Positions 1-64,000 of a DNA stretch of 64,000 bases are shown piece after piece. The stretch spans positions 1-64,000 of the forward strand of contig NZ_CYPU01000011.1 of the NCBI RefSeq assembly GCF_001458195.1, in the 5' to 3' direction. Both the position numbers and the translations under genes were made by a program. The number at the start of each line of letters is the position of its first letter. The first letter of the stretch is position 1. This stretch comes from Ruegeria atlantica (lineage in GTDB: Bacteria > Pseudomonadota > Alphaproteobacteria > Rhodobacterales > Rhodobacteraceae). The notes below the pieces were generated by a model that was not told where the DNA came from, made no database searches, and worked only from the letters and a program-made list of their open reading frames with translations.

Positions 1-1151
<1,151 letters not shown>

Positions 1152-1185
1152 GGCGGCTCTGCCACCCAATCGGTTGAACTAAAGA

Positions 1186-1213
1186 AAGGGCGTCCCTCGG
1201 GGCGCCTTTTTTC
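1186..1213 (+). terminator. Rho-independent terminator after tuf
   Basis: A GC-rich hairpin (GGGCGTCC / GGGCGCC with a short CTCG loop) is followed by a run of six T about 35 nt after the tuf stop codon. Confidence 0.85.
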
Positions 1214-1309
1214 ATACCGATTAAATTCAAAAATTAGATTTCGTACTACCCTGATTGTTGCTTTGCATGCATTATCCCAAAAGGCGCAGTGAGATTTGGG
1301 AGCGCAATC

Positions 1310-2551
1310 GTGAAAATAGCCATAGTCCTATTGAGCCTTCTAACGATAGCTATCACTCCGGTTTCTGCCAGCGAAGAAAGCAAGGTTTGGGAGGCATCGG
1401 ACGCGGCAAATCAGTTCGTTAAAGATACGATTGTACTGGGTATGCTCGCCAGCCCTTATGGAACCGGGTGGACGGAGTACGAGCAGTTGCACACCTATTT
1501 TGAACGCGCGCGCGAAAATGGAATTACGGGGCGCGAAATGACTCTTGCGGCTGCAGACATGTCTTTCGAGACGCTCTTGGAGCAGCACTACCATTTTCGA
1601 GCGGCAATGGCTGAGCAACCGGAAAACTATCTGGTTGTGAATGAGACGCGAGACATCAAGGCTGCTCATGCTCAGGGAAAAACCGCTGTCATCTGGAACA
1701 GTCAGACCGCCACGATCCTAAATGGTGATCTCAGGAAGATGGCAATGCTCAAGGACTTGGGCATCAAAAGCATGATCTTGGCTTATAATGATATTTTCAG
1801 GACCGGGTCGGGCCAGTTGGCGGCCTACAATGGAAATGACATCGGGCTGACGCCTTGGGGCAAGTCGGTTATTGACGAGATGGTTCGTTTCGGAATTCTG
1901 TTGGACCTCAGCCACACCGGATCTCGGACGGCCAATGACGCTATGGCCTATATGGAGAGCAATTATCCCGGCGTTCCATTCGTCTATACCCATTCTGTAA
2001 CTTCGGGTTTGTATCAGAGCGAACCGAACGCGACACCGCGCGGTTGCTATCGAGCTATTCCAGACGATGAAGCACTCAGAGCTGCCGAATCTGGTGGCTA
2101 TGTGTCTCCGACGTTCACTGAGTGGATGATGGACGGCGTTTGGCCAGAGGATATTTCGCCCAAACAAGCGGCCGACATGATCGATTACTATGTGCAGTTA
2201 GTTGGAATAGATCATGTGGGCATCGCTACCGACGACATGTTTTCAACTGAGCTCGTCGTTGAGTTCGCGACCGCAAATGCCAGCATGTATGACGACGGCG
2301 GTTACATGATTGATGCGTTCAACAATGGTGCTACAGGCAATGGCGAGTTAGCCAAGATATTGGCCGCCATTACGGATGATCTTTGGGCACGCGGATACTC
2401 CAACGAAGACCTTGCAAAGATTTATGTTGGCAACAAGATGCGTGTCTACGCTCAGGTCTGGGAGGGGAAACCACCACAACAATTCCTTTTGGAGTATCCA
2501 GAGCGATTGCGTATGCGAGAAGAGTTTCGAGAGCTTTTCCCCACACGCTGA
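1310..2551 (+). CDS. Secreted M19 (membrane dipeptidase)-like protein with an incomplete metal site
   Basis: Related to peptidase M19 (renal dipeptidase family), zinc enzymes that cleave dipeptides. An N-terminal signal peptide ([11 protein letters not shown]...VSAS) predicts export. Family hallmarks are visible: the DLSHTG motif (His202), the THS motif (His228) and [12 protein letters not shown] near residue 308. However, the N-terminal HxD ligand pair is missing where expected (the region reads [12 protein letters not shown]) and the usual bridging Glu is Gln132 (WNSQ), so classical dinuclear dipeptidase activity is doubtful. The GTG at 1310 has a GGGAG ribosome site 8 nt upstream; an in-frame GTG at 1289 is the alternative. 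It lies alone between tuf and rpsJ, a position normally without such a gene. Confidence 0.75.
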
Positions 2552-2619
2552 TTTTCAGTGACAGGCAATTTGCGCTGAAGCTGGTCTGAGAGCTCTAGCG
2601 AGCCCAGTTCAATTCCCCC

Positions 2620-2648
2620 TTGCCAAACCCCATCAACCCCTGTAAATC
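2620..2648 (+). promoter_or_regulatory. Predicted sigma70-type promoter of the S10 (rpsJ) operon
   Basis: TTGCCA (2620-2625), a 17-nt C-rich spacer and TAAATC (2643-2648). The same TTGCCA-N17 layout is found before rpmC and rplO. It predicts a leader of roughly 110 nt before rpsJ. Confidence 0.5.
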
Positions 2649-2674
2649 GCGCGAGTTCTCTACAAGAACATCGA

Positions 2675-2696
2675 GGCGGGGTGATTCCCGCCTTTT
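2675..2696 (+). terminator. Terminator-like hairpin inside the rpsJ leader (possible attenuator)
   Basis: A perfect GGCGGG / CCCGCC stem with a 6-nt loop is followed by TTTT. It lies downstream of the predicted rpsJ promoter and about 70 nt before the rpsJ start, so it would sit in the nascent leader rather than end the upstream gene. In E. coli the S10 leader is an L4-controlled attenuator; a similar role here is inference. It could also simply terminate transcription coming from the M19-like gene. Confidence 0.5.
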
Positions 2697-2767
2697 GGGT
2701 TCGAAGAGGGTTGGCGATGCGCGCTTGTCCTCCTCTCAACCTCAACGCCTGATAAAAGGCTGTTATA

Positions 2768-3082
2768 ATGCAAAGCCAAAACATCCGTATTCGGCTGAAG
2801 GCATTTGACTATCGCGTTCTGGATGCCAGCACGCAAGAGATCGTCAACACTGCCAAGCGGACCGGCGCGAACGTGCGCGGCCCGATCCCGCTGCCGAACA
2901 AGATTGAGAAGTTCACGGTTCTACGTGGCCCTCACGTTGACAAGAAATCCCGCGACCAGTTCGAGATCCGCACGCACAAGCGTCTGCTCGACATCGTTGA
3001 TCCGACCCCCCAGACCGTTGACGCGCTCATGAAGCTCGACCTCGCCGCTGGTGTGGACGTCGAGATCAAGCTGCAGTCGTAA
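2768..3082 (+). CDS. rpsJ: 30S ribosomal protein S10
   Basis: Component of the 30S head and, with NusB, of antitermination complexes. The protein has the full family length (104 residues) with the conserved core [45 protein letters not shown] and the C-terminal [12 protein letters not shown]. It is the first gene of the S10 group and is followed after 18 nt by rplC, so the two are surely co-transcribed. Start is ATG after a weak AAGGCTG ribosome site. Confidence 0.97.
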
Positions 3083-3100
3083 GATCGGAGGGTATAGATT

Positions 3101-3826
3101 ATGCGCTCTGGTATTATCGCAAAAAAAGTTGGCATGACCCGCCTGTTCATGGAAGACGGCAAGCAGATTCCTGTGACCGTTCTTCACCTGGACGGCCTGC
3201 AGGTCGTTGCACAGCGGACCGCTGACAAAGACGGCTACACCGCCGTTCAGTTGGGTGCTGGTGCGGCCAAGGCAAAACGCACCTCGAAGGCCATGCGCGG
3301 TCACTATGCCGCTGCAAAGGTCGAGCCCAAGCGTAAGCTGGCCGAGTTCCGCGTCTCTGAAGATGGCCTGATCGAAGTGGGCGCCGAGATTTCAGCAGAA
3401 CACTTCCTGGAAGGTCAGAAAGTTGACGTTTCGGGCACCTCGATCGGTAAAGGCTTTGCCGGTGCAATGAAGCGCCACAACTTCGGTGGTCTTCGCGCCT
3501 CGCACGGTGTTTCGATCAGCCACCGTTCGCACGGTTCGACTGGCCAGTGTCAGGATCCGGGCAAGGTTTTCAAAGGCAAGAAGATGGCCGGTCACATGGG
3601 TGCTGCCCGTGTAACCACCCAGAACCTGGAAGTCGTCAAAACCGACGCCGACCGTGGTCTGGTCTTCATCAAAGGCGCCGTTCCCGGACCGAAATCGGGC
3701 TGGGTTACCGTCAAGGACGCCGTCAAGAAGAAAGCACCGGAAGGCCTGCCTTTCCCGGCAGCCGTAAAAGGTGCTGCAACTGAAGCACCTGCGGAAGAAG
3801 CTCCCGCGGAAGGTGGTGAAGCATGA
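3101..3826 (+). CDS. rplC: 50S ribosomal protein L3
   Basis: Early-assembly 23S rRNA-binding protein whose internal loop reaches near the peptidyl-transferase centre. N-terminal [16 protein letters not shown] and the loop with [40 protein letters not shown] are typical. The last ~35 residues form an Ala/Glu/Pro-rich tail ([13 protein letters not shown]), common in Rhodobacteraceae L3 and probably disordered. GGAGGG ribosome site lies 10 nt upstream of ATG. It overlaps rplD by 4 nt (ATGA), indicating translational coupling. Confidence 0.97.
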
Positions 3827-4440
3827 AACTTGATGTAATCAAACTGGACGGCGGCAAAGCCGGCAACATCGAGCTGGACGCCGATCTGTTCGGCCTCGAG
3901 CCGCGCGCGGACATCCTGCACCGTGTGGTCCGTTGGCAGCGCAACAACGCGCAGGCCGGCACCCACAAGGTCAAGACCCGCTCGGAAGTGTCCTACTCGA
4001 CCAAGAAGATCTATCGCCAAAAAGGCACCGGTGGCGCACGCCACGGCGCACGCTCGGCACCGATCTTCCGGGGTGGTGGCGTTTACAAAGGTCCGGTCGT
4101 GCGTTCGCATGGTCATGACCTGCCGAAGAAGTTCCGTAAACTCGGTCTGCGCCACGCGCTGTCTGCCAAAATGGCAGCTGGTGAACTGGTTGTGATCGAA
4201 AACGCCGAAGCCGAAGGCAAGACCGCTGCACTGGCCAAACAGGTTGCAAACCTGGGCTGGAAGCGCGCTCTGGTCATCGACGGGGCGACCGTGAACGAAG
4301 GTTTCCTGAAGGCGTCGCGCAACATCGAAGGTCTGGATATCCTGCCGTCGATGGGTGCAAACGTTTATGACATCCTTAAGCGTGACACTCTGGTGCTCAC
4401 CAAAGCGGCTGTCGAAGCACTGGAGGCTCGTCTGAAATGA
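3823..4440 (+). CDS. rplD: 50S ribosomal protein L4
   Basis: Binds 23S rRNA and lines the exit tunnel. Full length (205 residues), with the tunnel-loop segment [35 protein letters not shown] compressed in the middle and a normal C-terminal domain. In enterobacteria L4 also represses its own operon through the S10 leader; the leader hairpin at 2675 makes this worth testing here. It overlaps both neighbours by ATGA, so L3-L4-L23 are translationally coupled. Confidence 0.97.
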
Positions 4441-4733
4441 GCGCGAAGGCAGAACACTACGACGTGATCCGCAAGCCGATCATCACTGAAAAGTCGACCA
4501 TGGCGTCTGAGAACGGCGCGATTGTCTTTGAAGTGGCGATCGACAGCAACAAACCGCAGATCAAAGAAGCGGTTGAATCGCTGTTTGGTGTCAAGGTGAA
4601 GGCGGTCAACACCACCATCACCAAAGGCAAGGTCAAGCGGTTCCGCGGCCAGTTGGGCAAGCGGAAAGACGTCAAAAAAGCATATGTGACCCTGGAAGAG
4701 GGTAATACCATCGACGTAAGCACCGGTCTCTGA
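4437..4733 (+). CDS. rplW: 50S ribosomal protein L23
   Basis: Sits at the exit of the ribosomal tunnel and docks trigger factor and SRP. Complete at 98 residues: [14 protein letters not shown] at the N-terminus, [13 protein letters not shown], then [19 protein letters not shown] and the end STGL. In most bacteria rplB follows directly; here a terminator follows and rplB is 4.6 kb away. The last ~100 bp of this gene are the source of three diverged copies downstream (5877, 7190 and 7611), which makes the 3' end of rplW an apparent insertion hotspot. Confidence 0.97.
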
Positions 4734-4756
4734 TTGGACCCGTCTGTGGCAAAAAC

Positions 4757-4789
4757 AAAAGGCCCCTGCATCAGCAGGGGCCTTTTTTT
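4757..4789 (+). terminator. Rho-independent terminator after rplW
   Basis: Perfect stem GGCCCCTGC / GCAGGGGCC with an ATCA loop and seven T, 25 nt after the rplW stop. Decayed hairpins occupy the same relative position after the rplW tail copies at 5877 and 7190. Confidence 0.93.
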
Positions 4790-4867
4790 GTTGGCGCAGC
4801 TCATCTGGCCGCGTTGAATTTGGCCCGGACCTGTGCACAGTGACCTAAAGGCAGTGAGACGGGTGAT

Positions 4868-5878
4868 ATGCAGGCTGAACAGCAGGTTCGCGATTTCGGG
4901 AAAACCCGGGATGGTCAGATCGTCAGAAGCATCGATATTGGGCAGGGGGCGCTTTCTGCGCGTATCCTGACCTATGGCGCAACGTTGCAGGATCTGCGTT
5001 TGCAGGGTTTTGAGCATCCTCTGATATTGGGGTGGCCGGAGATTGCAGGCTATGAAGACAGCACTGCTTACCTAGGAGCCATGGTGGGCCGTTGTGCCAA
5101 TCGGATCGCGCGCGCGTCATACAGTCTGGATGGCGCTAGCTACCAGCTGGATCGCAATTATTTGGGCACTCATACGTTGCACGGCGGAACGCAAGGTATG
5201 GATTGTCTGGTCTGGGAAATTTCCAGCGTTACACCGGGCGCGGTCACTTTGCAGCTGACCCTGCCTGATGGCCACATGGGCTTTGGCGGCGACTTGGAAG
5301 TGGCGGTGACCTTCCGAGTCGAGGCGGACGCTACATTGAGTATCGAAATGGAAGCGCGGACAACGTCGGCAAGCCTATGCAATCTGACCCCGCATATCTA
5401 TTTCAACCTCGACGGTGGCACAGACATCCGCCAGCACGAACTAATGGTGCGCGCTGAACGCTACACCCCTCTTGACGGGGACCTCATTCCCACAGGTGAA
5501 GCGCTTAGCGTTGCGGGCACGCCCTTTGATCTGCGGTCATCGCGACCTTTGGGGGGCTGGGCATACGATCACAATTTCTGCCTGTCCGATCAGCGTCTGC
5601 CTTGTCGTCCTGTGGCGACGCTGACCGGGTCGTCCTCAGGTCTTTCGATGCAGCTCGAGACGACCGAGCCGGGTTTGCAGGTCTATTCCGGTTCGTCTTT
5701 GGATGAAGGTCCACGCATTGGCTTGGGCGGCCGACCCTACGGCCCTTATTCTGGCGTCGCTTTGGAACCACAGGTCTGGCCCGATTCAATCAACCAGCAA
5801 GGGTTTCCAAGTGCGGTATTGCGCAAGGGTCAAACCTATCGCCATGTTTCGCGATACGTGTTTCAGAGCGAGGTTTAA
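4868..5878 (+). CDS. galM: Aldose 1-epimerase (mutarotase)
   Basis: Interconverts alpha and beta anomers of hexoses in the cytoplasm. The galactose-mutarotase beta-sandwich signature is complete: NRI at residues 78-80, LHGG with His105, PHIYFNL with catalytic His176, DHNF with Asp234 and the catalytic base Glu300 in ALEPQVWPDS. Length (336 aa) is normal for the family. It stands alone, with no sugar catabolic genes beside it, between rplW and rplB. Its stop codon falls directly on the start of a diverged rplW tail copy. The gene symbol is by family; the natural substrate is unknown. Confidence 0.9.
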   Translation: MQAEQQVRDFGKTRDGQIVRSIDIGQGALSARILTYGATLQDLRLQGFEHPLILGWPEIAGYEDSTAYLGAMVGRCANRIARASYSLDGASYQLDRNYLGTHTLHGGTQGMDCLVWEISSVTPGAVTLQLTLPDGHMGFGGDLEVAVTFRVEADATLSIEMEARTTSASLCNLTPHIYFNLDGGTDIRQHELMVRAERYTPLDGDLIPTGEALSVAGTPFDLRSSRPLGGWAYDHNFCLSDQRLPCRPVATLTGSSSGLSMQLETTEPGLQVYSGSSLDEGPRIGLGGRPYGPYSGVALEPQVWPDSINQQGFPSAVLRKGQTYRHVSRYVFQSEV

Positions 5879-6036
5879 GGTCAGGCGGTTCCATAGCCAG
5901 TTGGGTCGCCGGAAAAGGGACAAAAAAAGCATTTTTGATCTAGGCAGAGGGTTACACTATCGATGTAAATACCTATCTCTGATCGGATCCGCCTACGGAT
6001 AAGCGTGAGGGTCCCCGCGAAAGCGGAGGTTTTCTT
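5877..6036 (+). repeat. Diverged copy 1 of the rplW 3' end plus terminator
   Basis: Aligns with rplW 4629-4790 starting at the shared AAGGTCA right at the galM stop codon; about 73% identity by hand count over ~111 nt, with a 1-nt insertion that destroys the reading frame. The hairpin CCCCGC-GAAA-GCGGAGG followed by TTTTC (6011-6036) occupies the terminator position. The following 115 nt up to the desaturase start show no recognisable gene. Confidence 0.88.
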
Positions 6037-6151
6037 GAGCAACAACACCAGAGAAAATGAGCGCGACACATTCGCCTCAGCCAGAATTCGCTTGCTATGC
6101 CGGATCGGTAGTCTATGCGGTTTCTACAAACATAAGTGACATGGCAGGCGC

Positions 6152-7186
6152 ATGACAAAACCCTATCTCTCGACCCCGGACAAACCGGATGTGACCGCCG
6201 CGCGGGATTGGGTTACGACACTTGCCAAATACCGCGAGCCGAACCAGTGGCGCAGCTCCTTTGAGCTGGGTGTCAGTATTATCCCTTTCTTCGTGCTATG
6301 GGCGCTGTCCTGGATGTCGCTTTCGGTTAGCTATTGGTTGGCTTTTGCGATTGCCGTTCTCAACGCGGCCTTCCTGCTGCGCTTGTTTGCGATCCAGCAT
6401 GATTGTGGGCACGGAGCGTTCTTCAAGAACCGGTCGGTCAGCGACTGGGTTGGGCGGGTCATTGGTGTATTGACCTTGACGCCGTATGACGTCTGGCGCC
6501 GCACGCATTCCAACCATCACAACAGCTCGGGCAATTTGGACAAACGGGGAATGGGCGATATTCACACTTTGACAGTCGCTGAGTACCGTTCAAAGACGCC
6601 CATGAACCGGTTCTGGTATCGGGTTTATCGCAACCCCATTACTCTTTTTGTCCTTGGCCCCGGCTATCTGTTTCTGTTCCAGAACCGCCTCCCGTTGGGT
6701 TTGACGGGCAGCGTCAGGTTCTGGATCAGCGCGATGGGCACCAACCTTGCCATTCTGGCTGCGCTCGTGGCCGTATACTATTTTGGCGGCCTGATGCCGG
6801 TGCTGCTGATCTTTCTGCCTTCGACCCTGATTGCCGCGACTGCGGGCGTGTGGCTGTTCTATGTGCAGCATCAGTTCGAAGACACGCACTGGGATGCTGA
6901 TAAGGACTGGCAACTGCATGAGGCTGCCTTGCACGGCAGCTCGCATTACATCCTGCCATCTGTGCTGCAGTGGTTCAGCGCCAACATCGGCATCCACCAC
7001 GTGCACCACCTGTATAGCCGCATCCCGTTCTATCGCCTGACCGAAGTGCTGCGCGATCATGATGAGCTGGCCAACAGCAACAAGATGACCATCCGTGAGA
7101 GCCTCGCGAATGCACGGTTGCACCTGTGGGACGAAAATAACCGCCGTTTGTTGTCCTTCGCTGAGGCGCGTGCGCTGTATGGGTGA
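6152..7186 (+). CDS. Membrane fatty acid desaturase (omega-6/Delta12 type)
   Basis: Membrane di-iron enzyme that introduces a cis double bond into an acyl chain. The three histidine boxes are intact: HDCGH at residues 83-87, HSNHH at 119-123 and HHVHH at 282-286. Hydrophobic segments lie near residues 40-80, 162-178 and 190-236, fitting two helical hairpins. Length (344 aa) is typical. No ferredoxin or reductase partner is adjacent. It is the second single gene in the rplW-rplB gap and is followed 3 nt after its stop by another rplW tail copy. The regiospecificity cannot be read from the sequence. Confidence 0.92.
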   Translation: MTKPYLSTPDKPDVTAARDWVTTLAKYREPNQWRSSFELGVSIIPFFVLWALSWMSLSVSYWLAFAIAVLNAAFLLRLFAIQHDCGHGAFFKNRSVSDWVGRVIGVLTLTPYDVWRRTHSNHHNSSGNLDKRGMGDIHTLTVAEYRSKTPMNRFWYRVYRNPITLFVLGPGYLFLFQNRLPLGLTGSVRFWISAMGTNLAILAALVAVYYFGGLMPVLLIFLPSTLIAATAGVWLFYVQHQFEDTHWDADKDWQLHEAALHGSSHYILPSVLQWFSANIGIHHVHHLYSRIPFYRLTEVLRDHDELANSNKMTIRESLANARLHLWDENNRRLLSFAEARALYG

Positions 7187-7189
7187 GGG

Positions 7190-7340
7190 GTGTTCCGCCG
7201 GGTGGAGCACAACCGGAAAGACGTCAAGAAATCACATGTGACCCGTGAAGAAGGTAACACCACCGACGTACCCTTCGGCCCCTGATCGGAACTGCCCTTG
7301 GAAAAAGACGAAAGCCCCCACGCAAGCGGTGGTTTTTTGT
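7190..7340 (+). repeat. Diverged copy 2 of the rplW 3' end plus terminator
   Basis: Aligns without gaps to rplW from GTTCCGC (4640; here 7192); 75 of 99 nt identical by hand count. The rplW reading frame and TGA stop are kept: RKDVKKSHVTREEGNTTDV...P then stop. A hairpin (CCACGC-AA-GCGGTGG) plus six T (7315-7338) sits at the terminator position. Confidence 0.9.
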
Positions 7341-7431
7341 TATTTGAATGTCTGTTCTGAACTTGCTCTGTCAGATTTGCCCCGCGAAGCTGCCGTTGCT
7401 TCGAGTGCACAGAGCAGATAGGCATACACGT

Positions 7432-7608
7432 ATGAAACATGTCCCCAAAGAAACAACAGATGAGGCCCTTATTCAGGAGTTCCTGGATAAAGGAGGCAAA
7501 GTCAGCGTCGGCAAAACCAAACCCGCGCCTGCAGAGCTGGGTTTGAGCAAGAATGTCTGGAACGCCAAACTGACCAAAGAAGAGAAGGCCGCGCGCGACA
7601 AGAAGTGA
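7432..7608 (+). CDS. Small cytoplasmic protein of unknown function (58 aa)
   Basis: The peptide begins MKHVPKETTDEALIQEFL and contains VSVGKTKPAPAELGLSKN and a basic C-terminus with KLTKEEKAARDKK. It is highly charged, without a signal peptide or membrane segment; I recall similar unnamed small proteins in Rhodobacteraceae but cannot assign a function. The ATG at 7432 is preferred because a further upstream ATG (7348) would place the start inside a region without coding character directly after a terminator hairpin. It is the third single gene followed immediately by an rplW tail copy. Confidence 0.6.
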   Translation: MKHVPKETTDEALIQEFLDKGGKVSVGKTKPAPAELGLSKNVWNAKLTKEEKAARDKK

Positions 7609-7610
7609 TC

Positions 7611-7750
7611 GTGCGAGGCCAGTTGGGAAAGCGGAAAGACGTTAAGAAAGCATATACGACCCTGGAAGAGCGGAGCACCATCGACGTGTTTACCGGTCTC
7701 TGATCGAATCCGTCTTTGGGGAGTTGGGTGCGTAAGGAAGTTGGTTTTTT
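7611..7750 (+). repeat. Diverged copy 3 of the rplW 3' end
   Basis: The best preserved copy: 83 of 99 nt identical to rplW from GGCCAGTTGGG (4647) by hand count. The rplW frame and stop are intact: [27 protein letters not shown], stop at 7702-7704. It begins 3 nt after the stop of the 58-aa gene. Only a T-run (7744-7752) is left where the terminator would be. From 7751 to 7947 the DNA is AT-rich with no recognisable gene. Confidence 0.92.
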
Positions 7751-7947
7751 TGTTTTAACTACTTCCTGCAATTTCCACGGAATCAATCATTCCGAAATTT
7801 TAGTGGCAAACCTTCATTTCTGGGTTGATTGGCAAACTGACTGTTGTAGTCACTGCTTTGAGCGCACAAGAAATTTAGAAGAGCCAGCCAATGTCCGTTA
7901 GCGTGATACTACTAGGTTAATTTACAGCGCATTCCCTGTTCACTCAA

Positions 7948-8775
7948 GTGAATAGAAGCTTTGGTCAGTTTGATACTCTACCTGCCGAAGTCAATTTTGA
8001 CTTTAGGTACCTTAGTTTTGTGAGGCCTTCGGGAGTGGTGTTTCTAAGCAACCTCTCCAGATTTCTTCTTCGTAAAGGGTGCGCGGTCACTTACGGCAAT
8101 ATGAACAAGATGTCCGAAGCGATACGTTTCTTGGACGATTCCTTGTTCTTCGAGCAGCATATGGGTTCTAAGCTGAATGCTTGGAGTAACCCTCGTGCAA
8201 CTACGCAACCTTTAATCGAGGTGCGGCACACGGAAAGTCACGATTGGGTTCGGAACACGTTTGTTCCTTGGCTTTCGGGGTGTTCAAAAATTGCCCAACA
8301 TGATCTTGGCGAGTTGGCGACCTGTCTGTCGGAGCTCTTCAACAACATTGATGATCACACAGAGTTCGACGTCGGCAGCGTATTTGCACAGTGGTACCCG
8401 CAAGAAGAACGCGTAATTGTTGCTGTTGCAGATTTTGGTGTTGGAATCCCGACGACCGTTGGGCGCGTTTGTGAGGGCCTGTCAGATAGCGAAGCCATAA
8501 TAAAGGCATTTGAAGATGAGTTTACATCGCAGAGCACTCCCAGAAACAGAGGTATCGGGCTACATTTCTTACTACAAAACGTAGTGCAGAATTTGTCTGG
8601 AAAACTTGAAGTTAACTCCGCGAATGGTGCGGTGGTGTTCGAAAAAGTTGGCAATTTGTTAAATGCCGTGCCGTATACACAAAACGGGTACTGTCCGGGG
8701 ACGCTAATTGTCTTGGAGTTTAACACGTCGGCAATTGAGCGAACAGACGGCGATCTGGAGGATTTGGAATGGTAG
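7948..8775 (+). CDS. STAS-like/HATPase protein (anti-sigma-factor-kinase-like ATPase)
   Basis: Residues ~15-70 resemble a STAS-like fold (FDFRYLSFVRPSGVVFLSNL), and residues ~115-220 form a GHKL ATPase domain: N-box Glu129...Asn132 in LSELFNNIDDHT, G1 box DFGVG at 162-166 and G2 box RGIGL at 201-205. No His-phosphoacceptor (HisKA) domain or membrane segment is seen, so it is not a classical sensor kinase. It overlaps the next gene by 7 nt. Known GHKL/STAS pairs (for example SpoIIAB/SpoIIAA type) act as phosphorylation-controlled partner switches; a similar role is inference. The GTG start is uncertain. Base composition is lower in GC than the neighbours, suggesting recent transfer. Confidence 0.72.
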   Translation: MNRSFGQFDTLPAEVNFDFRYLSFVRPSGVVFLSNLSRFLLRKGCAVTYGNMNKMSEAIRFLDDSLFFEQHMGSKLNAWSNPRATTQPLIEVRHTESHDWVRNTFVPWLSGCSKIAQHDLGELATCLSELFNNIDDHTEFDVGSVFAQWYPQEERVIVAVADFGVGIPTTVGRVCEGLSDSEAIIKAFEDEFTSQSTPRNRGIGLHFLLQNVVQNLSGKLEVNSANGAVVFEKVGNLLNAVPYTQNGYCPGTLIVLEFNTSAIERTDGDLEDLEW

Positions 8776-9065
8776 TGTACATTCGAGACATTGTTGACGG
8801 GTGTGATACCAATGCACAAGGCGCCGTGTTGAGTGCTCTGCTGGATGCCAACTTAAGTAAAATGCAAAGCGTTACGCTTGATTTTACTGACGTTTTCAAT
8901 GTGACTTCTTCCTTTGTGAACACCGCATTTGTAGACTTGATGGACCGGCATGACTTGGCCCAGTTTAAGCAGCATGTGAAGTTAAGGAACGTAAATCGTC
9001 AGATAGCTACGTTGGTAAAGTCTCGGTTAGCTTCAATGGAAGCCAAGTCGGCTATGGCAGCTTAA
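8769..9065 (+). CDS. STAS-like domain protein (DUF4325 type)
   Basis: Small protein (98 aa) whose core, VTLDFTDVFNVTSSFVNTAFVDLM, matches the STAS-like DUF4325 pattern of a strand, then a loop with Asn-Val-Thr-Ser-Ser, then a helix. It overlaps the end of the GHKL ATPase gene, so the two are translationally coupled and very probably act together. The Ser/Thr-rich loop is where a phosphoacceptor would lie in an anti-anti-sigma factor; no experiment is known to me for this family. Low-GC base composition is shared with its partner. Confidence 0.72.
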   Translation: MVVYIRDIVDGCDTNAQGAVLSALLDANLSKMQSVTLDFTDVFNVTSSFVNTAFVDLMDRHDLAQFKQHVKLRNVNRQIATLVKSRLASMEAKSAMAA

Positions 9066-9172
9066 AATCTACTGATTTCGTAGTTTGAAGCGTTAGAGTT
9101 TTCCTGTTTTTTTGTTTTTGTTGAATCCTATAGACACCCACCCCCATCACTGCTAAACGCATCCAATCTTAC

Positions 9173-9278
9173 GGCCTCGGATTCGTTCCGGGGCCTATGA
9201 TATTTGAAACCGGGGACCTTCGGGGCCCTATACCCTTGGCACCTACGGGGGCCTATCACATAGCGGGGAAATCCCCGC
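9173..9278 (+). promoter_or_regulatory. Structured leader before rplB: four successive hairpins
   Basis: Three hairpins in a row carry UNCG-type loops and end in a GGGSCCTAT-like sequence: GGCCTCGGA/TTCCGGGGCC (loop TTCG, near 9173-9195), GGGACC-TTCG-GGGCCC (near 9211-9228) and GGCACC-TACG-GGGGCC (near 9239-9254). A fourth, GCGGGGA/TCCCCGC, follows at 9263-9278, 25 nt before the rplB start. The T-rich stretch 9100-9118 and a TATAGA at 9129 could belong to a promoter, but I see no convincing -35 box. No rplW tail copy is visible in this stretch. Confidence 0.5.
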
Positions 9279-9303
9279 ACTTGCTAAACGGAAGACAGAA
9301 AGC

Positions 9304-10146
9304 ATGGCACTCAAGTCGTACAAGCCGACGACGCCGGGCCAGCGCGGGCTGGTGCTGATCGACCGTTCGGAGCTTTGGAAAGGACGTCCGGTCAAGTCTC
9401 TCACTGAGGGTTTGACCAAATCGGGCGGCCGGAACAACACCGGACGGATCACTTCACGCCGCCGCGGCGGTGGCGCAAAGCGTCTCTACCGGATCGTTGA
9501 CTTCAAACGGAACAAATTTGATGTCGCGGCAACCGTTGAACGGATCGAATATGACCCGAACCGGACCGCATTCATCGCACTGGTAAAATACGAAGACGGC
9601 GAGCAGGCATATATCCTGGCTCCGCAGCGTCTGGCTGTTGGTGACAAAGTCGTGGCATCTGCCAAGGCTGACATCAAGCCGGGCAACGCAATGCCGTTTT
9701 CGGGCATGCCTATCGGTACCATCGTCCACAACATCGAGATGAAGCCTGGTAAAGGCGGTCAGATCGCACGTGCGGCCGGTACATACGCTCAGTTCGTTGG
9801 TCGCGATGGCGGCTACGCTCAGATCCGTCTGAGCTCGGGCGAGCTGCGCATGGTCCGTCAGGAATGCATGGCCACCGTTGGTGCCGTGTCCAACCCCGAC
9901 AACTCGAACCAGAACCTCGGTAAAGCCGGTCGTATGCGCCACAAAGGCGTTCGTCCGTCGGTTCGTGGTGTTGCAATGAACCCGATCGATCACCCGCACG
10001 GTGGTGGTGAAGGTCGTACCTCGGGTGGCCGTACACCGGTTACACCGTGGGGTAAGGACACCAAGGGTAAGCGTACCCGCAACAAGAACAAAGCGTCCCA
10101 GAAGCTGATCATCCGCTCGCGGCACGCCAAGAAGAAGGGACGTTAA
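9304..10146 (+). CDS. rplB: 50S ribosomal protein L2
   Basis: Binds 23S rRNA domain IV and is needed for subunit association and peptidyl transfer. Starts [17 protein letters not shown], contains [20 protein letters not shown] and the C-terminal [24 protein letters not shown], including the conserved functional His. Full length, 280 aa. It restarts the ribosomal operon after the inserted genes and is followed by rpsS after 3 nt. Confidence 0.98.
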
Positions 10147-10149
10147 TCT

Positions 10150-10428
10150 ATGTCTCGCTCTGTTTGGAAGGGTCCTTTCGTCGATGCTTATGTGCTCAAA
10201 AAAGCCGAAGCAGCGCGCGAGTCGGGCCGCAACGAAGTCATCAAGATCTGGTCGCGTCGTTCCACCATTCTGCCCCAATTCGTGGGTCTGACCTTTGGTG
10301 TGTACAACGGCCATAAGCATATCCCCGTCAACGTCTCGGAAGACATGATCGGTCAGAAGTTTGGTGAGTATTCGCCAACTCGTACCTATTACGGTCACGC
10401 CGCTGACAAAAAAGCGAAGCGGAAGTAA
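10150..10428 (+). CDS. rpsS: 30S ribosomal protein S19
   Basis: 30S head protein that contacts S13 and A-site t[45 protein letters not shown] and [21 protein letters not shown] are all diagnostic. 92 aa, normal length. Spaced 3 nt from both rplB and rplV, so tightly co-translated. Confidence 0.98.
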
Positions 10429-10431
10429 GTC

Positions 10432-10812
10432 ATGGGCAAGGAAAAGAACCCCCGCCGCGTGGCTGAAAACGAAGCAATGGCAAAAACACGCATGCTTCGC
10501 ACTAGCCCGCAGAAACTGAACCTGGTTGCGCAAATGATCCGCGGCAAGAAAGTTGAGAAGGCTCTGACCGACCTGACTTTCTCGAACAAGCGTGTCGCTC
10601 AGGACGTCAAGAAGTGCCTGCAGTCCGCAATCGCCAACGCCGAGAACAACCACAACCTGGACGTTGACGAGCTGATCGTCGCCGAAGCATGGGTTGGCAA
10701 GAACCTGGTCATGAAGCGCGGTCGCCCGCGTGCCCGTGGTCGGTTCGGCAAGATTATGAAGCCGTTCTCGGAGATCACCATCAAGGTGCGTCAAGTTGAG
10801 GAGCAAGCCTAA
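10432..10812 (+). CDS. rplV: 50S ribosomal protein L22
   Basis: Exit-tunnel protein; its beta-hairpin reaches the tunnel constriction. Recognised by [23 protein letters not shown], the central [13 protein letters not shown] and [22 protein letters not shown]. 126 aa, complete. Its stop codon overlaps the rpsC start by one base (TAATG). Confidence 0.97.
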
Positions 10813-11522
10813 TGGGTCATAAAGTAAATCCGATCGGCATGCGCCTGCAGGTGAACCGCACCTGGGACAGCCGCTGGTACGCCGACACCAAGGACTACGG
10901 TGATCTTCTGCTGGAAGACCTCAAGATCCGTGAGTTCATCAACAAAGAGTGCAAGCAGGCCGGTATTGCGCGTGTGATCATCGAACGTCCGCACAAGAAG
11001 TGCCGCGTTACGATCCACACCGCACGTCCCGGTGTCATCATCGGCAAGAAAGGTGCAGACATTGAAGTGCTGCGCAAAAAGCTTGCTAACATGACTGACA
11101 GCGAACTGCACCTGAACATCGTCGAAGTGCGCAAGCCCGAGCTTGACGCGCAGCTGGTTGCCGAGTCCATCGCTCAGCAGCTGGAGCGCCGGATTTCGTT
11201 CCGTCGCGCGATGAAACGGTCTGTTCAGAACGCCATGCGCATGGGCTCTCTGGGTATCCGGGTGAACGTCGCTGGCCGTCTGGGCGGCGCTGAAATCGCA
11301 CGGACCGAGTGGTACCGCGAAGGCCGTGTGCCTCTGCACACGCTGCGCGCCGACATCGATTACGCACAAGCCGAAGCGATGACCCCCTACGGGATCATCG
11401 GGATCAAGGTCTGGATCTTCAAAGGTGAGATCATGGAGCACGATCCGCAGGCACGTGACCGTAAAGCACAGGAACTCCAGGACGGCCCTGCACCTCGTGG
11501 TGCTGGTGGCGGTCGTCGCTAA
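10812..11522 (+). CDS. rpsC: 30S ribosomal protein S3
   Basis: 30S head protein at the mRNA entry channel. [23 protein letters not shown], the KH-domain motif [14 protein letters not shown] and the C-terminal [27 protein letters not shown] are clear. The last ~25 residues form a basic, Gly/Arg-rich tail. 236 aa. AAGGAGGGA precedes the next gene, rplP, giving that gene a very strong ribosome site. Confidence 0.98.
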
Positions 11523-11534
11523 GGAGGGAAAGAT

Positions 11535-11948
11535 ATGCTTCAACCAAAGCGTACTAAATTCCGCAAGATGCACAAAGGCCGGATCAAGGGTGAAGCCAAA
11601 GGCGGCTCTGATTTGAACTTTGGCACCTATGGTCTGAAAGCTCTTGAGCCTGAGCGTGTAACTGCACGCCAGATCGAAGCTGCACGTCGTGCCATGACGC
11701 GTCACATGAAGCGTCAGGGCCGTGTCTGGATCCGCATCTTCCCCGACACCCCGGTCACTGCAAAGCCGATCGAAGTTCGTATGGGTAAAGGTAAAGGTTC
11801 GGTCGACCGCTGGGCATGCAAAGTCAAGCCTGGCCGCGTGATGTTCGAGATCGACGGCGTCAATGACGACATCGCACGTGAGGCCCTGCGCCTGGCCGCG
11901 ATGAAGCTGCCGATCAAGACCCGCGTAGTGATCCGCGAAGACTGGTAA
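11535..11948 (+). CDS. rplP: 50S ribosomal protein L16
   Basis: Binds near the A-site finger of 23S r[19 protein letters not shown], the [16 protein letters not shown] region and [20 protein letters not shown] are diagnostic; the protein is complete at 137 aa. In most genomes rpmC follows at once; here a terminator and four accessory genes intervene. Confidence 0.98.
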
Positions 11949-11980
11949 GCGATTGGGCGAAAGCCCTTCGTAACAAGATT

Positions 11981-12016
11981 AACCCCCGTCGGGACACCGG
12001 CGGGGGTTTTCTTTTT
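11981..12016 (+). terminator. Rho-independent terminator after rplP
   Basis: Stem AACCCCCG ... CGGGGGTT with an internal GTCGG/CCGGC pairing, followed by TTTTCTTTTT, 32 nt after the rplP stop. It ends the rplB-rplP block. Confidence 0.9.
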
Positions 12017-12111
12017 CGTCAGCCTATTGTGATCCACCCCATCGTTTCGTGAAAGAAGTCGACGATTGTCCATGGCCCCCATAGGCTGACAATTGTGAAT
12101 GGGAGGGTCAT

Positions 12112-12660
12112 ATGTTTCAGCTGCGCAAGAAGGTATTCATCAAAGAGATTATAACCACCGACCAATTGGGGCAACTATGTGCTCCGGTCTGCCGGGTTGC
12201 AGCTTTGGCAGTCATACAGAACCCACTCGCCGGTAAATTTTCGGAAGACTTGTCCGAGCTGTTTAAAATAGGTGGTGCGCTCGGCGCTGACCTCGCGGCC
12301 GAGGCTGTTTCTCAACTCGACGGTTCTCCGATTTCGTACGGTAAAGCAGCGATTGTTGGTGCGAATGGCGATCTCGAACAAGGCGGCGCACTGATCCACC
12401 CGAAACTTGGCGCTCCGATGCGTGCTACAGCCGGTGGAGGCGAAGCTGTCATTCCGTCTAATGCCAAGCTCGGGGCACCGGGATGTTCAATCGATCTGCC
12501 GCTTGGGCACAAGGACAACCCGTGGTCCTTTGACCATTTCGATACCATGACTTTGAATATTCCGGATGCGCCGAAACCGGATGAGATCGTCATGTGTCTG
12601 GCCTACGCAGATGGCGGACGACCGATCCCGCGCTGCGGTTCGGGACCGGTCAAAAACTGA
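12112..12660 (+). CDS. Amino acid synthesis family protein (DUF1185, AA_synth)
   Basis: Resembles the AA_synth family (PF06684), whose members are often annotated as involved in amino-acid biosynthesis without a defined reaction. Typical segments are PVCRVAALAVIQNPLAGKF near the N-terminus, HPKLGAPMRATAGGGEAVIPSNAKLGAPG in the middle and CLAYADGGRPIPRCGSGP at the end. 182 aa, no signal peptide or membrane span. GGGAGG ribosome site lies just upstream. It is followed by a 2-oxoglutarate oxygenase gene 49 nt later on the same strand; a shared role is not evident. Confidence 0.75.
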   Translation: MFQLRKKVFIKEIITTDQLGQLCAPVCRVAALAVIQNPLAGKFSEDLSELFKIGGALGADLAAEAVSQLDGSPISYGKAAIVGANGDLEQGGALIHPKLGAPMRATAGGGEAVIPSNAKLGAPGCSIDLPLGHKDNPWSFDHFDTMTLNIPDAPKPDEIVMCLAYADGGRPIPRCGSGPVKN

Positions 12661-12709
12661 AGGCTGGCTGGGGCTGGTCTTGGGTCAGGGCTTGGGCTAT
12701 GCCCGACCC

Positions 12710-13330
12710 ATGGCACAGATTGAATCACTCTTCGTTACCCGTCTTTATCGCGCAGCCCTTTCCGAATTCGATCCCAAGATCGATCCTGAGGAAATGGAAA
12801 ATTCTTGTCTTGTCATCGCCGAGGATGATGAGGCTGGGCAGGAATGGTGCGAAGAAAACGGCTATCCCGGCTACACCAGCTATGCCTCGCTGACCGATCT
12901 GCCCTGGCGGTTCCCGATCTTTGCCGATCTGGTCAAAGCGTTGGATCAGCATGTGGCAGCCTTTGCCAAGGATCTGGAGTTCGATCTGGGCGAGGGTGAA
13001 TTGAAGCTCGAAGACCTGTGGATCAACCTTCTCCCCGAAGGCGGAATGCACTCCAGCCACCTGCACCCGCACAGCGTGATTTCCGGCACGACCTATGTGG
13101 CGATGCCCGAACGGGCAAGCGCGCTGAAACTGGAAGACCCCCGCTCGGCCCGTATGATGGCGGCACCGACGCGGCTAAAGGGCGGGCGGCGGGATTTGCA
13201 GCCGTTCATCTATATGAAGCCGCAGGTGGGAGATGTCCTGCTGTGGGAAAGCTGGCTGCGACATGAGGTGCCGATGAATATGGCTGAGGATGAGCGCATC
13301 AGTGTCAGCTTTAACTATAAGTGGGAGTGA
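12710..13330 (+). CDS. Putative 2OG-Fe(II) oxygenase (TIGR02466-type)
   Basis: Member of a small oxygenase family of unknown substrate. The segment DLWINLLPEGGMHSSHLHPHSVISGTTYV holds the likely iron-binding histidines, and GDVLLWESWLRHEVPMN carries the C-terminal His and region for 2-oxoglutarate. The end ERISVSFNYKW is typical. 206 aa from the ATG at 12710; an in-frame longer start overlapping the previous gene is unlikely because its extra residues have no coding character. Cytoplasmic, no signal peptide. Confidence 0.75.
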   Translation: MAQIESLFVTRLYRAALSEFDPKIDPEEMENSCLVIAEDDEAGQEWCEENGYPGYTSYASLTDLPWRFPIFADLVKALDQHVAAFAKDLEFDLGEGELKLEDLWINLLPEGGMHSSHLHPHSVISGTTYVAMPERASALKLEDPRSARMMAAPTRLKGGRRDLQPFIYMKPQVGDVLLWESWLRHEVPMNMAEDERISVSFNYKWE

Positions 13331-13587
13331 ACCCCGGTTCACGACACGGTAATTGTATCAGTGTAGCGAATGCGGGACGAAAGGGCGGTGCCGCCGCCAA
13401 TCACTTTTCACTTCGAGTTGTCGAAAAACCTTGCAATATGTGTCGTCATGAACCATGTGAGGCACGCTTACGTTTTTCTTTTTCGACCACTGTCTCCCGA
13501 ATCTTCGGCGTTCAGTCTCTCGATCCAGACCTACAACGCCGCGCTGTCGCAATTCCGCGGACAGCAATTTAATAGGAGACTACGGAT
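13331..13587 (+). other. Intergenic leader region before the cold-shock gene
   Basis: This 257-nt stretch has no convincing gene. A long untranslated leader with temperature-sensitive folding is usual for cspA-type genes; a TAGGAG ribosome site precedes the start. I cannot identify the promoter with confidence. Confidence 0.35.
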
Positions 13588-13794
13588 ATGGCCAATGGCA
13601 CCGTAAAATGGTTCAACACAACTAAAGGTTTTGGCTTCATCGCACCGGAGACCGGTGGCAAAGACGTGTTTGTACACATCTCTGCTGTTGAGCGCTCGGG
13701 TCTGACCGGCCTGGCCGACGACCAGAAAGTAACATTCGACATCGAGCCCGGCCGTGACGGTCGCGAGTCGGCTGTGAACATCGCTCTGGCGTAA
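13588..13794 (+). CDS. Cold-shock protein, CspA family
   Basis: Single-stranded nucleic-acid-binding protein of 68 aa acting as an RNA chaperone. RNP-1 (KGFGFIAPE) and RNP-2 (DVFVHIS) are intact within a full OB fold, starting MANGTVKWFNTTKGFGF. It stands alone with its own leader and a strong terminator between rplP and rpmC. Which of the several Rhodobacteraceae Csp paralogues it is cannot be told. Confidence 0.95.
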   Translation: MANGTVKWFNTTKGFGFIAPETGGKDVFVHISAVERSGLTGLADDQKVTFDIEPGRDGRESAVNIALA

Positions 13795-13819
13795 GTCACT
13801 TAGACTTAGACAGTTGAAG

Positions 13820-13853
13820 ACGCGGTCTCGTGCAAACGAGGCCGCGTTTTTCG
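13820..13853 (+). terminator. Rho-independent terminator after the cold-shock gene
   Basis: Stem CGCGGTCTCG / CGAGGCCGCG with a 6-nt loop and five T, 26 nt after the stop. Confidence 0.92.
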
Positions 13854-13903
13854 TTTGTGGAAGGTAGTGCCAAAATTGCGATTGACTGCACTGCGACGCA
13901 CTG

Positions 13904-14200
13904 ATGAAGATCGCCGCGAAGGAAGTGATCGGTGTTAGCTTTGACAACAAGTGGTATAAACCCGTGTCTCAGGCAGGCCATGGAAACTGCTACTCCAGTA
14001 TTTTGGGGGGGGGCGTGTTGGTGCTGTTTCTGCTGATACTTTATCGAACGGGTTGGAACGTGAGAGAGAGCATTCTGGCGATCATAGGTTTGCGCGGAAT
14101 GCGAAACATCACCCCGGTTGAATTGGTTGTTTCGGCGGTGACGATCAGCGCAACGTTTTATGTCCTGCTTCAAGCTTTGGAAGCCTGCAAACAAATATAG
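13904..14200 (+). CDS. Hypothetical small membrane protein (doubtful)
   Basis: A 98-aa open frame with two hydrophobic stretches (residues ~33-48 and ~78-90) and no family I recognise. It contains an eight-G run near 14006, and no clear ribosome site precedes the ATG. It may be a small membrane protein, a decayed gene, or chance. Position between the cold-shock terminator and the rpmC promoter leaves room for a gene but gives no hint of function. Confidence 0.3.
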   Translation: MKIAAKEVIGVSFDNKWYKPVSQAGHGNCYSSILGGGVLVLFLLILYRTGWNVRESILAIIGLRGMRNITPVELVVSAVTISATFYVLLQALEACKQI

Positions 14201-14247
14201 TTTTTACGTGGCTAGTTTGCTTGCATTCTCATGCGCCAAACTTTCCC

Positions 14248-14276
14248 TTGCCACCCACTGCTGAACCCCCTATAGA
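14248..14276 (+). promoter_or_regulatory. Predicted promoter of the spc block (rpmC onward)
   Basis: TTGCCA (14248-14253), 17-nt spacer, TATAGA (14271-14276). The leader downstream contains a CCCC...GGGG hairpin near 14292-14310 and GGTCA/TGACC near 14338-14351 before rpmC at 14394. The stretch 14201-14393 holds no gene. Confidence 0.65.
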
Positions 14277-14393
14277 GCGGCATCTTGCGTTCCCCTGGCC
14301 GAGTCGGGGGATTCGTATGTCTATCATTCATCCACCAGGTCAAAGGTGACCCTGTAAGGGGCCTTCTGGTGTTTTGAGCAAAGGAAAAAGGCG

Positions 14394-14600
14394 ATGAACG
14401 CCCAAGAACTGCGTGACAAGACCCCGGACCAGCTCCGCGAGGAACTGGCCAACCTGAAGAAAGAAAGCTTTAACCTGCGCTTTCAACAGGCAACCGGTCA
14501 GCTGGAAAGCACCGCCGGCATCAAAGCGGCCCGCCGCAACGCTGCCCGCGTCAAAACCATTCTGAACGAAAAGGCCGCTGCTGCGGCATCGGAGGAGTAA
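14394..14600 (+). CDS. rpmC: 50S ribosomal protein L29
   Basis: Small two-helix protein at the tunnel exit beside L23. [37 protein letters not shown] and the Arg/Lys-rich second helix are typical. 68 aa with a short Ala-rich tail. First gene of the spc block, after its own promoter; rpsQ follows after 4 nt. Confidence 0.97.
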
Positions 14601-14604
14601 TCCT

Positions 14605-14835
14605 ATGCCCAAGCGTATCCTGTCCGGCACCGTAACCAGCGATGCCAACGCACAAACCGTAACCGTGTCCGTCGAGCGCCGCTTTACGCATCCGGTTCTG
14701 AAGAAAACCATCCGTAAGTCCAAGAAATACCGGGCTCACGATGAAAAGAACGCCTTCAAGGTCGGTGACTCTGTTCGCATCATCGAATGCGCGCCGAAAT
14801 CGAAGACGAAACGTTGGGAAGTTCTGGAAGCGTAA
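14605..14835 (+). CDS. rpsQ: 30S ribosomal protein S17
   Basis: 16S rRNA-binding OB-fold protein. [34 protein letters not shown] and the end [23 protein letters not shown] are diagnostic; 76 aa. A GC-rich inverted repeat (GGGGG ... CCCCC) lies in the 76-nt gap before rplN, which may be a processing or pausing site. Confidence 0.97.
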
Positions 14836-14911
14836 GCTTTCAGGATTTTTCCATTTGTCGAAACCCTGGGGGATCTAACCAGACCAGCCCCCACAGGTCG
14901 GGAGAAACCAC

Positions 14912-15280
14912 ATGATCCAGATGCAGACCAATCTGGATGTCGCTGACAACTCCGGCGCACGCCGAGTTCAGTGCATCAAGGTCCTGGGTGGTTCCAAGCG
15001 TAAATACGCCTCCGTCGGCGACATCATTGTCGTCTCGGTGAAGGAAGCCATCCCGCGCGGCCGCGTAAAGAAAGGTGACGTCCGTAAGGCCGTCGTCGTA
15101 CGCACCGCCAAAGAAGTCCGTCGCGAAGACGGCACCGCGATCCGTTTTGATCGCAACGCCGCCGTCATCCTGAACAACAACAACGAGCCCGTAGGTACAC
15201 GTATCTTTGGCCCGGTTGTTCGTGAACTGCGTGGCAAGAACTTCATGAAAATCATCTCGCTCGCTCCGGAGGTGCTGTAA
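14912..15280 (+). CDS. rplN: 50S ribosomal protein L14
   Basis: Subunit-interface protein, contacts 16S rRNA helix 14 and is the docking site of the silencing factor Rsf[34 protein letters not shown] and [30 protein letters not shown] are diagnostic. Complete, 122 aa; GGGAGAAA ribosome site. rplX follows after 2 nt. Confidence 0.98.
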
Positions 15281-15282
15281 TC

Positions 15283-15594
15283 ATGGCTGCTAAACTCCGC
15301 AAAGGCGACAAGGTCGTCGTGCTGGCCGGCAAGGACAAGGGCAAAGAGGGAACTATCACCTCGGTTAACCCATCTGCCGGAAAAGCTGTTGTTGACGGTA
15401 TCAACATCGCCATCCGCGCCACTCGCCAGACTCAGAACTCTCAGGGTGGTCGTCTGCCTCAGGCAAACCCGATCGAGTTGTCGAACTTGGCTCTGCTGGA
15501 CAAGAACGGCAAAGCAACTCGCGTTGGCTTCCGCATGGAAGGTGACAAGAAAGTGCGCTTCGCCAAGACCACGGGGGACGTGATCGATGCTTGA
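15283..15594 (+). CDS. rplX: 50S ribosomal protein L24
   Basis: Assembly initiator of the 50S subunit, KOW-domain protein. [22 protein letters not shown] is the KOW motif, followed by [11 protein letters not shown] and [22 protein letters not shown]. 103 aa. It overlaps rplE by 8 nt, so L24 and L5 are translationally coupled. Confidence 0.98.
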
Positions 15595-16147
15595 TAACGC
15601 AACCTACACCCCGCGTCTGAAAGCTCAGTACGCTGAAACCATCCGTGCCGCTCTGAAAGAAGAGTTCGGCTACAAGAACGACATGCAGCTGCCCAAGCTG
15701 GACAAAATCGTTCTGAACATCGGTTGTGGTGCCGAAGCGGTTAAAGACTCGAAGAAAGCGAAAGCTGCTGTCGAGGATCTGACTGCGATTGCTGGTCAAC
15801 AGGCTGTTTCCACCAAAGCGAAGAAGTCGATCGCTGGCTTCCGCGTCCGTGAAGACATGCCGTTGGGTGCGAAAGTGACTCTGCGCGGTGACCGGATGTA
15901 CGAATTCCTGGATCGTCTGATCACCATCGCGATGCCACGTATTCGTGACTTCCGCGGCGTGAAGCCGTCTTTCGATGGTCAGGGCAATTTTGCCATGGGC
16001 ATGAAAGAGCACATCGTGTTCCCGGAAATCGACTTCGACAAAGTTGATGAAGTCTGGGGCATGGACATCGTAATTGCCACCACAGCGAAAACCGACGCTG
16101 AAGCAAAGGCACTGTTGAAAGCTTTCAACATGCCGTTCAACGCGTAA
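15587..16147 (+). CDS. rplE: 50S ribosomal protein L5
   Basis: Binds 5S rRNA and contacts P-site t[60 protein letters not shown] and the C-terminal [18 protein letters not shown] are diagnostic. 186 aa, complete. A GGGAGG ribosome site for rpsN lies in the 19-nt gap that follows. Confidence 0.98.
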
Positions 16148-16166
16148 GCGCCGGGAGGATTGAGAC

Positions 16167-16472
16167 ATGGCTAAAAAAGCAATGATCGAACGCGAGAAGA
16201 AGCGCGAACGCCTGGTGGCCAAATATGCCGCAAAGCGTGCCGAGCTGAAAGAAATCGCGAATGACGAGAGCAAGCCGATGGAAGAGCGCTTCAAAGCGCG
16301 TCTGAAACTGGCGAAACTGCCGCGCAACAGCTCGGCTACTCGTCTGCACAACCGCTGTCAGCTGACAGGTCGTCCCCACGCTTACTACCGTAAGCTGAAG
16401 GTCAGCCGTATCGCGCTGCGCGAGCTGGGTTCTGCTGGTCAGATCCCCGGCATGGTGAAATCGAGCTGGTAA
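16167..16472 (+). CDS. rpsN: 30S ribosomal protein S14 (zinc-free form)
   Basis: 30S head protein. 101-aa long form starting [17 protein letters not shown], with [48 protein letters not shown]. The CxxC pairs of the short zinc form are absent (a single Cys in NRCQLTGR), so this is the C-minus type. Same operon as its neighbours. Confidence 0.98.
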
Positions 16473-16485
16473 GGGAGAGAATGAT

Positions 16486-16878
16486 ATGAACGATCCTATC
16501 GGCGATATGCTCACCCGTATCCGCAACGCGCAAATGCGTGGCAAGTCCACCGTTTCCACCCCGGCTTCCAAGCTGCGCGGTTGGGTTCTGGACGTGCTGG
16601 CGGACGAAGGTTACATCCGTGGCTACGAAGCGACGACCGGTGAAAACGGTCATCCGGCCATCGAAATCAGCCTGAAATACTACGAAGGCACCCCTGTCAT
16701 TCGCGAACTGAAGCGGGTCTCTAAGCCCGGTCGTCGCGTATACATGGGCGTCAATGACATCCCGCAGGTCCGTCAGGGTCTGGGTGTGTCGATTGTCAGC
16801 ACTCCGAAAGGTGTGATGTCGGACCAGAACGCACGCTCCAACAATGTTGGTGGCGAAGTGCTCTGCACCGTCTTCTAA
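16486..16878 (+). CDS. rpsH: 30S ribosomal protein S8
   Basis: Binds 16S rRNA helix 21; in E. coli the S8 protein also represses the spc operon. [31 protein letters not shown] and the end [22 protein letters not shown] are diagnostic. 130 aa, complete. GGAGAG ribosome site. Confidence 0.98.
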
Positions 16879-16890
16879 GGAGGTCTGTCA

Positions 16891-17424
16891 ATGTCTCGTA
16901 TTGGTAAACGTCCGGTCGAATTGCCCAGCGGCGTAACTGCCTCGGTTTCCGGCCAGACCATCGAAGTCAAAGGCCCGAAAGGCGCCCGCAGCTTCACTGC
17001 GACTGACGACGTTTCGCTGTCTGTCGAAGATAACGTGGTTCAGATCAACCCTCGCGGTATGTCCAAGCGCGCGCGCCAGCAGTGGGGCATGAGCCGCACA
17101 ATGGTCGCAAACCTGGTGACCGGTGTGACCGAAGGCTTCAAGAAAGAGCTGGAGATCCAGGGTGTTGGTTACCGGGCTCAGATGCAGGGCAACACCCTGA
17201 AGCTGAACCTGGGCTACAGCCATGACGTTGATTTCGTCGCTCCGGAAGGTGTCACCATCACCGCGCCGAAGCAGACCGTGATCATTGTGGAAGGTAACGA
17301 CCAGCAGCAGGTGGGCGAAGTCGCGGCGAAAATCCGTGAATGGCGCCGTCCCGAGCCCTATAAGGGCAAAGGCATCCGCTATAAGGGCGAGTTCATCTTC
17401 CGCAAAGAAGGCAAGAAGAAGTAA
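16891..17424 (+). CDS. rplF: 50S ribosomal protein L6
   Basis: Contacts the sarcin-ricin region and factor-binding site. [19 protein letters not shown], the double alpha/beta domains and the C-terminal [26 protein letters not shown] are diagnostic. 177 aa. AAGGAGG lies upstream of the ATG. Confidence 0.98.
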
Positions 17425-17435
17425 GGACGCAAACA

Positions 17436-17795
17436 ATGGCAAACAGCAAAAGAACCCTGTTTCTGAAGCGCCGCCTGCGCGTTCGGAACAAACTTCGCAA
17501 GGTCAACGCGGGTCGTCCGCGTTTGTCCGTACACCGTTCGAACAAGAACATCTCTGTTCAGTTGATCGACGACGTACGTGGCGTGACCCTGGCTTCGGCC
17601 TCGACCCTGGAAAAAGATCTGGGTGTTGTTGGCAAGAACAACGTCGAAGCGGCCACCAAAGTGGGCGCGGCCATCGCCGAGCGTGCCAAGAAGGCAGGCG
17701 TCGAAGAGGCCTATTTCGATCGTGGCGGCTTCCTGTTCCACGGCAAAGTGAAGGCTGTCGCCGACGCTGCGCGTGAAGGTGGTCTGAAGATCTAA
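17436..17795 (+). CDS. rplR: 50S ribosomal protein L18
   Basis: 5S rRNA-binding protein. [26 protein letters not shown], the central helix with [43 protein letters not shown] are diagnostic; 119 aa. The 115-nt gap to rpsE contains two short GC-rich hairpins (GGGCGG/CCGCCC type near 17803-17822, and GGGGCC-rich near 17830-17857) of unknown meaning. Confidence 0.98.
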
Positions 17796-17910
17796 GACTT
17801 GCGGGCGGGTTTCGATCCGCCCCGATGATCCGGGGGCCTTGGCAATGCCGGGGCCCACTTGGATTGAACAAACGACGCCGCAAGCGTCACCAAAGAAAAG
17901 GGATGCCAAA

Positions 17911-18480
17911 ATGGCAGAACGTGATAACCGCCGGGGCCGTGGACGTGACCGCGACGAAACTCCGGAATTCGCAGATCGTCTGGTTGCGATCAACCGCGTA
18001 TCGAAAACCGTAAAAGGTGGTAAGCGCTTTGGCTTCGCCGCTCTGGTGGTCGTAGGCGATCAGAAAGGCCGCGTAGGCTTTGGCAAAGGTAAAGCGAAAG
18101 AAGTACCTGAAGCCATCCGCAAAGCGACTGAACAAGCCAAGCGTCAGATGATCCGCGTGCAACTGCGCGAAGGTCGTACCCTGCACCACGACATCGAAGG
18201 CCGTCATGGCGCCGGTAAAGTGGTTATGCGCAGCGCACCTGAAGGTACCGGTATCATCGCCGGTGGTCCGATGCGTGCCGTGTTCGAAATGCTGGGCGTG
18301 AAGGACGTTGTGTCCAAGTCGCTGGGCTCGCAGAACCCGTACAACATGATCCGCGCCACCATCAACGGCCTGCAGAAAGAGCAGAGCCCGCGTTCGGTTG
18401 CCCAGCGTCGTGGCAAAAAGGTTGCTGACATCCTGCCCAAGCGGGACGAAGCACCAGCTGCTGCTGAAGCAGAAGCATAA
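17911..18480 (+). CDS. rpsE: 30S ribosomal protein S5
   Basis: Contributes to decoding accuracy and mRNA helicase activity of the 30S. The ATG at 17911 gives [33 protein letters not shown], the usual alphaproteobacterial N-terminus; a longer in-frame start 72 nt upstream is not needed. [16 protein letters not shown], the S5 fold and the C-terminal [23 protein letters not shown] are clear, with an Ala/Glu tail. 189 aa. Confidence 0.97.
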
Positions 18481-18492
18481 GGAGAGCGACCC

Positions 18493-18681
18493 ATGGCAAA
18501 AACCATCGTCGTCAAGCAAATCGGTTCCCCGATCCGTCGCCCCGCTGAACAGCGCGCGACTCTGATCGGCCTGGGCCTGAACAAGATGCACAAAACCCGC
18601 GAGCTTGAGGATACGCCCTCGGTCCGCGGCATGGTCAACAAGATCCCGCATCTGGTTGAGATCATCGAAGAGCGCGGCTAA
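18493..18681 (+). CDS. rpmD: 50S ribosomal protein L30
   Basis: Small 50S protein of 62 aa. [40 protein letters not shown] and the end [12 protein letters not shown] are typical. Last gene of this block; rplO, normally next, is 3 kb downstream behind an insertion. Confidence 0.97.
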
Positions 18682-18705
18682 GCGCCTTGCTTCTAAGAGC
18701 TAGAA

Positions 18706-18738
18706 ACGCCTCCGATCAGTTCGGGGGCGTTTTTTTTG
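18706..18738 (+). terminator. Rho-independent terminator after rpmD
   Basis: Stem ACGCCTCCGA / TCGGGGGCGT with a 5-nt loop and eight T. It separates the spc block from the MarR-containing insertion. Confidence 0.93.
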
Positions 18739-18783
18739 TTTAAGGGCAGTGTTGGCTGTCGCCTCACCCGATGTGGTTTTAGT

Positions 18784-19215
18784 TCAACTTGAACGTATTC
18801 CGCTTATTACCCGCCGCATGTAGCCCATGAACTGCGCCTGCTCATGCTCAGTCAGAACCTGCAAGGCTTGGGAATTCACGTTCTGGGCCGACTCATAGGC
18901 TCTGTTTCTAAGTGCGGCGGCCTTTTCGGTTAACCAGATCAACTGCGCCCTGGCGTCAGCGGGGTTTTTCGTTCTTTTGATCAAGCCGTCGCGCTCCATA
19001 CGGTTGAGCGTGTTGGCCAGGGTCGCTTGTTCGACGTCAATTCTGGCCAGCAGATCCTTTTGGGTGACGCCGTCTTTGAGCCAAAGCTCCAGCAAGACTG
19101 GGAACTGTCCAACAACGATGCCCAAAGGCGCAATGTGGTGTTGCAGCTCTTTCGCGAACAATCGCGCCATGTGATTGACCAGATATCCGGCCGAGTTCTC
19201 TTTTTCGAAATCCAT
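18784..19215 (-). CDS. MarR-family transcriptional regulator
   Basis: Winged-helix DNA-binding regulator of 143 aa. The helix-turn-helix and wing are visible in GVTQKDLLARIDVEQATLANTLNRMERDGLIKRTKNPADARAQLIWLT, flanked by dimerisation helices. It is divergent from a monooxygenase gene, and the 77-nt space between them carries two copies of a 12-bp near-palindrome (19235 and 19257) that are its probable operator, giving autoregulation and control of the divergent genes. The ligand is unknown. Confidence 0.9.
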   Translation of the reverse strand: MDFEKENSAGYLVNHMARLFAKELQHHIAPLGIVVGQFPVLLELWLKDGVTQKDLLARIDVEQATLANTLNRMERDGLIKRTKNPADARAQLIWLTEKAAALRNRAYESAQNVNSQALQVLTEHEQAQFMGYMRRVISGIRSS

Positions 19216-19234
19216 GCTTGAGATTTACACTTGA

Positions 19235-19268
19235 ATAGCAAGCTATGCAATAATATATAGCAAGCTAT
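19235..19268. promoter_or_regulatory. Tandem operator for the MarR-type regulator
   Basis: ATAGCAAGCTAT occurs twice, at 19235-19246 and 19257-19268. Each is an inverted repeat ATAGC-N2-GCTAT, and the 22-bp spacing places both on about the same face of the helix. The site lies between the divergent marR-like and monooxygenase genes. Confidence 0.7.
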
Positions 19269-19292
19269 ACAAAAGAATGGAAAGGAATCGAA

Positions 19293-19661
19293 ATGGCTCA
19301 TATCGAAGAGATGGATAAGATCGTCACACTGGCTGATCAGATGCAGGCCGAGGAAGGCCCTGTGGTGCTGATCAACGTATTTACAGTGGACGCGAAAGAC
19401 GAAGAGGCGCTGTTGAAGGCCTGGGCACATGATGCTGACTTCATGAAGTCCCAGTCGGGATATATATCGACTCAGCTTCATCAGGGGATCGCTGGCAGTT
19501 CGACTTTCGTGAACTACGCGATCTGGCAGGACGTCAAAAGCTTTCGCGACGCCTTCACCCACCCAGAGTTCCAGCGTCGAATTGCAGACTATCCCGAAAG
19601 CGCCGTGGCGCGTCCACATCTTCTAAGAAAGCTCACAGTCGAAAACCACTGCGTTGCCTGA
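19293..19661 (+). CDS. Antibiotic biosynthesis monooxygenase (ABM) domain protein
   Basis: Small dimeric alpha/beta-barrel protein of the ABM superfamily (122 aa). The pattern PVVLINVFTVDAKDEEALLKAWAHDADFMKSQSGYISTQLHQGI...FVNYAIWQDVKSFRDAFTHPEFQ is typical. Such proteins include quinol monooxygenases and haem-degrading enzymes; the substrate here is unknown. GGAAAGGAA ribosome site. Divergent from the MarR gene and 21 nt before a membrane-protein gene with which it is probably co-transcribed. Confidence 0.85.
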   Translation: MAHIEEMDKIVTLADQMQAEEGPVVLINVFTVDAKDEEALLKAWAHDADFMKSQSGYISTQLHQGIAGSSTFVNYAIWQDVKSFRDAFTHPEFQRRIADYPESAVARPHLLRKLTVENHCVA

Positions 19662-19682
19662 TGCCAAAAGCGGAGTAGGCAC

Positions 19683-20129
19683 ATGATAAAATCAATTCAC
19701 CCTATCGCCGGTATAATCGGATTCCTGACAATATTCATGTTCTGGACATCCACTTTGTACTGCGAATTGTTTGCGACCCATGCGACTGTCGCGGCCGTAA
19801 AGTCCATGATCGTCAGTGGGCTGTTTATCCTTGTGCCCGCGATGGTGATCGTGGGTGCATCCGGCATGTCCCTTGGGCGTCGACGCAAGGACACACCGGC
19901 GCTAGCCAAGAAGAAGCGAATGCCGATCATCGCGATGATCGGTCTGTTGATCCTTGTTCCCGCTGCAATCTTCCTGAACGCGAAAGCGAGCACTGGGTCC
20001 TTTGACAACAGTTTCTACGCTGTGCAGGTCGTTGAGTTGCTCGCTGGTGCCACTAACCTCACTTTGATGGGGTTGAGTATACGCGACGGCCGGGCGATGA
20101 CTGCCCGCAGAAGACGCGCGGGAAAGTAG
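19683..20129 (+). CDS. Small four-helix membrane protein of unknown function
   Basis: 148 aa with hydrophobic segments near residues 7-25, 38-60, 80-100 and 112-132, and a basic C-terminus (TARRRRAGK). The N-terminus SIHPIAGIIGFLTIFMFWTSTLYCELF suggests a heme or quinone site only by its His and aromatic residues; I do not assign one. Likely in the same MarR-controlled transcript as the monooxygenase. Confidence 0.7.
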   Translation: MIKSIHPIAGIIGFLTIFMFWTSTLYCELFATHATVAAVKSMIVSGLFILVPAMVIVGASGMSLGRRRKDTPALAKKKRMPIIAMIGLLILVPAAIFLNAKASTGSFDNSFYAVQVVELLAGATNLTLMGLSIRDGRAMTARRRRAGK

Positions 20130-20332
20130 CTGCACCAGTAGCAGCCGCTTACTCCCATGCAATTGGTCTCACAGCTGCGCGACCTGCTGCTCAGCTATTC
20201 AATAGATGCATAACGGCTAGACCGAAACTTCGGTTGTTAGCGATATCGCCCGGACCTATCTCAGCCCTGTCCAAACAAGGAACGCAAACAGTTGCCGGGG
20301 AATTCGCCCCGGGCAGAGAAAGGAAATACATC

Positions 20333-20548
20333 ATGGCTCACACAGCTACATACACCCGCGACGGCTTTGGCCTGAGCGCCCGCATCGCGAACTTTTTCGA
20401 GCGCGTCAAAGAGGCAAATGCCCTGCGTGCTCAGTATGATCAGACTTATTCGGAATTGCAGAGTCTAACAGATCGTGAACTGGACGACATCGGTGTTCGC
20501 CGCTGCGATATAAAGGACATCGCTAGGGACCACGTTTATTGTTCGTGA
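20333..20548 (+). CDS. DUF1127-family small protein
   Basis: 71-aa protein ending in the DUF1127 pattern LQSLTDRELDDIGVRRCDIKDIAR. In other alphaproteobacteria such small proteins bind RNA or affect phosphate and sRNA metabolism; the role here is unknown. The ATG at 20333 follows an AAAGGAAA ribosome site and is preferred over a longer frame beginning at 20234. It is a free-standing gene with its own terminator. Confidence 0.82.
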   Translation: MAHTATYTRDGFGLSARIANFFERVKEANALRAQYDQTYSELQSLTDRELDDIGVRRCDIKDIARDHVYCS

Positions 20549-20568
20549 CCTTACCGACAACCTGACCA

Positions 20569-20593
20569 AGAGACGCCTGAGGGCGTCTCTTTT
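20569..20593 (+). terminator. Rho-independent terminator after the DUF1127 gene
   Basis: Stem AGAGACGCC / GGCGTCTCT with a short loop TGAG and four T, 21 nt after the stop. Confidence 0.92.
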
Positions 20594-20726
20594 GATTCTG
20601 AGGTGCTCTTGGCACAGTCGACAGGAATTTCGCCCCAACCGTTGCGACCTAGCGGGAAATGGGCCAAATACGCGATAGGGCACCTGTCGGCGCCGTAACC
20701 AGGAACAACACGAAGGGCCGGAGCCG

Positions 20727-21585
20727 GTGAAAGAGTATCAGGTTGGCATGCTTTGGATTGAAGGCCCACTTAGCTTTCTCGAGCAGTTGTGCACCAAGTC
20801 CTTTCTGGATGTCGGCCAACATGTCCGCCTTTATACTTACGGGCCGGTCACAAACATCCCCGAGGGTGTCGAAGTGCGTGACGCGCGGTAAGTACTGGCG
20901 GATGATGAGGTGATCCTACACAAGCGCACGGGCAGTCCCGCGCTGCATTCCGACAAGTTTCGCGTGCAGATGCTGGCGAAAGTGCCGGACATAATCTGGG
21001 CCGATACCGACGCATATTGTGTCAAACCCTTTACAACTGAAAACGGTCATTTGCATGGTTGGCTAGCCGCGCACGAAATCAACGGTGGGGTGTTGGCTTT
21101 GCCTGCGGACAGCGCAACGCTGTATGATTTGATCGACTACACCAATAATCCTTATCGCATTCCGCATTGGTTGCCGCCCAAGCACCGCCAACCGCTAATT
21201 GACATGGCATTGGCCGGTGATCCCCCCTACGCAAGCGATATGCCGTGGGGCGTGGGGGCCGCGAGCGTTGACCGGGCTTTTGACGCTAAACAAAGAGGCT
21301 AGGTTTGCCCAACCACAAGAGGTTTTGTATCCTATAACATAAAAAGATCGACGGCTAATGGTGCGCGCCAATGGAAACGCCGAAGAGTTTCTAACTGACA
21401 ACACCATGTCGATCCATTTCTATGGCCGTCGCATGCGTTCGTTCATACTCAATCGGTTCAACGGAATCCCACATCCGGAAAGCATGGTTGGCCGGCTGGT
21501 CGAAAAGCATGGGATCGACCCGCACGCAGCGCCCTTGCAGAAAAAAGCCGCAACAGACGACCTTGCCGACGGGTCTGACGAATGA
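20727..21585 (+). pseudogene. Broken glycosyltransferase (DXD, capsular-polysaccharide-type)
   Basis: The first frame reads VGMLWIEGPLSFLEQLCTKSF and RLYTYGPVTNIPEGVEVRDAR, meets an in-frame TAA at 20889, and continues in the same frame with HKRTGSPALHSDKFRVQML and IWADTDAYCVKPF, which holds a DXD-type sugar-nucleotide motif. That frame stops at 21300. The C-terminal piece (TMSIHFYGRRMRSFI...PHPESMVGRLVEKHGIDP) resumes in another frame from about 21358. So at least one nonsense mutation and one frameshift disable a glycosyltransferase of roughly 280 residues. Confidence 0.8.
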
Positions 21586-21603
21586 CGTATAGGGGCTGCG
21601 GGC

Positions 21604-21632
21604 TTGCCAACTTGTCCCAACAGTCCTATACG
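21604..21632 (+). promoter_or_regulatory. Predicted promoter of the rplO-secY-adk block
   Basis: TTGCCA (21604-21609), 17-nt spacer, TATACG (21627-21632), about 95 nt before rplO. Same arrangement as the rpsJ and rpmC promoters. Confidence 0.6.
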
Positions 21633-21727
21633 CCTGCGGTGGCTTTGCGCCATACGAATCAAAACCAAGAAATGCCGTGTCTGACCCATCACGCTTCGCG
21701 GGTCATTTCCGGCTTAGGAGAAGCGAA

Positions 21728-22201
21728 ATGAAACTGAACGAATTGCGCGACAATCCTGGCGCCACACCGAAACGCACCCGCGTTGGCCGTGGTCCGGGTT
21801 CCGGCAAAGGTAAAATGGGTGGCCGTGGCATCAAAGGCCAGAAATCCCGTTCGGGTGTGGCCATCAATGGCTATGAAGGCGGTCAGATGCCTTTGTACCA
21901 GCGTCTGCCCAAGCGTGGCTTCAACAAGCCGAACCGCAAGGCATTCGCCGTTATCAACCTGGGCCTGATCCAGAAATTCGTCGACGCCGGCAAGCTGGAC
22001 GCCAAAGCTGCGATCACCGAGGATGCGCTGGTCGCCTCCGGTCTTGTTCGTCGCAAGCTGGACGGTATTCGCGTTCTGGCCAAAGGCGAAATCAGCGCCA
22101 AATTGAACCTGGAAGTCACCGGTGCTTCGAAAGCTGCTGTTGAAGCAGTCGAGAAAGCGGGCGGCTCACTTACGGTCACAAAAGCTGCTGCGGCAGAGTA
22201 A
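21728..22201 (+). CDS. rplO: 50S ribosomal protein L15
   Basis: 23S rRNA-binding protein. From the ATG at 21728, [43 protein letters not shown] is diagnostic, as is [16 protein letters not shown]. 157 aa, complete. TAGGAGAAG ribosome site. secY follows after 109 nt containing a terminator-like hairpin. Confidence 0.97.
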
Positions 22202-22256
22202 GCGCTTGTGAGCGGGCCAAGACCCGCTTACATAGACCTCAGAGTTTTCCAAGACG

Positions 22257-22292
22257 CCGCCCGAGCCGGAAAACGGTTCCGGGCGGTGTTTT
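22257..22292 (+). terminator. Terminator-like hairpin between rplO and secY
   Basis: CCGCCCG-A-GCCG / CGG-TT-CCGGGCGG with a short A-rich loop, followed by TGTTTTC. An additional AGCGGG/CCCGCT hairpin lies at 22211-22228. Since no promoter is evident between them and secY, partial read-through control of secY is possible. Confidence 0.55.
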
Positions 22293-22310
22293 CATAAGAG
22301 AGACCGATTT

Positions 22311-23675
22311 ATGGTATCAGCAGCAGAACAAATGGCAGCCAACACAAGCTGGTCTGCCCTTGGTAAAGCCACCGATCTGCGCAACCGCATCCTGTTCACG
22401 CTTGCATTGCTGATCGTCTATCGTCTGGGCACCTTCATTCCGGTGCCGGGGATTGACGGACAAGCACTGCGCGAGTTCATGGAGCAAGCGGGGCAGGGCA
22501 TCGGCGGCATGGTTTCGATGTTCACCGGCGGGGCGCTGGGGCGGATGGGTATCTTTGCCCTCGGCATCATGCCTTACATTTCAGCCTCGATCATCGTGCA
22601 ACTGCTGACATCCATGGTTCCCGCGCTCGAACAGCTTAAGAAAGAGGGCGAGCAGGGGCGCAAGAAAATCAACCAGTACACCCGTTTCGGCACCGTGGCC
22701 CTAGCCACTGTTCAGGCCTATGGTCTGGCGGTTTCGCTGGAATCGGGCGATCTGGCCACCGATCCTGGGCTTTTCTTCCGCATGTCGACCATGATCACTC
22801 TGGTTGGCGGTACGATGTTCCTGATGTGGCTGGGTGAACAGATCACCGCGCGCGGCATCGGCAACGGTATCTCTCTGATCATCTTCGTCGGCATCATTGC
22901 CGAGGTTCCGGCTGCTCTGGCGCAGTTCTTTGCGTCCGGTCGCTCGGGTGCAATCAGCCCCGCCGTGATCATCGGTGTGATCGTCATGGTTATCGTGGTC
23001 ATTACCTTCGTGGTGTTCATGGAACGCGCGCTGCGTAAGATCCACATTCAATACCCGCGCCGTCAGGCCGGTATGAAGGTATACGAGGGCGGCTCCAGCC
23101 ACCTGCCAGTCAAGGTGAACCCGGCGGGTGTTATCCCGGCGATTTTTGCCAGCTCTTTGCTGTTGCTGCCGGTAACGATCTCGACCTTCTCGTCGGGTGC
23201 CACGAACGGCCCGGTCATGTCGTGGCTGCTGGCCAACTTTGGCCCCGGTCAGCCGCTGTATCTTCTTTTCTTCGCGTCGATGATCGTGTTCTTTGCCTAT
23301 TTCTACACATTCAACGTCTCGTTCAAACCGGATGATGTTGCGGACAACCTGAAAAAACAGAACGGTTTTGTGCCCGGCATTCGCCCCGGTAAGAAAACCG
23401 CCGAGTATCTTGAATACGTGGTGAACCGCGTGCTGGTTCTGGGTTCGGCCTATCTGGCGCTGGTGTGTTTGCTGCCTGAAATTCTGCGGAACCAATTCGC
23501 GATCCCGTTCTACTTCGGCGGCACCTCGGTTCTGATTATCGTCTCTGTGACCATGGACACGATCCAGCAGGTGCAGAGCCATTTGCTGGCGCATCAATAC
23601 GAAGGGCTTATCGAAAAGTCCCAGCTGCGCGGTAAAAGCAAGAAACGCGGCAGGAAGGGACCCGCTCGTCGATGA
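22311..23675 (+). CDS. secY: Preprotein translocase subunit SecY
   Basis: Central channel of the Sec translocon in the inner membrane. 454 aa with ten predicted membrane helices; [13 protein letters not shown] near the N-terminus, the [15 protein letters not shown] helix and the cytoplasmic loop [19 protein letters not shown] are typical. A basic tail ([15 protein letters not shown]) ends the protein. The stop codon overlaps the adk start by 4 nt. Confidence 0.98.
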
Positions 23676-24340
23676 ACATCATTTTGTTGGGCCCGCCGGG
23701 TGCGGGCAAAGGAACGCAAGCGCGTCATCTGGTTGAAACGCGTGGTATGGTGCAACTGAGCACCGGTGACATGCTACGAGAAGCCAAGGACAGCGGGACC
23801 GAAATGGGCAACCGCGTCGCCGAGGTGATGGCTAAAGGTGAACTGGTAACCGACGAGATCGTCATCGGCCTGATCCGTGAAAAACTGGAACAAGGTGCCA
23901 AAGGCGGTTTCATTTTCGACGGTTTTCCGCGCACGCTGGCGCAGGCTGACGCGTTGGGAGATCTGCTGAAAAGCACCAGCGAAACGCTGGATGCGGTCAT
24001 CGCGATGGAAGTCAACGATGACGCGCTGGTCGAACGGATCACCGCCCGCTCGACCTGTGGAGGCTGCGGCGAGGTCTACAATGACATCACCAAGCCGATC
24101 CCTGCCGATGAACAATGCTCCAACTGTGGCAAGGAAAACGACTTTAAACGCCGCGCCGATGATAATGAGGAAAGCCTCAAGACCCGTCTGATGGAGTACT
24201 ACAAAAAGACCTCGATGCTGATCGGCTATTATTATGCCAAGGGCAACCTGTCCTGGGTTGACGGCCTGGGTGAAATCGACGCCGTTCAAAACGAGATTTC
24301 GCAGGTTTTGGATGGTGGCGTCGACGTCGGAAACGACTGA
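23672..24340 (+). CDS. adk: Adenylate kinase with a four-cysteine LID
   Basis: Catalyses ATP + AMP = 2 ADP. P-loop [10 protein letters not shown] at residues 8-17, the AMP-binding segment LSTGDMLR and FDGFPRT at 82-88 are intact. The LID carries four cysteines (129, 132, 149, 152) in the CGGC ... CSNC arrangement that binds structural zinc in the Paracoccus enzyme. The C-terminus is a little longer than usual, ending in an acidic tail. Translationally coupled to secY. Confidence 0.97.
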
Positions 24341-24353
24341 TCCATTTCTGCCC

Positions 24354-24382
24354 TTGACCTGAACGGGAAAAGCCCATATCGA
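24354..24382 (+). promoter_or_regulatory. Predicted promoter of the alpha block (rpsM-rpsK-rpoA)
   Basis: TTGACC (24354-24359), 17-nt spacer, TATCGA (24377-24382). The leader before rpsM holds a perfect 7-bp hairpin GGTTCCG/CGGAACC (24499-24518) about 23 nt before the start, a possible regulatory structure. Confidence 0.6.
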
Positions 24383-24541
24383 CCCCCATCCCTAACGGGA
24401 ATCACGACCGCATGCGGGATTCGTTCCGGATGCCCCGACCACCTCGAATAATACTGGGTCCTCTGGCGCCACTGCCAAGATCGAGTGTTGTGAAAAAAGG
24501 TTCCGGAGCTACGGAACCGCAACAAAAAAGGAAAGTGACAC

Positions 24542-24910
24542 GTGGCACGTATTGCCGGCGTAAACATCCCGACTGCAAAGCGGGTACCTATCGCCCTCAC
24601 ATATATCACCGGTATCGGAAACACCTCGGCCAAAGCGATCTGCGAAGCCGTAGGCATCGACGCGACCCGTCGCGTCAATGAACTGTCCGACGCCGAAGTT
24701 CTGGCCATCCGCGAACATATCGACGCAAACTTCACCGTTGAAGGTGACCTGCGCCGCGAAGTTCAGATGAACGTCAAGCGCCTGATGGACCTGGGCTGCT
24801 ACCGCGGTCTGCGTCACCGTCGTAACCTGCCCGTTCGCGGTCAGCGTACCCACACCAATGCTCGTACCCGCAAAGGCCCCGCAAAGGCCATTGCTGGTAA
24901 GAAGAAATAA
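24542..24910 (+). CDS. rpsM: 30S ribosomal protein S13 (GTG start)
   Basis: 30S head protein forming an intersubunit bridge. [26 protein letters not shown], the helix-two-turn-helix region and the end [24 protein letters not shown] are diagnostic. Translation starts at GTG, preceded by AAAGGAAAGTG, an unusual start for a ribosomal gene. 122 aa. Confidence 0.97.
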
Positions 24911-24924
24911 GGAGGGTCTGACTG

Positions 24925-25314
24925 ATGGCACGCGAAAAGACTCGTACCAAGAAAAAAGAGCGCAAGAATATCGCATCGGGCGTCGCCCACGTGAATTCGA
25001 CCTTCAACAACACCAAGATCCTGATCTCGGACGTGCAAGGCAACGCCATTGCATGGTCTTCGGCAGGAACCATGGGTTTCAAAGGTTCGCGTAAATCGAC
25101 ACCTTACGCCGCTCAGATGGCTGCAGAAGATGCAGGCAAGAAGGCGCAGGATCACGGCGTCAAGACGCTGGAAGTCGAAGTTCAGGGCCCCGGCTCTGGT
25201 CGTGAATCGGCTCTGCGCGCGCTGGCTGCTGTGGGCTTCAACATCACGTCGATCCGTGACGTAACTCCGATCGCTCACAACGGCTGTCGTCCGCCGAAGC
25301 GTCGTCGCGTCTAA
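24925..25314 (+). CDS. rpsK: 30S ribosomal protein S11
   Basis: Platform protein lining the mRNA exit. Basic N-terminus [17 protein letters not shown], then [44 protein letters not shown] compressed, and the C-terminal [21 protein letters not shown]. 129 aa; AAGGAGGG ribosome site. Confidence 0.98.
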
Positions 25315-25428
25315 GCGATTTAGAATTGAGCTGGGGCTGTGTTTTTGCACGGCCCCAGCACGTCATTTTGAACCTCGGGCGTCTGCACCTTGTTGGTCAT
25401 GGGGCGCGGACAGGAATGGAGGGATTAC

Positions 25429-26445
25429 ATGATCCATAAGAATTGGGCTGAATTGATCAAGCCGACCCAGCTGGAAGGCAAGCCGGGCAACGATCCTGCG
25501 CGTCAGGCGACCTTGGTTGCCGAGCCGCTGGAGCGTGGCTTTGGTCTGACCCTGGGCAACGCGCTGCGCCGCGTTCTGATGAGCTCGCTGCAAGGCGCGG
25601 CCATCACCAGCGTTCAGATCGACAACGTCCTGCACGAGTTTTCCTCGGTCGCAGGCGTTCGTGAAGACGTCACCGATATCATCCTGAACCTCAAGCAGGT
25701 TGCCCTGCGCATGGAAGTCGAAGGCCCCAAGCGCCTGTCGATCAATGCCAAAGGCCCCGCAGTTGTCACCGCTGGCGACATCAGCGAAAGCGCTGGCATC
25801 GAGGTTCTGAACCGCGATCACGTCATCTGCCACCTGGACGATGGCGCTGACCTGTTCATGGAACTGACCGTAAACACTGGCAAGGGCTATGTTTCGGCTG
25901 AGAAGAACAAGCCGGAAGATGCGCCTATCGGCCTGATCCCGATCGACGCGATCTATTCGCCGGTCAAAAAGGTTGCCTACGACGTTCAGCCAACCCGTGA
26001 AGGTCAGGTTCTGGATTATGACAAGCTGACCCTGAAGATCGAAACCGACGGTTCGATCACGCCGGAAGACGCGCTGGCTTTTGCCGCTCGTATCCTGCAG
26101 GACCAGCTGTCAATCTTCGTCAACTTCGACGAGCCGGAATCGGCTGGGCGCCAGGACGAAGACGATGGTCTGGAGTTCAACCCGCTGCTGCTGAAAAAAG
26201 TGGACGAGCTGGAACTGTCTGTCCGTTCGGCAAACTGCCTGAAGAACGACAACATCGTTTACATCGGCGACCTGATCCAAAAGACCGAAGCCGAGATGCT
26301 GCGCACCCCGAACTTCGGCCGCAAGTCGCTGAACGAGATCAAGGAAGTGCTGTCCGGCATGGGTCTGCACCTCGGCATGGATGTCGAGGACTGGCCGCCC
26401 GACAACATCGAAGATCTGGCCAAGAAATTCGAAGACGCGTTCTAA
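25429..26445 (+). CDS. rpoA: DNA-directed RNA polymerase alpha subunit
   Basis: Assembly platform of RNA polymerase and activator target. The ATG at 25429 gives [16 protein letters not shown] and the family length of 338 aa. The N-terminal dimerisation domain holds [22 protein letters not shown], and the C-terminal domain holds the DNA-binding helix-hairpin-helix region [45 protein letters not shown] ribosome site. rplQ follows after 118 nt. Confidence 0.98.
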
Positions 26446-26563
26446 GCGCGTCTTCCCCAATGCCCGGGCTGCCGGGGACTACATGGGCACTTCCGCCCCA
26501 AGGAGAGCCGGTGACACGCATCGCCGGCCAGACAAAGCAAAACGCTGAAGAAGGAACTAGAAA

Positions 26564-26986
26564 ATGCGTCACGCACGTGGTTACCGCCGCCTGAACCGTA
26601 CTCATGAGCACCGTAAGGCTCTGTTTGCAAACATGGCTGGCTCGCTCATCGAACATGAGCAGATCAAAACAACCCTGCCCAAGGCAAAAGAGCTGCGCCC
26701 GATCATCGAAAAGCTGGTCACTCTGGGCAAGCGCGGCGACCTGCACGCCCGTCGTCAGGCCGCATCGCAGCTGAAGCAAGACAAAGACGTTGCCAAGCTG
26801 TTCGAAATCCTGGGCCCCCGCTACGCCGAGCGTCAGGGCGGTTATGTCCGTATCCTGAAAGCAGGCTTCCGCTATGGCGACATGGCCCCAATGGCGATCA
26901 TCGAATTCGTTGACCGTGATCTGGACGCCAAAGGCGCGGCGGACAAAGCCCGCGTTGCCGCCGAAGAGGCCGCAGACGAAGAATAA
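26564..26986 (+). CDS. rplQ: 50S ribosomal protein L17
   Basis: Tunnel-exit protein. [46 protein letters not shown] and [17 protein letters not shown] are diagnostic. 140 aa with an acidic tail. Last gene of the ribosomal cluster and followed by a strong terminator. Confidence 0.98.
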
Positions 26987-27009
26987 GAAAGCCCGGCTTT
27001 CTGAATTCA

Positions 27010-27047
27010 AACCCCCGCGTTTCGGACGCGGGGGTTTTTTCTTTTTG
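27010..27047 (+). terminator. Rho-independent terminator ending the ribosomal cluster
   Basis: Perfect stem ACCCCCGCGT / ACGCGGGGGT with TTCGG loop and a long T-rich tract. Confidence 0.95.
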
Positions 27048-27142
27048 GTCCCTTGGTGTCGCGGTTAGAGCATTTTCGGCAATATCCGTTGATGAATCCC
27101 CGAACCTCACGGATCATGCTGCACGATGAGCGTGGAGGACGG

Positions 27143-28201
27143 ATGATGGCAATCCCAACTAAATTACCGAAAGAACTCACGGGACCGTCTGTGTGGACCG
27201 GTTGGGACATGCGTACGCGTCGGAGTGAATGGATCATTGATCTGACGGCGGACGACATCGAGGATCTCGAGCAAGCTGCCCGTCACTACCTGAGCCTCGA
27301 AAGAGATATCGGTGAGATCACAATGCCCGCTTTCCCGCTAAAACGGTTTCACCGGCATCTGGCAAGCCTGCGAGAGAAGCTGATCAACGGGATCGGTTTC
27401 GAAGTGATCCGTGGCCTTCCGGTGCAGAATTACACGCAACAGGTCGCGGCCACGATTTTCTGCGGCGTGGGTGCTCATCTTGGCTCGGCCCGGTCACAGA
27501 ACGCGCAGGGACACATTCTGGGCCATGTGCGCGACATCGGTGCAGATGCGAACGATCCGAATACCCGGATCTATCAAACGCATGAGCGCCAAACATTTCA
27601 CACCGACAGCGCCGATATCGTCGGCCTGCTGTGCCTGCGCGAGGCTAAGGAGGGTGGAGATTCGCTGCTGGTCAGTGCCGAGACGATCTTTAATAGGATG
27701 CGGTCAGAATGCCCGGAATTGCTGGAACTGTTGTTTGACCCAATAGCGACCGATCGGCGCGGGGAAGTGCCAGACGGCATGGAACCTTTTATGTCGATCC
27801 CGCCGTTTTCCTGGCACGATGGTAAGCTGACGGTGTTTTTCCAAAGACAATATATCGACAGTGCGCAACGATTTCCTGAAGCGATGCGGTTGACACCGGG
27901 TCACATTGAGGCGCTAGACCGATTTGATGAGCTGGCGAATGATCCCGACCTCAGTCTTTCTATGCGGCTGCAACCGGGCGACATGCAGTTCGTGTACAAC
28001 CATTCGCAACTGCATGACCGGACCGGGTTTGTGGACTGGCCTGACCCGGCAGAGCGACGCCATTTGCTGAGGCTTTGGCTGTCGCCCGAAGGAGATCGCG
28101 AATTGCCCGAAGTTTTCAGGCAACGTTACGGCACAATTGAAGTGGGCCAGCGCGGCGGGATCATCACGGAAGGCACGCGACTGCACGCTCCGTTGGATTG
28201 A
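27143..28201 (+). CDS. TauD/TfdA-family 2-oxoglutarate dioxygenase
   Basis: Fe(II)/2-oxoglutarate-dependent hydroxylase of unknown substrate. The iron ligands fit HTD in RQTFHTDSADIVGLL and the distal His in HDRTGF, with Arg in RRHLLRLWL as the 2OG anchor. 352 aa from the ATG at 27143, which has GGAGGA 5-7 nt upstream; longer in-frame starts exist at 27092 and further up but lie nearer the terminator. Single gene after the ribosomal cluster; 82 nt precede the protease gene. Confidence 0.85.
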   Translation: MMAIPTKLPKELTGPSVWTGWDMRTRRSEWIIDLTADDIEDLEQAARHYLSLERDIGEITMPAFPLKRFHRHLASLREKLINGIGFEVIRGLPVQNYTQQVAATIFCGVGAHLGSARSQNAQGHILGHVRDIGADANDPNTRIYQTHERQTFHTDSADIVGLLCLREAKEGGDSLLVSAETIFNRMRSECPELLELLFDPIATDRRGEVPDGMEPFMSIPPFSWHDGKLTVFFQRQYIDSAQRFPEAMRLTPGHIEALDRFDELANDPDLSLSMRLQPGDMQFVYNHSQLHDRTGFVDWPDPAERRHLLRLWLSPEGDRELPEVFRQRYGTIEVGQRGGIITEGTRLHAPLD

Positions 28202-28283
28202 CGCCTCCAAAGCGCTGAACGGATGCTTGCATTACCGCCCGTGTAGACGCATATCCGATAGGCGATTAACCGACGGATGGATC

Positions 28284-29669
28284 ATGCGGAAAGTTCTCTG
28301 TTCTCTAATGCTGGCGACACTTGCAGTGTCAGCAAATGCTGAAACAAAGGTGCCAACATCGCAGGCCGAAATCAGCCTTGGTTTCGCCCCGGTGGTGAAA
28401 CAGGCCTCACCCGCAGTCGTCAATATCTATGCCAAGATCGTAAGGCAGGGCGGGGCCAATCCGTTTTTCTCGGACCCGTTTTTTGAAGAGTTCTTTGGCA
28501 GGGGATTTGCCGAACCGCGCCCACGTGTACAGAATTCACTGGGATCTGGCGTCATTCTGTCAGAAGACGGTTATGTGGTGTCGAACTATCACGTTGTTGG
28601 CACGGCTACCGAAATCCGCGTGGTTACAACCGATCGACGCGAATTTTCAGCGCAAGTGGTGCTGGGCGACAAGGAAAGCGATATTGCCATCCTGCGGTTG
28701 GAAGACGCCAAGGACTTACCGCATCTGAACTTCCGCGATTCCGACCAGATCGAGGTAGGGGAACTGGCACTTGCGATCGGTAACCCTTTTGGTGTGGGAC
28801 AAACCGTATCTTCCGGGATCATCTCCGGATTGGCGCGGACCGGGACGGCCACCGGCAACGCGCGTGGGTACTTTATTCAAACCGATGCTGCGATCAATCC
28901 GGGCAATTCCGGCGGGGCGCTGATCGACGTGAATGGCGATCTGATCGGGATAAACACTTCAATCCTGACGCGATCCGGCGGCTCCAACGGCATCGGGTTT
29001 GCGATCCCGGCCAATCTGGTTGCCGAATTTTTGCGCCAGGCCAAGGCCGGGAATGAAAGCTTTGTCAGCCCTTGGGCCGGGGTCGCTGGTCAGCACATGA
29101 GTGCGGATATCGCCGAATCTTTGGGGTTGGTATTCCCTATGGGTGTTGTGATCTCGGACCTGCACGCCCTGAGTCCGCTGGGTGAGGCAGGGCTGCGCGT
29201 GGGGGACGTGGTAACCCATGTTGATGGGGATGAGGTGAATTCCCCGGCCGAGATGAAGTTCCGCATGTCCGTCGCCGGCGTTGGTGGCACTTCGGTGCTG
29301 ACCCGGCTGCGGGGTCACGACAGTGCGGATATCGAGGTTGCCCTGATCAAGGTCCCGGAAACTCCACCGGCTGATGAAACCGTTCTGAACGATAACACCG
29401 TGATGCCGGGCCTGAAGGTGTCGCGCATCAACCCGGCGATCATTACCCAAATGGGGCTTTTGCTGTCGCAAACTGGCGTGGTGATTGTGGATGCAGGCCG
29501 GTACGGAGGACGATCCGGATTGCGCGCGGGTGACGTGGTCCTAAGCATCAACGGAACGGAAGTCCGGCATCCTGTGGACGTGGTGGATGCGATGACCGAT
29601 CCGGGGCGCAGATTGAATTTGGATGTTCTGCGGGGCGGACGGGCCGTATCTCTGCGGTTCCGGCTGTAA
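28284..29669 (+). CDS. Periplasmic serine protease, DegP/HtrA (Do) family
   Basis: Quality-control protease. A signal peptide (MRKVLCSLMLATLAVSANA) directs it to the periplasm. The trypsin-like domain has the catalytic triad His in VVSNYHVV, Asp in ESDIAILRL and Ser in NPGNSGGALID, followed by two PDZ domains (GVVISDLHALSPLGEAGLRVGD and GVVIVDAGRYGGRSGLRAGDVV). 461 aa. rarA starts 4 nt after its stop, so both are probably co-transcribed. Confidence 0.93.
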   Translation: MRKVLCSLMLATLAVSANAETKVPTSQAEISLGFAPVVKQASPAVVNIYAKIVRQGGANPFFSDPFFEEFFGRGFAEPRPRVQNSLGSGVILSEDGYVVSNYHVVGTATEIRVVTTDRREFSAQVVLGDKESDIAILRLEDAKDLPHLNFRDSDQIEVGELALAIGNPFGVGQTVSSGIISGLARTGTATGNARGYFIQTDAAINPGNSGGALIDVNGDLIGINTSILTRSGGSNGIGFAIPANLVAEFLRQAKAGNESFVSPWAGVAGQHMSADIAESLGLVFPMGVVISDLHALSPLGEAGLRVGDVVTHVDGDEVNSPAEMKFRMSVAGVGGTSVLTRLRGHDSADIEVALIKVPETPPADETVLNDNTVMPGLKVSRINPAIITQMGLLLSQTGVVIVDAGRYGGRSGLRAGDVVLSINGTEVRHPVDVVDAMTDPGRRLNLDVLRGGRAVSLRFRL

Positions 29670-29673
29670 CTCC

Positions 29674-30984
29674 ATGAGCGACCTGTTCGATACCGGGGCG
29701 AGCGAGCCTGCACCATCCCCGCACCGCCCGTTGGCGGACCGGCTGCGCCCGCAGTCGTTGGCCGAGGTCATCGGACAACAGCAGGTACTGGGCCCGGATG
29801 CGCCGCTGGGGGTCATGCTGGCCTCGGGCAGTCTGTCCAGTTTGGTTTTTTGGGGCCCGCCGGGCGTTGGGAAAACCACCATTGCACGCTTGCTGGCGCA
29901 GGAAACCGATCTGCATTTCGTTCAGATCAGTGCGATTTTTACTGGCGTGCCGGACCTGAAGAAAGTGTTTGAGGTGGCCAAGATCCGTCGGCAGAACGGG
30001 CAGGGCACGTTGCTGTTTGTCGATGAGATTCACCGCTTCAACAAAGCGCAGCAGGACGGGTTCCTGCCGCACATGGAGGATGGGACGATCCTGCTGGTCG
30101 GGGCCACGACCGAGAACCCGTCCTTTGAACTGAACGCCGCTGTGCTTAGCCGAGCACAGGTTCTTGTCCTTGAACGGCTCAGCCTCGCCGACCTTGAACG
30201 TCTGACACAGCGCGCAGAGAAAGAGCTGGACCGCGCCCTGCCGCTGACGGGCAATGGCCGCGAAGCTCTGCAGGAGATGGCGGATGGCGACGGGCGCGCG
30301 CTGTTGAATCTGATCGAACAGGTTGCGGCTTGGAAGGTGGATGCACCGCTGGACCCTGATGCGTTGTCGACAAGATTGATGCGCCGCGCGGCCAAATACG
30401 ACAAATCCGGGGACGAGCATTACAATTTGATCTCGGCGCTGCATAAGTCCGTGCGCGGATCTGACCCAGATGCGGCGCTTTACTGGTTTGCGCGGATGCT
30501 GACGGGTGGGGAGGATCCGCGCTATCTGGCGCGGCGGATCACGCGGATGGCGGTCGAAGACATTGGTCTTGCCGATCCGCAGGCGCAGACGATCTGCCTG
30601 CACGCGTGGGAAACTTACGAACGCTTGGGTAGCCCCGAGGGTGAATTGGCCATAGCGCAGGCGCTGGTTTATCTGGCTTTGGCCCCAAAATCGAACGGTG
30701 CCTATGTCGGGTACAAGGCGGCGATGCGATTGGCCAAGCAGTCAGGCAGTGAACCCCCGCCAAAACACATCCTGAACGCGCCGACATCGTTGATGAAAGA
30801 TCAGGGGTATGGCACGGGCTATGCCTATGATCATGACGCCGAAGATGGCTTTTCCGGACAAAACTACTTCCCCGACGGCATGAAGCGGCCGGAATTGTAT
30901 AAACCCGTGGAGCGTGGGTTCGAGCGTGAATTGAAGAAGCGTCTGGATTACTTCGCCAAGCTGCGGGCACAGAGGAACGAGTAG
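29674..30984 (+). CDS. rarA: Replication-associated recombination ATPase RarA/MgsA
   Basis: AAA+ ATPase of the clamp-loader clade acting at stalled replication forks. PLADRLRPQSLAEVIGQQQVLG at the N-terminus, Walker A GPPGVGKTT, Walker B LLFVDEIHRFNKAQQD and the C-terminal tetramerisation domain with GYGTGYAYDHDAEDGFSGQNYFPDGM are complete. 436 aa. The 206 nt that follow hold no gene I recognise. Confidence 0.96.
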   Translation: MSDLFDTGASEPAPSPHRPLADRLRPQSLAEVIGQQQVLGPDAPLGVMLASGSLSSLVFWGPPGVGKTTIARLLAQETDLHFVQISAIFTGVPDLKKVFEVAKIRRQNGQGTLLFVDEIHRFNKAQQDGFLPHMEDGTILLVGATTENPSFELNAAVLSRAQVLVLERLSLADLERLTQRAEKELDRALPLTGNGREALQEMADGDGRALLNLIEQVAAWKVDAPLDPDALSTRLMRRAAKYDKSGDEHYNLISALHKSVRGSDPDAALYWFARMLTGGEDPRYLARRITRMAVEDIGLADPQAQTICLHAWETYERLGSPEGELAIAQALVYLALAPKSNGAYVGYKAAMRLAKQSGSEPPPKHILNAPTSLMKDQGYGTGYAYDHDAEDGFSGQNYFPDGMKRPELYKPVERGFERELKKRLDYFAKLRAQRNE

Positions 30985-31190
30985 CACACCGTTGCGTGAT
31001 ACGCTGAAGAACGAATGTGCAAACGAGCAAGAGGTGATCCGACGCCGAGACAACGCAGGTGCCTGGGTTTCCCGGGTATTTGATCGGCTTGACTCTTGGC
31101 CTTTTGCACGGCACAGACGCGAATGTTTTCTAGGGCACTTACACACTTGTTTGGCGGGCGGATAAACCGCGCGACGCAGAGGATATCGGC

Positions 31191-32234
31191 ATGAGCGGCG
31201 TACAAATGATCACCGTGGCAGAGGGTGACGGCGACCAGCGGCTGGATCGGTGGCTGCGCCGCCTGTTCCCGCATGTCAGCCAGGGCCGCATCGAAAAGAT
31301 GTGCCGTAAGGGTGAGGTGCGCGTGGAAGGCAGGCGGGTCAAAGCCTCGACCCGGCTTGAGGTCGGGCAGGTCGTGCGCGTGCCACCCTTGCCGGATGCT
31401 GATCACAGGCCGGTTGAAGTCAAACGAGGCATCTCGGATGCCGATGCCAAGATGATTCAGTCCTGCGTAATCTACCGCGACGATCATGTTCTGGCCCTGA
31501 ACAAGCCACAAGGTCTTCCGGTGCAGGGCGGCAGTGGCCAGACCCGCCACGTGGACGGCCTGTCTGAGGCGTTGCGCTTTGGCTATGACGAAAATCCGCG
31601 CCTCGTGCACCGCTTGGACAAGGACACATCGGGTGTATTGCTGATGGCCCGCACCCGCGAGGCCGCCAAGGGGCTGACAGCTGCCTTCCGGCATCGCGAT
31701 ACACGCAAGATCTATTGGGCGCTGGTTGCTGGCGTGCCGACCCCGTATCTGGGCGAGATCAAGACCGGACTGGTCAAGGCATCCGGTCACGGTAAACAGG
31801 GTGAGGGCGAGAAGATGATCGCCGTACATCTGAACGAAATCAACGACACGCCGGGCGCGAAACGGGCGCATACGCTGTATGCAACGCTATATCGCGTGGC
31901 CGGGCGCGCCTCGTGGGTCGCGATGGAGCCGATCACCGGGCGTACGCACCAGCTAAGGGTGCACATGGCGGCGATCGGTCACCCAATCGTTGGCGATGGC
32001 AAATACGGTGGCTCGGGGCAGGAAAATCTGGGGGACGGTTGGGGCGCGCAACTGGGCGGGGTCATCAGCAAGAAGCTGCACCTGCACGCGCGGCAGGCCT
32101 CATTCCAGCATCCGGTCACGCGCAAGACCATAACCGTCAAAGCTCCGCTGCCTGGGCATATGAAACACAGCTGGGACACGTTCGGCTGGACCGAAGATCT
32201 GGCCGCGGAAGACCCGTTCGAGGAACTGCAATGA
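31191..32234 (+). CDS. rluC: 23S rRNA pseudouridine synthase, RluC/RluD family
   Basis: Converts specific uridines in 23S rRNA to pseudouridine. An S4 RNA-binding domain (residues ~13-70: RLDRWLRRLFPHVSQGRIEKMCRKGEV) is followed by the catalytic domain with RLVHRLDKDTSGVLLMART (catalytic Asp) and GRTHQLRVHMAAIGHPIVGD. 347 aa. RluC is the likely member from the S4 plus domain layout and neighbours, but RluD cannot be excluded. Overlaps the HAD gene by 4 nt. Confidence 0.88.
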   Translation: MSGVQMITVAEGDGDQRLDRWLRRLFPHVSQGRIEKMCRKGEVRVEGRRVKASTRLEVGQVVRVPPLPDADHRPVEVKRGISDADAKMIQSCVIYRDDHVLALNKPQGLPVQGGSGQTRHVDGLSEALRFGYDENPRLVHRLDKDTSGVLLMARTREAAKGLTAAFRHRDTRKIYWALVAGVPTPYLGEIKTGLVKASGHGKQGEGEKMIAVHLNEINDTPGAKRAHTLYATLYRVAGRASWVAMEPITGRTHQLRVHMAAIGHPIVGDGKYGGSGQENLGDGWGAQLGGVISKKLHLHARQASFQHPVTRKTITVKAPLPGHMKHSWDTFGWTEDLAAEDPFEELQ

Positions 32235-32902
32235 GCGCACTCCTGCGTTTGGTGCTTTTTGATGTGGACGGAACCCTTGTCGACAGCCAGGGCAGCATTG
32301 TCGCAGCGATGACCGCCAGTTTTGGGGCCCTGTCCCTGACGGTCCCTGACCGCAAGTCGATTTTGTCCATCGTCGGTCTGTCCTTGCCCAATGCGATGGC
32401 CCAGCTTGCGCCCGAGCAGAGCGAAACGATTCAACACAACCTTGTTGAGGGCTACAAACAGGCCTATCACGCAAATCGTTTGGAGCAGGGGGCTGCAAAC
32501 TCACCGCTCTATCCCGGTGCGCGGGACGCAATCGAAACCCTGCATGACATCCCCGAGGTGCTGCTGGGTGTGGCCACCGGAAAATCCCAACGCGGTCTGG
32601 ATGCCTTGATCGAAGCACATGACCTGGAGCGCTATTTCGTGACCCGGCAGGTTGCGGACCATCACCCATCTAAACCGCATCCGTCGATGATCGATACGGC
32701 CCGTTCTGAAACCGGAGTATCTGCGGCGGATACGGTGATGATTGGCGATACCCGGTTCGACATGGATATGGCACGGGCTGCCGGAGTACCAGGGATCGGC
32801 GTATCCTGGGGATATCATGACCGATCAGCCTTGAATGGCGCGGCCTGTATAATTGAAACTTTTGACCAGTTGCCCCGTGCGCTGGATAATATCTGGACAT
32901 GA
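32231..32902 (+). CDS. HAD-family hydrolase (phosphoglycolate-phosphatase-like)
   Basis: Phosphatase of the haloacid dehalogenase superfamily. Motif I DVDGTLVDS with the nucleophile Asp, motif II in GVATGKS, Lys in HPSKPHP and motif IV GDTRFDMDMARAAG are intact. 223 aa from the ATG overlapping the rluC stop. Similar genes sit beside rluC and the ATP12 gene in many alphaproteobacteria; substrate unknown. Confidence 0.9.
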   Translation: MSALLRLVLFDVDGTLVDSQGSIVAAMTASFGALSLTVPDRKSILSIVGLSLPNAMAQLAPEQSETIQHNLVEGYKQAYHANRLEQGAANSPLYPGARDAIETLHDIPEVLLGVATGKSQRGLDALIEAHDLERYFVTRQVADHHPSKPHPSMIDTARSETGVSAADTVMIGDTRFDMDMARAAGVPGIGVSWGYHDRSALNGAACIIETFDQLPRALDNIWT

Positions 32903-32906
32903 AGAT

Positions 32907-33614
32907 ATGAGTGACTGGAAGCCCAAGCGATTTTGGACCGCAAGCGCGGTTGTCCAAGCGGAAGACGGATACACGGTTGAACTGGATGGCCGCCGGGTCA
33001 AGACACCGGCCAAGGCCGCATTGATCTTGCCGACGCAGGCGATGGCCGACGCGGTCGCGGCAGAATGGGATGCGCAGGAAAAAGAGGTCGATCCGACTCT
33101 GATGCCGTTTACCCGGTCGGCAAATGCGGCCATCGACAAGGTGCGTCATCAGCACGCCGAGGTTGCAGACATGCTGGCCGATTACGGCGATTCGGATCTG
33201 CTCTGCTATCGGGCAACACACCCGCAAACGTTGCAGCGGCGTCAGGCGGATCAATGGGATCCGGCCCTGGATTGGGCAGCTGAAACCCTGGCCGCGCGAT
33301 TGGTTCCTGTGGTTGGTGTGCTGCATCAGCCACAGTCTGCAGAAGCGCTCAGCACACTTCGAAGCCGCGTACACGAATTCAACGACTTCCAGCTTGCGGC
33401 CTTCCACGATCTGGTCAGCCTGTCCGGCTCACTGGTACTGGGATTTGCGGCCGCTCTGGATTGGCGCTCGGCCGAGGAAATCTGGGAAATCTCAAGGCTC
33501 GACGAGATCTGGCAAACCGAACAGTGGGGCCATGATGACGAAGCGCACGCGGTTGCCGAGATCAAAAAAGCTGCGTTTCTACACGCTAAACGGTTCATTG
33601 AAATCTCTATTTGA
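32907..33614 (+). CDS. ATP12 family chaperone
   Basis: Homologue of the mitochondrial F1-ATPase assembly factor Atp12, which binds the alpha subunit. KRFWTASAVVQAEDGYTVELDGRRVKTPAKAAL at the N-terminus and AEWDAQEKEVDPTLMPFTRSANAAID, DSDLLCYRA and HDDEAHAVAEIKKAA are family patterns. 235 aa, cytoplasmic. It starts 4 nt after the HAD gene and closes the rluC-HAD-ATP12 transcript. Confidence 0.92.
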   Translation: MSDWKPKRFWTASAVVQAEDGYTVELDGRRVKTPAKAALILPTQAMADAVAAEWDAQEKEVDPTLMPFTRSANAAIDKVRHQHAEVADMLADYGDSDLLCYRATHPQTLQRRQADQWDPALDWAAETLAARLVPVVGVLHQPQSAEALSTLRSRVHEFNDFQLAAFHDLVSLSGSLVLGFAAALDWRSAEEIWEISRLDEIWQTEQWGHDDEAHAVAEIKKAAFLHAKRFIEISI

Positions 33615-33822
33615 GCCTATTGAGCATCAAATTTTGACACAGATCCGGTCATCGCTGAATTGACTCATCGTTTTCCCTGATCCGACCCTTGACGTTTGTT
33701 TATGAATGCGAGCAAACTCATGCCCACTAAAGGGGAGACACCTTTGGAGTAACCTTTCTGGTGCCAGAGGTGCCGGACAGAGCCGTCCCGAAATAGGGGC
33801 GGGTAAACAGGAAGAGGTAAAA

Positions 33823-34842
33823 ATGAAAAAAACCGTAATTTTGAGCGTGGCCACAGTTGCCGGTCTGGCTGCTGCGGCAGCGACAGCGGGCACCGTTGAC
33901 GACGTCAAAGCGCGCGGCAAGCTGAACTGTGGCGTGACCACCGGTCTGGTTGGCTTTGCTGCACCGGATGCTAACGGCGAATGGAAAGGCTTTGACGTGG
34001 CAGTATGCCGTGCCGTTGCCGCCGCCGTACTGGGTGACGCAAGCGCAGTTGAATTCGTTCCGACCACCGGCAAGACACGCTTTACCGCGCTGGCTTCTGG
34101 TGAGATTGACATGCTGGCCCGTAACACCACTTGGACGTTCAGCCGCGATGTGGACCTGAAGTTCGAATTTGTGGGCGTCAACTATTATGACGGTCAGGGT
34201 TTCATGGTTCCAAAAGCGCTGGGTGTTACCTCGGCTAAGGAACTGGACGGTGCGACCGTCTGCATCCAGACCGGCACCACCACCGAGCTGAATCTGGCGG
34301 ACTTCTTCCGCTCGAATAATATCAGCTACGAGCCGGTTCCGATCGAAACCAACGCCGAAGCGCAGCAGCAGTATCTGGCTGGTGCATGTGACGTTTACAC
34401 CACCGACGCATCGGGCTTGGCTGCAACCCGCGCCACGTTCGAAAACCCCGGTGATCACGTCCTGCTGCCTGAAATCATCTCGAAAGAGCCGCTGGGCCCG
34501 CTGGTCCGCCACGGCGATCACGAGTGGGGCGATGTTGTCCGTTGGACTCTGAACGCAATGGTTTCGGCTGAAGAGCTGGGCGTTACCTCGGCCAATATCG
34601 ACGAACTGAGCTCCGGTGCTGGTGACAACCCCGAAGTGAACCGTCTGCTGGGTACCGAAGGTACTTTAGGCGAGATGCTGGGTCTGGACGCTGACTGGGC
34701 CGCGCGCGCAATCAAGGCGGGTGGTAACTACGGTGAGGTGTTTGCCCAGAACATCGGTGAAGAAACTCCGATTGGTCTGGCACGCGGTCTGAATGCACAG
34801 TGGACCGATGGTGGCCTGCTGTATTCGCCTCCGTTCCGCTAA
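33823..34842 (+). CDS. aapJ: Amino-acid ABC transporter periplasmic binding protein (AapJ/BztA type)
   Basis: Captures polar amino acids (glutamate, glutamine, aspartate, asparagine in characterised bzt/aap systems) in the periplasm. A signal peptide (MKKTVILSVATVAGLAAAAATAG) is followed by the family-3 binding fold: GKLNCGVTTGLVGFAAPDANGEWKGFDVAVCRAVAAAVLG, FTALASGEIDMLARNTTWT and the long C-terminal half. 339 aa. GAAGAGG ribosome site. A hairpin separates it from the permease genes, as often seen where the binding protein is made in excess. TTGACG at 33689 may be a promoter -35. Confidence 0.93.
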   Translation: MKKTVILSVATVAGLAAAAATAGTVDDVKARGKLNCGVTTGLVGFAAPDANGEWKGFDVAVCRAVAAAVLGDASAVEFVPTTGKTRFTALASGEIDMLARNTTWTFSRDVDLKFEFVGVNYYDGQGFMVPKALGVTSAKELDGATVCIQTGTTTELNLADFFRSNNISYEPVPIETNAEAQQQYLAGACDVYTTDASGLAATRATFENPGDHVLLPEIISKEPLGPLVRHGDHEWGDVVRWTLNAMVSAEELGVTSANIDELSSGAGDNPEVNRLLGTEGTLGEMLGLDADWAARAIKAGGNYGEVFAQNIGEETPIGLARGLNAQWTDGGLLYSPPFR

Positions 34843-34850
34843 AGTCCACG

Positions 34851-34883
34851 AAAAAGGGCGCAGGGCAACCTGCGCCCTTTTTC
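34851..34883 (+). terminator. Hairpin between binding-protein and permease genes
   Basis: Perfect AAAAAGGGCGCAGG / CCTGCGCCCTTTTT stem with a GCAA loop. It probably stabilises the upstream mRNA and attenuates the downstream permease genes. Confidence 0.85.
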
Positions 34884-34967
34884 CTTCGATAACAAACACT
34901 CCCGGATAGATTGAGCGAAGATCAACTTCGCCGGCAAAAACGGGATGCACGGGGATATACATAGGTC

Positions 34968-36236
34968 ATGACGACTCTCACTGACCCGCCGAAGGAGCAG
35001 TTCCGGCTGTCCATGCTCCTTTATGATACGCGGTACCGATCAGCGACCATTCAGGTCATTGCATTGATCGGTTTCATGCTTCTGGCAGCCTGGATTATTT
35101 CTAACACTATTCAAAACCTCGAGGCTCTGGGCAAACCGGTTGAGTTTGGCTTTTTCGGGGAATCGGCAAGCTATGATATCAATCAACGTTTGTTGGAATA
35201 CACCTCTCAGGACAGCCATCTGAGAGCGGCCTTTATCGGTTTGCTAAACACGCTGGTCGTAGCTGTTTTGGGCTGCATTACGGCGACAATCGTCGGCGTC
35301 CTCGTCGGTGTCCTGCGCCTGTCCAACAACTGGTTGGTCGCGCGGATCATGACTGTCTATGTCGAGATGTTCCGCAATGTGCCTGTTCTGTTGTGGATCG
35401 TTCTGGCAATGGCCATTCTGATTGAGGGTCTACCAGCACCAAACGCATTCCGGGGCGATAACCCGACAGCTACGATGGATTTGTTCAATTCCGTCGCTGT
35501 CACTAATCGCGGTGTTTATATCCCCGAGTTCCTGTTTTCGCGCAGTTTGGGTGACATCCACCTGTTTGGAACATCAAGCCTTCGGTTTGATATTTCGCTG
35601 GATCTGGTCGCGTTTCTGGTCGTTCTGGGTGGCAGCATCTTTACCATGCGCAAAGTGTCCGCCTGGGCCGCCGACAAACAGGAATCAACAGGCGACCGTC
35701 CTAAGATCTGGCATATCCAGCTGGGCATTCTGTTCGTCCCGATGATCATCCTGATGGCTGTTCTTGGCTTACACCTTGGATACCCGGAACTGAAAGGATT
35801 CAATTTCAGAGGCGGCACGCATATGCGCAACTCTCTGATCGCGCTATGGCTGGCTTTGTCGCTATATACGGCGGCCTTCATCGCCGAGATTGTACGCGCT
35901 GGCATTCTGGCTATTTCCAAGGGTCAGACCGAAGCTGCGTCCGCGCTGGGCTTGCGCCCGGGTCGCACCATGCGGCTGGTTATCCTGCCGCAGGCGTTGC
36001 GGGTGATCATCCCGCCGATGATTTCGAACTATCTGAACCTGACCAAGAACTCGTCTTTGGCGATCGCGGTCGGATATATGGACATCACGGGGACCCTGGG
36101 TGGCATCACTATGAACCAGACCGGTCGCGAGCTGGAATGCGTTCTGCTGCTGATGCTGGTCTATCTGTGCATCTCGCTGAGCATTTCGGCTGTGATGAAC
36201 TGGTACAATAACAGCGTCAAATTGGTGGAGCGGTAA
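34968..36236 (+). CDS. aapQ: Amino-acid ABC transporter permease (AapQ/BztB type)
   Basis: Inner-membrane permease, 422 aa. The long N-terminal part includes a periplasmic loop, and helices carry the typical VEMFRNVPVLLWIVLAMAIL. The cytoplasmic EAA loop that docks the ATPase is GQTEAASALGLRPGRTMRLVILPQALRVIIPP. It is 1 nt from aapM and forms the heterodimeric channel with it. Confidence 0.94.
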   Translation: MTTLTDPPKEQFRLSMLLYDTRYRSATIQVIALIGFMLLAAWIISNTIQNLEALGKPVEFGFFGESASYDINQRLLEYTSQDSHLRAAFIGLLNTLVVAVLGCITATIVGVLVGVLRLSNNWLVARIMTVYVEMFRNVPVLLWIVLAMAILIEGLPAPNAFRGDNPTATMDLFNSVAVTNRGVYIPEFLFSRSLGDIHLFGTSSLRFDISLDLVAFLVVLGGSIFTMRKVSAWAADKQESTGDRPKIWHIQLGILFVPMIILMAVLGLHLGYPELKGFNFRGGTHMRNSLIALWLALSLYTAAFIAEIVRAGILAISKGQTEAASALGLRPGRTMRLVILPQALRVIIPPMISNYLNLTKNSSLAIAVGYMDITGTLGGITMNQTGRELECVLLLMLVYLCISLSISAVMNWYNNSVKLVER

Positions 36237-36237
36237 T

Positions 36238-37542
36238 ATGAGTGATGTTTCATTTGTCCGCACGGAAATGTTGCCGGAGCAGGCTCCGCCAGCGTCCGAA
36301 GTCGGCCTAATTGGTTGGATCAGGCACAACCTGTTTTCCGGCTGGTTCAACTCGATCCTGACGCTTGTTTCGCTTTATGCGATCTACTACGTTCTGTCGG
36401 GTGTTCTGCCGTGGGTCTTCCAGTCCGTCTGGAACGCAAACTCGCTGAACGAATGTCGCGAAATCATGATGGCCACCTGGGGTTCGACCCATGGTCACGC
36501 CTGTTGGGCGGTGATCAACGACCGTTGGCTTCAGTTGCTATTCGGCTTCTATCCCAGCCATCTTTACTGGCGTCCGATCGCCGCGCTGCTGCTGTTGCTG
36601 GTGGCACTCGCTCCGGTACTGTATTCGGACCGCTTGCCTACCAAGATGCTAATTTTTTCGGCTATCTACCCATTCCTAATGGTCTGGCTGATGTGGGGCG
36701 GCACCATTTGGGGACCGATCGCGGCAGCGTTGGGGTTTGTTGTCGGTTGGGGTGTCTACACCCTTGTCAGCAAACAACTGAGCGGTCTGTTTGGCTTGAT
36801 TGCGGGCGTCGCAGCATCGGTTATCTGGTGGCTGGTTCTGTCCAGCTATTTCGTCGGTGCCCTGGACTCGATCCTGCCAATCGGTATCGAAGCCGTACAA
36901 AGCCGCCAATTCGGTGGCTTCATGCTGGCGATCTTGCTGGGTGTCGTGGCCATTGGTGTCTCGTTGCCCATCGGAATTGTACTGGCGCTGGGCCGTCAGT
37001 CCGACCTGATGATCGTCAAGTACCTGTGCGTGGGCTTTATCGAGTTCATCCGCGGTGTGCCGCTGATCACGCTGCTGTTCGTGGCCTCGTTGCTGCTGAA
37101 CCTGTTCCTGCCGCCGGGCACCAACTTTGACATCATCCTGCGGGTGATGATCATGATGACCCTGTTCTCGGCTGCCTATATGGCCGAGGTGATCCGCGGT
37201 GGTCTGGCTGCCCTGCCACGGGGTCAGTATGAAGGTGCCGACAGTCTCGGCCTGAACTACTGGCAAGCACAGCGACTGATCATCATGCCGCAAGCCCTGA
37301 AAATCTCAATTCCGGGCATCGTGAGCACATTCATCGGGATCTTCAAAGATACGACACTGGTGTCGATCATCGGATTGTTCGACGTGATCGGACTGGCATC
37401 TGCCATCCGCGCCGACACCGCCTGGAACGGCATCTACTGGGAACTGTTCGCGTTTATCGCTGCGCTGTTCTTCGTCGTCTGCTTCTCCATGTCCCGTTAC
37501 TCCATGTATCTGGAGCGCAAGCTTCAGACTGGCCACCATTAA
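36238..37542 (+). CDS. aapM: Amino-acid ABC transporter permease (AapM/BztC type)
   Basis: Second permease subunit, 434 aa, with about ten hydrophobic segments. FIEFIRGVPLITLLFVASLLL and the EAA loop GQYEGADSLGLNYWQAQRLIIMPQALKISIPG are diagnostic. Extra N-terminal helices relative to simple HisM-type permeases are normal in the aap/bzt group. AAGGAG precedes the next gene, aapP, 12 nt later. Confidence 0.94.
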   Translation: MSDVSFVRTEMLPEQAPPASEVGLIGWIRHNLFSGWFNSILTLVSLYAIYYVLSGVLPWVFQSVWNANSLNECREIMMATWGSTHGHACWAVINDRWLQLLFGFYPSHLYWRPIAALLLLLVALAPVLYSDRLPTKMLIFSAIYPFLMVWLMWGGTIWGPIAAALGFVVGWGVYTLVSKQLSGLFGLIAGVAASVIWWLVLSSYFVGALDSILPIGIEAVQSRQFGGFMLAILLGVVAIGVSLPIGIVLALGRQSDLMIVKYLCVGFIEFIRGVPLITLLFVASLLLNLFLPPGTNFDIILRVMIMMTLFSAAYMAEVIRGGLAALPRGQYEGADSLGLNYWQAQRLIIMPQALKISIPGIVSTFIGIFKDTTLVSIIGLFDVIGLASAIRADTAWNGIYWELFAFIAALFFVVCFSMSRYSMYLERKLQTGHH

Positions 37543-37554
37543 GGAGTTCAACAT

Positions 37555-38346
37555 ATGTCTGAACTTGCAATTGACCGTCAAATCGATCGCTCGAAGATGC
37601 AGGTGAGCGACGAGGTCGCCATCGAAATCAACAACATGAACAAGTGGTACGGATCTTTCCACGTGCTGCGCGACATCAATCTGACCGTCAATCAGGGCGA
37701 GCGGATTGTTATTGCAGGTCCTTCCGGATCCGGAAAATCTACATTGATCCGTTGCCTGAACGCGCTGGAAGAACACCAGCAGGGCACGATCATGGTGGAT
37801 GGGACCGAGCTGTCGAATGACCTCAAGAACATCGACAAGATCCGGTCCGAGGTTGGCATGGTGTTCCAGCACTTCAACCTGTTCCCGCATCTGACCATTC
37901 TGGAGAACTGCACGCTGGCCCCGATCTGGGTGCGCAAGACGCCTAAGAAAGAGGCCGAAGAGCGCGCGATGCACTTCCTGGAAAAGGTGAAAATCCCCGA
38001 GCAGGCGGATAAGTATCCCGGTCAGCTTTCAGGTGGTCAGCAGCAGCGTGTGGCGATTGCCCGCTCGCTGTGCATGATGCCGCGTATCATGTTGTTCGAT
38101 GAACCGACATCGGCGCTGGACCCCGAGATGATCAAAGAGGTGCTCGACACCATGATCGAGCTGGCCGAGGAAGGCATGACCATGCTGTGCGTCACGCACG
38201 AGATGGGCTTTGCTCGTCAGGTCGCCAACCGCGTGATCTTTATGGATGCCGGTCAGATCGTGGAACAGAACGAACCGGAAGAGTTCTTCAACAACCCGCA
38301 GAGCGAGCGGACCAAGCTGTTCCTCAGCCAGATTCTGGGGCACTGA
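37555..38346 (+). CDS. aapP: Amino-acid ABC transporter ATPase (AapP/BztD type)
   Basis: Energises uptake by ATP hydrolysis at the cytoplasmic face. Walker [10 protein letters not shown], the Q-loop in [13 protein letters not shown] signature [13 protein letters not shown], Walker [15 protein letters not shown] and the switch His in CVTHEMGFA are all present. 263 aa. Last gene of the transporter operon, followed by a terminator. Confidence 0.96.
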
Positions 38347-38365
38347 ACCCGGTTACCAATTCAGG

Positions 38366-38395
38366 AAAAGGCGGGGCTTTGGCCTCGCCTTTTTC
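38366..38395 (+). terminator. Rho-independent terminator after aapP
   Basis: AAAGGCGGGGC / GGCCTCGCCTTT hairpin with T-run 20 nt after the stop. It also sits at the 3' end of the convergent sixA-like gene and may serve both strands. Confidence 0.85.
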
Positions 38396-38892
38396 TATAC
38401 CAGCAACTCGCGTGGAATAACAAACCCCTGCACATCGCCGCTATGCCACCGGACGCCGGACCAATCCGCAATGTCAAAGCGGATCACAGCTGTTGCACAG
38501 GTTGGGTAGTCGTAGAACCGGGCGTGATCCGGCGGGTGCTTAACGATTTGGTTCGCAAAAGCGGCAATGCCGGGATTGTGGCCCAGTATTAAAACGGTTT
38601 GTTTCGTTGCGCCCGATAATTCAAGCAGCATATCTGCGGGGTCGGCATGATAAAGCGTTCGCTGAAAGCAAACGGTATCTGCCTGCAGACCCATCCTCTC
38701 CCACGTCTCGCGGGTTCTGACCGAGCTTGAGCTGAGAACTTCATCCGGCAGCCAGTCGTTTTCACGCAGCCACGCCGCAATCGCCGAGGCCGACCTGCGC
38801 CCGCGCTTGTTCAGCGGGCGATCATGATCGGCAAGGGCCGGACTGTCCCAACTGGATTTCGCATGGCGTGTCAGGATCAGAGTGCGGGTCAT
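38395..38892 (-). CDS. SixA-type phosphohistidine phosphatase (histidine phosphatase family)
   Basis: Small RHG phosphatase (165 aa). The catalytic motif is LTRHAKSSWD with His10, then DRPLNKRGRRSA, SSSVRTRETWE and LGHNPGI with the second His. In E. coli SixA acts on phosphohistidine of the nitrogen phosphotransfer system; the target here is not known. It overlaps the preceding ferredoxin-like gene by 4 nt, so the two are co-transcribed. Confidence 0.9.
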   Translation of the reverse strand: MTRTLILTRHAKSSWDSPALADHDRPLNKRGRRSASAIAAWLRENDWLPDEVLSSSSVRTRETWERMGLQADTVCFQRTLYHADPADMLLELSGATKQTVLILGHNPGIAAFANQIVKHPPDHARFYDYPTCATAVIRFDIADWSGVRWHSGDVQGFVIPRELLV

Positions 38893-39575
38893 GACGGGTG
38901 AAACGCTCTCATGTGATGCGCAGATTGTTCGGGATCACGCGCGGCGCCCGAGCTGAGAGGGCAGGACAGCCGCACAAGACAACCGCCGGTCATGCAGTTT
39001 TGCCCTTCGGGAGTGGACAGGTGTCCATGGCACGACGACACATCATAAAAATCCCGACTGTTCAGAGCGCCGACAGGGCATGTCTGGGTGCAGGGGGCGG
39101 CGCAGGTGGTGCAGGGGGACGCGTCAGGTGGAGCGGGTATGGGAATTTCGTTGATGAAATGCAGCGCACCCCGGAACGAGATCATCATGCCGACCTCATC
39201 GTGCACCAAAGCGCCAACCGGGCTGCTGAACGTGCGTCCCGATTTCAATGCCCAGTCGATAAAGGGCGTATAAGGCGGGCCGCCAAACGGAAAATAGGCT
39301 GTTGCGGATAAGTCCTGTGCCATCTGCCCCACCACACGCGACGACCAGCGGTCGACCGGGTCCTTGCCTTGCCATTCAGGCGAGGATTTTAGGGCAGGCC
39401 AGAATGCACTCCCAGCACCTAGCAGGATCAGCGTGCCGCCTTCCAACTGCTTTGCGTCTTTAACGCGAGGGTGCAGCGCGCCCATGATGATCAGGCCAAC
39501 GTCCTGTGCAGCCTTTTCGATATCAGCATAGCTAAGCGCTGCCGGGTCAGAGGAGGGGGGATGGCGTTTGGTCAT
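38889..39575 (-). CDS. Ferredoxin-like iron-sulfur protein
   Basis: 228 aa, cytoplasmic. The C-terminal third has CTTCAAPCTQTCPVGAL (Cys155, 158, 162, 166) and further cysteines at 182, 194, 199 and 205, consistent with one or two Fe-S clusters; the N-terminal part resembles QueG-like or 4Fe-4S proteins of unknown role (GAGSAFWP, YPFGGPPYTPFIDWAL-like text). No corrinoid motif was recognised. It lies 18 nt downstream of argB in the same direction. Confidence 0.72.
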   Translation of the reverse strand: MTKRHPPSSDPAALSYADIEKAAQDVGLIIMGALHPRVKDAKQLEGGTLILLGAGSAFWPALKSSPEWQGKDPVDRWSSRVVGQMAQDLSATAYFPFGGPPYTPFIDWALKSGRTFSSPVGALVHDEVGMMISFRGALHFINEIPIPAPPDASPCTTCAAPCTQTCPVGALNSRDFYDVSSCHGHLSTPEGQNCMTGGCLVRLSCPLSSGAARDPEQSAHHMRAFHPS

Positions 39576-39593
39576 GTCTCCTCCGCCAAAGGC

Positions 39594-40457
39594 TCAGTCC
39601 GGTCGGATCAGCGACCCGGCGCCGTGTTCTGTATAAAGTTCAAGCAAGACGGCATTGGGCGCGCGTCCGTCAAGGATAACCACGGCACGGACCCCGCTGT
39701 GCAGCGCGTCCAGAGCCGTTTCGGTTTTGGGTATCATGCCGCCCGCAATGGTGCCGTCCAGTGTCATCTCGCGGATCTGACCCGCCTTTAGTTCGGTCAC
39801 GACATCCCCGGCTGCGTTTTTGACGCCCGAGACATCGGTTAACAGCAGCAGTCGATCGGCCTTTAGCGCGGATGCAATAGCACCAGCGGCAGTATCCCCA
39901 TTGACGTTGAAGGTTTCCCCGTTCCGGCCCGCACCCAGCGGGGCGATGACAGGAATTACATCATGCGCAAACAGGTCATGCAGGATTTTCGGGTTCATCT
40001 CTGCCGGACTTCCGACAAAACCCAGGGATTCATCGGTCTGATCACAAGTCATCAACTGCGCATCCTTGCCCGACAAGCCCACGGCCGAGCCGCCCTGGCC
40101 ATTGATCGCCTGCACGATGCGCTTGTTCACGAGGCCGGACAACACCATCTCAACTACTTCAACGGTTGCTTTGTCGGTGACACGCTTGCCGTTCACGAAT
40201 TCGGACTGGATATCCAGCTTATCCAGCATCGCGTTGATCATTGGACCGCCGCCGTGCACGACAACCGGGTTCACCCCGACCTGACGCATCAGGACGACAT
40301 CGCGGGCGAAGCTTTCCATGGCTTCGTCACTGCCCATCGCGTGGCCGCCAAGTTTAATGACGACAATCGCGCCGTCATAGCGTTGCAGGTATGGCAGTGC
40401 GCTGTTCAGCGTTGCGGCGGTGGCGATCCAGTCCCGGTTCATGTCTCTTGTCTTCAT
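39594..40457 (-). CDS. argB: Acetylglutamate kinase
   Basis: Second step of arginine synthesis: phosphorylates N-acetyl-L-glutamate. [13 protein letters not shown] binds ATP phosphates, [15 protein letters not shown] the acetylglutamate, and [15 protein letters not shown] plus [27 protein letters not shown] complete the amino-acid-kinase fold. 287 aa. Other arg genes are not adjacent. It probably is transcribed with the ferredoxin-like and sixA-like genes. Confidence 0.96.
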
Positions 40458-40562
40458 GGCTGCAGTCCCTCTGGGAACCCGTGTTAGGGCCTTTGTACAG
40501 CTCTGCCAAGACCGGATCGCGCATAGGGCCGCACCGGTTGCCCGGATGCGGCTGTTTGTGTG

Positions 40563-41184
40563 TCAGTTTATCGCGCGTTTCATCGCCGGGATGTTGCTGA
40601 TCAACAGCAAATCGACGGCCAGTACGGTCAGCAAGGTCAGGCCCACCAGCGGGAACGCCATCGCGGTGAACAAGCCGATCAGGACGGCCCCTTTCCACAA
40701 TGGCAGTTCCGCTGGCATCGGCGGCGCGGCCAGACGTCTGGCCCGCTGGGGACGATGTTTTACCCACATCACAACGCCCGAGACGCAGACGAAGATGACA
40801 GACAGGCAGAACCTCTCCGGCATAAGGATCGACGGCGACAAGACGCTGACCTTCTTCGGTTTTGATACGAAACACAGTGGCCAGATTCTCAGCCTTCGGA
40901 CCGATCCACTCGACGACCGCGCCGGGCACGTCCTCAAGGGCGATAAGGGCTTGTTGTGAGACCGGTAGCGCTTGCCCGCTGACGTCCACGGCGATTTTTT
41001 CGCCGTCGCGACCGTCGAACTGAGTGATGAACATCATCATTAGCCCGGTTACCGCCAGAATGATCAGAAACGGGATGACGAAGATCCCGGCGTAAAAGTG
41101 CCACCGCCATGCGGCGAAATAGAATTTTTGCGCAGCAGTGTTCTGCGCCGGGGTGTCCCCCAGATTTTGGCTGTTTAGTGCCAT
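40563..41184 (-). pseudogene. PepSY-associated membrane protein with internal deletion
   Basis: The N-terminal half starts MALNSQNLGDTP and has FYFAAWRWHFYAGIFVIPFLIILAVTGLMMM, the first helix of the PepSY-TM family, then a PepSY-like EDVPGAVVEWIGPKAENLATVF. Near 40830 the frame changes, and only the C-terminal piece (SGVVMWVKHRPQRARRLAAPPMP ... and two helices) follows in another frame. A full member has ~450 residues; about half is gone. The family serves iron-siderophore reduction beside TonB receptors; none is left here. Confidence 0.78.
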
Positions 41185-41251
41185 TTTTGTTCTCCGGATT
41201 CGAGTATTGCCCCGCGCAGCGCGTGCACGGGTTCAGAAGTGTTGAAGTGAA

Positions 41252-41620
41252 TCAGGAGAAGATGGGTGGCCCTCGCGCATCATAGCGGGCATAGAACCCG
41301 GCACTGCGATGGGTAAAATCACGATGGATCCAGCGTGGCTGGATTTTCGCCGTAAAAGGGACGATCTCGCCGACTGACGTCAGGTGTGTATCCGCCGTCA
41401 GGCCCGCGAATGGGCACATTGCGCGCGAATCCGTGTCGTCGTGCACAGGATCGCCGGGATTTAGGTCAACCCATTGCTCGACTGTTCCATCGCCAGTACA
41501 GATCACCAGTAGCACTTTCCCATCACTGCCCATCGCGGACATCCAGCCCTGCGGGATCATGCCGGTCAGCACAACTGCCAGCAACGTCAGGATTGGGAAA
41601 ATGCGGCCGATCCGGATCAT
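41252..41620 (-). CDS. DUF2946-family membrane-anchored protein
   Basis: 122 aa with an N-terminal hydrophobic segment (ILTLLAVVLTGMIPQGWM) and the family pattern VLLVICTGDGTVEQWVDLNPG and CPFAGLT. DUF2946 members often sit beside metal-uptake or PepSY genes; function unknown. It overlaps the upstream engB gene by 4 nt and precedes the broken PepSY gene by 67 nt. With its partners decayed it may be dispensable. Confidence 0.78.
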   Translation of the reverse strand: MIRIGRIFPILTLLAVVLTGMIPQGWMSAMGSDGKVLLVICTGDGTVEQWVDLNPGDPVHDDTDSRAMCPFAGLTADTHLTSVGEIVPFTAKIQPRWIHRDFTHRSAGFYARYDARGPPIFS

Positions 41621-42270
41621 TCCAGATGTGCGATGATCGAACGAAGGGTCGGAATACCGTCACCTTTTTCGGACGACGTCAGCACGATTTCCGGATATGC
41701 CGCAGGGTGTTTGGACAATGCGCCGCGAACCTGATCCAACACCTTCTGCCGGTCATTGGCCTTGACCTTGTCCGCCTTGGTCATCACGCACTGAAATGTA
41801 ACAGCGCTGGAATCCAACAGCTTCATGATCTCGGCATCGACCGGCTTCACACCATGACGCGAGTCAATCAGGACAAAGGCCCGTCGCAGGGTCTGGCGGC
41901 CGCTTAGATACTGTTTCAACAGCCGCTGCCATTTTTCGACGACCTTCACCGGGGCGTTGGCGTAGCCGTACCCGGGCAGGTCAACCAGATAAAGCTCGGG
42001 ACCTTGGGTGAAAAAGTTAATTTCTTGCGTGCGGCCCGGAGTGTTGGACGCGCGTGCCAGACCTTTGGTGCCGGTCAGCGCATTGATCAGGCTGGACTTG
42101 CCCACATTTGAACGTCCGGCAAAGCAGACCTCAAGCCGGTCAGGAGTCGGCAGGCCATTCATGGCGACCACGCCTTTGACAAACTCGGATTGTCCCGCAA
42201 ACAATTTGCGGCCGCGTTCCAGCGCGAACTTGTCCGGGTCTTCGACCAGTGGGAAGGGTAGGGTGCTCAT
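41617..42270 (-). CDS. engB: Ribosome biogenesis GTP-binding protein EngB/YsxC (YihA)
   Basis: Essential GTPase for late 50S assembly. G1 AGRSNVGKSSLINAL, G2 region ARASNTPGRTQEINFF, G3 DLPGYG and G4 TKADK are intact. 217 aa. It overlaps the MOSC gene upstream (42267-42270) by ATGA; yidC-MOSC-engB is a common alphaproteobacterial order. Confidence 0.96.
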   Translation of the reverse strand: MSTLPFPLVEDPDKFALERGRKLFAGQSEFVKGVVAMNGLPTPDRLEVCFAGRSNVGKSSLINALTGTKGLARASNTPGRTQEINFFTQGPELYLVDLPGYGYANAPVKVVEKWQRLLKQYLSGRQTLRRAFVLIDSRHGVKPVDAEIMKLLDSSAVTFQCVMTKADKVKANDRQKVLDQVRGALSKHPAAYPEIVLTSSEKGDGIPTLRSIIAHLE

Positions 42271-43004
42271 AACGGATGAACCTTATCGCCAACTGAAATT
42301 GCGCCGCCTCGGACAACCTCGGCATAAACGCCGAAATCCTGATGGCCCCAGCTGTTCAATGTGCCCAGCGTATCCGCATCGCGCACGCCGGTTTTCGGAT
42401 TTGCCGTTGTCGCCAAACAGCGGCGGATGCGTTCTTTGACATGGAACACGGCCTCACCGATCTGTACCTCGCGACCCAGCCAGTCGAATTCTTCCCACAG
42501 GGGCAGGCCGTCGAACCAGATGTTGCCACGCCAGCGCTGGATCGACAGATCGCTGCCAAGCTTTTGCCCGACGGCGCGGTGCGATGCCATGTTGCACAGG
42601 CTGATCGAAGGGTAATCGCTGTCAGTCATGCCGCGACCCGGCACTCGGATGATCCGGGCTGACGCCGCCCGATCCGCAGGCATCAACGGCCGGACCCAGT
42701 CCAAAAAGACCTGCTGTTCCCCATCCGGATTAAAAGTCAGATCCGGACGATCCGGATGTGTCAGAGTTATCGTGTCGCCGTTCAGCCGGGCCGAGATAGC
42801 CATAAGTTGCGGCGCTTTCGCCCCGCGACTGAAATTGGCGCAAGGCACCCATTGAGAACCATCCGCCTTCGACGACTCATGCGCGACTGCCCAAACGCGA
42901 TCCCCGGACATGGTCTGCCCGGGGGTCACTGATACGGTCTGAAGGGCCTCGCGACCATGACTTTTGATCGGATGCCGCCAGATATGGGTTACTTCAGCAT
43001 TCAT
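42267..43004 (-). CDS. MOSC domain-containing protein
   Basis: 245 aa with an N-terminal beta-barrel (THIWRHPIKSHGREAL) and a C-terminal MOSC domain (RWRGNIWFDGLPLWEEFDWLGREVQIGEAVFHVKERIRRCLATTANPKTG) carrying the conserved Cys (RRCLATT). Such domains bind molybdenum cofactor or transfer sulfur; substrate unknown. Overlaps yidC and engB by 4 nt each. Confidence 0.9.
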   Translation of the reverse strand: MNAEVTHIWRHPIKSHGREALQTVSVTPGQTMSGDRVWAVAHESSKADGSQWVPCANFSRGAKAPQLMAISARLNGDTITLTHPDRPDLTFNPDGEQQVFLDWVRPLMPADRAASARIIRVPGRGMTDSDYPSISLCNMASHRAVGQKLGSDLSIQRWRGNIWFDGLPLWEEFDWLGREVQIGEAVFHVKERIRRCLATTANPKTGVRDADTLGTLNSWGHQDFGVYAEVVRGGAISVGDKVHPL

Positions 43005-44830
43005 TTGTCGTCCGTTTTGGGCGTCCGCTTGAAGCCGGATTTGATGTTGCCGAACACGTCAGGCTTATAGCCCTGACTACGCATGATCAGGTATTGCTGC
43101 GTGAACGTGATCGTGTTGTTCGCGATCCAGTAAACAACCAGTCCGCTGGCAAAGCTGCCCAACATGAACATGAACACCCAAGGCATCCAGGCAAAGATCA
43201 TCGCCTGTGTCGGGTCAGTTGGTGCCGGGTTCAGCTTTTGCTGCAACCACATCGAGATCCCCAACAGCAAAGGCAGGATACCGATGAAGATCAGTGCCAT
43301 GAAGGTGTCTGGCTGCGGGCCGGCAAAGGGCAGCAAACCAAACAGGTTCATGATCGAAGTCGGATCAGGTGCGCTGAGGTCCTGGAACGGGCCAAACCAG
43401 GGGGCCTGACGCAGTTCGATGGTGACGAAGATCACCTTGTACAGCGAGAAGAAAATCGGGATCTGCATCAGGATCGGCAAACAGCCCGCGGCGGGGTTTA
43501 CCTTTTCCTTCTTGTACAGCTCCATCATGCCCTGCTGCATCTTTTGGCGATCGTCGCCTGCGGCTTCTTTCATGGCCTCCATCTGCGGCTGAAGCTCTTT
43601 CATCTTCGCCATCGAGACGTAGGATTTGTACGCCAGCGGGAACAGGATCGCCTTGATGATCAGCGTCAGGCCAATGATCGACCAACCCATGTTGCCGATC
43701 AGGGCATTGATGTTGTGCAGCAGCCAGAAAATAGGCTTGGTCAGGAAGTAGAACCAGCCCCAGTCGATGCTGTCGACGAACTTCTGTACACCGTCAGCCT
43801 GATACTCGCGGATGGTTTCCCATTCTTTGGCACCCGCGAATAGTTGGGTGGTGACTTCTTCAGTTGCGCCGGGCGCGACAGTCAGCGTCGGCAGAACCGT
43901 TTCGGTCTGATAAATCTTGCGGCGGGCGTCATATTTAGCCGCAGCCTTGAATGCCGATCCCTCTGCAGGGATCAGAGTGGTCATCCAGTAGTGATCGGTA
44001 AAGCCGACCCAGCCACCTTCCTTGACCTGAAAGACTTCGGCTTGCGCACGCTCATTCGGGTCAATGTCAAAGTCGCGCACATCGCCATAGTCGATCTCGT
44101 CCAGAACGCCGTCAGCCATGACCATAACGCCTTCATGTAGGATGAAGAAGTTTTTCAGATCGGGCAGATCGCCGTCTTCGCCAATGCCGTGACGGGCCAG
44201 GATGCCATATGGGGCCATGCCGACCTCGGCCTGGGTATTGTTCTCAACCGACTGGGTGACGGTGAACATGTAGTCCTGGTCAACCTCAATAGTGCGGCGG
44301 AAGGTCAGGCCCTTGCTGTTGTCCCATTTCAGAGTGACCGGAGTATCGACCCCGAGGGTTTCGCCGTCTTCGACGGTCCACAGCGTATTAGGGCCGGGGA
44401 CGTCAGCGCCGGCGACGCCTGCGCCCGGTGCCCATCCGTACAAGGCATAGTAAGCCGATTCCGAACCAACGGGCGACAGCAGCTCGACAATGGGTGCGCC
44501 TTCTTCGATCGAAACTTTGTAATCTTTCAGGAACAGCTCATCGATACGACCGCCGGACAGGGACAGGCTGCCTTTCAGGCGCGGTGTTTCAATCTCGACC
44601 CGAGGTGCTTGGGCGTCGGGCTCGATCTCGGTGGCGTCTGCGGTTGCTTCACCAACTGTATTGGTGCCAGCAGCGCTTGGAGTCTGAACCTCTGTACCAT
44701 CAGTCGCGCTGATCTCGGCAGATTCCGGTGCGGTCGTCGGCTCGGGCGGTGGAAACAGCACGAACCAAACCAGGATCACGAGAAAGCTGAGCGCGGTTGC
44801 GAGGATGAGGTTCTTGTTCTGATCGTCCAT
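43001..44830 (-). CDS. yidC: Membrane protein insertase YidC
   Basis: Inserts and folds inner-membrane proteins alone or with Sec. The start at 44830 gives MDDQNKNLILATALSFLVILVW, the usual first helix; a longer frame upstream is non-homologous. A large periplasmic domain (~residues 60-340) is followed by the conserved core: SIIGLTLIIKAILFPLAYKSYVSMAKMKELQPQMEAMKE, NPAAGCLPILMQIPIFFSLYKVIFVTIELRQAPWFGPFQDLSA and GLVVYWIANNTITFTQQYLIM, each in part. 609 aa. MOSC and engB follow with overlapping stops. Confidence 0.97.
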   Translation of the reverse strand: MDDQNKNLILATALSFLVILVWFVLFPPPEPTTAPESAEISATDGTEVQTPSAAGTNTVGEATADATEIEPDAQAPRVEIETPRLKGSLSLSGGRIDELFLKDYKVSIEEGAPIVELLSPVGSESAYYALYGWAPGAGVAGADVPGPNTLWTVEDGETLGVDTPVTLKWDNSKGLTFRRTIEVDQDYMFTVTQSVENNTQAEVGMAPYGILARHGIGEDGDLPDLKNFFILHEGVMVMADGVLDEIDYGDVRDFDIDPNERAQAEVFQVKEGGWVGFTDHYWMTTLIPAEGSAFKAAAKYDARRKIYQTETVLPTLTVAPGATEEVTTQLFAGAKEWETIREYQADGVQKFVDSIDWGWFYFLTKPIFWLLHNINALIGNMGWSIIGLTLIIKAILFPLAYKSYVSMAKMKELQPQMEAMKEAAGDDRQKMQQGMMELYKKEKVNPAAGCLPILMQIPIFFSLYKVIFVTIELRQAPWFGPFQDLSAPDPTSIMNLFGLLPFAGPQPDTFMALIFIGILPLLLGISMWLQQKLNPAPTDPTQAMIFAWMPWVFMFMLGSFASGLVVYWIANNTITFTQQYLIMRSQGYKPDVFGNIKSGFKRTPKTDDK

Positions 44831-44953
44831 CGGGGACAGCCACCTTAAGCAGTGAAAGACACCCGCTGGGTTCAACAGAGTGCGGGCCCAAAGGTCAAGC
44901 GGAATCGCCCTGTAATTCATCACCGATTGGGGTTCTGTGGCGTTAATTCGCGC

Positions 44954-46467
44954 CTAAGGACGTGCCTGACGCCCGATTTTTGGCATTCCGTTGAGTTTGT
45001 TCTGATGTGTGGCCATCCAGTCTAACGTCTTTTCAAAGGGCATGGGCTTGCCATTTCCAAACTCCTGCACGTGGTCGCAACCCAATTGCGCCATCAGGGC
45101 ATGCTCGCCTTGTGTTTCGACCCCCTCGGCCAGGGTTTCGACATTCAGTCACTCCGCCATGGTCAATATCGCGCTGACCAACTGTTGCTGGCTTGCGTCC
45201 CGATCCGCCTTTGCCACGAACGACCGATCGATTTTTATGCGTGAGACGTCAAAGCGCTTGATCGACGCAATGGACGCGTGGCCGGTGCCGAAATCATCGA
45301 GGTCAATGCAGCAGCCGAGCTTGGACATGCTTATCACGTTGCGGGTGATCACGTCATCAGGCCGCCTAGAAAACACTGTTTCAAGAATCTCGACGGTCAA
45401 TCTGTCGGGCGTCAGGTCATTTTGATCCAGCTCCCATTTTAGACGGTCGATCAACGCCGGGTCGCGCAGTTCTTCTGATGAGAAATTCACGCCAATCCGA
45501 GGCACGACGACACCGACACGGTTCCATTGGTGCATGGCGGCAAAAGCGTGATGGCGCATCACCTGACCCAAGCGTTCCATCAGATCGGCTTGCTCGGCAA
45601 AAGGCAGGAAAACCTGCGGTCCCAACACGCCTTTCTGCGGGTGTTCCCAACGGGCAAGCGCCTCGAACCCGGTAACGTGGCCGGTGTCGGTGGAAATCAT
45701 GGGCGGATTTCGCCACTATCCAAGGCCGCAATAAACTCATTACGCAGGTTGGCGCGCACGCGTGCCCGCCGCTGCGTTTCCGACGAAAAGGCGCGGATCG
45801 TTGCAGGACCGTTTCTTTGCGCCTCCGCCAGTGCTGCACCGGTGGCATCTATCCATTCAGCAAACGCAACATCCGGCAACGTGGATCGCAGACATGACTC
45901 GATTGAACGTGACATGTAAACGCTGGTGCCATTCAGCATGATTGGCTCATCGACGGCGGCCTGAATGCGCTCCAACATCTGAATGCAGGCCTCCATTCCC
46001 AGATTCTGCGCGGCGTGCCGGCCGATTGCGATCTTGCCCTGGCCCAGTGACAATGTCATGTGAGCGTATGACCGAAAGTACCCGGTTGCGGAATTGGTTA
46101 GCCATTACGTTCCCGGCCGCATTTCCGTGCAGATCAAGACATTAGAAAACCCGTCCAATTCAACAATCATACAGGTAGCTTCGTGACCGGTGCGTTGGTT
46201 TTCCACGAACAGCGTTTCCATCTGGGCCGCAAACCTGTCGAGAGCAAGGAGGCAGTTACCGTCTTTTCCCCGGTTGCTGGCCTTGTGCGCGGTTGAAACC
46301 GCGGCAAACGCAAGCGGCAGGGCAAGTGCCACGACAACCAATGCCTGCTCTCCACCAATCCAATACGCAGCCAGACTGATCGCAGGCGCGAAGGCTAAGG
46401 CGGGCGGGCCGCTTAGCACCATGGCAAGAGAGTCAAAAATTCTGCTGACTGAGATATGTTTCCACAT
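44954..46467 (-). pseudogene. Decayed GGDEF/EAL cyclic-di-GMP protein
   Basis: Four pieces of one gene in order: a membrane N-terminus (FDSLAMVLSGPPALAFAPAISLAAYWIG) with DGNCLLALDRFAAQMETLF (46467-46105); a decayed GGDEF C-half (GQGKIAIGRHAAQNLGMEACIQML, 46059-45697); an EAL domain (FEALARWEHP, EILETVF, LDDFGTGHASI, IKIDRSF; 45700-45149); and its C-terminus (LNVETLAEGVETQGEHALMAQLGC) behind an in-frame TGA at 45149. At least two frameshifts and one nonsense change make it inactive. It lies between ttcA and yidC, where it is transcribed toward yidC. Confidence 0.85.
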
Positions 46468-46538
46468 CGGATCTTCGGGCCTCTACCTTGCGTTTGAAAC
46501 GCTCAGGTCGACCCTAGGAAACCAATCTGAGTCACTCG

Positions 46539-47432
46539 TTAACGGAGCTGAGGAATTTCGTCCGAATTTTCGTCATTTTCATTTGGTCTGAGTGCAAGAT
46601 TTTGAAAACCAAACAATTTTGGGTCCAAAAGATGCGACGGACGCGCATTTGTCAGGGCCCGAAACATCACTTGACGGCGTCCGGGGCTGTTCTTTTCCCA
46701 CTGATCCAAAATTTGTTTGATCTGCTGACGTTTCAACCCATCCTGACTGCCGCAGAGGTCGCAGGGGATGATCGGATAGTTCATCGAGGTCGCGAATTTC
46801 TCGCAATCGGCCTCAGCCACATGGGCGAGCGGACGGAAGACGAACAAATCGCCTTCTTCGTTCACCAGCTTGGGCGGCATGGTGGCCAAGCGCCCGCCGT
46901 GGAACAGGTTCATGAAGAACGTCTCGAGGATATCGTCGCGGTGGTGGCCCAGTACAACGGCCGAGCATCCCTCTTCCCGCGCAATGCGGTACAGGTTGCC
47001 TCGGCGCAGGCGCGAACACAGGGCGCAAAAGGTGCGGCCCTGCGGAACCTTGTCCATGACGATGGAATAGGTGTCCTGATATTCGATGCGATGCGGAACA
47101 CCCATGCGTTCCAAAAACTCGGGCAGAACGGTGGCCGGAAATCCGGGTTGACCCTGGTCCAGATTGCAAGCCAGCAAATCAACGGGCAGCAGACCGCGCC
47201 ATTTCAGTTCGTACAGAACCGCCAGCAGGGTATAGCTGTCCTTGCCTCCCGAAAGGCAGACCAGCCAGCGAGGTGGTTTTCCGTCCTTGTTATGCGCTGC
47301 AGCGTCCACCATCCCGTACTGCTCAATGGCCTCACGGGTCTGGCGCACGATGCGTTTGCGCAGCTTTTTGAACTCGGTAGTCGAGGGCGCGCCAGCAAAG
47401 AGCGGGTGGATATCGTCAGCTTCGTCAAACAT
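46539..47432 (-). CDS. ttcA: tRNA 2-thiocytidine biosynthesis protein TtcA
   Basis: Thiolates cytidine 32 of certain tRNAs using a 4Fe-4S cluster. PP-loop SGGKDS at residues 61-66, the first cysteine pair in CALC (136, 139) and the second in CDLC (224, 227), with [20 protein letters not shown] between. 297 aa, normal. It is downstream of the AidB-like gene on the same strand (45 nt gap). Confidence 0.93.
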
Positions 47433-47476
47433 GCGCAGGCCCTACAACAGTTGAGGCAACCGGGCAAGTGGCCGGG

Positions 47477-49093
47477 TCAGTCCAGACGCGCCAGCAAGGC
47501 GTCCGTGTCCAACCCGGACACGGATCCGGGGATGCGGCCGCTGTGGCCTGACAGGCGCGTTGCAATGAAGCCGTCCGCAACGGCCGGGGGCGCACGGCGC
47601 AGCAGTTGAGAGGCCGTTAGCAATTGTGCTGTGTTCTCAGCAAACCAGCGGGCCTCACCTTCCGGGGGAATTCCGGGCCACCGTTCGCGATGTGCCTTGA
47701 GGGCGGCGTCGTAATCTCGGTCGCTGCCCGCGGCTGAATCCAGTTCAGCCTGCAGGACCTCAGCGGCCAGCGGGTCGCGGGACAACGTTCGCAAAATATC
47801 GAGGCAGATGACGTTTCCCGACCCCTCCCAAATGCCGTTCAGAGGGGCTTCGCGATAAAGCATGGGCATGGGCGTGTCTTCGACATAGCCCATGCCGCCC
47901 AACACCTCCATCGCCTCGACCACAACGACAGGGCACCGCTTGTTGTTCAGGAACTTGGCCAGGGCGACACCGATACGGGCAAAGGCCTTGTCTTCGGGTG
48001 ACTGGCCGTCGAAGGCCTGCGCGACGCGCATCCCCAGCGTCAACGCGCCCTCCCAGTCCAACACGAGATCCGCCAGGACAGCGCGCATCAGAGGTTGGTC
48101 GATCAACCGGCGCTGAAAAGCGCTGCGGTGGGCGACCCAATGATGCGCTTCGCTGAGGGCTGCGCGCATCAGGCCCGCCGGGGCCACGGCTGTATCCAGT
48201 CGGGTGTGATGGACCATCTCGATAATTGTTCGCACGCCCGCGCCTTCGTCCCCCAGTTGGTACGCCAGTGCGTCGTGATATTCGATTTCGGACGAGGCGT
48301 TGGATCTGTTGCCCAGCTTGTTTTTTAGTCGCATCAGGTGAATGGCGTTGCGTTCACCGTCCAGCCAGCGGGGGACGAGGAAACAGGTCAGCCCACCGGG
48401 CGCTTGTGCCAGCGTCAGAAAACCGTCCGACATGGGGGCCGAGCAGAACCATTTATGTCCGCGCAGGCGCCAATGCTCTCCGTCCTGGCTGGCAACAGTG
48501 GTATTGGCGCGCACGTCCGAGCCGCCCTGCTTTTCGGTCATTGCCATGCCCAAGGTGGCGCTGGATTTTTGTTCGATCGGTTTAGTCTTCGGATCATAGT
48601 TGCGCGCCATGAGCTTAGGCCGCCACTCGGAGGCGATCTGTTCATTTGCAGCAAGAGCCGGGATTGCCGCGTAGGTCATGGTCAATGGGCAGCAATGGCC
48701 CGGCTCAACCTGGCTGGCCAGATACATCATCGCGGCGTGGGTCGTGTGGCCGCCGGACTGACCGTCCCAGGCCAAGGCCGCATAGCCGGCAGATTGGCTG
48801 ATCTGCATCATCTCATGATAGGCGGGGTGAAACCGTACCTCGTCCAGGCGCCTACCGCCCTGATCGAACAATCGAAGTTCGGGGAGGTGCCTATTGGCCT
48901 CGCGCCCCAGCTCGCGGGTTTCCACCCGTCCCAACGTTTCCCCGTAAGCCGCCAAAGGCGCTTCGCGACCGCCCGTGAAATGCACGGCGTTTCGCAGAAC
49001 GGGATCTGAAGACCAGAGATTAGAATCCGCGCGCACAGGCGGCTGATTCAATACGTCATGTGTCGGCAGGGAATGGCGGGCGTCGGATGTCAT
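47477..49093 (-). CDS. AidB-like acyl-CoA dehydrogenase
   Basis: FAD protein of the acyl-CoA dehydrogenase fold, 538 aa. N-terminal THDVLNQPPVRADSNLWSSDPVL, MTEKQGGSDVRANTT, HKWFCSAPMSDGFLTLAQAPGG, RLKNKLGNRSNASSEIEYHDA and GGMGYVEDTPMPMLYREAPLNGIWEGSGNVICLDILR, each in part, match AidB and its homologues. E. coli AidB belongs to the adaptive response to alkylation; enzymatic substrate is uncertain. The gene lies between yidD and ttcA. Confidence 0.9.
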   Translation of the reverse strand: MTSDARHSLPTHDVLNQPPVRADSNLWSSDPVLRNAVHFTGGREAPLAAYGETLGRVETRELGREANRHLPELRLFDQGGRRLDEVRFHPAYHEMMQISQSAGYAALAWDGQSGGHTTHAAMMYLASQVEPGHCCPLTMTYAAIPALAANEQIASEWRPKLMARNYDPKTKPIEQKSSATLGMAMTEKQGGSDVRANTTVASQDGEHWRLRGHKWFCSAPMSDGFLTLAQAPGGLTCFLVPRWLDGERNAIHLMRLKNKLGNRSNASSEIEYHDALAYQLGDEGAGVRTIIEMVHHTRLDTAVAPAGLMRAALSEAHHWVAHRSAFQRRLIDQPLMRAVLADLVLDWEGALTLGMRVAQAFDGQSPEDKAFARIGVALAKFLNNKRCPVVVVEAMEVLGGMGYVEDTPMPMLYREAPLNGIWEGSGNVICLDILRTLSRDPLAAEVLQAELDSAAGSDRDYDAALKAHRERWPGIPPEGEARWFAENTAQLLTASQLLRRAPPAVADGFIATRLSGHSGRIPGSVSGLDTDALLARLD

Positions 49094-49169
49094 CTGAACC
49101 TCGGGCAGTACGGGTTCAAGTGTTCAGCGCATGTCCGAATGGGTCAAGGCTGACGGAGGGTCACAAAGA

Positions 49170-49409
49170 TCAGTTGTCGTCTTCCTTGCGGTTGGGTACG
49201 GGGTCGTACCCATCGCCGCCCCAGGGATGGCAGCGGCCAATCCGCCGTGCCGCCAGCCAGCTTCCCTTGATGGCCCCATGCTTTTCCAGTGCTTCCAGCG
49301 CATAGGCCGAGCAGGTGGGCTGGTATCGGCAATTGAAGCCAACCCAGGGACTGAAGACCAGCCGATAGGCCCTTACAGGTAGAGCCACAATATGAGAGAA
49401 GAGGGTCAT
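49170..49409 (-). CDS. yidD: Membrane protein insertion efficiency factor YidD
   Basis: Small protein (79 aa) that helps YidC-dependent insertion. Three cysteines and the pattern [58 protein letters not shown], taken in parts, are diagnostic. Overlaps rnpA by 4 nt. In many genomes yidC follows; here aidB-like, ttcA and a pseudogene separate them. Confidence 0.96.
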
Positions 49410-49810
49410 TTCCGCCCGCTGTGCACTTTGCGAAGCGCATAGCGCAGATCGTCCAGAAGTGCCTCATAGGGTCGCGCGACTGTGGTTTCGGCCCGACCAA
49501 TCAGAACGTAATCCCACCCGTCATGTCCAATGACGGGCAGAACAGCCCGAGCGGCCTCGCGCAACCTGCGCTTGGCGCGGTTGCGTGCTACGGCATTGCC
49601 AACCTTTTTGGAACAGGTAAAGCCTACCCGAATTCCGGTCGCCTCGTCCGGGGTACGTTTGCGAGCCTGCAACATCATCGAGGATGTGCCCTGCCTGCGG
49701 GCACGCGCAGCCTTAAGGAAATCAGATCGTTTCCTGAGAACGGTCAAAGTTACAGGCGCGCAAACGGACGCCGCCGGGGGCGTTTCCCCGGGCTGGTTCT
49801 TACCATCCAC
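49406..49810 (-). CDS. rnpA: Ribonuclease P protein component
   Basis: Protein cofactor of RNase P, which matures tRNA 5' ends. The RNR motif [16 protein letters not shown] is clear, with [24 protein letters not shown] upstream. 134 aa from the ATG at 49810; the first ~20 residues ([12 protein letters not shown]) are poorly conserved and the true start may be a little later. 47 nt after rpmH, same transcript. Confidence 0.95.
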
Positions 49811-49857
49811 GAGGGGCCTCCGGCGGCGTCATGTTCATAACCTGATCGGTGAGCGGT

Positions 49858-49992
49858 TTACGCGCTCAGCGACTTGCGACCGCGTGCGCGGCGCGAGTTC
49901 AGGATTTTGCGGCCGGCCTTAGTGGCCATGCGCGCCCGGAAACCGTGGCGGCGTTTGCGAACCAGGTTCGAAGGCTGATAGGTGCGTTTCAT
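49858..49992 (-). CDS. rpmH: 50S ribosomal protein L34
   Basis: 44-aa basic protein of the 50S subunit. Translation gives [19 protein letters not shown], then [21 protein letters not shown] and SLSA, an exact family pattern. First gene of the rpmH-rnpA-yidD transcript. The GGAGACGGAGCG ribosome site lies directly upstream. Confidence 0.97.
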
Positions 49993-50287
49993 CGCTCCGT
50001 CTCCAATCTATGCGGTCGGGTGCGGCGCGGATTCGCCTGCCCGTGGTGTTCGGAGCCCGTCCTCTACTGGGTAGTGGGGGGTAAGTCAAACCCCTAGGTG
50101 GGGTTTTCGTGGCTTTTGCAACAATTCTGTAGTCGGGTCGGACAAAACGTTTCAAAACAGCGGGATTTTCGCCCCAAACCCTCACATTCCCTACCAAAAA
50201 CATCAAGGCAGCGTGAGCCCCCTGTTGCGTAGGGCGCAAGCAGCGCATGTTGGGGTCAGAATGAAACGTAACAAACCGGACAGCCTT

Positions 50288-51019
50288 ATGAGCGAAACGA
50301 CTCAGGCACCGCGCAATGGGTTGGCGCGGCATATTCCATTGCTGGTGATTCTCGCCGTCGCTGCGGTGGGGTTCTTCACACTGGGTGATTATCTGACCTT
50401 TGAAACCCTGCGGGACAATCGTGAGGCGCTATTGACCTGGCGCGACGCCAACTATTGGGCAATGGCGGCAGCTTTCGTTGGTATTTACATTGTCATCGTC
50501 GCGTTTTCGCTGCCGGGTGCCGCAGTAGCGTCAATGACCGGCGGGTTTCTTTTCGGCCTGTTCGCCGGAACCGTGTTCAACGTGTTTGCGGCAACCATCG
50601 GAGCCTCTGCAATCTTTCTGGCGGCGCGCTGGGGGTTGGGCGAATCCCTGACCAAACGGCTTGAGTCCTCGGAAGGGACGATCAGGAAACTGAAAGACGG
50701 GCTACGCGAGAATGAGATCTCGGTGCTGTTTCTATTGCGTCTTGTTCCCGTTGTGCCGTTTTTTGTGGCCAACCTGGTGCCTGCGCTGGTTGGCGTGAGG
50801 TTCCGCAACTTCCTTATCACCACCGCGCTAGGCATTATCCCGGGCGGAATCGTCTACACATGGATCGGCGTCGGGCTGGGTGGTGTGTTCGATCGGGGCG
50901 AAACACCTGATGTATCGCTGTTATGGGAACCATTTGTGATTGGCCCGATCATCGGCTTGTGTGTGCTGGCCACGCTGCCAATTGTCATCAAATCTCTGCG
51001 TGGCCGAAAGGACCGCTGA
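50288..51019 (+). CDS. TVP38/TMEM64-family (DedA-like) membrane protein
   Basis: Inner-membrane protein of 243 aa with about six hydrophobic segments. Family patterns are FSLPGAAVASMTGGFLFGLFAGTVFNVFAATIGASAIFLAAR and the conserved RLVPVVPFFVANLVPALVGVRFRNFLITTALGIIPGGIVYTWIG, each in part. Members are lipid scramblase- or transport-like; function here unknown. Commonly found, as here, in front of a mercuric-reductase-like flavoprotein gene, which starts 4 nt later. The ATG at 50288 is preferred over upstream ones at 50261. Confidence 0.87.
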   Translation: MSETTQAPRNGLARHIPLLVILAVAAVGFFTLGDYLTFETLRDNREALLTWRDANYWAMAAAFVGIYIVIVAFSLPGAAVASMTGGFLFGLFAGTVFNVFAATIGASAIFLAARWGLGESLTKRLESSEGTIRKLKDGLRENEISVLFLLRLVPVVPFFVANLVPALVGVRFRNFLITTALGIIPGGIVYTWIGVGLGGVFDRGETPDVSLLWEPFVIGPIIGLCVLATLPIVIKSLRGRKDR

Positions 51020-51023
51020 AATC

Positions 51024-52442
51024 ATGCAAGAATTGAAAACCGACATCCTGGTGATTGGCGCCGGGTCGGGGGGGCTGTCAGTCGCTGCTGGCGCCAGCCA
51101 GATGGGGGCCGATGTGATTCTGCTGGAAGGTCACAAGATGGGTGGCGATTGCCTCAACTTCGGCTGCGTCCCTTCCAAGGCTCTGATTGCCAGCGGCAAG
51201 GCAGCTTACGGTCAGGCACATTCTGCCGCGCTGGGCGTGGCTGACGTGGTACCGCAGGTCGACTACGCCGCCGCCAAAGGCCACGTTCACGATGTTATCG
51301 CTCAGATCGAGCCGATGGACAGTCAGGAACGGTTTGAAGGTTTCGGCGTAAATGTGATCCGGGAATTCGGCAGCTTTGTCTCTCCGACACAGGTGCAGGC
51401 GGGCGACAACATGATCACCGCACGGCGCATAGTGATCGCGACCGGCTCTTCGCCGTTGGTGCCTCCGATTCCGGGATTGGATCAGGTGCCATTCTATACC
51501 AATGAGACGATCTTTGACCTGCGCGACAAGCCTGAACATCTTTTGATTATTGGTGGCGGACCGATCGGGATGGAGATGGCGCAAGCGCATGTCCGACTGG
51601 GCTGTAAGGTCACGGTTGTCGAAGGCCTGAAGGCGCTGGGCAAGGATGACCCCGAGGCCGCCGCGGTCGTTCTGGACAGCTTGCGCGCCGACGGTGTGGT
51701 TATTCATGAACAGGCTATGGTCGCCCAGATTCGCGACAACAAAGGGGCCATAGAAATTGTGACCGAGGCGGGTGAGATCTATTCGGGGTCTCATTTGTTG
51801 TTGGCCGCCGGGCGTAAGGCCAACACAGACCGTTTGAACCTAAAGGCTGCCGGGATTGAACCAACCCGCAACGGGATCAAGGTCGATGACGCGCTGCGCA
51901 CGACGAATCGCAGAGTTTACGCCATTGGTGACGTCGCTGGTGGTCTGCAATTCACTCATGTCGCTGGATATCACGCAGGGATCATCATCCGTTCTGCGTT
52001 GTTTGGCCTGCCCTCGAAGGCAAAAGCCGCACATATCCCTTGGGCGACCTACACCGACCCGGAATTGGCGCAGGTGGGCCTGACCGAGGCTCAGGCCCGT
52101 GAACAACATGGTGACAAGGTCGAAATCGCGCGCTTTGACTATCACCATAACGACCGGGCAATCTCTGAGCGGAAAACCAAAGGGTTCATTAAGGTCATGG
52201 TCGTAAAGGGTCGGCCTGTGGGGGCCACAATCGTAGGGCATCAGGCCGGAGAGTTGATCAACTTGTGGTCGCTTGCGTTGGCCAATAACCTGAAGATGAG
52301 TCAGATCGCTGCGATGGTTTCGCCCTATCCGACGATCGGAGAGCTTAACAAACGGGTGGCGGGTGCCTATTTCTCGCCAAGGCTGTTTGAGAATCAGATG
52401 GTTAAACAAGTGGTCAGGTTCGTCCAACGCTGGATGCCCTAG
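51024..52442 (+). CDS. FAD-dependent disulfide oxidoreductase (mercuric-reductase/Lpd-like)
   Basis: Pyridine-nucleotide disulfide oxidoreductase, 472 aa. FAD site VIGAGSGGLS, redox-active CLNFGC (Cys43, Cys48), NAD(P) site IIGGGPIGMEMAQ, second FAD motif VYAIGDVAGGLQFTHVAGYH and the C-terminal dimerisation domain are present. The C-terminal HP-E dyad typical of dihydrolipoamide dehydrogenase is replaced by HQAGELINLW and SPYPTIGEL, and no N-terminal HMA domain exists, so neither Lpd nor MerA is certain. Translationally close to the TVP38 gene. Confidence 0.87.
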   Translation: MQELKTDILVIGAGSGGLSVAAGASQMGADVILLEGHKMGGDCLNFGCVPSKALIASGKAAYGQAHSAALGVADVVPQVDYAAAKGHVHDVIAQIEPMDSQERFEGFGVNVIREFGSFVSPTQVQAGDNMITARRIVIATGSSPLVPPIPGLDQVPFYTNETIFDLRDKPEHLLIIGGGPIGMEMAQAHVRLGCKVTVVEGLKALGKDDPEAAAVVLDSLRADGVVIHEQAMVAQIRDNKGAIEIVTEAGEIYSGSHLLLAAGRKANTDRLNLKAAGIEPTRNGIKVDDALRTTNRRVYAIGDVAGGLQFTHVAGYHAGIIIRSALFGLPSKAKAAHIPWATYTDPELAQVGLTEAQAREQHGDKVEIARFDYHHNDRAISERKTKGFIKVMVVKGRPVGATIVGHQAGELINLWSLALANNLKMSQIAAMVSPYPTIGELNKRVAGAYFSPRLFENQMVKQVVRFVQRWMP

Positions 52443-52460
52443 CCAAGAAGGGAGAGCAGA

Positions 52461-53843
52461 TTGAATACGCTGTCGGGCCGATTTCTGATCCTGACGACGG
52501 TCTTCGTGATGTTGGCCGAGATTTTGATCTTTGTTCCTTCAATCGCGCGCTTTCGCGAAGACTTTCTGCTGAACCGGCTTGAGCGCGCGCAGATCGCGTC
52601 CTTGGCGCTGCTGGCTGACGATATGTTGGCCGAAGATCTTGAGGCCGAACTGCTGGCCAACGCGGGTGTCTATAACGTCGTGCTACGCCGCGATGAGGTG
52701 CGCCAGCTTATGCTGTCTTCGCCGATTCCGGAACAGATCACAAAGACCTACGATCTGCGCGACGCAAGGCCTTGGGTGTTGATCCGCGACGCGCTGGCGC
52801 GACTGTTCACCACTGAGAACGAAGTCATCCGCGTGATTGGCGAACCCGTCAAAGGGGCAGGTCTGCTGATTGAAGTCACCATAGAGAGCATGCCGCTGCG
52901 AATGGCGATGACAGATTATGGCCTGCGCATTCTGGGGCTGTCCTTCGTAATTTCCATCATCACCGCGTTCTTTTTGTTTTTGGCTGTGCGCGTCGTTTTG
53001 GTGAAACCGATCAAAAGTGTTGTTGGTTATATGCAGCGCTATGCAGAGGCGCCCGAAGACGCGAGGGGAATCATCTCGCCCAACTCCAAAGTGACCGAAC
53101 TTCGCGAGGCCGAGGAAGCATTGCAGCAATTGCAGACCGAGCTGACGCAGGCATTGAAGCAACGTGAACGGCTGGCGCAACTGGGCGGCGCGGTGGCCAA
53201 GGTCAGCCACGATTTGCGGAACATACTTACTTCGGCACAGCTCTTCACCGACCGGATTGAGACCAGCGATGATCCCTTGGTGCGGCGTATGGCACCCAAG
53301 CTGGTGAATTCGATCACACGGGCAGTGTCGTTGTGCGAAAGCACGTTGGCCTTCGGACGCGCAGAAGAACCTGCGCCGACACTGACCATGGTGCGGATGC
53401 ACGATGTCGCCGCCGATGTTGTTGCCAGCGAACAGCTGGCAGTTGCAGATGCTTGCGTCGAGATCGTGAACGACGTGCCTAAAGATCTTGTGGCCCGGGC
53501 AGACCCAGAGCAGATATTCCGTGTCATGATGAACCTTGTGCGCAATGCGCGTCAGGCCTTGGTGGCATCCGGGAAACCGGGAAACATCACGATCGCCGGC
53601 TGCGAGAATAGAGACGACTGGTGCGTTGAGATCAGGGATGACGGCCCCGGATTGCCGCCCAAAGCACGTGAGAACCTGTTCACTCCATTTCAGGGCGGGG
53701 TGCGTAAGGGAGGCTCTGGGCTAGGCCTTGCCATCTCGCAGGAGCTGGTACGTGGGCACGGCGGGGATCTGATATTGGCGCATACCGGGGCCGAGGGGAC
53801 AACCTTTGAAATCAGGCTTCCGCGGGGCGATGGGACTTTTTGA
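52461..53843 (+). CDS. Membrane sensor histidine kinase (TTG start)
   Basis: 460 aa. Two membrane helices (residues ~9-27 and ~152-175) enclose a periplasmic sensor region; a HAMP-like linker follows, then the H-box VAKVSHDLRNILTSA (His250), N-box RVMMNLVRNARQAL, G1 IRDDGPGLP and G2 KGGSGLGLAI. Start is TTG at 52461 with GGGAGAG upstream. No response regulator lies next to it in this window, so it is an orphan here. It follows the flavoprotein by 18 nt and may share its transcript. Confidence 0.9.
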   Translation: MNTLSGRFLILTTVFVMLAEILIFVPSIARFREDFLLNRLERAQIASLALLADDMLAEDLEAELLANAGVYNVVLRRDEVRQLMLSSPIPEQITKTYDLRDARPWVLIRDALARLFTTENEVIRVIGEPVKGAGLLIEVTIESMPLRMAMTDYGLRILGLSFVISIITAFFLFLAVRVVLVKPIKSVVGYMQRYAEAPEDARGIISPNSKVTELREAEEALQQLQTELTQALKQRERLAQLGGAVAKVSHDLRNILTSAQLFTDRIETSDDPLVRRMAPKLVNSITRAVSLCESTLAFGRAEEPAPTLTMVRMHDVAADVVASEQLAVADACVEIVNDVPKDLVARADPEQIFRVMMNLVRNARQALVASGKPGNITIAGCENRDDWCVEIRDDGPGLPPKARENLFTPFQGGVRKGGSGLGLAISQELVRGHGGDLILAHTGAEGTTFEIRLPRGDGTF

Positions 53844-53863
53844 AAACTTTTTTAAGAATCGAC

Positions 53864-53892
53864 TTGCGTGTCCCGAACACCGGGTCTAAATA
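53864..53892 (+). promoter_or_regulatory. Predicted promoter of tRNA-Arg
   Basis: TTGCGT (53864-53869), 17-nt spacer, TAAATA (53887-53892), 15 nt before the mature tRNA 5' end. Confidence 0.6.
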
Positions 53893-53907
53893 CCGCCTCA
53901 CCAACGC

Positions 53908-53984
53908 GGACCGATAGCTCAGCTGGATAGAGTACTTGACTACGAATCAAGGGGTCGGGGGTTCGAATCCTCCTCGGTCCGCCA
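53908..53984 (+). tRNA. tRNA-Arg (anticodon ACG)
   Basis: 77-nt cloverleaf. Acceptor GGACCGA pairs with TCGGTCC, discriminator G, CCA encoded. D-arm GCTCAGCTGGATAGAGT, anticodon stem CTTGA/TCAAG with loop CTACGAA (ACG, read as ICG after deamination by TadA), T-arm GGGGGTTCGAATCCTCC. It is the boundary between core genes and the accessory segment that follows. Confidence 0.97.
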
Positions 53985-54781
53985 TTAAATCAATGACTTA
54001 GGTTTTGGCGGTTGTTTCTGGTGTCTTGCGAGCGAGACAGGAGCGAGACAAAGCGAGTCGTTTTGCCGAGCTCGAAAGCAAATTTCTGCGGCTACGCCAC
54101 CGATCTGATCTGCGAACGAAGACGATTCGCAAAGCCCATAATCTTGGCAATGTAATCACGGGTGATGCGACGAGGCTCGAAGGTCTCGCTACCGGTCGGA
54201 GCGATGGACAGGTCCATTTCGAGTCTTGGAACACGAGAGAGCTCATATCTCACAGAGCATGATTGAGGGCTTGGCGTATGTGCGAGGAGTATTGCTCTCG
54301 GACGCAGTTGGTGGGGCAGGGGCATGAGTAAACAACGAGTCGTTCCTGTATGGGATTCACAGGTACAGTCACTACGAGAACGACTGGCGCTATACGACAG
54401 TTCCCGACTATTGATGCGGGAAGAGACGGATACCTTTGGCCAAGGGTGGAAAACATTCGGCCCGATGTCCTGTCCTTCCAAGAGATTTGAGGCGATTTTA
54501 ACTCCTCTCTAGAGGACCGGACCGATCCTCTAGCGTTTTTACAATTCTAAACGCTTCGCACGTGCACACTGCGTGCAATCAAATCTGGAATTCTGCAATG
54601 CGCTACGAAGCAGACGTGCGCGTTCGCCAGCTAAATCGCAGAATCGACTTTTTTTGTGAGTCCTTACGCCCGAGTGTTTCGCATCTGTAGCGAATGTCTT
54701 GAAACCGTATCAGGGCGGTTGCTGGTTTAGGGTTGAACGGTTGGTCCAAAGGAGACGACCGATACAAATATGAGCGTGGCG
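53985..54781. other. No recognisable gene: tRNA-flanking segment
   Basis: About 800 nt downstream of tRNA-Arg contain only weak open frames on both strands, with Ser/Arg-rich products of no family I recognise. A GCGAGACAGGAGCGAGAC near-repeat lies at about 54030-54060. It could be the remains of an integrase gene, as expected beside a tRNA, but no tyrosine-recombinase motif can be read. Confidence 0.4.
54509..54540 (+). terminator. Rho-independent terminator in the tRNA-flanking segment
   Basis: Perfect 8-bp stem CTAGAGGA / TCCTCTAG with a 9-nt loop and CGTTTTT. No intact gene precedes it on this strand, which suggests a lost gene upstream. Confidence 0.75.
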
Positions 54782-57199
54782 TCATTTTGGTTTTCCGTCT
54801 AGTTCCACCCCAACAAAGCCCTTGGTTGGAAGATTCCAACGCGGTACCAAATTACCTGTGCCAACCGCGCGCCGTAATTCGCATTCGTTTCCATTGGACT
54901 CAATCGAGGCACCTTCTCCCTCGGCATTTTGCTGCTCAGATCCTTCAGGTTCCAAGCCATCTAGGCCGAGTTCCTGCTCTACACGATCTTCGATTGCTTT
55001 GAACGTAGTCTGTGAGAGATACCAACTCACAGTAAAGTTCACTTTTTCTATCTCTGCCTCCACGAAGCACACCCTTACTGTCGGGTCTGCTCCGGGGGCG
55101 TCTCCGTAGACGACGGTCAGGCGGCGGACCGTTTGCTCTGTTCTGGCTTTCCAAGCCTTGTGGAAAGCAGAAATCGGCGCGGATATGGTTCCCTTGATTG
55201 CGCCCGGTAAGCGAGGTTCCTCAGATCGGAAGACCATCAAATTTATCGGGCGATCGTCCAAATGTTGAGAAATAGAGGGGATGAACTCATTTAATGTGTC
55301 CAATCCCGAATTGTCGAAATAGCCGCCATCGGCCAATTGTTGAACTTGGAGTATGGAATCCTGTCGAGTGTTGCCGGCGAACACTCTTCCGGGAGGTGTG
55401 ACAATTGGAAACCGGGCGGACATCACTGCGGCATTTCCGACGGTTAACTCCAAGTCATCTTCCATGAAGATCCGCCCGGTCTCGTTGAGTGATAATCTGT
55501 CGAAAGGAGATAGGACAATTTTTTTGCCGTCGGAAACACGGGTCGTGTTGAACAAAAGTAGAGGAGCTCCCAGCAGTTCATCCCAACTATTTGCCAAGGG
55601 CGTGTCCAAAAGATTTTCATTCGCTTTTACACCATCGTCAACCTGGCCTACATCGTCGAGCCATAGATTTATCGACCGCCCGAGTGCATTTTCGAGCATT
55701 CTACCGCGATCAATGGGTTGTTTGGACAGGGTTGAAATCGGAACGAAATTGTCGAGATTGTCTCTGAAGAAAAGACCAGTCAAGGCGTGAGCAAGGAAGT
55801 CACGATCCAAGATCTGGCGAACTGCGTTCCTGTGGCATTCGCTGTCCGTACCTGGCGACACGCATACACCAGACTTTCGGATCGCCCAGTAGACCGCCGC
55901 TCCGATAGACCCGCCGGAAACGCCGCTTACGATGAATACGTTTCGGGTAAACCCGGGCTCTTTATCCGCCCGAGTGGCTAGATAAAAGGCCGTGTGGTAG
56001 GCTGCATATAGACCTCCGCCTTGAGCTGCGAACAAAAACACCGGAGAATTCTCGGTTGGAACCTGTAGTCGAGAATCGTTAGGTACCCGTGCCAAAGGAA
56101 AAATGAGATCTGCGATCGATGATTTGTCTTGGATCAACGGTAGCATCAATCGTTCGAAGGTTTGTCTTTTCGTCAATTCGACGATCGCAAGACTGGGAGA
56201 AGGCGTAGGCTCCGAATACCTAAGCCCGTCGCGTGTCGTGCAGCGGAGGCCACAACTGTCCTCTGCGGCATCTAGTCGTGGCGTCCCCGCAATCAAGTTG
56301 CACCCGGAAAGTGATCCGCATTTGGTGCCGACCGCACCCCATATAAAAATCCCGAAGAAGACGGTTGCAGTCGATAACAAGATCACCTTGTCTCGTTTCG
56401 TACTCCTCCACTCGTGCCCAAACCATGTTTGAAACTTCTTTGAATTTGCGTAGCACAACAGAAAAAAGAACACTCCGGCAAAAACGATCGCCCGGAATGG
56501 GCTCATCAAGGCTTGAGACAGCATCAACAACAAAAAGATGATTTCGAAGCCACCCGGCATGCGTCGAGAAAGCACTGTTAGGGTAACCAATCCATATGCG
56601 GCCAGAACAAAGAAAATAGAGGTGACGCCGCTGGCACCAATTGTTTCTCGTAGAGCAGGTGATTGGTCGATCGCATATAGTATGCTGGCCGCAGGCACAG
56701 CAACGATAAGGTGGCCAAAGTCTAGTTTGATCAAATAGACCAATAACCGGTGAAGTTTGATATAAACCCAGGAAAAAAGTGGAACGAAAACCAAAACCAA
56801 TACAAGGAAAGGCCATTTCGGTAATCCAGTCGCGTCCGGGCTAAATGCTGCTTGGGTCACGCCGGTGATCAACCCAAAATAGGCGATGCTTCCAAGTACT
56901 ATGGATACCTTCTTGCCTTTTCGCTCGTCGCCCATACCAAACTCGTGAAGCGCGATGCGAGAAGCCGACCACAAAGAGATCGGTATGAAACAAAGCAGGC
57001 CGGTCTTGATCCAGAAGCTGACCACTGGTTTGTTCCATGACAGTTCCAATTTGGAGAAGTTCGAGAAACCCACGCCATTTTTTCCCATGTCGGCGGCGTA
57101 GCCCAAGAATACTTCTTTAACTGGATCCAGGGTGCAGAAATACCAAAAGCCAAAGGCCAAAAACGTCGGCCCGTAAAGAATCCGAAACAGTTGGTACAT
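54782..57199 (-). CDS. Membrane-anchored patatin-like phospholipase
   Basis: 805 aa. Residues ~1-290 contain about seven to eight hydrophobic segments; residues ~385-700 form a patatin-like domain with an oxyanion glycine run QGGGLYAA (394-396), nucleophile elbow GVSGG (Ser428) and catalytic Asp624 in DGGYFDNSG. The active site therefore looks complete. The C-terminal ~100 residues are acidic and variable. Patatins act on membrane lipids; some serve as effectors of antiphage systems, but no cyclase or other partner is adjacent. Isolated gene on the minus strand. Confidence 0.8.
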   Translation of the reverse strand: MYQLFRILYGPTFLAFGFWYFCTLDPVKEVFLGYAADMGKNGVGFSNFSKLELSWNKPVVSFWIKTGLLCFIPISLWSASRIALHEFGMGDERKGKKVSIVLGSIAYFGLITGVTQAAFSPDATGLPKWPFLVLVLVFVPLFSWVYIKLHRLLVYLIKLDFGHLIVAVPAASILYAIDQSPALRETIGASGVTSIFFVLAAYGLVTLTVLSRRMPGGFEIIFLLLMLSQALMSPFRAIVFAGVFFFLLCYANSKKFQTWFGHEWRSTKRDKVILLSTATVFFGIFIWGAVGTKCGSLSGCNLIAGTPRLDAAEDSCGLRCTTRDGLRYSEPTPSPSLAIVELTKRQTFERLMLPLIQDKSSIADLIFPLARVPNDSRLQVPTENSPVFLFAAQGGGLYAAYHTAFYLATRADKEPGFTRNVFIVSGVSGGSIGAAVYWAIRKSGVCVSPGTDSECHRNAVRQILDRDFLAHALTGLFFRDNLDNFVPISTLSKQPIDRGRMLENALGRSINLWLDDVGQVDDGVKANENLLDTPLANSWDELLGAPLLLFNTTRVSDGKKIVLSPFDRLSLNETGRIFMEDDLELTVGNAAVMSARFPIVTPPGRVFAGNTRQDSILQVQQLADGGYFDNSGLDTLNEFIPSISQHLDDRPINLMVFRSEEPRLPGAIKGTISAPISAFHKAWKARTEQTVRRLTVVYGDAPGADPTVRVCFVEAEIEKVNFTVSWYLSQTTFKAIEDRVEQELGLDGLEPEGSEQQNAEGEGASIESNGNECELRRAVGTGNLVPRWNLPTKGFVGVELDGKPK

Positions 57200-57520
57200 C
57201 GCTCTCTCTCAATGTCTTCGTACTCGAAATACTTCAACCGTATCACATTTGCGGCGAAGCCAGAAATCTTGATTCAAATGCCTAAATGGTCTTGTCGCTA
57301 GCTAGTGGCGCGGATGTGAATACGATGTGGGGTGGGAAGCCGGACGCATTTACCTGCTTTGGATCTCGGGACGAGGCATCTCAGAAAATGCTAATTCCGG
57401 CCCTTTTGCGCTGTTTGCCCATGTTGCTCCAACCGCAGCAAGACTTCGAATGGCGAGTGCGATAAAGCGGTTAAACCAATGATCGTTTACTGACCACATC
57501 AATTCTGGAATTTAGAATGT
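57200..57520. other. Intergenic region with no recognisable gene
   Basis: 321 nt between divergent genes (patatin on minus, DUF2779 on plus). Both promoters must lie here, but no box pair is convincing. No repeat or tRNA fragment was seen. Confidence 0.4.
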
Positions 57521-58996
57521 ATGATGCTATCCAAATCTGATTACATGATGTTTCTCAGGCACCCCGCCTGGCTCTGGATCAAGAAACACGCCAGGCATCT
57601 GTTGCCGCCGATCGACCCTTCATTGCAAGCACGGTTTGACGAGGGGCACGCGTTTGAGCCCTACGCGGAAGAGCTATTTGGTGATCTCGTTCGCCTCGGT
57701 TTTTCAGATTTTTCAGAATACCAAGCTCTGCCCGCGCGCACTTTAGAAGTCTGGAGGAACGGTGCAAACGCGGTGGCGCAGGGACGCTATGAAGATGGAA
57801 CCATAACTTGCATCTCCGACATCGTGAGCCGAAGTGACGATGGGTACGTTCTGACAGAAATCAAGAGCGGAACTTCTGCAAAGCCCGAACACACATTTGA
57901 TCTCGCATTCCAGCGTATCGTGCTTGAGGCAGCCGGGTTTCCCATTGCGCGCTGCGAAGTGGCACATGTGAACCGTGATTACGTCAGAAATGGCGAAATC
58001 AATCCTCAAGAGCTTGTCAGCATCACTGACATCACGAATGCGGTGACTGAGCAGCTCGAAAAAACACGCACGCGTATCGATCAGGCATTGAGCGTCGTTG
58101 CCAGCGGTACGATGCCTGATCCGTACCCCGAACGTGCGCGCCTTAAATCCTACGGTGAATGGCTGGAGATCCGTGAGAAGCTAGACCCTCCAATCGCGCC
58201 GGACAGCATCCACCACCTTCCGTTCATGAACGCGGAAAAAGCCTCCGAACTAATCGCAGACGGAATCACAAAGATTGACGAGATCAGTGATCCATCTGTG
58301 TTGGGCAAGTCGACACAGCGCTATTTGAGAGCTCGGGCGAACGGTGCACGCACTATCGATCATCAGGAGTTAAGCAGGTTTCTGAGCGAGATTGTCTATC
58401 CGGTTCACTATTTTGACTACGAGACATCTCAGAGTTTGCTGCCACCCTGGGACGGAACGCGTCCCTATCAGCAAGTGGCTTTCCAGTATTCCTTGCATAT
58501 CCAGCATGAGCCTGGCGGAGAAATCGAGCACAGGGAGTATCTCCACCGAGACGCCACTAACCCGATGCCAGCCTTACTGAATAGACTTCGTGAGGACATG
58601 GGAGACGTTGGCTCTGTATTGGTTTGGTATGCTCCGTTCGAGAAATCGCGCAATACGGAAATGGCGGAAACTTACCCAGAGCATGCAGAGTTCCTGGAAG
58701 GCCTAAACGCCCGCGTTGTAGATCTTATGAAGCCGTTTGCGGATGAAGTGATCAACGATCCCGCGTTCAACGGAAGCGCCTCTATCAAGGCCGTTCTTCC
58801 AGCGTTTTTGCCAGAACTTTCATACGATGATCTGGACATCAAAGAGGGGGCGAGCGCCTCTCGCCTTTGGAAGGACGTGACACTGACCGAACCGGATGAT
58901 CCAGCGCGCGAAAAGGTCTATTCTGATCTTGTGGCGTATTGCACGCGCGACACTTGGGCGATGGTTGCAATTCATCACGAATTGTTGGGGATGTGA
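57521..58996 (+). CDS. DUF2779 protein: Cas4-like nuclease plus DEDD exonuclease-like domain
   Basis: 491 aa. The N-terminal region (SKSDYMMFLRHPAWLWIKKH) leads into a PD-(D/E)XK-type core with CISDIV (Asp100) and LTEIKSG (Glu113-x-Lys115). The C-terminal DUF2779 domain begins VHYFDYET (Asp298, Glu300) and ends YCTRDTWAM, the pattern of DEDD 3'-5' exonucleases. The cysteines that bind Fe-S in Cas4 and many DUF2779 proteins are not seen around the N-terminus. Function unknown; DNA or RNA processing is inferred. 174 nt precede the next gene on the same strand. Confidence 0.78.
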   Translation: MMLSKSDYMMFLRHPAWLWIKKHARHLLPPIDPSLQARFDEGHAFEPYAEELFGDLVRLGFSDFSEYQALPARTLEVWRNGANAVAQGRYEDGTITCISDIVSRSDDGYVLTEIKSGTSAKPEHTFDLAFQRIVLEAAGFPIARCEVAHVNRDYVRNGEINPQELVSITDITNAVTEQLEKTRTRIDQALSVVASGTMPDPYPERARLKSYGEWLEIREKLDPPIAPDSIHHLPFMNAEKASELIADGITKIDEISDPSVLGKSTQRYLRARANGARTIDHQELSRFLSEIVYPVHYFDYETSQSLLPPWDGTRPYQQVAFQYSLHIQHEPGGEIEHREYLHRDATNPMPALLNRLREDMGDVGSVLVWYAPFEKSRNTEMAETYPEHAEFLEGLNARVVDLMKPFADEVINDPAFNGSASIKAVLPAFLPELSYDDLDIKEGASASRLWKDVTLTEPDDPAREKVYSDLVAYCTRDTWAMVAIHHELLGM

Positions 58997-59170
58997 GCTC
59001 ATCGTACTCACCGTGAACTGTCCGTCGGAGCTGATAGGGTAGAAAAATGCAATGTCTGGATGGTTTGATGCTGCCCACATGGCCCTTTTTGTTCAATGGA
59101 TAGGACGCCGCAAGATAGCCGCAATGCCCCGCTATGGTCGAACCGTCGTGAACTTTGAAAGGCTGCATCA

Positions 59171-59827
59171 ATGAACAAGCCCTTTGAGTTGCTGTCGATG
59201 GACCGGGAGCATTGGCAACAGCGCCTGACCGGTTTGGAAAAACACCTTGGCTACAAGCACGGGTTCAAGCTGCTCTTCAGCCCTTGGCGACTACTGGGCA
59301 CAGCGCACACACTGTTTCTAAGCCTAAATCCAGGTGGCGATCCCTCGGATGGCAAGGAGCCGCTTAGAATTGCCTCAGATGAGCGTGGATGCTCATACAC
59401 CATTCCGGGTATGAACCATAAGCCCATAGCGCATCAGTATGTTCGTTTGTGCGAGCTCATAGGCCAAGACCCAGAAGATGTTTTGGCTGCAACGCTTATG
59501 CCATTTCGAACCGATGATTGGGACCGCAAACGAGACGAAGTGAACATTGCGATTACCCGAGATTTTTGGAGCTTGGTCGTCAACAACGGAAGGATAAAGA
59601 AGGTCATTGCGGTATCGGACACGGTCGAAAAAGAAATACTGAAGTTGACCGGAGCCCGCCTACAGGCTGAAATTCCGGCCAACTGGGCAAAAGTGAAGAT
59701 CCGTCGCTACAGAAACAATGATGGGCTTACGGTTTACGCCTTGCCGCATCTTTCGCGGTTCAAGCTGCTGTCCAGGAACGAAAGCATCCAACAGCTAATC
59801 AAGCTATTCGAATTGGATCAAAACTGA
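59171..59827 (+). CDS. Uracil-DNA-glycosylase-fold-like protein, unknown role
   Basis: 218 aa. The segment LFLSLNPGGDPSDGKEPLRIA resembles the catalytic-loop region of the UDG superfamily, ATLMPFRTDDWDRKRDE a central helix, and YALPHLSRFKLLSR the position of the HPS leucine loop. The match is by pattern only and no catalytic residue is certain. Its stop overlaps the next start by 1 nt, so it is translated with the PD-(D/E)XK gene. Possible role in DNA repair or defence. Confidence 0.55.
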   Translation: MNKPFELLSMDREHWQQRLTGLEKHLGYKHGFKLLFSPWRLLGTAHTLFLSLNPGGDPSDGKEPLRIASDERGCSYTIPGMNHKPIAHQYVRLCELIGQDPEDVLAATLMPFRTDDWDRKRDEVNIAITRDFWSLVVNNGRIKKVIAVSDTVEKEILKLTGARLQAEIPANWAKVKIRRYRNNDGLTVYALPHLSRFKLLSRNESIQQLIKLFELDQN

Positions 59828-60270
59828 TGGATATCTACGAAATTTGTTCCAGCCAACCAGATTTGGTTCGGCGTATGCTTCAGCATTCGACCGGTCCATT
59901 GGGCGAGGTGTTGGTTGCAATGGAGTTGGAAAAACGGGGATTCAAAACCGAGGTGATGGGAAATACCAAGCAACTTGATATGAGAACCACATCGCCCTCA
60001 GGCAGAACCTTTTCTGTCGAAATCAAGTCAAAGAAAACGTCGTCTGCTTGGTGGGTGCAGACAGAGCCTGAGCGGTCAGACTTTTGGATATTCACAAGGT
60101 TGGATATCGAAGCACTAAAAATAACTGACCTGTGGATCCTTACCCTACAAGAAGTCAAAGACCTCTGGCGTTCAAAGCCTTACAATCTAGCTAATCGCGG
60201 GCGCGGTGACATTCCAGATCACTTCTTACGGGACTGGGAGCAGCACCAGTGGTATAAGCTACAAGCCTGA
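59827..60270 (+). CDS. PD-(D/E)XK nuclease-fold protein
   Basis: 147 aa. GPLGEVLVAMELEKRGF gives Glu27, GNTKQLDMRT gives Asp51 and FSVEIKSKK gives Glu65-x-Lys67: the E...D...ExK layout of restriction-type and resolvase nucleases. WWVQTEPERSDFWIFTRLD follows as in group-of-unknown restriction-like proteins. Coupled by a 1-nt overlap to the UDG-like gene. Likely nuclease; substrate unknown. Confidence 0.72.
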   Translation: MDIYEICSSQPDLVRRMLQHSTGPLGEVLVAMELEKRGFKTEVMGNTKQLDMRTTSPSGRTFSVEIKSKKTSSAWWVQTEPERSDFWIFTRLDIEALKITDLWILTLQEVKDLWRSKPYNLANRGRGDIPDHFLRDWEQHQWYKLQA

Positions 60271-60391
60271 TCCGTCAGATGTCAGTGAACCAGGGTGCTC
60301 AATAGTCCTTTTTGTATCCACGCAAACGGGCGCTGGTTAAAAGGTGTGTACCATGAATCGTTCCTGATTTTCTGTAAAAATATCACATTAA

Positions 60392-61366
60392 TCAATTGTT
60401 TGGATCGACACCGTTTGGCTGCATCTCAAAACATCGCCCGTCAATTTCAAATCCATATATGTAGCACGCGCTCACGTCTTGGCCGTCCGACCACCAACTC
60501 TGCAGCCAGTCTTTGAAACTTGCCGTTCCTTCCGTCGTGGATGTCCAAATCGAGCTTACGCCGTCGGACCCCTGGTCCCAAGCAAAACGGATGCCATCCA
60601 CACCTTGATCATACAAGAACCGAGCGCTCGATTGCGTCCATTCGAAATGACTGTCCCAGTCGATTTGCGGCATTTCGATAGCCTTTAGTTCCTCGAAGCT
60701 GGGCATAACGGCTCTTGCTGCGCTCATCGCTTCTGATGGCTTTTTCTTCGCTGCGGCCCAGATTTCTTGGCCCGACGGTACCTCCATGGAGCAGACCGTA
60801 GCCTCGTTGGCGTCAGGTTCGAGCGACGGGTCAAAGGCTCGGCTAAGTGCGTTCATATCCTTGATGGTTTCGCAAAGATCATACAGCTCGAGCGCGGTTA
60901 CTCCCACGATTACCGCGGTGCCGGCGTAAGGAATGGCTTCGCCTACGACCGAGCCTGCGCTTCTGCTCGCTGTCGCCGCTGCCCGTTTGGAAATCGTCGA
61001 GGTGGTTGCAAGCACGGCTGCTTTTGCAGTCGTGCGCTTGCCTTTGTGGACGATCATCTTCTCCTCAGCAAACTTTTTTGCGACAAGCTTCTGGGCTGCG
61101 AGATCTTCACTCAAGGACGCCACCTTGGTTTTTAGCTCACGATTGTGTCTCTTTTGGTCAGCCAAGTGTTTGTTGAGCTTTTTCTTCTCATTGGCTTGGT
61201 GTGTCGCCACAGACTGTTTACCGGTAACGGCCTCGAAAGCACTCGAGGCCACGTCGAAGGCGGCACCTCCAGCCGTGATCAATAGATTGAATGCGAGTGA
61301 CGCGGCCAAAAGCAACGGGGTCACGATCATCCATATCGTACGAAACACTTTCCAAGTTCTCTTCAT
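60392..61366 (-). CDS. Membrane-anchored coiled-coil protein of unknown function
   Basis: 324 aa. One N-terminal membrane helix (residues ~10-32, IWMIVTPLLLAASLAFNLL), a charged coiled coil (~55-105, NEKKKLNKHLADQKRHNRELKTKVASL in part), an Ala-rich hydrophobic segment (~145-160, AIPYAGTAVIVGVTALELYDL) and an acidic C-terminal part rich in Trp (ESWTQSSARF-like). No family recognised. Convergent with the PD-(D/E)XK gene and downstream of the recombinase-like gene. Confidence 0.6.
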   Translation of the reverse strand: MKRTWKVFRTIWMIVTPLLLAASLAFNLLITAGGAAFDVASSAFEAVTGKQSVATHQANEKKKLNKHLADQKRHNRELKTKVASLSEDLAAQKLVAKKFAEEKMIVHKGKRTTAKAAVLATTSTISKRAAATASRSAGSVVGEAIPYAGTAVIVGVTALELYDLCETIKDMNALSRAFDPSLEPDANEATVCSMEVPSGQEIWAAAKKKPSEAMSAARAVMPSFEELKAIEMPQIDWDSHFEWTQSSARFLYDQGVDGIRFAWDQGSDGVSSIWTSTTEGTASFKDWLQSWWSDGQDVSACYIYGFEIDGRCFEMQPNGVDPNN

Positions 61367-61608
61367 CTCAACATAAATCCTTTGGAGCCTTTGTGCTTGA
61401 TGACCTGTACGAACAGGTCAACTCAGGGCTTCTCCATGCCTGGGGTCTGCTCTCTTAGCTCTTGATTCAACCAAACACTTATTCACTGAACGAGGATGCA
61501 ACTTTTTAATTTCTGCCAACATTTTTCATGCAGAAGACATGTTGGCGAAAACGCAGAAGCGAAGTCGGTGCTAGGCTAAGGACATCGGAGACGCGCGGAA
61601 GGCTTTTG

Positions 61609-62229
61609 TCAGGAGTTTTTTTTCAGGAAGAGACGGACATTACTCTCGCTCCACCGCTTGCCGCTTGGAGATGGCGTGTGTTCGGCGTTCAAGGCTTCAG
61701 CCAAGGCTGCGTAGCTCATATCGCTTGATTTCAACTGCCTGGCTCTATCGAGGGCTGCGGCCTCTCTTTTAGGTTTTGAATTCATCCATTCGAGCTGCCG
61801 GCGGCGCCATTCAGAAAAATGCTTGTGTGGGTCGAACGACCAGTCGGCGGTGATGAGAGGATCAGGATCTAGTTTCTCTATCGTCAATTCGGTTCGTTCA
61901 AACCAATCAGTCATGTAACCGTGACGCCGCCAGTTTTTCACGCGTGAAAAATCGACGATGATTACCGTCGCATCTCGTTCGAGGCACTCCACTTCCATCG
62001 CATTCAGTGTGTCTTGGATCAATGCGCTGCCACGATCTGGTTCGATCTCCATGAATATTTCTTCGCGTATCAAATCCAAGTCATGCTTTTTTGCGTATCT
62101 GCGTATCATTTCCTTCTGGTAGCGAATGGTGCGGCTGACCTCAGCGGCTTCATCTACGTCCGACGGCAAATCGACGAAGTGCGCCCAAGTGACTGGGAGC
62201 GTCCAATAAAATCCAACCGCCTTTTCCAC
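61609..62229 (-). CDS. Serine-recombinase-like protein lacking the catalytic motif
   Basis: 206 aa. SRTIRYQKEMIRRYAKKHDLDL, EIEPDRGSALIQDTLNAM and ATVIIVDFSRVKNWRRHGYM follow the order of the serine-recombinase N-terminal domain, and the C-terminus SYAALAEALNAEHTPSPSGKRWSESNVRLFLKK resembles the recombinase helix-turn-helix. At the N-terminus the expected YxRxSxxxQ reads FYWTLPVTW, so the nucleophile Ser and its Arg are missing. It could be an inactive relative with a DNA-binding role. No recombinase zinc domain is present. Confidence 0.6.
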   Translation of the reverse strand: MEKAVGFYWTLPVTWAHFVDLPSDVDEAAEVSRTIRYQKEMIRRYAKKHDLDLIREEIFMEIEPDRGSALIQDTLNAMEVECLERDATVIIVDFSRVKNWRRHGYMTDWFERTELTIEKLDPDPLITADWSFDPHKHFSEWRRRQLEWMNSKPKREAAALDRARQLKSSDMSYAALAEALNAEHTPSPSGKRWSESNVRLFLKKNS

Positions 62230-62336
62230 TCTTTTTTACCTTCCAAGTGACCAAATCCGCAAAATCCCGAGGCATCCGACGCGACTTAATAAGCCGATGT
62301 AGATTCCTGGAAATCGAAAAACACGGAGTCTTCCAT

Positions 62337-64000
62337 ATGAGCAGCGATACTCAATCATTTGCAGCAATTCTTCCTCAAGTCATCACCGCAGTCGAGACTG
62401 TTGGTGCCATGATCCGTGCAGAGTTCCACCGCCCAGGCGGACCTCGCGGTACGTCACACAAAGCTGCAGTGGACACCGAAGCAGAGCTCTTTCTGAAGAA
62501 TGAACTGATGTCACTCCACCCAGCTTCCTGGCTTGGTGAAGAAACGGATAGCTGCGAGGTCGATTGTTCCGACATCTGGATCGTAGACCCGCACGATGGA
62601 ACTGCAGACTTCATGAACGGTCTACGTGGGTCTGCGGTCTCAGTGGCGCTCCTAAGTGAAGGTCGGCCCGTGCTTGGTGTCGTTTACGCACCAACAGCGC
62701 CCGATGACAGCGGTGACATGATTTCTTGGGCTTTGGGCGCGGAACTCATCCGAAATGGACGTGCTGTGGAGCCTGAACCAACAAGCGGCAACCCAGTGAT
62801 CGCTCTCAATGCCGACGCAGCAAACTATGCGCTTCCAAACCACATCTCATTTGGTGGAGCTCGCGTGCGACCGCTCCCGAGCCCGGCTTATCGGGCAGCC
62901 CTGGCTGCCGTGGGCGAGGTCGACGCTGCGATCAGCCTGGTGCAGGGGCTGTCGTCTTGGGACATTGCTGGAGGACATGCGCTGCTTATCGGTGCTGGTA
63001 AAGCCATGGTTCAGTTGGATGGGCAAGAGCTGAACTATGCTTCGAACTGGTTTCAAGGCTTCATTGCGGGCTCGGCTGACATCGTTTGCAGACTGTCATC
63101 GGTCCAAGTGTCTTCCAGCGGAAGAATTGATAGGAAACCGGCTGTTCCAAGCACCAGAACCGGTTCGGCTCCGTTGCTTTCACGCGCTCACGGGACAATG
63201 CTGGGGCAGCTGGCGGGCGATGCACTTGGATCGTTCGTCGAGTTTCTGGACCCTCAAACGATCCTAGATCGCCACCCTGAGGGCGTCGTCGAATTACGCG
63301 ATGGCGGAACGTGGAACCTGATATCGGGTCAGCCCACGGACGACAGTGAAATGGCGCTTGCGCTTGCAAGAAGCATTTGCGCTCGCAAACGATATGTCAG
63401 CAACGACGTAGCTCAGGCCTACATCGACTGGCGAAACTCGGGTCCCTTTGACATCGGTCATACGACATCGAGTGCTATCTCGGCGTTGGAGGCAGGTGAA
63501 CTCGTGCAATCCGAGAGCCAGGCCAATGGCGCTTTGATGCGTGCTTGTCCAATCGGGATTTTTTCCGTTGGCAATCCAAAGCTTGCAGCGCTGCTCGCGC
63601 GCCAGGACGCGTCCTTGACGCACCCCAACAGCATCACGATGGCCGCAAACGCCGCATATGTTGCAGCAATCTCAGTGGGCGTTGCTGGGGGCGAAGAAGA
63701 GGAAATGTGGGCTGCAGCCTACAGCCACGCTGGAGAAGATGAAGGGGCCGACATGGTTCGAAATAGGCTCTTGGCGGCCAGATCGAACCGCCCTCAAGAC
63801 TTCCAACACCAGATGGGTTGGGCACTCACGGCTTTTCAAAATGCATTTTTTTGCTTGATGTCCGAGCAAACGCTGCGGGACGCGGTAGTGGGCACAGTCG
63901 CTTTTGGTGGAGATACCGATACAAATGGTGCAATTTGCGGTGCCCTGTTGGGCGCGCGGCAGGGACGGGACGCCGTGCCGTTGCAATGGCGAAATTCGGT
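62337..64000 (+). CDS. Inositol-monophosphatase-like / ADP-ribosylglycohydrolase fusion (3' end cut by window)
   Basis: The frame stays open to the window end (554 residues seen). Residues ~1-250 resemble inositol monophosphatase: GEE at 67-69, DPHDGT at 84-89 and WDIAGG at 208-213, the metal ligands of the family. Residues ~283 onward are an ADP-ribosylglycohydrolase: GQLAGDALGSF, TDDSEMAL (Thr334-Asp-Asp) and GGDTDTNGAI, which supply the two-metal site. Start ATG 62337 with CGGAG upstream. The fusion suggests removal or recycling of ADP-ribose-type metabolites; the substrate is inference. Smaller frames on both strands within it are shadows. Confidence 0.82.
   Translation, partial: MSSDTQSFAAILPQVITAVETVGAMIRAEFHRPGGPRGTSHKAAVDTEAELFLKNELMSLHPASWLGEETDSCEVDCSDIWIVDPHDGTADFMNGLRGSAVSVALLSEGRPVLGVVYAPTAPDDSGDMISWALGAELIRNGRAVEPEPTSGNPVIALNADAANYALPNHISFGGARVRPLPSPAYRAALAAVGEVDAAISLVQGLSSWDIAGGHALLIGAGKAMVQLDGQELNYASNWFQGFIAGSADIVCRLSSVQVSSSGRIDRKPAVPSTRTGSAPLLSRAHGTMLGQLAGDALGSFVEFLDPQTILDRHPEGVVELRDGGTWNLISGQPTDDSEMALALARSICARKRYVSNDVAQAYIDWRNSGPFDIGHTTSSAISALEAGELVQSESQANGALMRACPIGIFSVGNPKLAALLARQDASLTHPNSITMAANAAYVAAISVGVAGGEEEEMWAAAYSHAGEDEGADMVRNRLLAARSNRPQDFQHQMGWALTAFQNAFFCLMSEQTLRDAVVGTVAFGGDTDTNGAICGALLGARQGRDAVPLQWRNS

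Follow-up and report, generated by a model that had tools for sequence, protein, structure and literature searches.

The gap between rplW and rplB in Ruegeria is probably a stack of cargo units that was built by displacement of the 3' end of rplW and then shuffled by homologous recombination. The window, a stretch of 64,000 nucleotides from Ruegeria atlantica (contig NZ_CYPU01000011.1), covers the S10 region, and the best named relatives of its rplW belong to Shimia, Ruegeria and Phaeobacter. Between rplW and rplB, which border the array, lie in order an aldose 1-epimerase (module M), a fatty acid desaturase (module D), a small open reading frame (module S) and a pair of HATPase and DUF4325 proteins. 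One copy of the rplW end is found 3' of each of M, D and S, and these copies are referred to as tails 1, 2 and 3. The features of the array are the following:

4437-4733, + strand: resident rplW (open reading frame list); its last ~75 nt probably came with the first cargo, M, as judged by co-variation
4757-4786, + strand: terminator of the resident rplW (terminator scan: 13-pair stem, then a T run)
4868-5878, + strand: cargo M, aldose 1-epimerase (Pfam PF01263, 3e-71)
5877-6037, + strand: tail 1, putative displaced rplW end with terminator region, belonging with the downstream D (profile match, 99.8 bits)
6152-7186, + strand: cargo D, fatty acid desaturase (Pfam PF00487, 3e-36)
7193-7347, + strand: tail 2, putative displaced rplW end with terminator region, belonging with the downstream S (profile match, 97.1 bits)
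7432-7608, + strand: cargo S, small open reading frame of 58 aa (86 aa from an upstream ATG), without a Pfam match
7614-7719, + strand: tail 3, rplW end, terminator not recognised (repeat of 83% over 106 nt)
7948-8775, + strand: cargo of the last slot, HATPase-domain protein (Pfam PF02518, 3e-7)
8769-9065, + strand: cargo of the last slot, DUF4325 STAS-like protein (Pfam PF14213, 2e-10)
9237-9301, + strand: L2 ribosomal protein leader, 5' of rplB (Rfam RF03142, 67.1 bits, gathering score 37.8)
9304-10146, + strand: rplB, right border of the array (open reading frame list)

The three repeats are real and far beyond chance: tail 1 is 74.6% identical to rplW over 118 nt (E 2e-16), tail 2 is 77.3% identical over 110 nt (E 1e-18), and tail 3 is 83.0% identical over 106 nt (E 3e-27). 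No other gene end in the window is repeated, as judged by a search with the ends of all open reading frames of 80 aa or longer. The preliminary description of this DNA was accurate as to the form of tails 2 and 3: both align with rplW without gaps over the last 30 codons, both retain the TGA stop (7283-7285 and 7701-7703), and tail 3, translated over 29 residues, reads as quoted. Elsewhere in the window, an open reading frame of 420 aa (1289-2551) lies between tuf and rpsJ and looks, by eye, like a membrane dipeptidase.

Ancestry and drift of the tails

rplW was found in 53 of the 54 genomes of the genus. The stretch downstream of it was taken for 52 congeners, which together with the window gives 53 loci; rplB is visible in 48 of these and absent from the stretches of L038, L039, L066, L079 and L083. 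A profile of resident ends detected 52 further copies of the rplW end scoring more than 20 bits, spread over 33 of the 53 loci, a count that includes six weak tails which may be partly due to chance (L034 at 1996, L044, L045, L056, L071 and L080; 22-37 bits) and whose members are not independent, since tails of different genomes are partly inherited together. Among 80 named loci, the profile found an extra rplW end above 15 bits in 13; six of these lie outside Ruegeria and KLH11 (L099, L111, L134, L140, L154 and L155), two of them weak. Such copies are rare outside the genus; a second match to the rplW protein is present in only 4 of 248 genomes of the family: that of the window, G075, G172 and G212, where it is a full-length rplW. 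One of the loci surveyed, L148, is titled Nocardioides marinus and has an rplW 93% identical to that of the window, so the record or its title is probably mislabelled. In L048, an insert of ~145 nt containing only a G+C-rich hairpin stands between rplW and the tail (798-1021), and similar hairpins precede tails in L049 and L057.

The end of the resident gene varies together with the cargo that follows it. This was examined by permutation in the 30 loci with an assigned first module (the other 23 have none), comprising 435 pairs, 103 of them with the same module, and with correction for distance in the first 150 nt of the gene. Loci that share their first module resemble each other more in the last 75 nt of rplW (p 0.0002) and in the flank from +1 to +25 (p 0.0002); bases 150-195 of the gene co-vary weakly (p 0.03), and no co-variation with the first module was detected from -102 to -75 (p 0.21). 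The co-variation of the last 75 nt suggests that the newest cargo most likely brought the current rplW end, and that a tail is a previously used end.

Collinearity links the tails to the DNA behind them. More than half of the tails (29/52) are collinear over at least 300 nt with the working rplW end of another genome and the DNA that follows it. Tail 1 and D of the window match the resident end and D of L074 (84.8% over 1300 nt), tail 2 and S match the resident end and S of L077 (77% over 514 nt), and the tail behind S in L032 matches L046 (87.5% over 1300 nt). For the other 23 tails, including tail 3 of the window, no collinearity of at least 300 nt was found with any sampled working end, and tail 3 has no collinear partner past about 110 nt. 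Sequence distances were compared for the 28 tails with an assigned downstream module (24 of the 52 have none). Of these, 27 are closer to a working end that fronts the same downstream module than to their own resident end, and in 27 the mean distance to same-module ends is smaller than that to other-module ends. When single best matches are compared, 11 of the 28, tail 2 of the window among them, lie nearer to a working end of another module than to any of their own module; these tails are mostly of S and Y, modules with three residents each. For all three window tails, the window's own resident comes 39th among the 53 working ends in a maximum-likelihood tree, where the ends closest to these tails are from loci without an assigned module; because the stretch is short and the tree has no support values, it is weaker evidence than collinearity.

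Gene end and downstream gene thus travel together by three measures, namely co-variation, distance and collinearity, which is a feature of displacement as known from rhs loci. These sequence comparisons support the view that the tails are former working rplW ends and do not descend from the present resident end. A tail accordingly belongs with its downstream cargo; the arrival of the upstream cargo, which brought a new rplW end, would have displaced it. The preliminary description had proposed that tails 2 and 3 were imported with their cargo after diverging in other lineages, where they still belonged to working rplW genes, and had suggested a phylogeny as the check. It was right about the working-end origin: the tails do not cluster with the resident, and tails 1 and 2 are collinear with congeners. 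It was wrong about the cargo, as tails 1 and 2 go with the downstream and not with the upstream module. Tail 3 may come near to its reading, in that this end may have been imported together with the ATPase/DUF4325 pair behind it.

The same description was also wrong in attributing to tails 2 and 3 a frame constraint that tail 1 lacks, on the ground that many differences fall at third codon positions. Against the resident rplW, tail 2 has 8/8/7 differences at first, second and third positions, with nonsynonymous changes in 12 of 16 changed codons. Tail 3 shows a weak third-position excess against the resident (3/3/8, with synonymous changes in 5 of 9 changed codons), which is gone against the nearest working end among the 53 loci (3/3/3 over the last 75 nt). 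By the latter comparison tail 2 has 4/4/6 and tail 1 has 5/8/5 with one indel, so that with the right reference the codon positions are flat and no constraint is supported. Since the resident end is foreign to the window tails, it is unsuitable as their reference, and the case illustrates how codon-position counts on a gene fragment mislead when they are made against the wrong copy.

Across the genus, the 52 tails carry 227/212/230 substitutions by codon position relative to their nearest working ends (p for flat 0.61), and resident ends compared among themselves carry 1751/1386/5604. The changed codons of the tails are synonymous in 126 and nonsynonymous in 375 cases, or 25.1% synonymous, where 23.6% is the neutral expectation for single random changes. 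As judged by these substitution patterns, the displaced tails are shown to drift neutrally. An indel lies within the last 75 nt in 24 of the 52, and the stop codon is retained in 43. A few fresh tails differ only at synonymous sites (L069, 0/0/4; L072 at 3235, 0/0/1; L075, 0/0/1). A terminator reaches the threshold in 29/52 tails, 52/53 residents and 7/156 shuffled flanks; tails 1 and 2 of the window narrowly pass it and tail 3 fails. No known RNA family was found in the tails with Rfam, where only the L2 leader of rplB reaches its gathering score and the weak matches sit on the rplW terminator.

Cargo modules and their junctions

The same modules recur in different orders, including M-D-S, D-Y-S, M-D-Y-Z and Z-Y-D. 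At 81% identity or more, M, S and Z occur only beside rplW or rplB in the 54 genomes, and D only there in 26 of 30 genomes. Module S is the most informative. All 12 of its full copies in the genus lie beside rplW or rplB (a partial copy in L038 was dropped from the junction count), and all 12 join the tail at the same base: the stop codon, then TCGTG (one variant), then rplW from about -90. Nine different sequences follow these 12 copies and their tails. S may move as a unit, or the tail may serve to exchange the cargo that follows S. Recombination within the rplW repeat is required in both readings, and under both the outermost tail is not necessarily the most decayed. A sulfatase unit (assigned by Pfam) with its tail is found in two contexts, being first behind rplW in L062 and behind D in L164, with 82% identity over 1710 nt. 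In L164 it lies 1.1 Mb from rplW, where desaturase, sulfatase and rplW tail stand together (2452-5425).

The tails begin close to the genes before them. Measured from the stop of the longest preceding open frame, the tail starts at -2 to 8 nt in 34/52 cases and at 9 to 40 nt in 12/52; in the other 6/52 it lies further away or lacks such a frame. The point at which the rplW sequence begins depends on the cargo: mostly -105 to -94 for M, -98 to -94 in 8/12 for D, -90 in 9/11 for S, -91 to -69 for Y and -83 to -42 for Z. Because of this variation, a fixed attachment site was rejected. The event is also seen once in Shimia gijangensis (L140); there the repeat starts at about -135, the two rplW ends are nearly identical (211/225), and the cargo is a PAS/guanylate cyclase protein on the opposite strand, which implies that the join need not carry a stop codon.

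Similar displacement was found at one other gene. In L045, a decayed rplP end lies directly 3' of the stop of a cargo gene (8134-8990), the same event at rplP; the cargo gene has a weak YHS match below the cut-off. Displaced ends were seen at rplP in 1 of 48 loci and at rplB and rplE in none of the 48.

Proteins of the gap were picked by open reading frame length and codon-position G+C, a choice that includes some core genes near inversions. No recombinase family was found among 72 representative gap proteins, for 48 of which all families were considered, and for the other 24 the best 25 of 33, the rest being weaker than E 1.4e-4.

Proposed displacement, alternatives and related systems

In the proposed mechanism, a unit would consist of the last ~75-105 nt of rplW, the terminator, an upstream region and one or more cargo genes. 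Such a unit would enter the 3' part of the resident rplW, so that the gene keeps its own 5' part and adopts the end of the unit, while the old end and terminator are moved downstream past the new cargo, where they form a tail. The crossovers are taken to be homologous recombination of the RecA type within the short rplW repeats, the donor may be circular or one-ended, which would yield the products seen here and is the proposal for rhs tips in the excerpts of PMC2935791, and the vehicle may perhaps be gene transfer agents or transformation. Gene transfer agents are described as conserved in most of the Roseobacter clade in the excerpt of PMC3646047. Later, tails may serve as homology for swapping the cargo behind them. 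If units always entered at rplW, the outermost tail would be expected to be the most decayed; tail 3 of the window is not, and exchange behind tails must therefore be added to the model. The 23 tails without collinearity, the 11 of 28 that are nearer to other-module ends, the tree neighbours without an assigned module and the weak co-variation of bases 150-195 with the first module also speak against the model. The gap probably tolerates insertion because of the strong terminator at the end of rplW and the separate L2 leader of rplB.

The displacement model does not account for the first join of a cargo to the middle of rplW, often a few nucleotides past a stop codon. Homology-facilitated illegitimate recombination is a plausible source of each such join. 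It is also conceivable, though not likely, that the units are cassettes that need no integrase, that is, genes with their own upstream region and stop joined to an rplW end, which circulate genus-wide and stack through ~100 nt of homology with the nearly invariant end as a universal landing site; the gene-precise join would then come from an unrecognised dedicated step.

Three other explanations bear on the tails themselves. Import of tails 2 and 3 from working rplW genes of other lineages together with their cargo, with the coding signature kept, is unlikely. It would fit the low rank of the window's own resident in the tree, the few fresh tails with synonymous differences only and the nine contexts behind S, which suggest that a working end with cargo may have been imported there; against it, the two tails are flat by codon position relative to their nearest working ends, and tails 1 and 2 are continuous with the downstream cargo. 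Tails could instead be the far repeats of site-specific integrative elements at the 3' end of rplW whose integrase was lost or acts in trans, and replacement of gene ends with direct repeats is indeed typical at the 3' ends of ribosomal genes in streptococci according to the excerpts of PMC4701971. The cargo-specific tail starts, the start at about -135 in Shimia, repeats of about 100-225 nt as against the 12-54 bp of the streptococcal elements in those excerpts, and the lack of a recombinase among the families listed for the 72 gap proteins make this quite doubtful.

Local segmental duplication of the rplW end with uneven loss, which would make the tails decayed copies of the resident, is very improbable. 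Two marks of such duplicates had been named in the preliminary description, of which the even spread over codon positions was found and clustering with the resident rplW was not. Duplication with asymmetrical loss has been discussed for gene insertion in the S10 cluster (excerpt of PMC8046335), and the nearly identical ends of L140 would suit it. For the Ruegeria modules it is already contradicted: decayed duplicates of the present resident were rejected because 27 of 28 tails are closer to same-module ends elsewhere, and the confinement of the modules to rplW and rplB at 81% identity or more (for D, in 26 of 30 genomes) leaves no second chromosomal copy as a source. For L140, local duplication is possible.

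The closest known counterparts of the rplW array, as displacement would explain it, are C-terminal displacement at rhs loci and minimal mobile elements. In rhs loci, as described in the excerpts of Jackson et al. (2009, PMC2935791), the gene receives an incoming 3' end, with its downstream gene, in place of its own, old ends are shunted downstream into strings of displaced ends of varying length, and homologous recombination with circular intermediates is proposed. The rplW array resembles this in the replacement of the end, in the strings of displaced ends and in their variable length, an intact rplW being followed by displaced 3'-end copies of varying start. By the same excerpts the rhs C-terminus is itself the variable cargo, a toxin tip. 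The resident rplW, an essential ribosomal gene that serves as the anchor, differs in this respect: its C-terminus is nearly invariant, and the changing part is only the gene linked downstream.

Minimal mobile elements, according to the excerpts of PMC3898611, are cassettes between two conserved genes that move by homologous recombination without a recombinase of their own. The rplW gap is similar in that differing genes stand between conserved neighbours in different strains. Incorporation by homologous recombination alone may apply to it as well, with no recombinase family seen among the 72 gap proteins and one S junction in front of nine contexts. The gap differs in that these elements swap intergenic content, whereas the rplW units accumulate and each leaves a displaced gene end. 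Streptococcal elements at the 3' ends of ribosomal genes such as rplL, rpsI and rpmG (excerpts of PMC4701971) likewise restore the end of a housekeeping gene and leave an end repeat on the far side, but carry integrases and short fixed repeats. In the rplW units no integrase is among the families listed for the gap proteins, there are one or two cargo genes, and the start of the repeat varies with the cargo. Integron cassette arrays are rows of one-gene cassettes in varying order, with the stop codon often adjoining the repeated site. In the rplW array, by contrast, the repeated element consists of the coding end of a housekeeping gene with its terminator, and no integrase was seen in the gap.

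The rplW array can be read as gene-end displacement in a new form, anchored in a ribosomal gene that is nearly invariant and carrying unrelated cargo genes. No description of rplW tails or of cargo stacking in the rplW-rplB gap was found in a limited collection of literature searched by titles and abstract openings. The array suggests that 3'-end displacement, described for variable toxin genes, also serves generally for gaining genes at an essential gene that is nearly invariant. A row of tails would then be a set of scars recording a series of gene acquisitions and which gene arrived in front of which. Such scars allow testing how small accessory genes without integrases, metabolic or anti-phage, enter a highly conserved operon.

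Gene content and rearrangements of the gap

By Pfam, the modules that recur fall into metabolic or regulatory families: epimerase, desaturase, YceI with a MarR regulator, and sulfatase; module Z has no Pfam match. Across strains, different gene cassettes occupy the space between the two conserved genes, as in minimal mobile elements, and the slot adjacent to rplB differs among most genomes. In a scan of 56 gap proteins, a subset of the 72, the PADLOC models matched include AbiU (2), capP (2), TIR-TM, mad3, mad6 and PD-T4-6 (among the best 25 of 93 families), and the matching proteins are predicted anti-phage genes.

Inversions also affect the region. The rplB block is inverted relative to rplW in 9/48 loci (L037, L044, L052, L053, L054, L058, L061, L067 and L080), with borders in the rplW-rplB gap and, in L053, also in the rplP-rplN gap. 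The inverted locus L044 contains an apparent fragment of the rplB start followed by a weak match to the rplW tail (1240-1400; 22 bits). Desaturase copies elsewhere in the genomes were considered as a donor locus and rejected: the upstream flank of L164-L166 is that of the inverted loci L054 and L058, and these copies therefore look like products of inversion.

In the window, the HATPase and DUF4325 pair (7948-9065) forms a separate cluster among the gap proteins of the 48 loci. The slot that it occupies carries matches to anti-phage models in other genomes.
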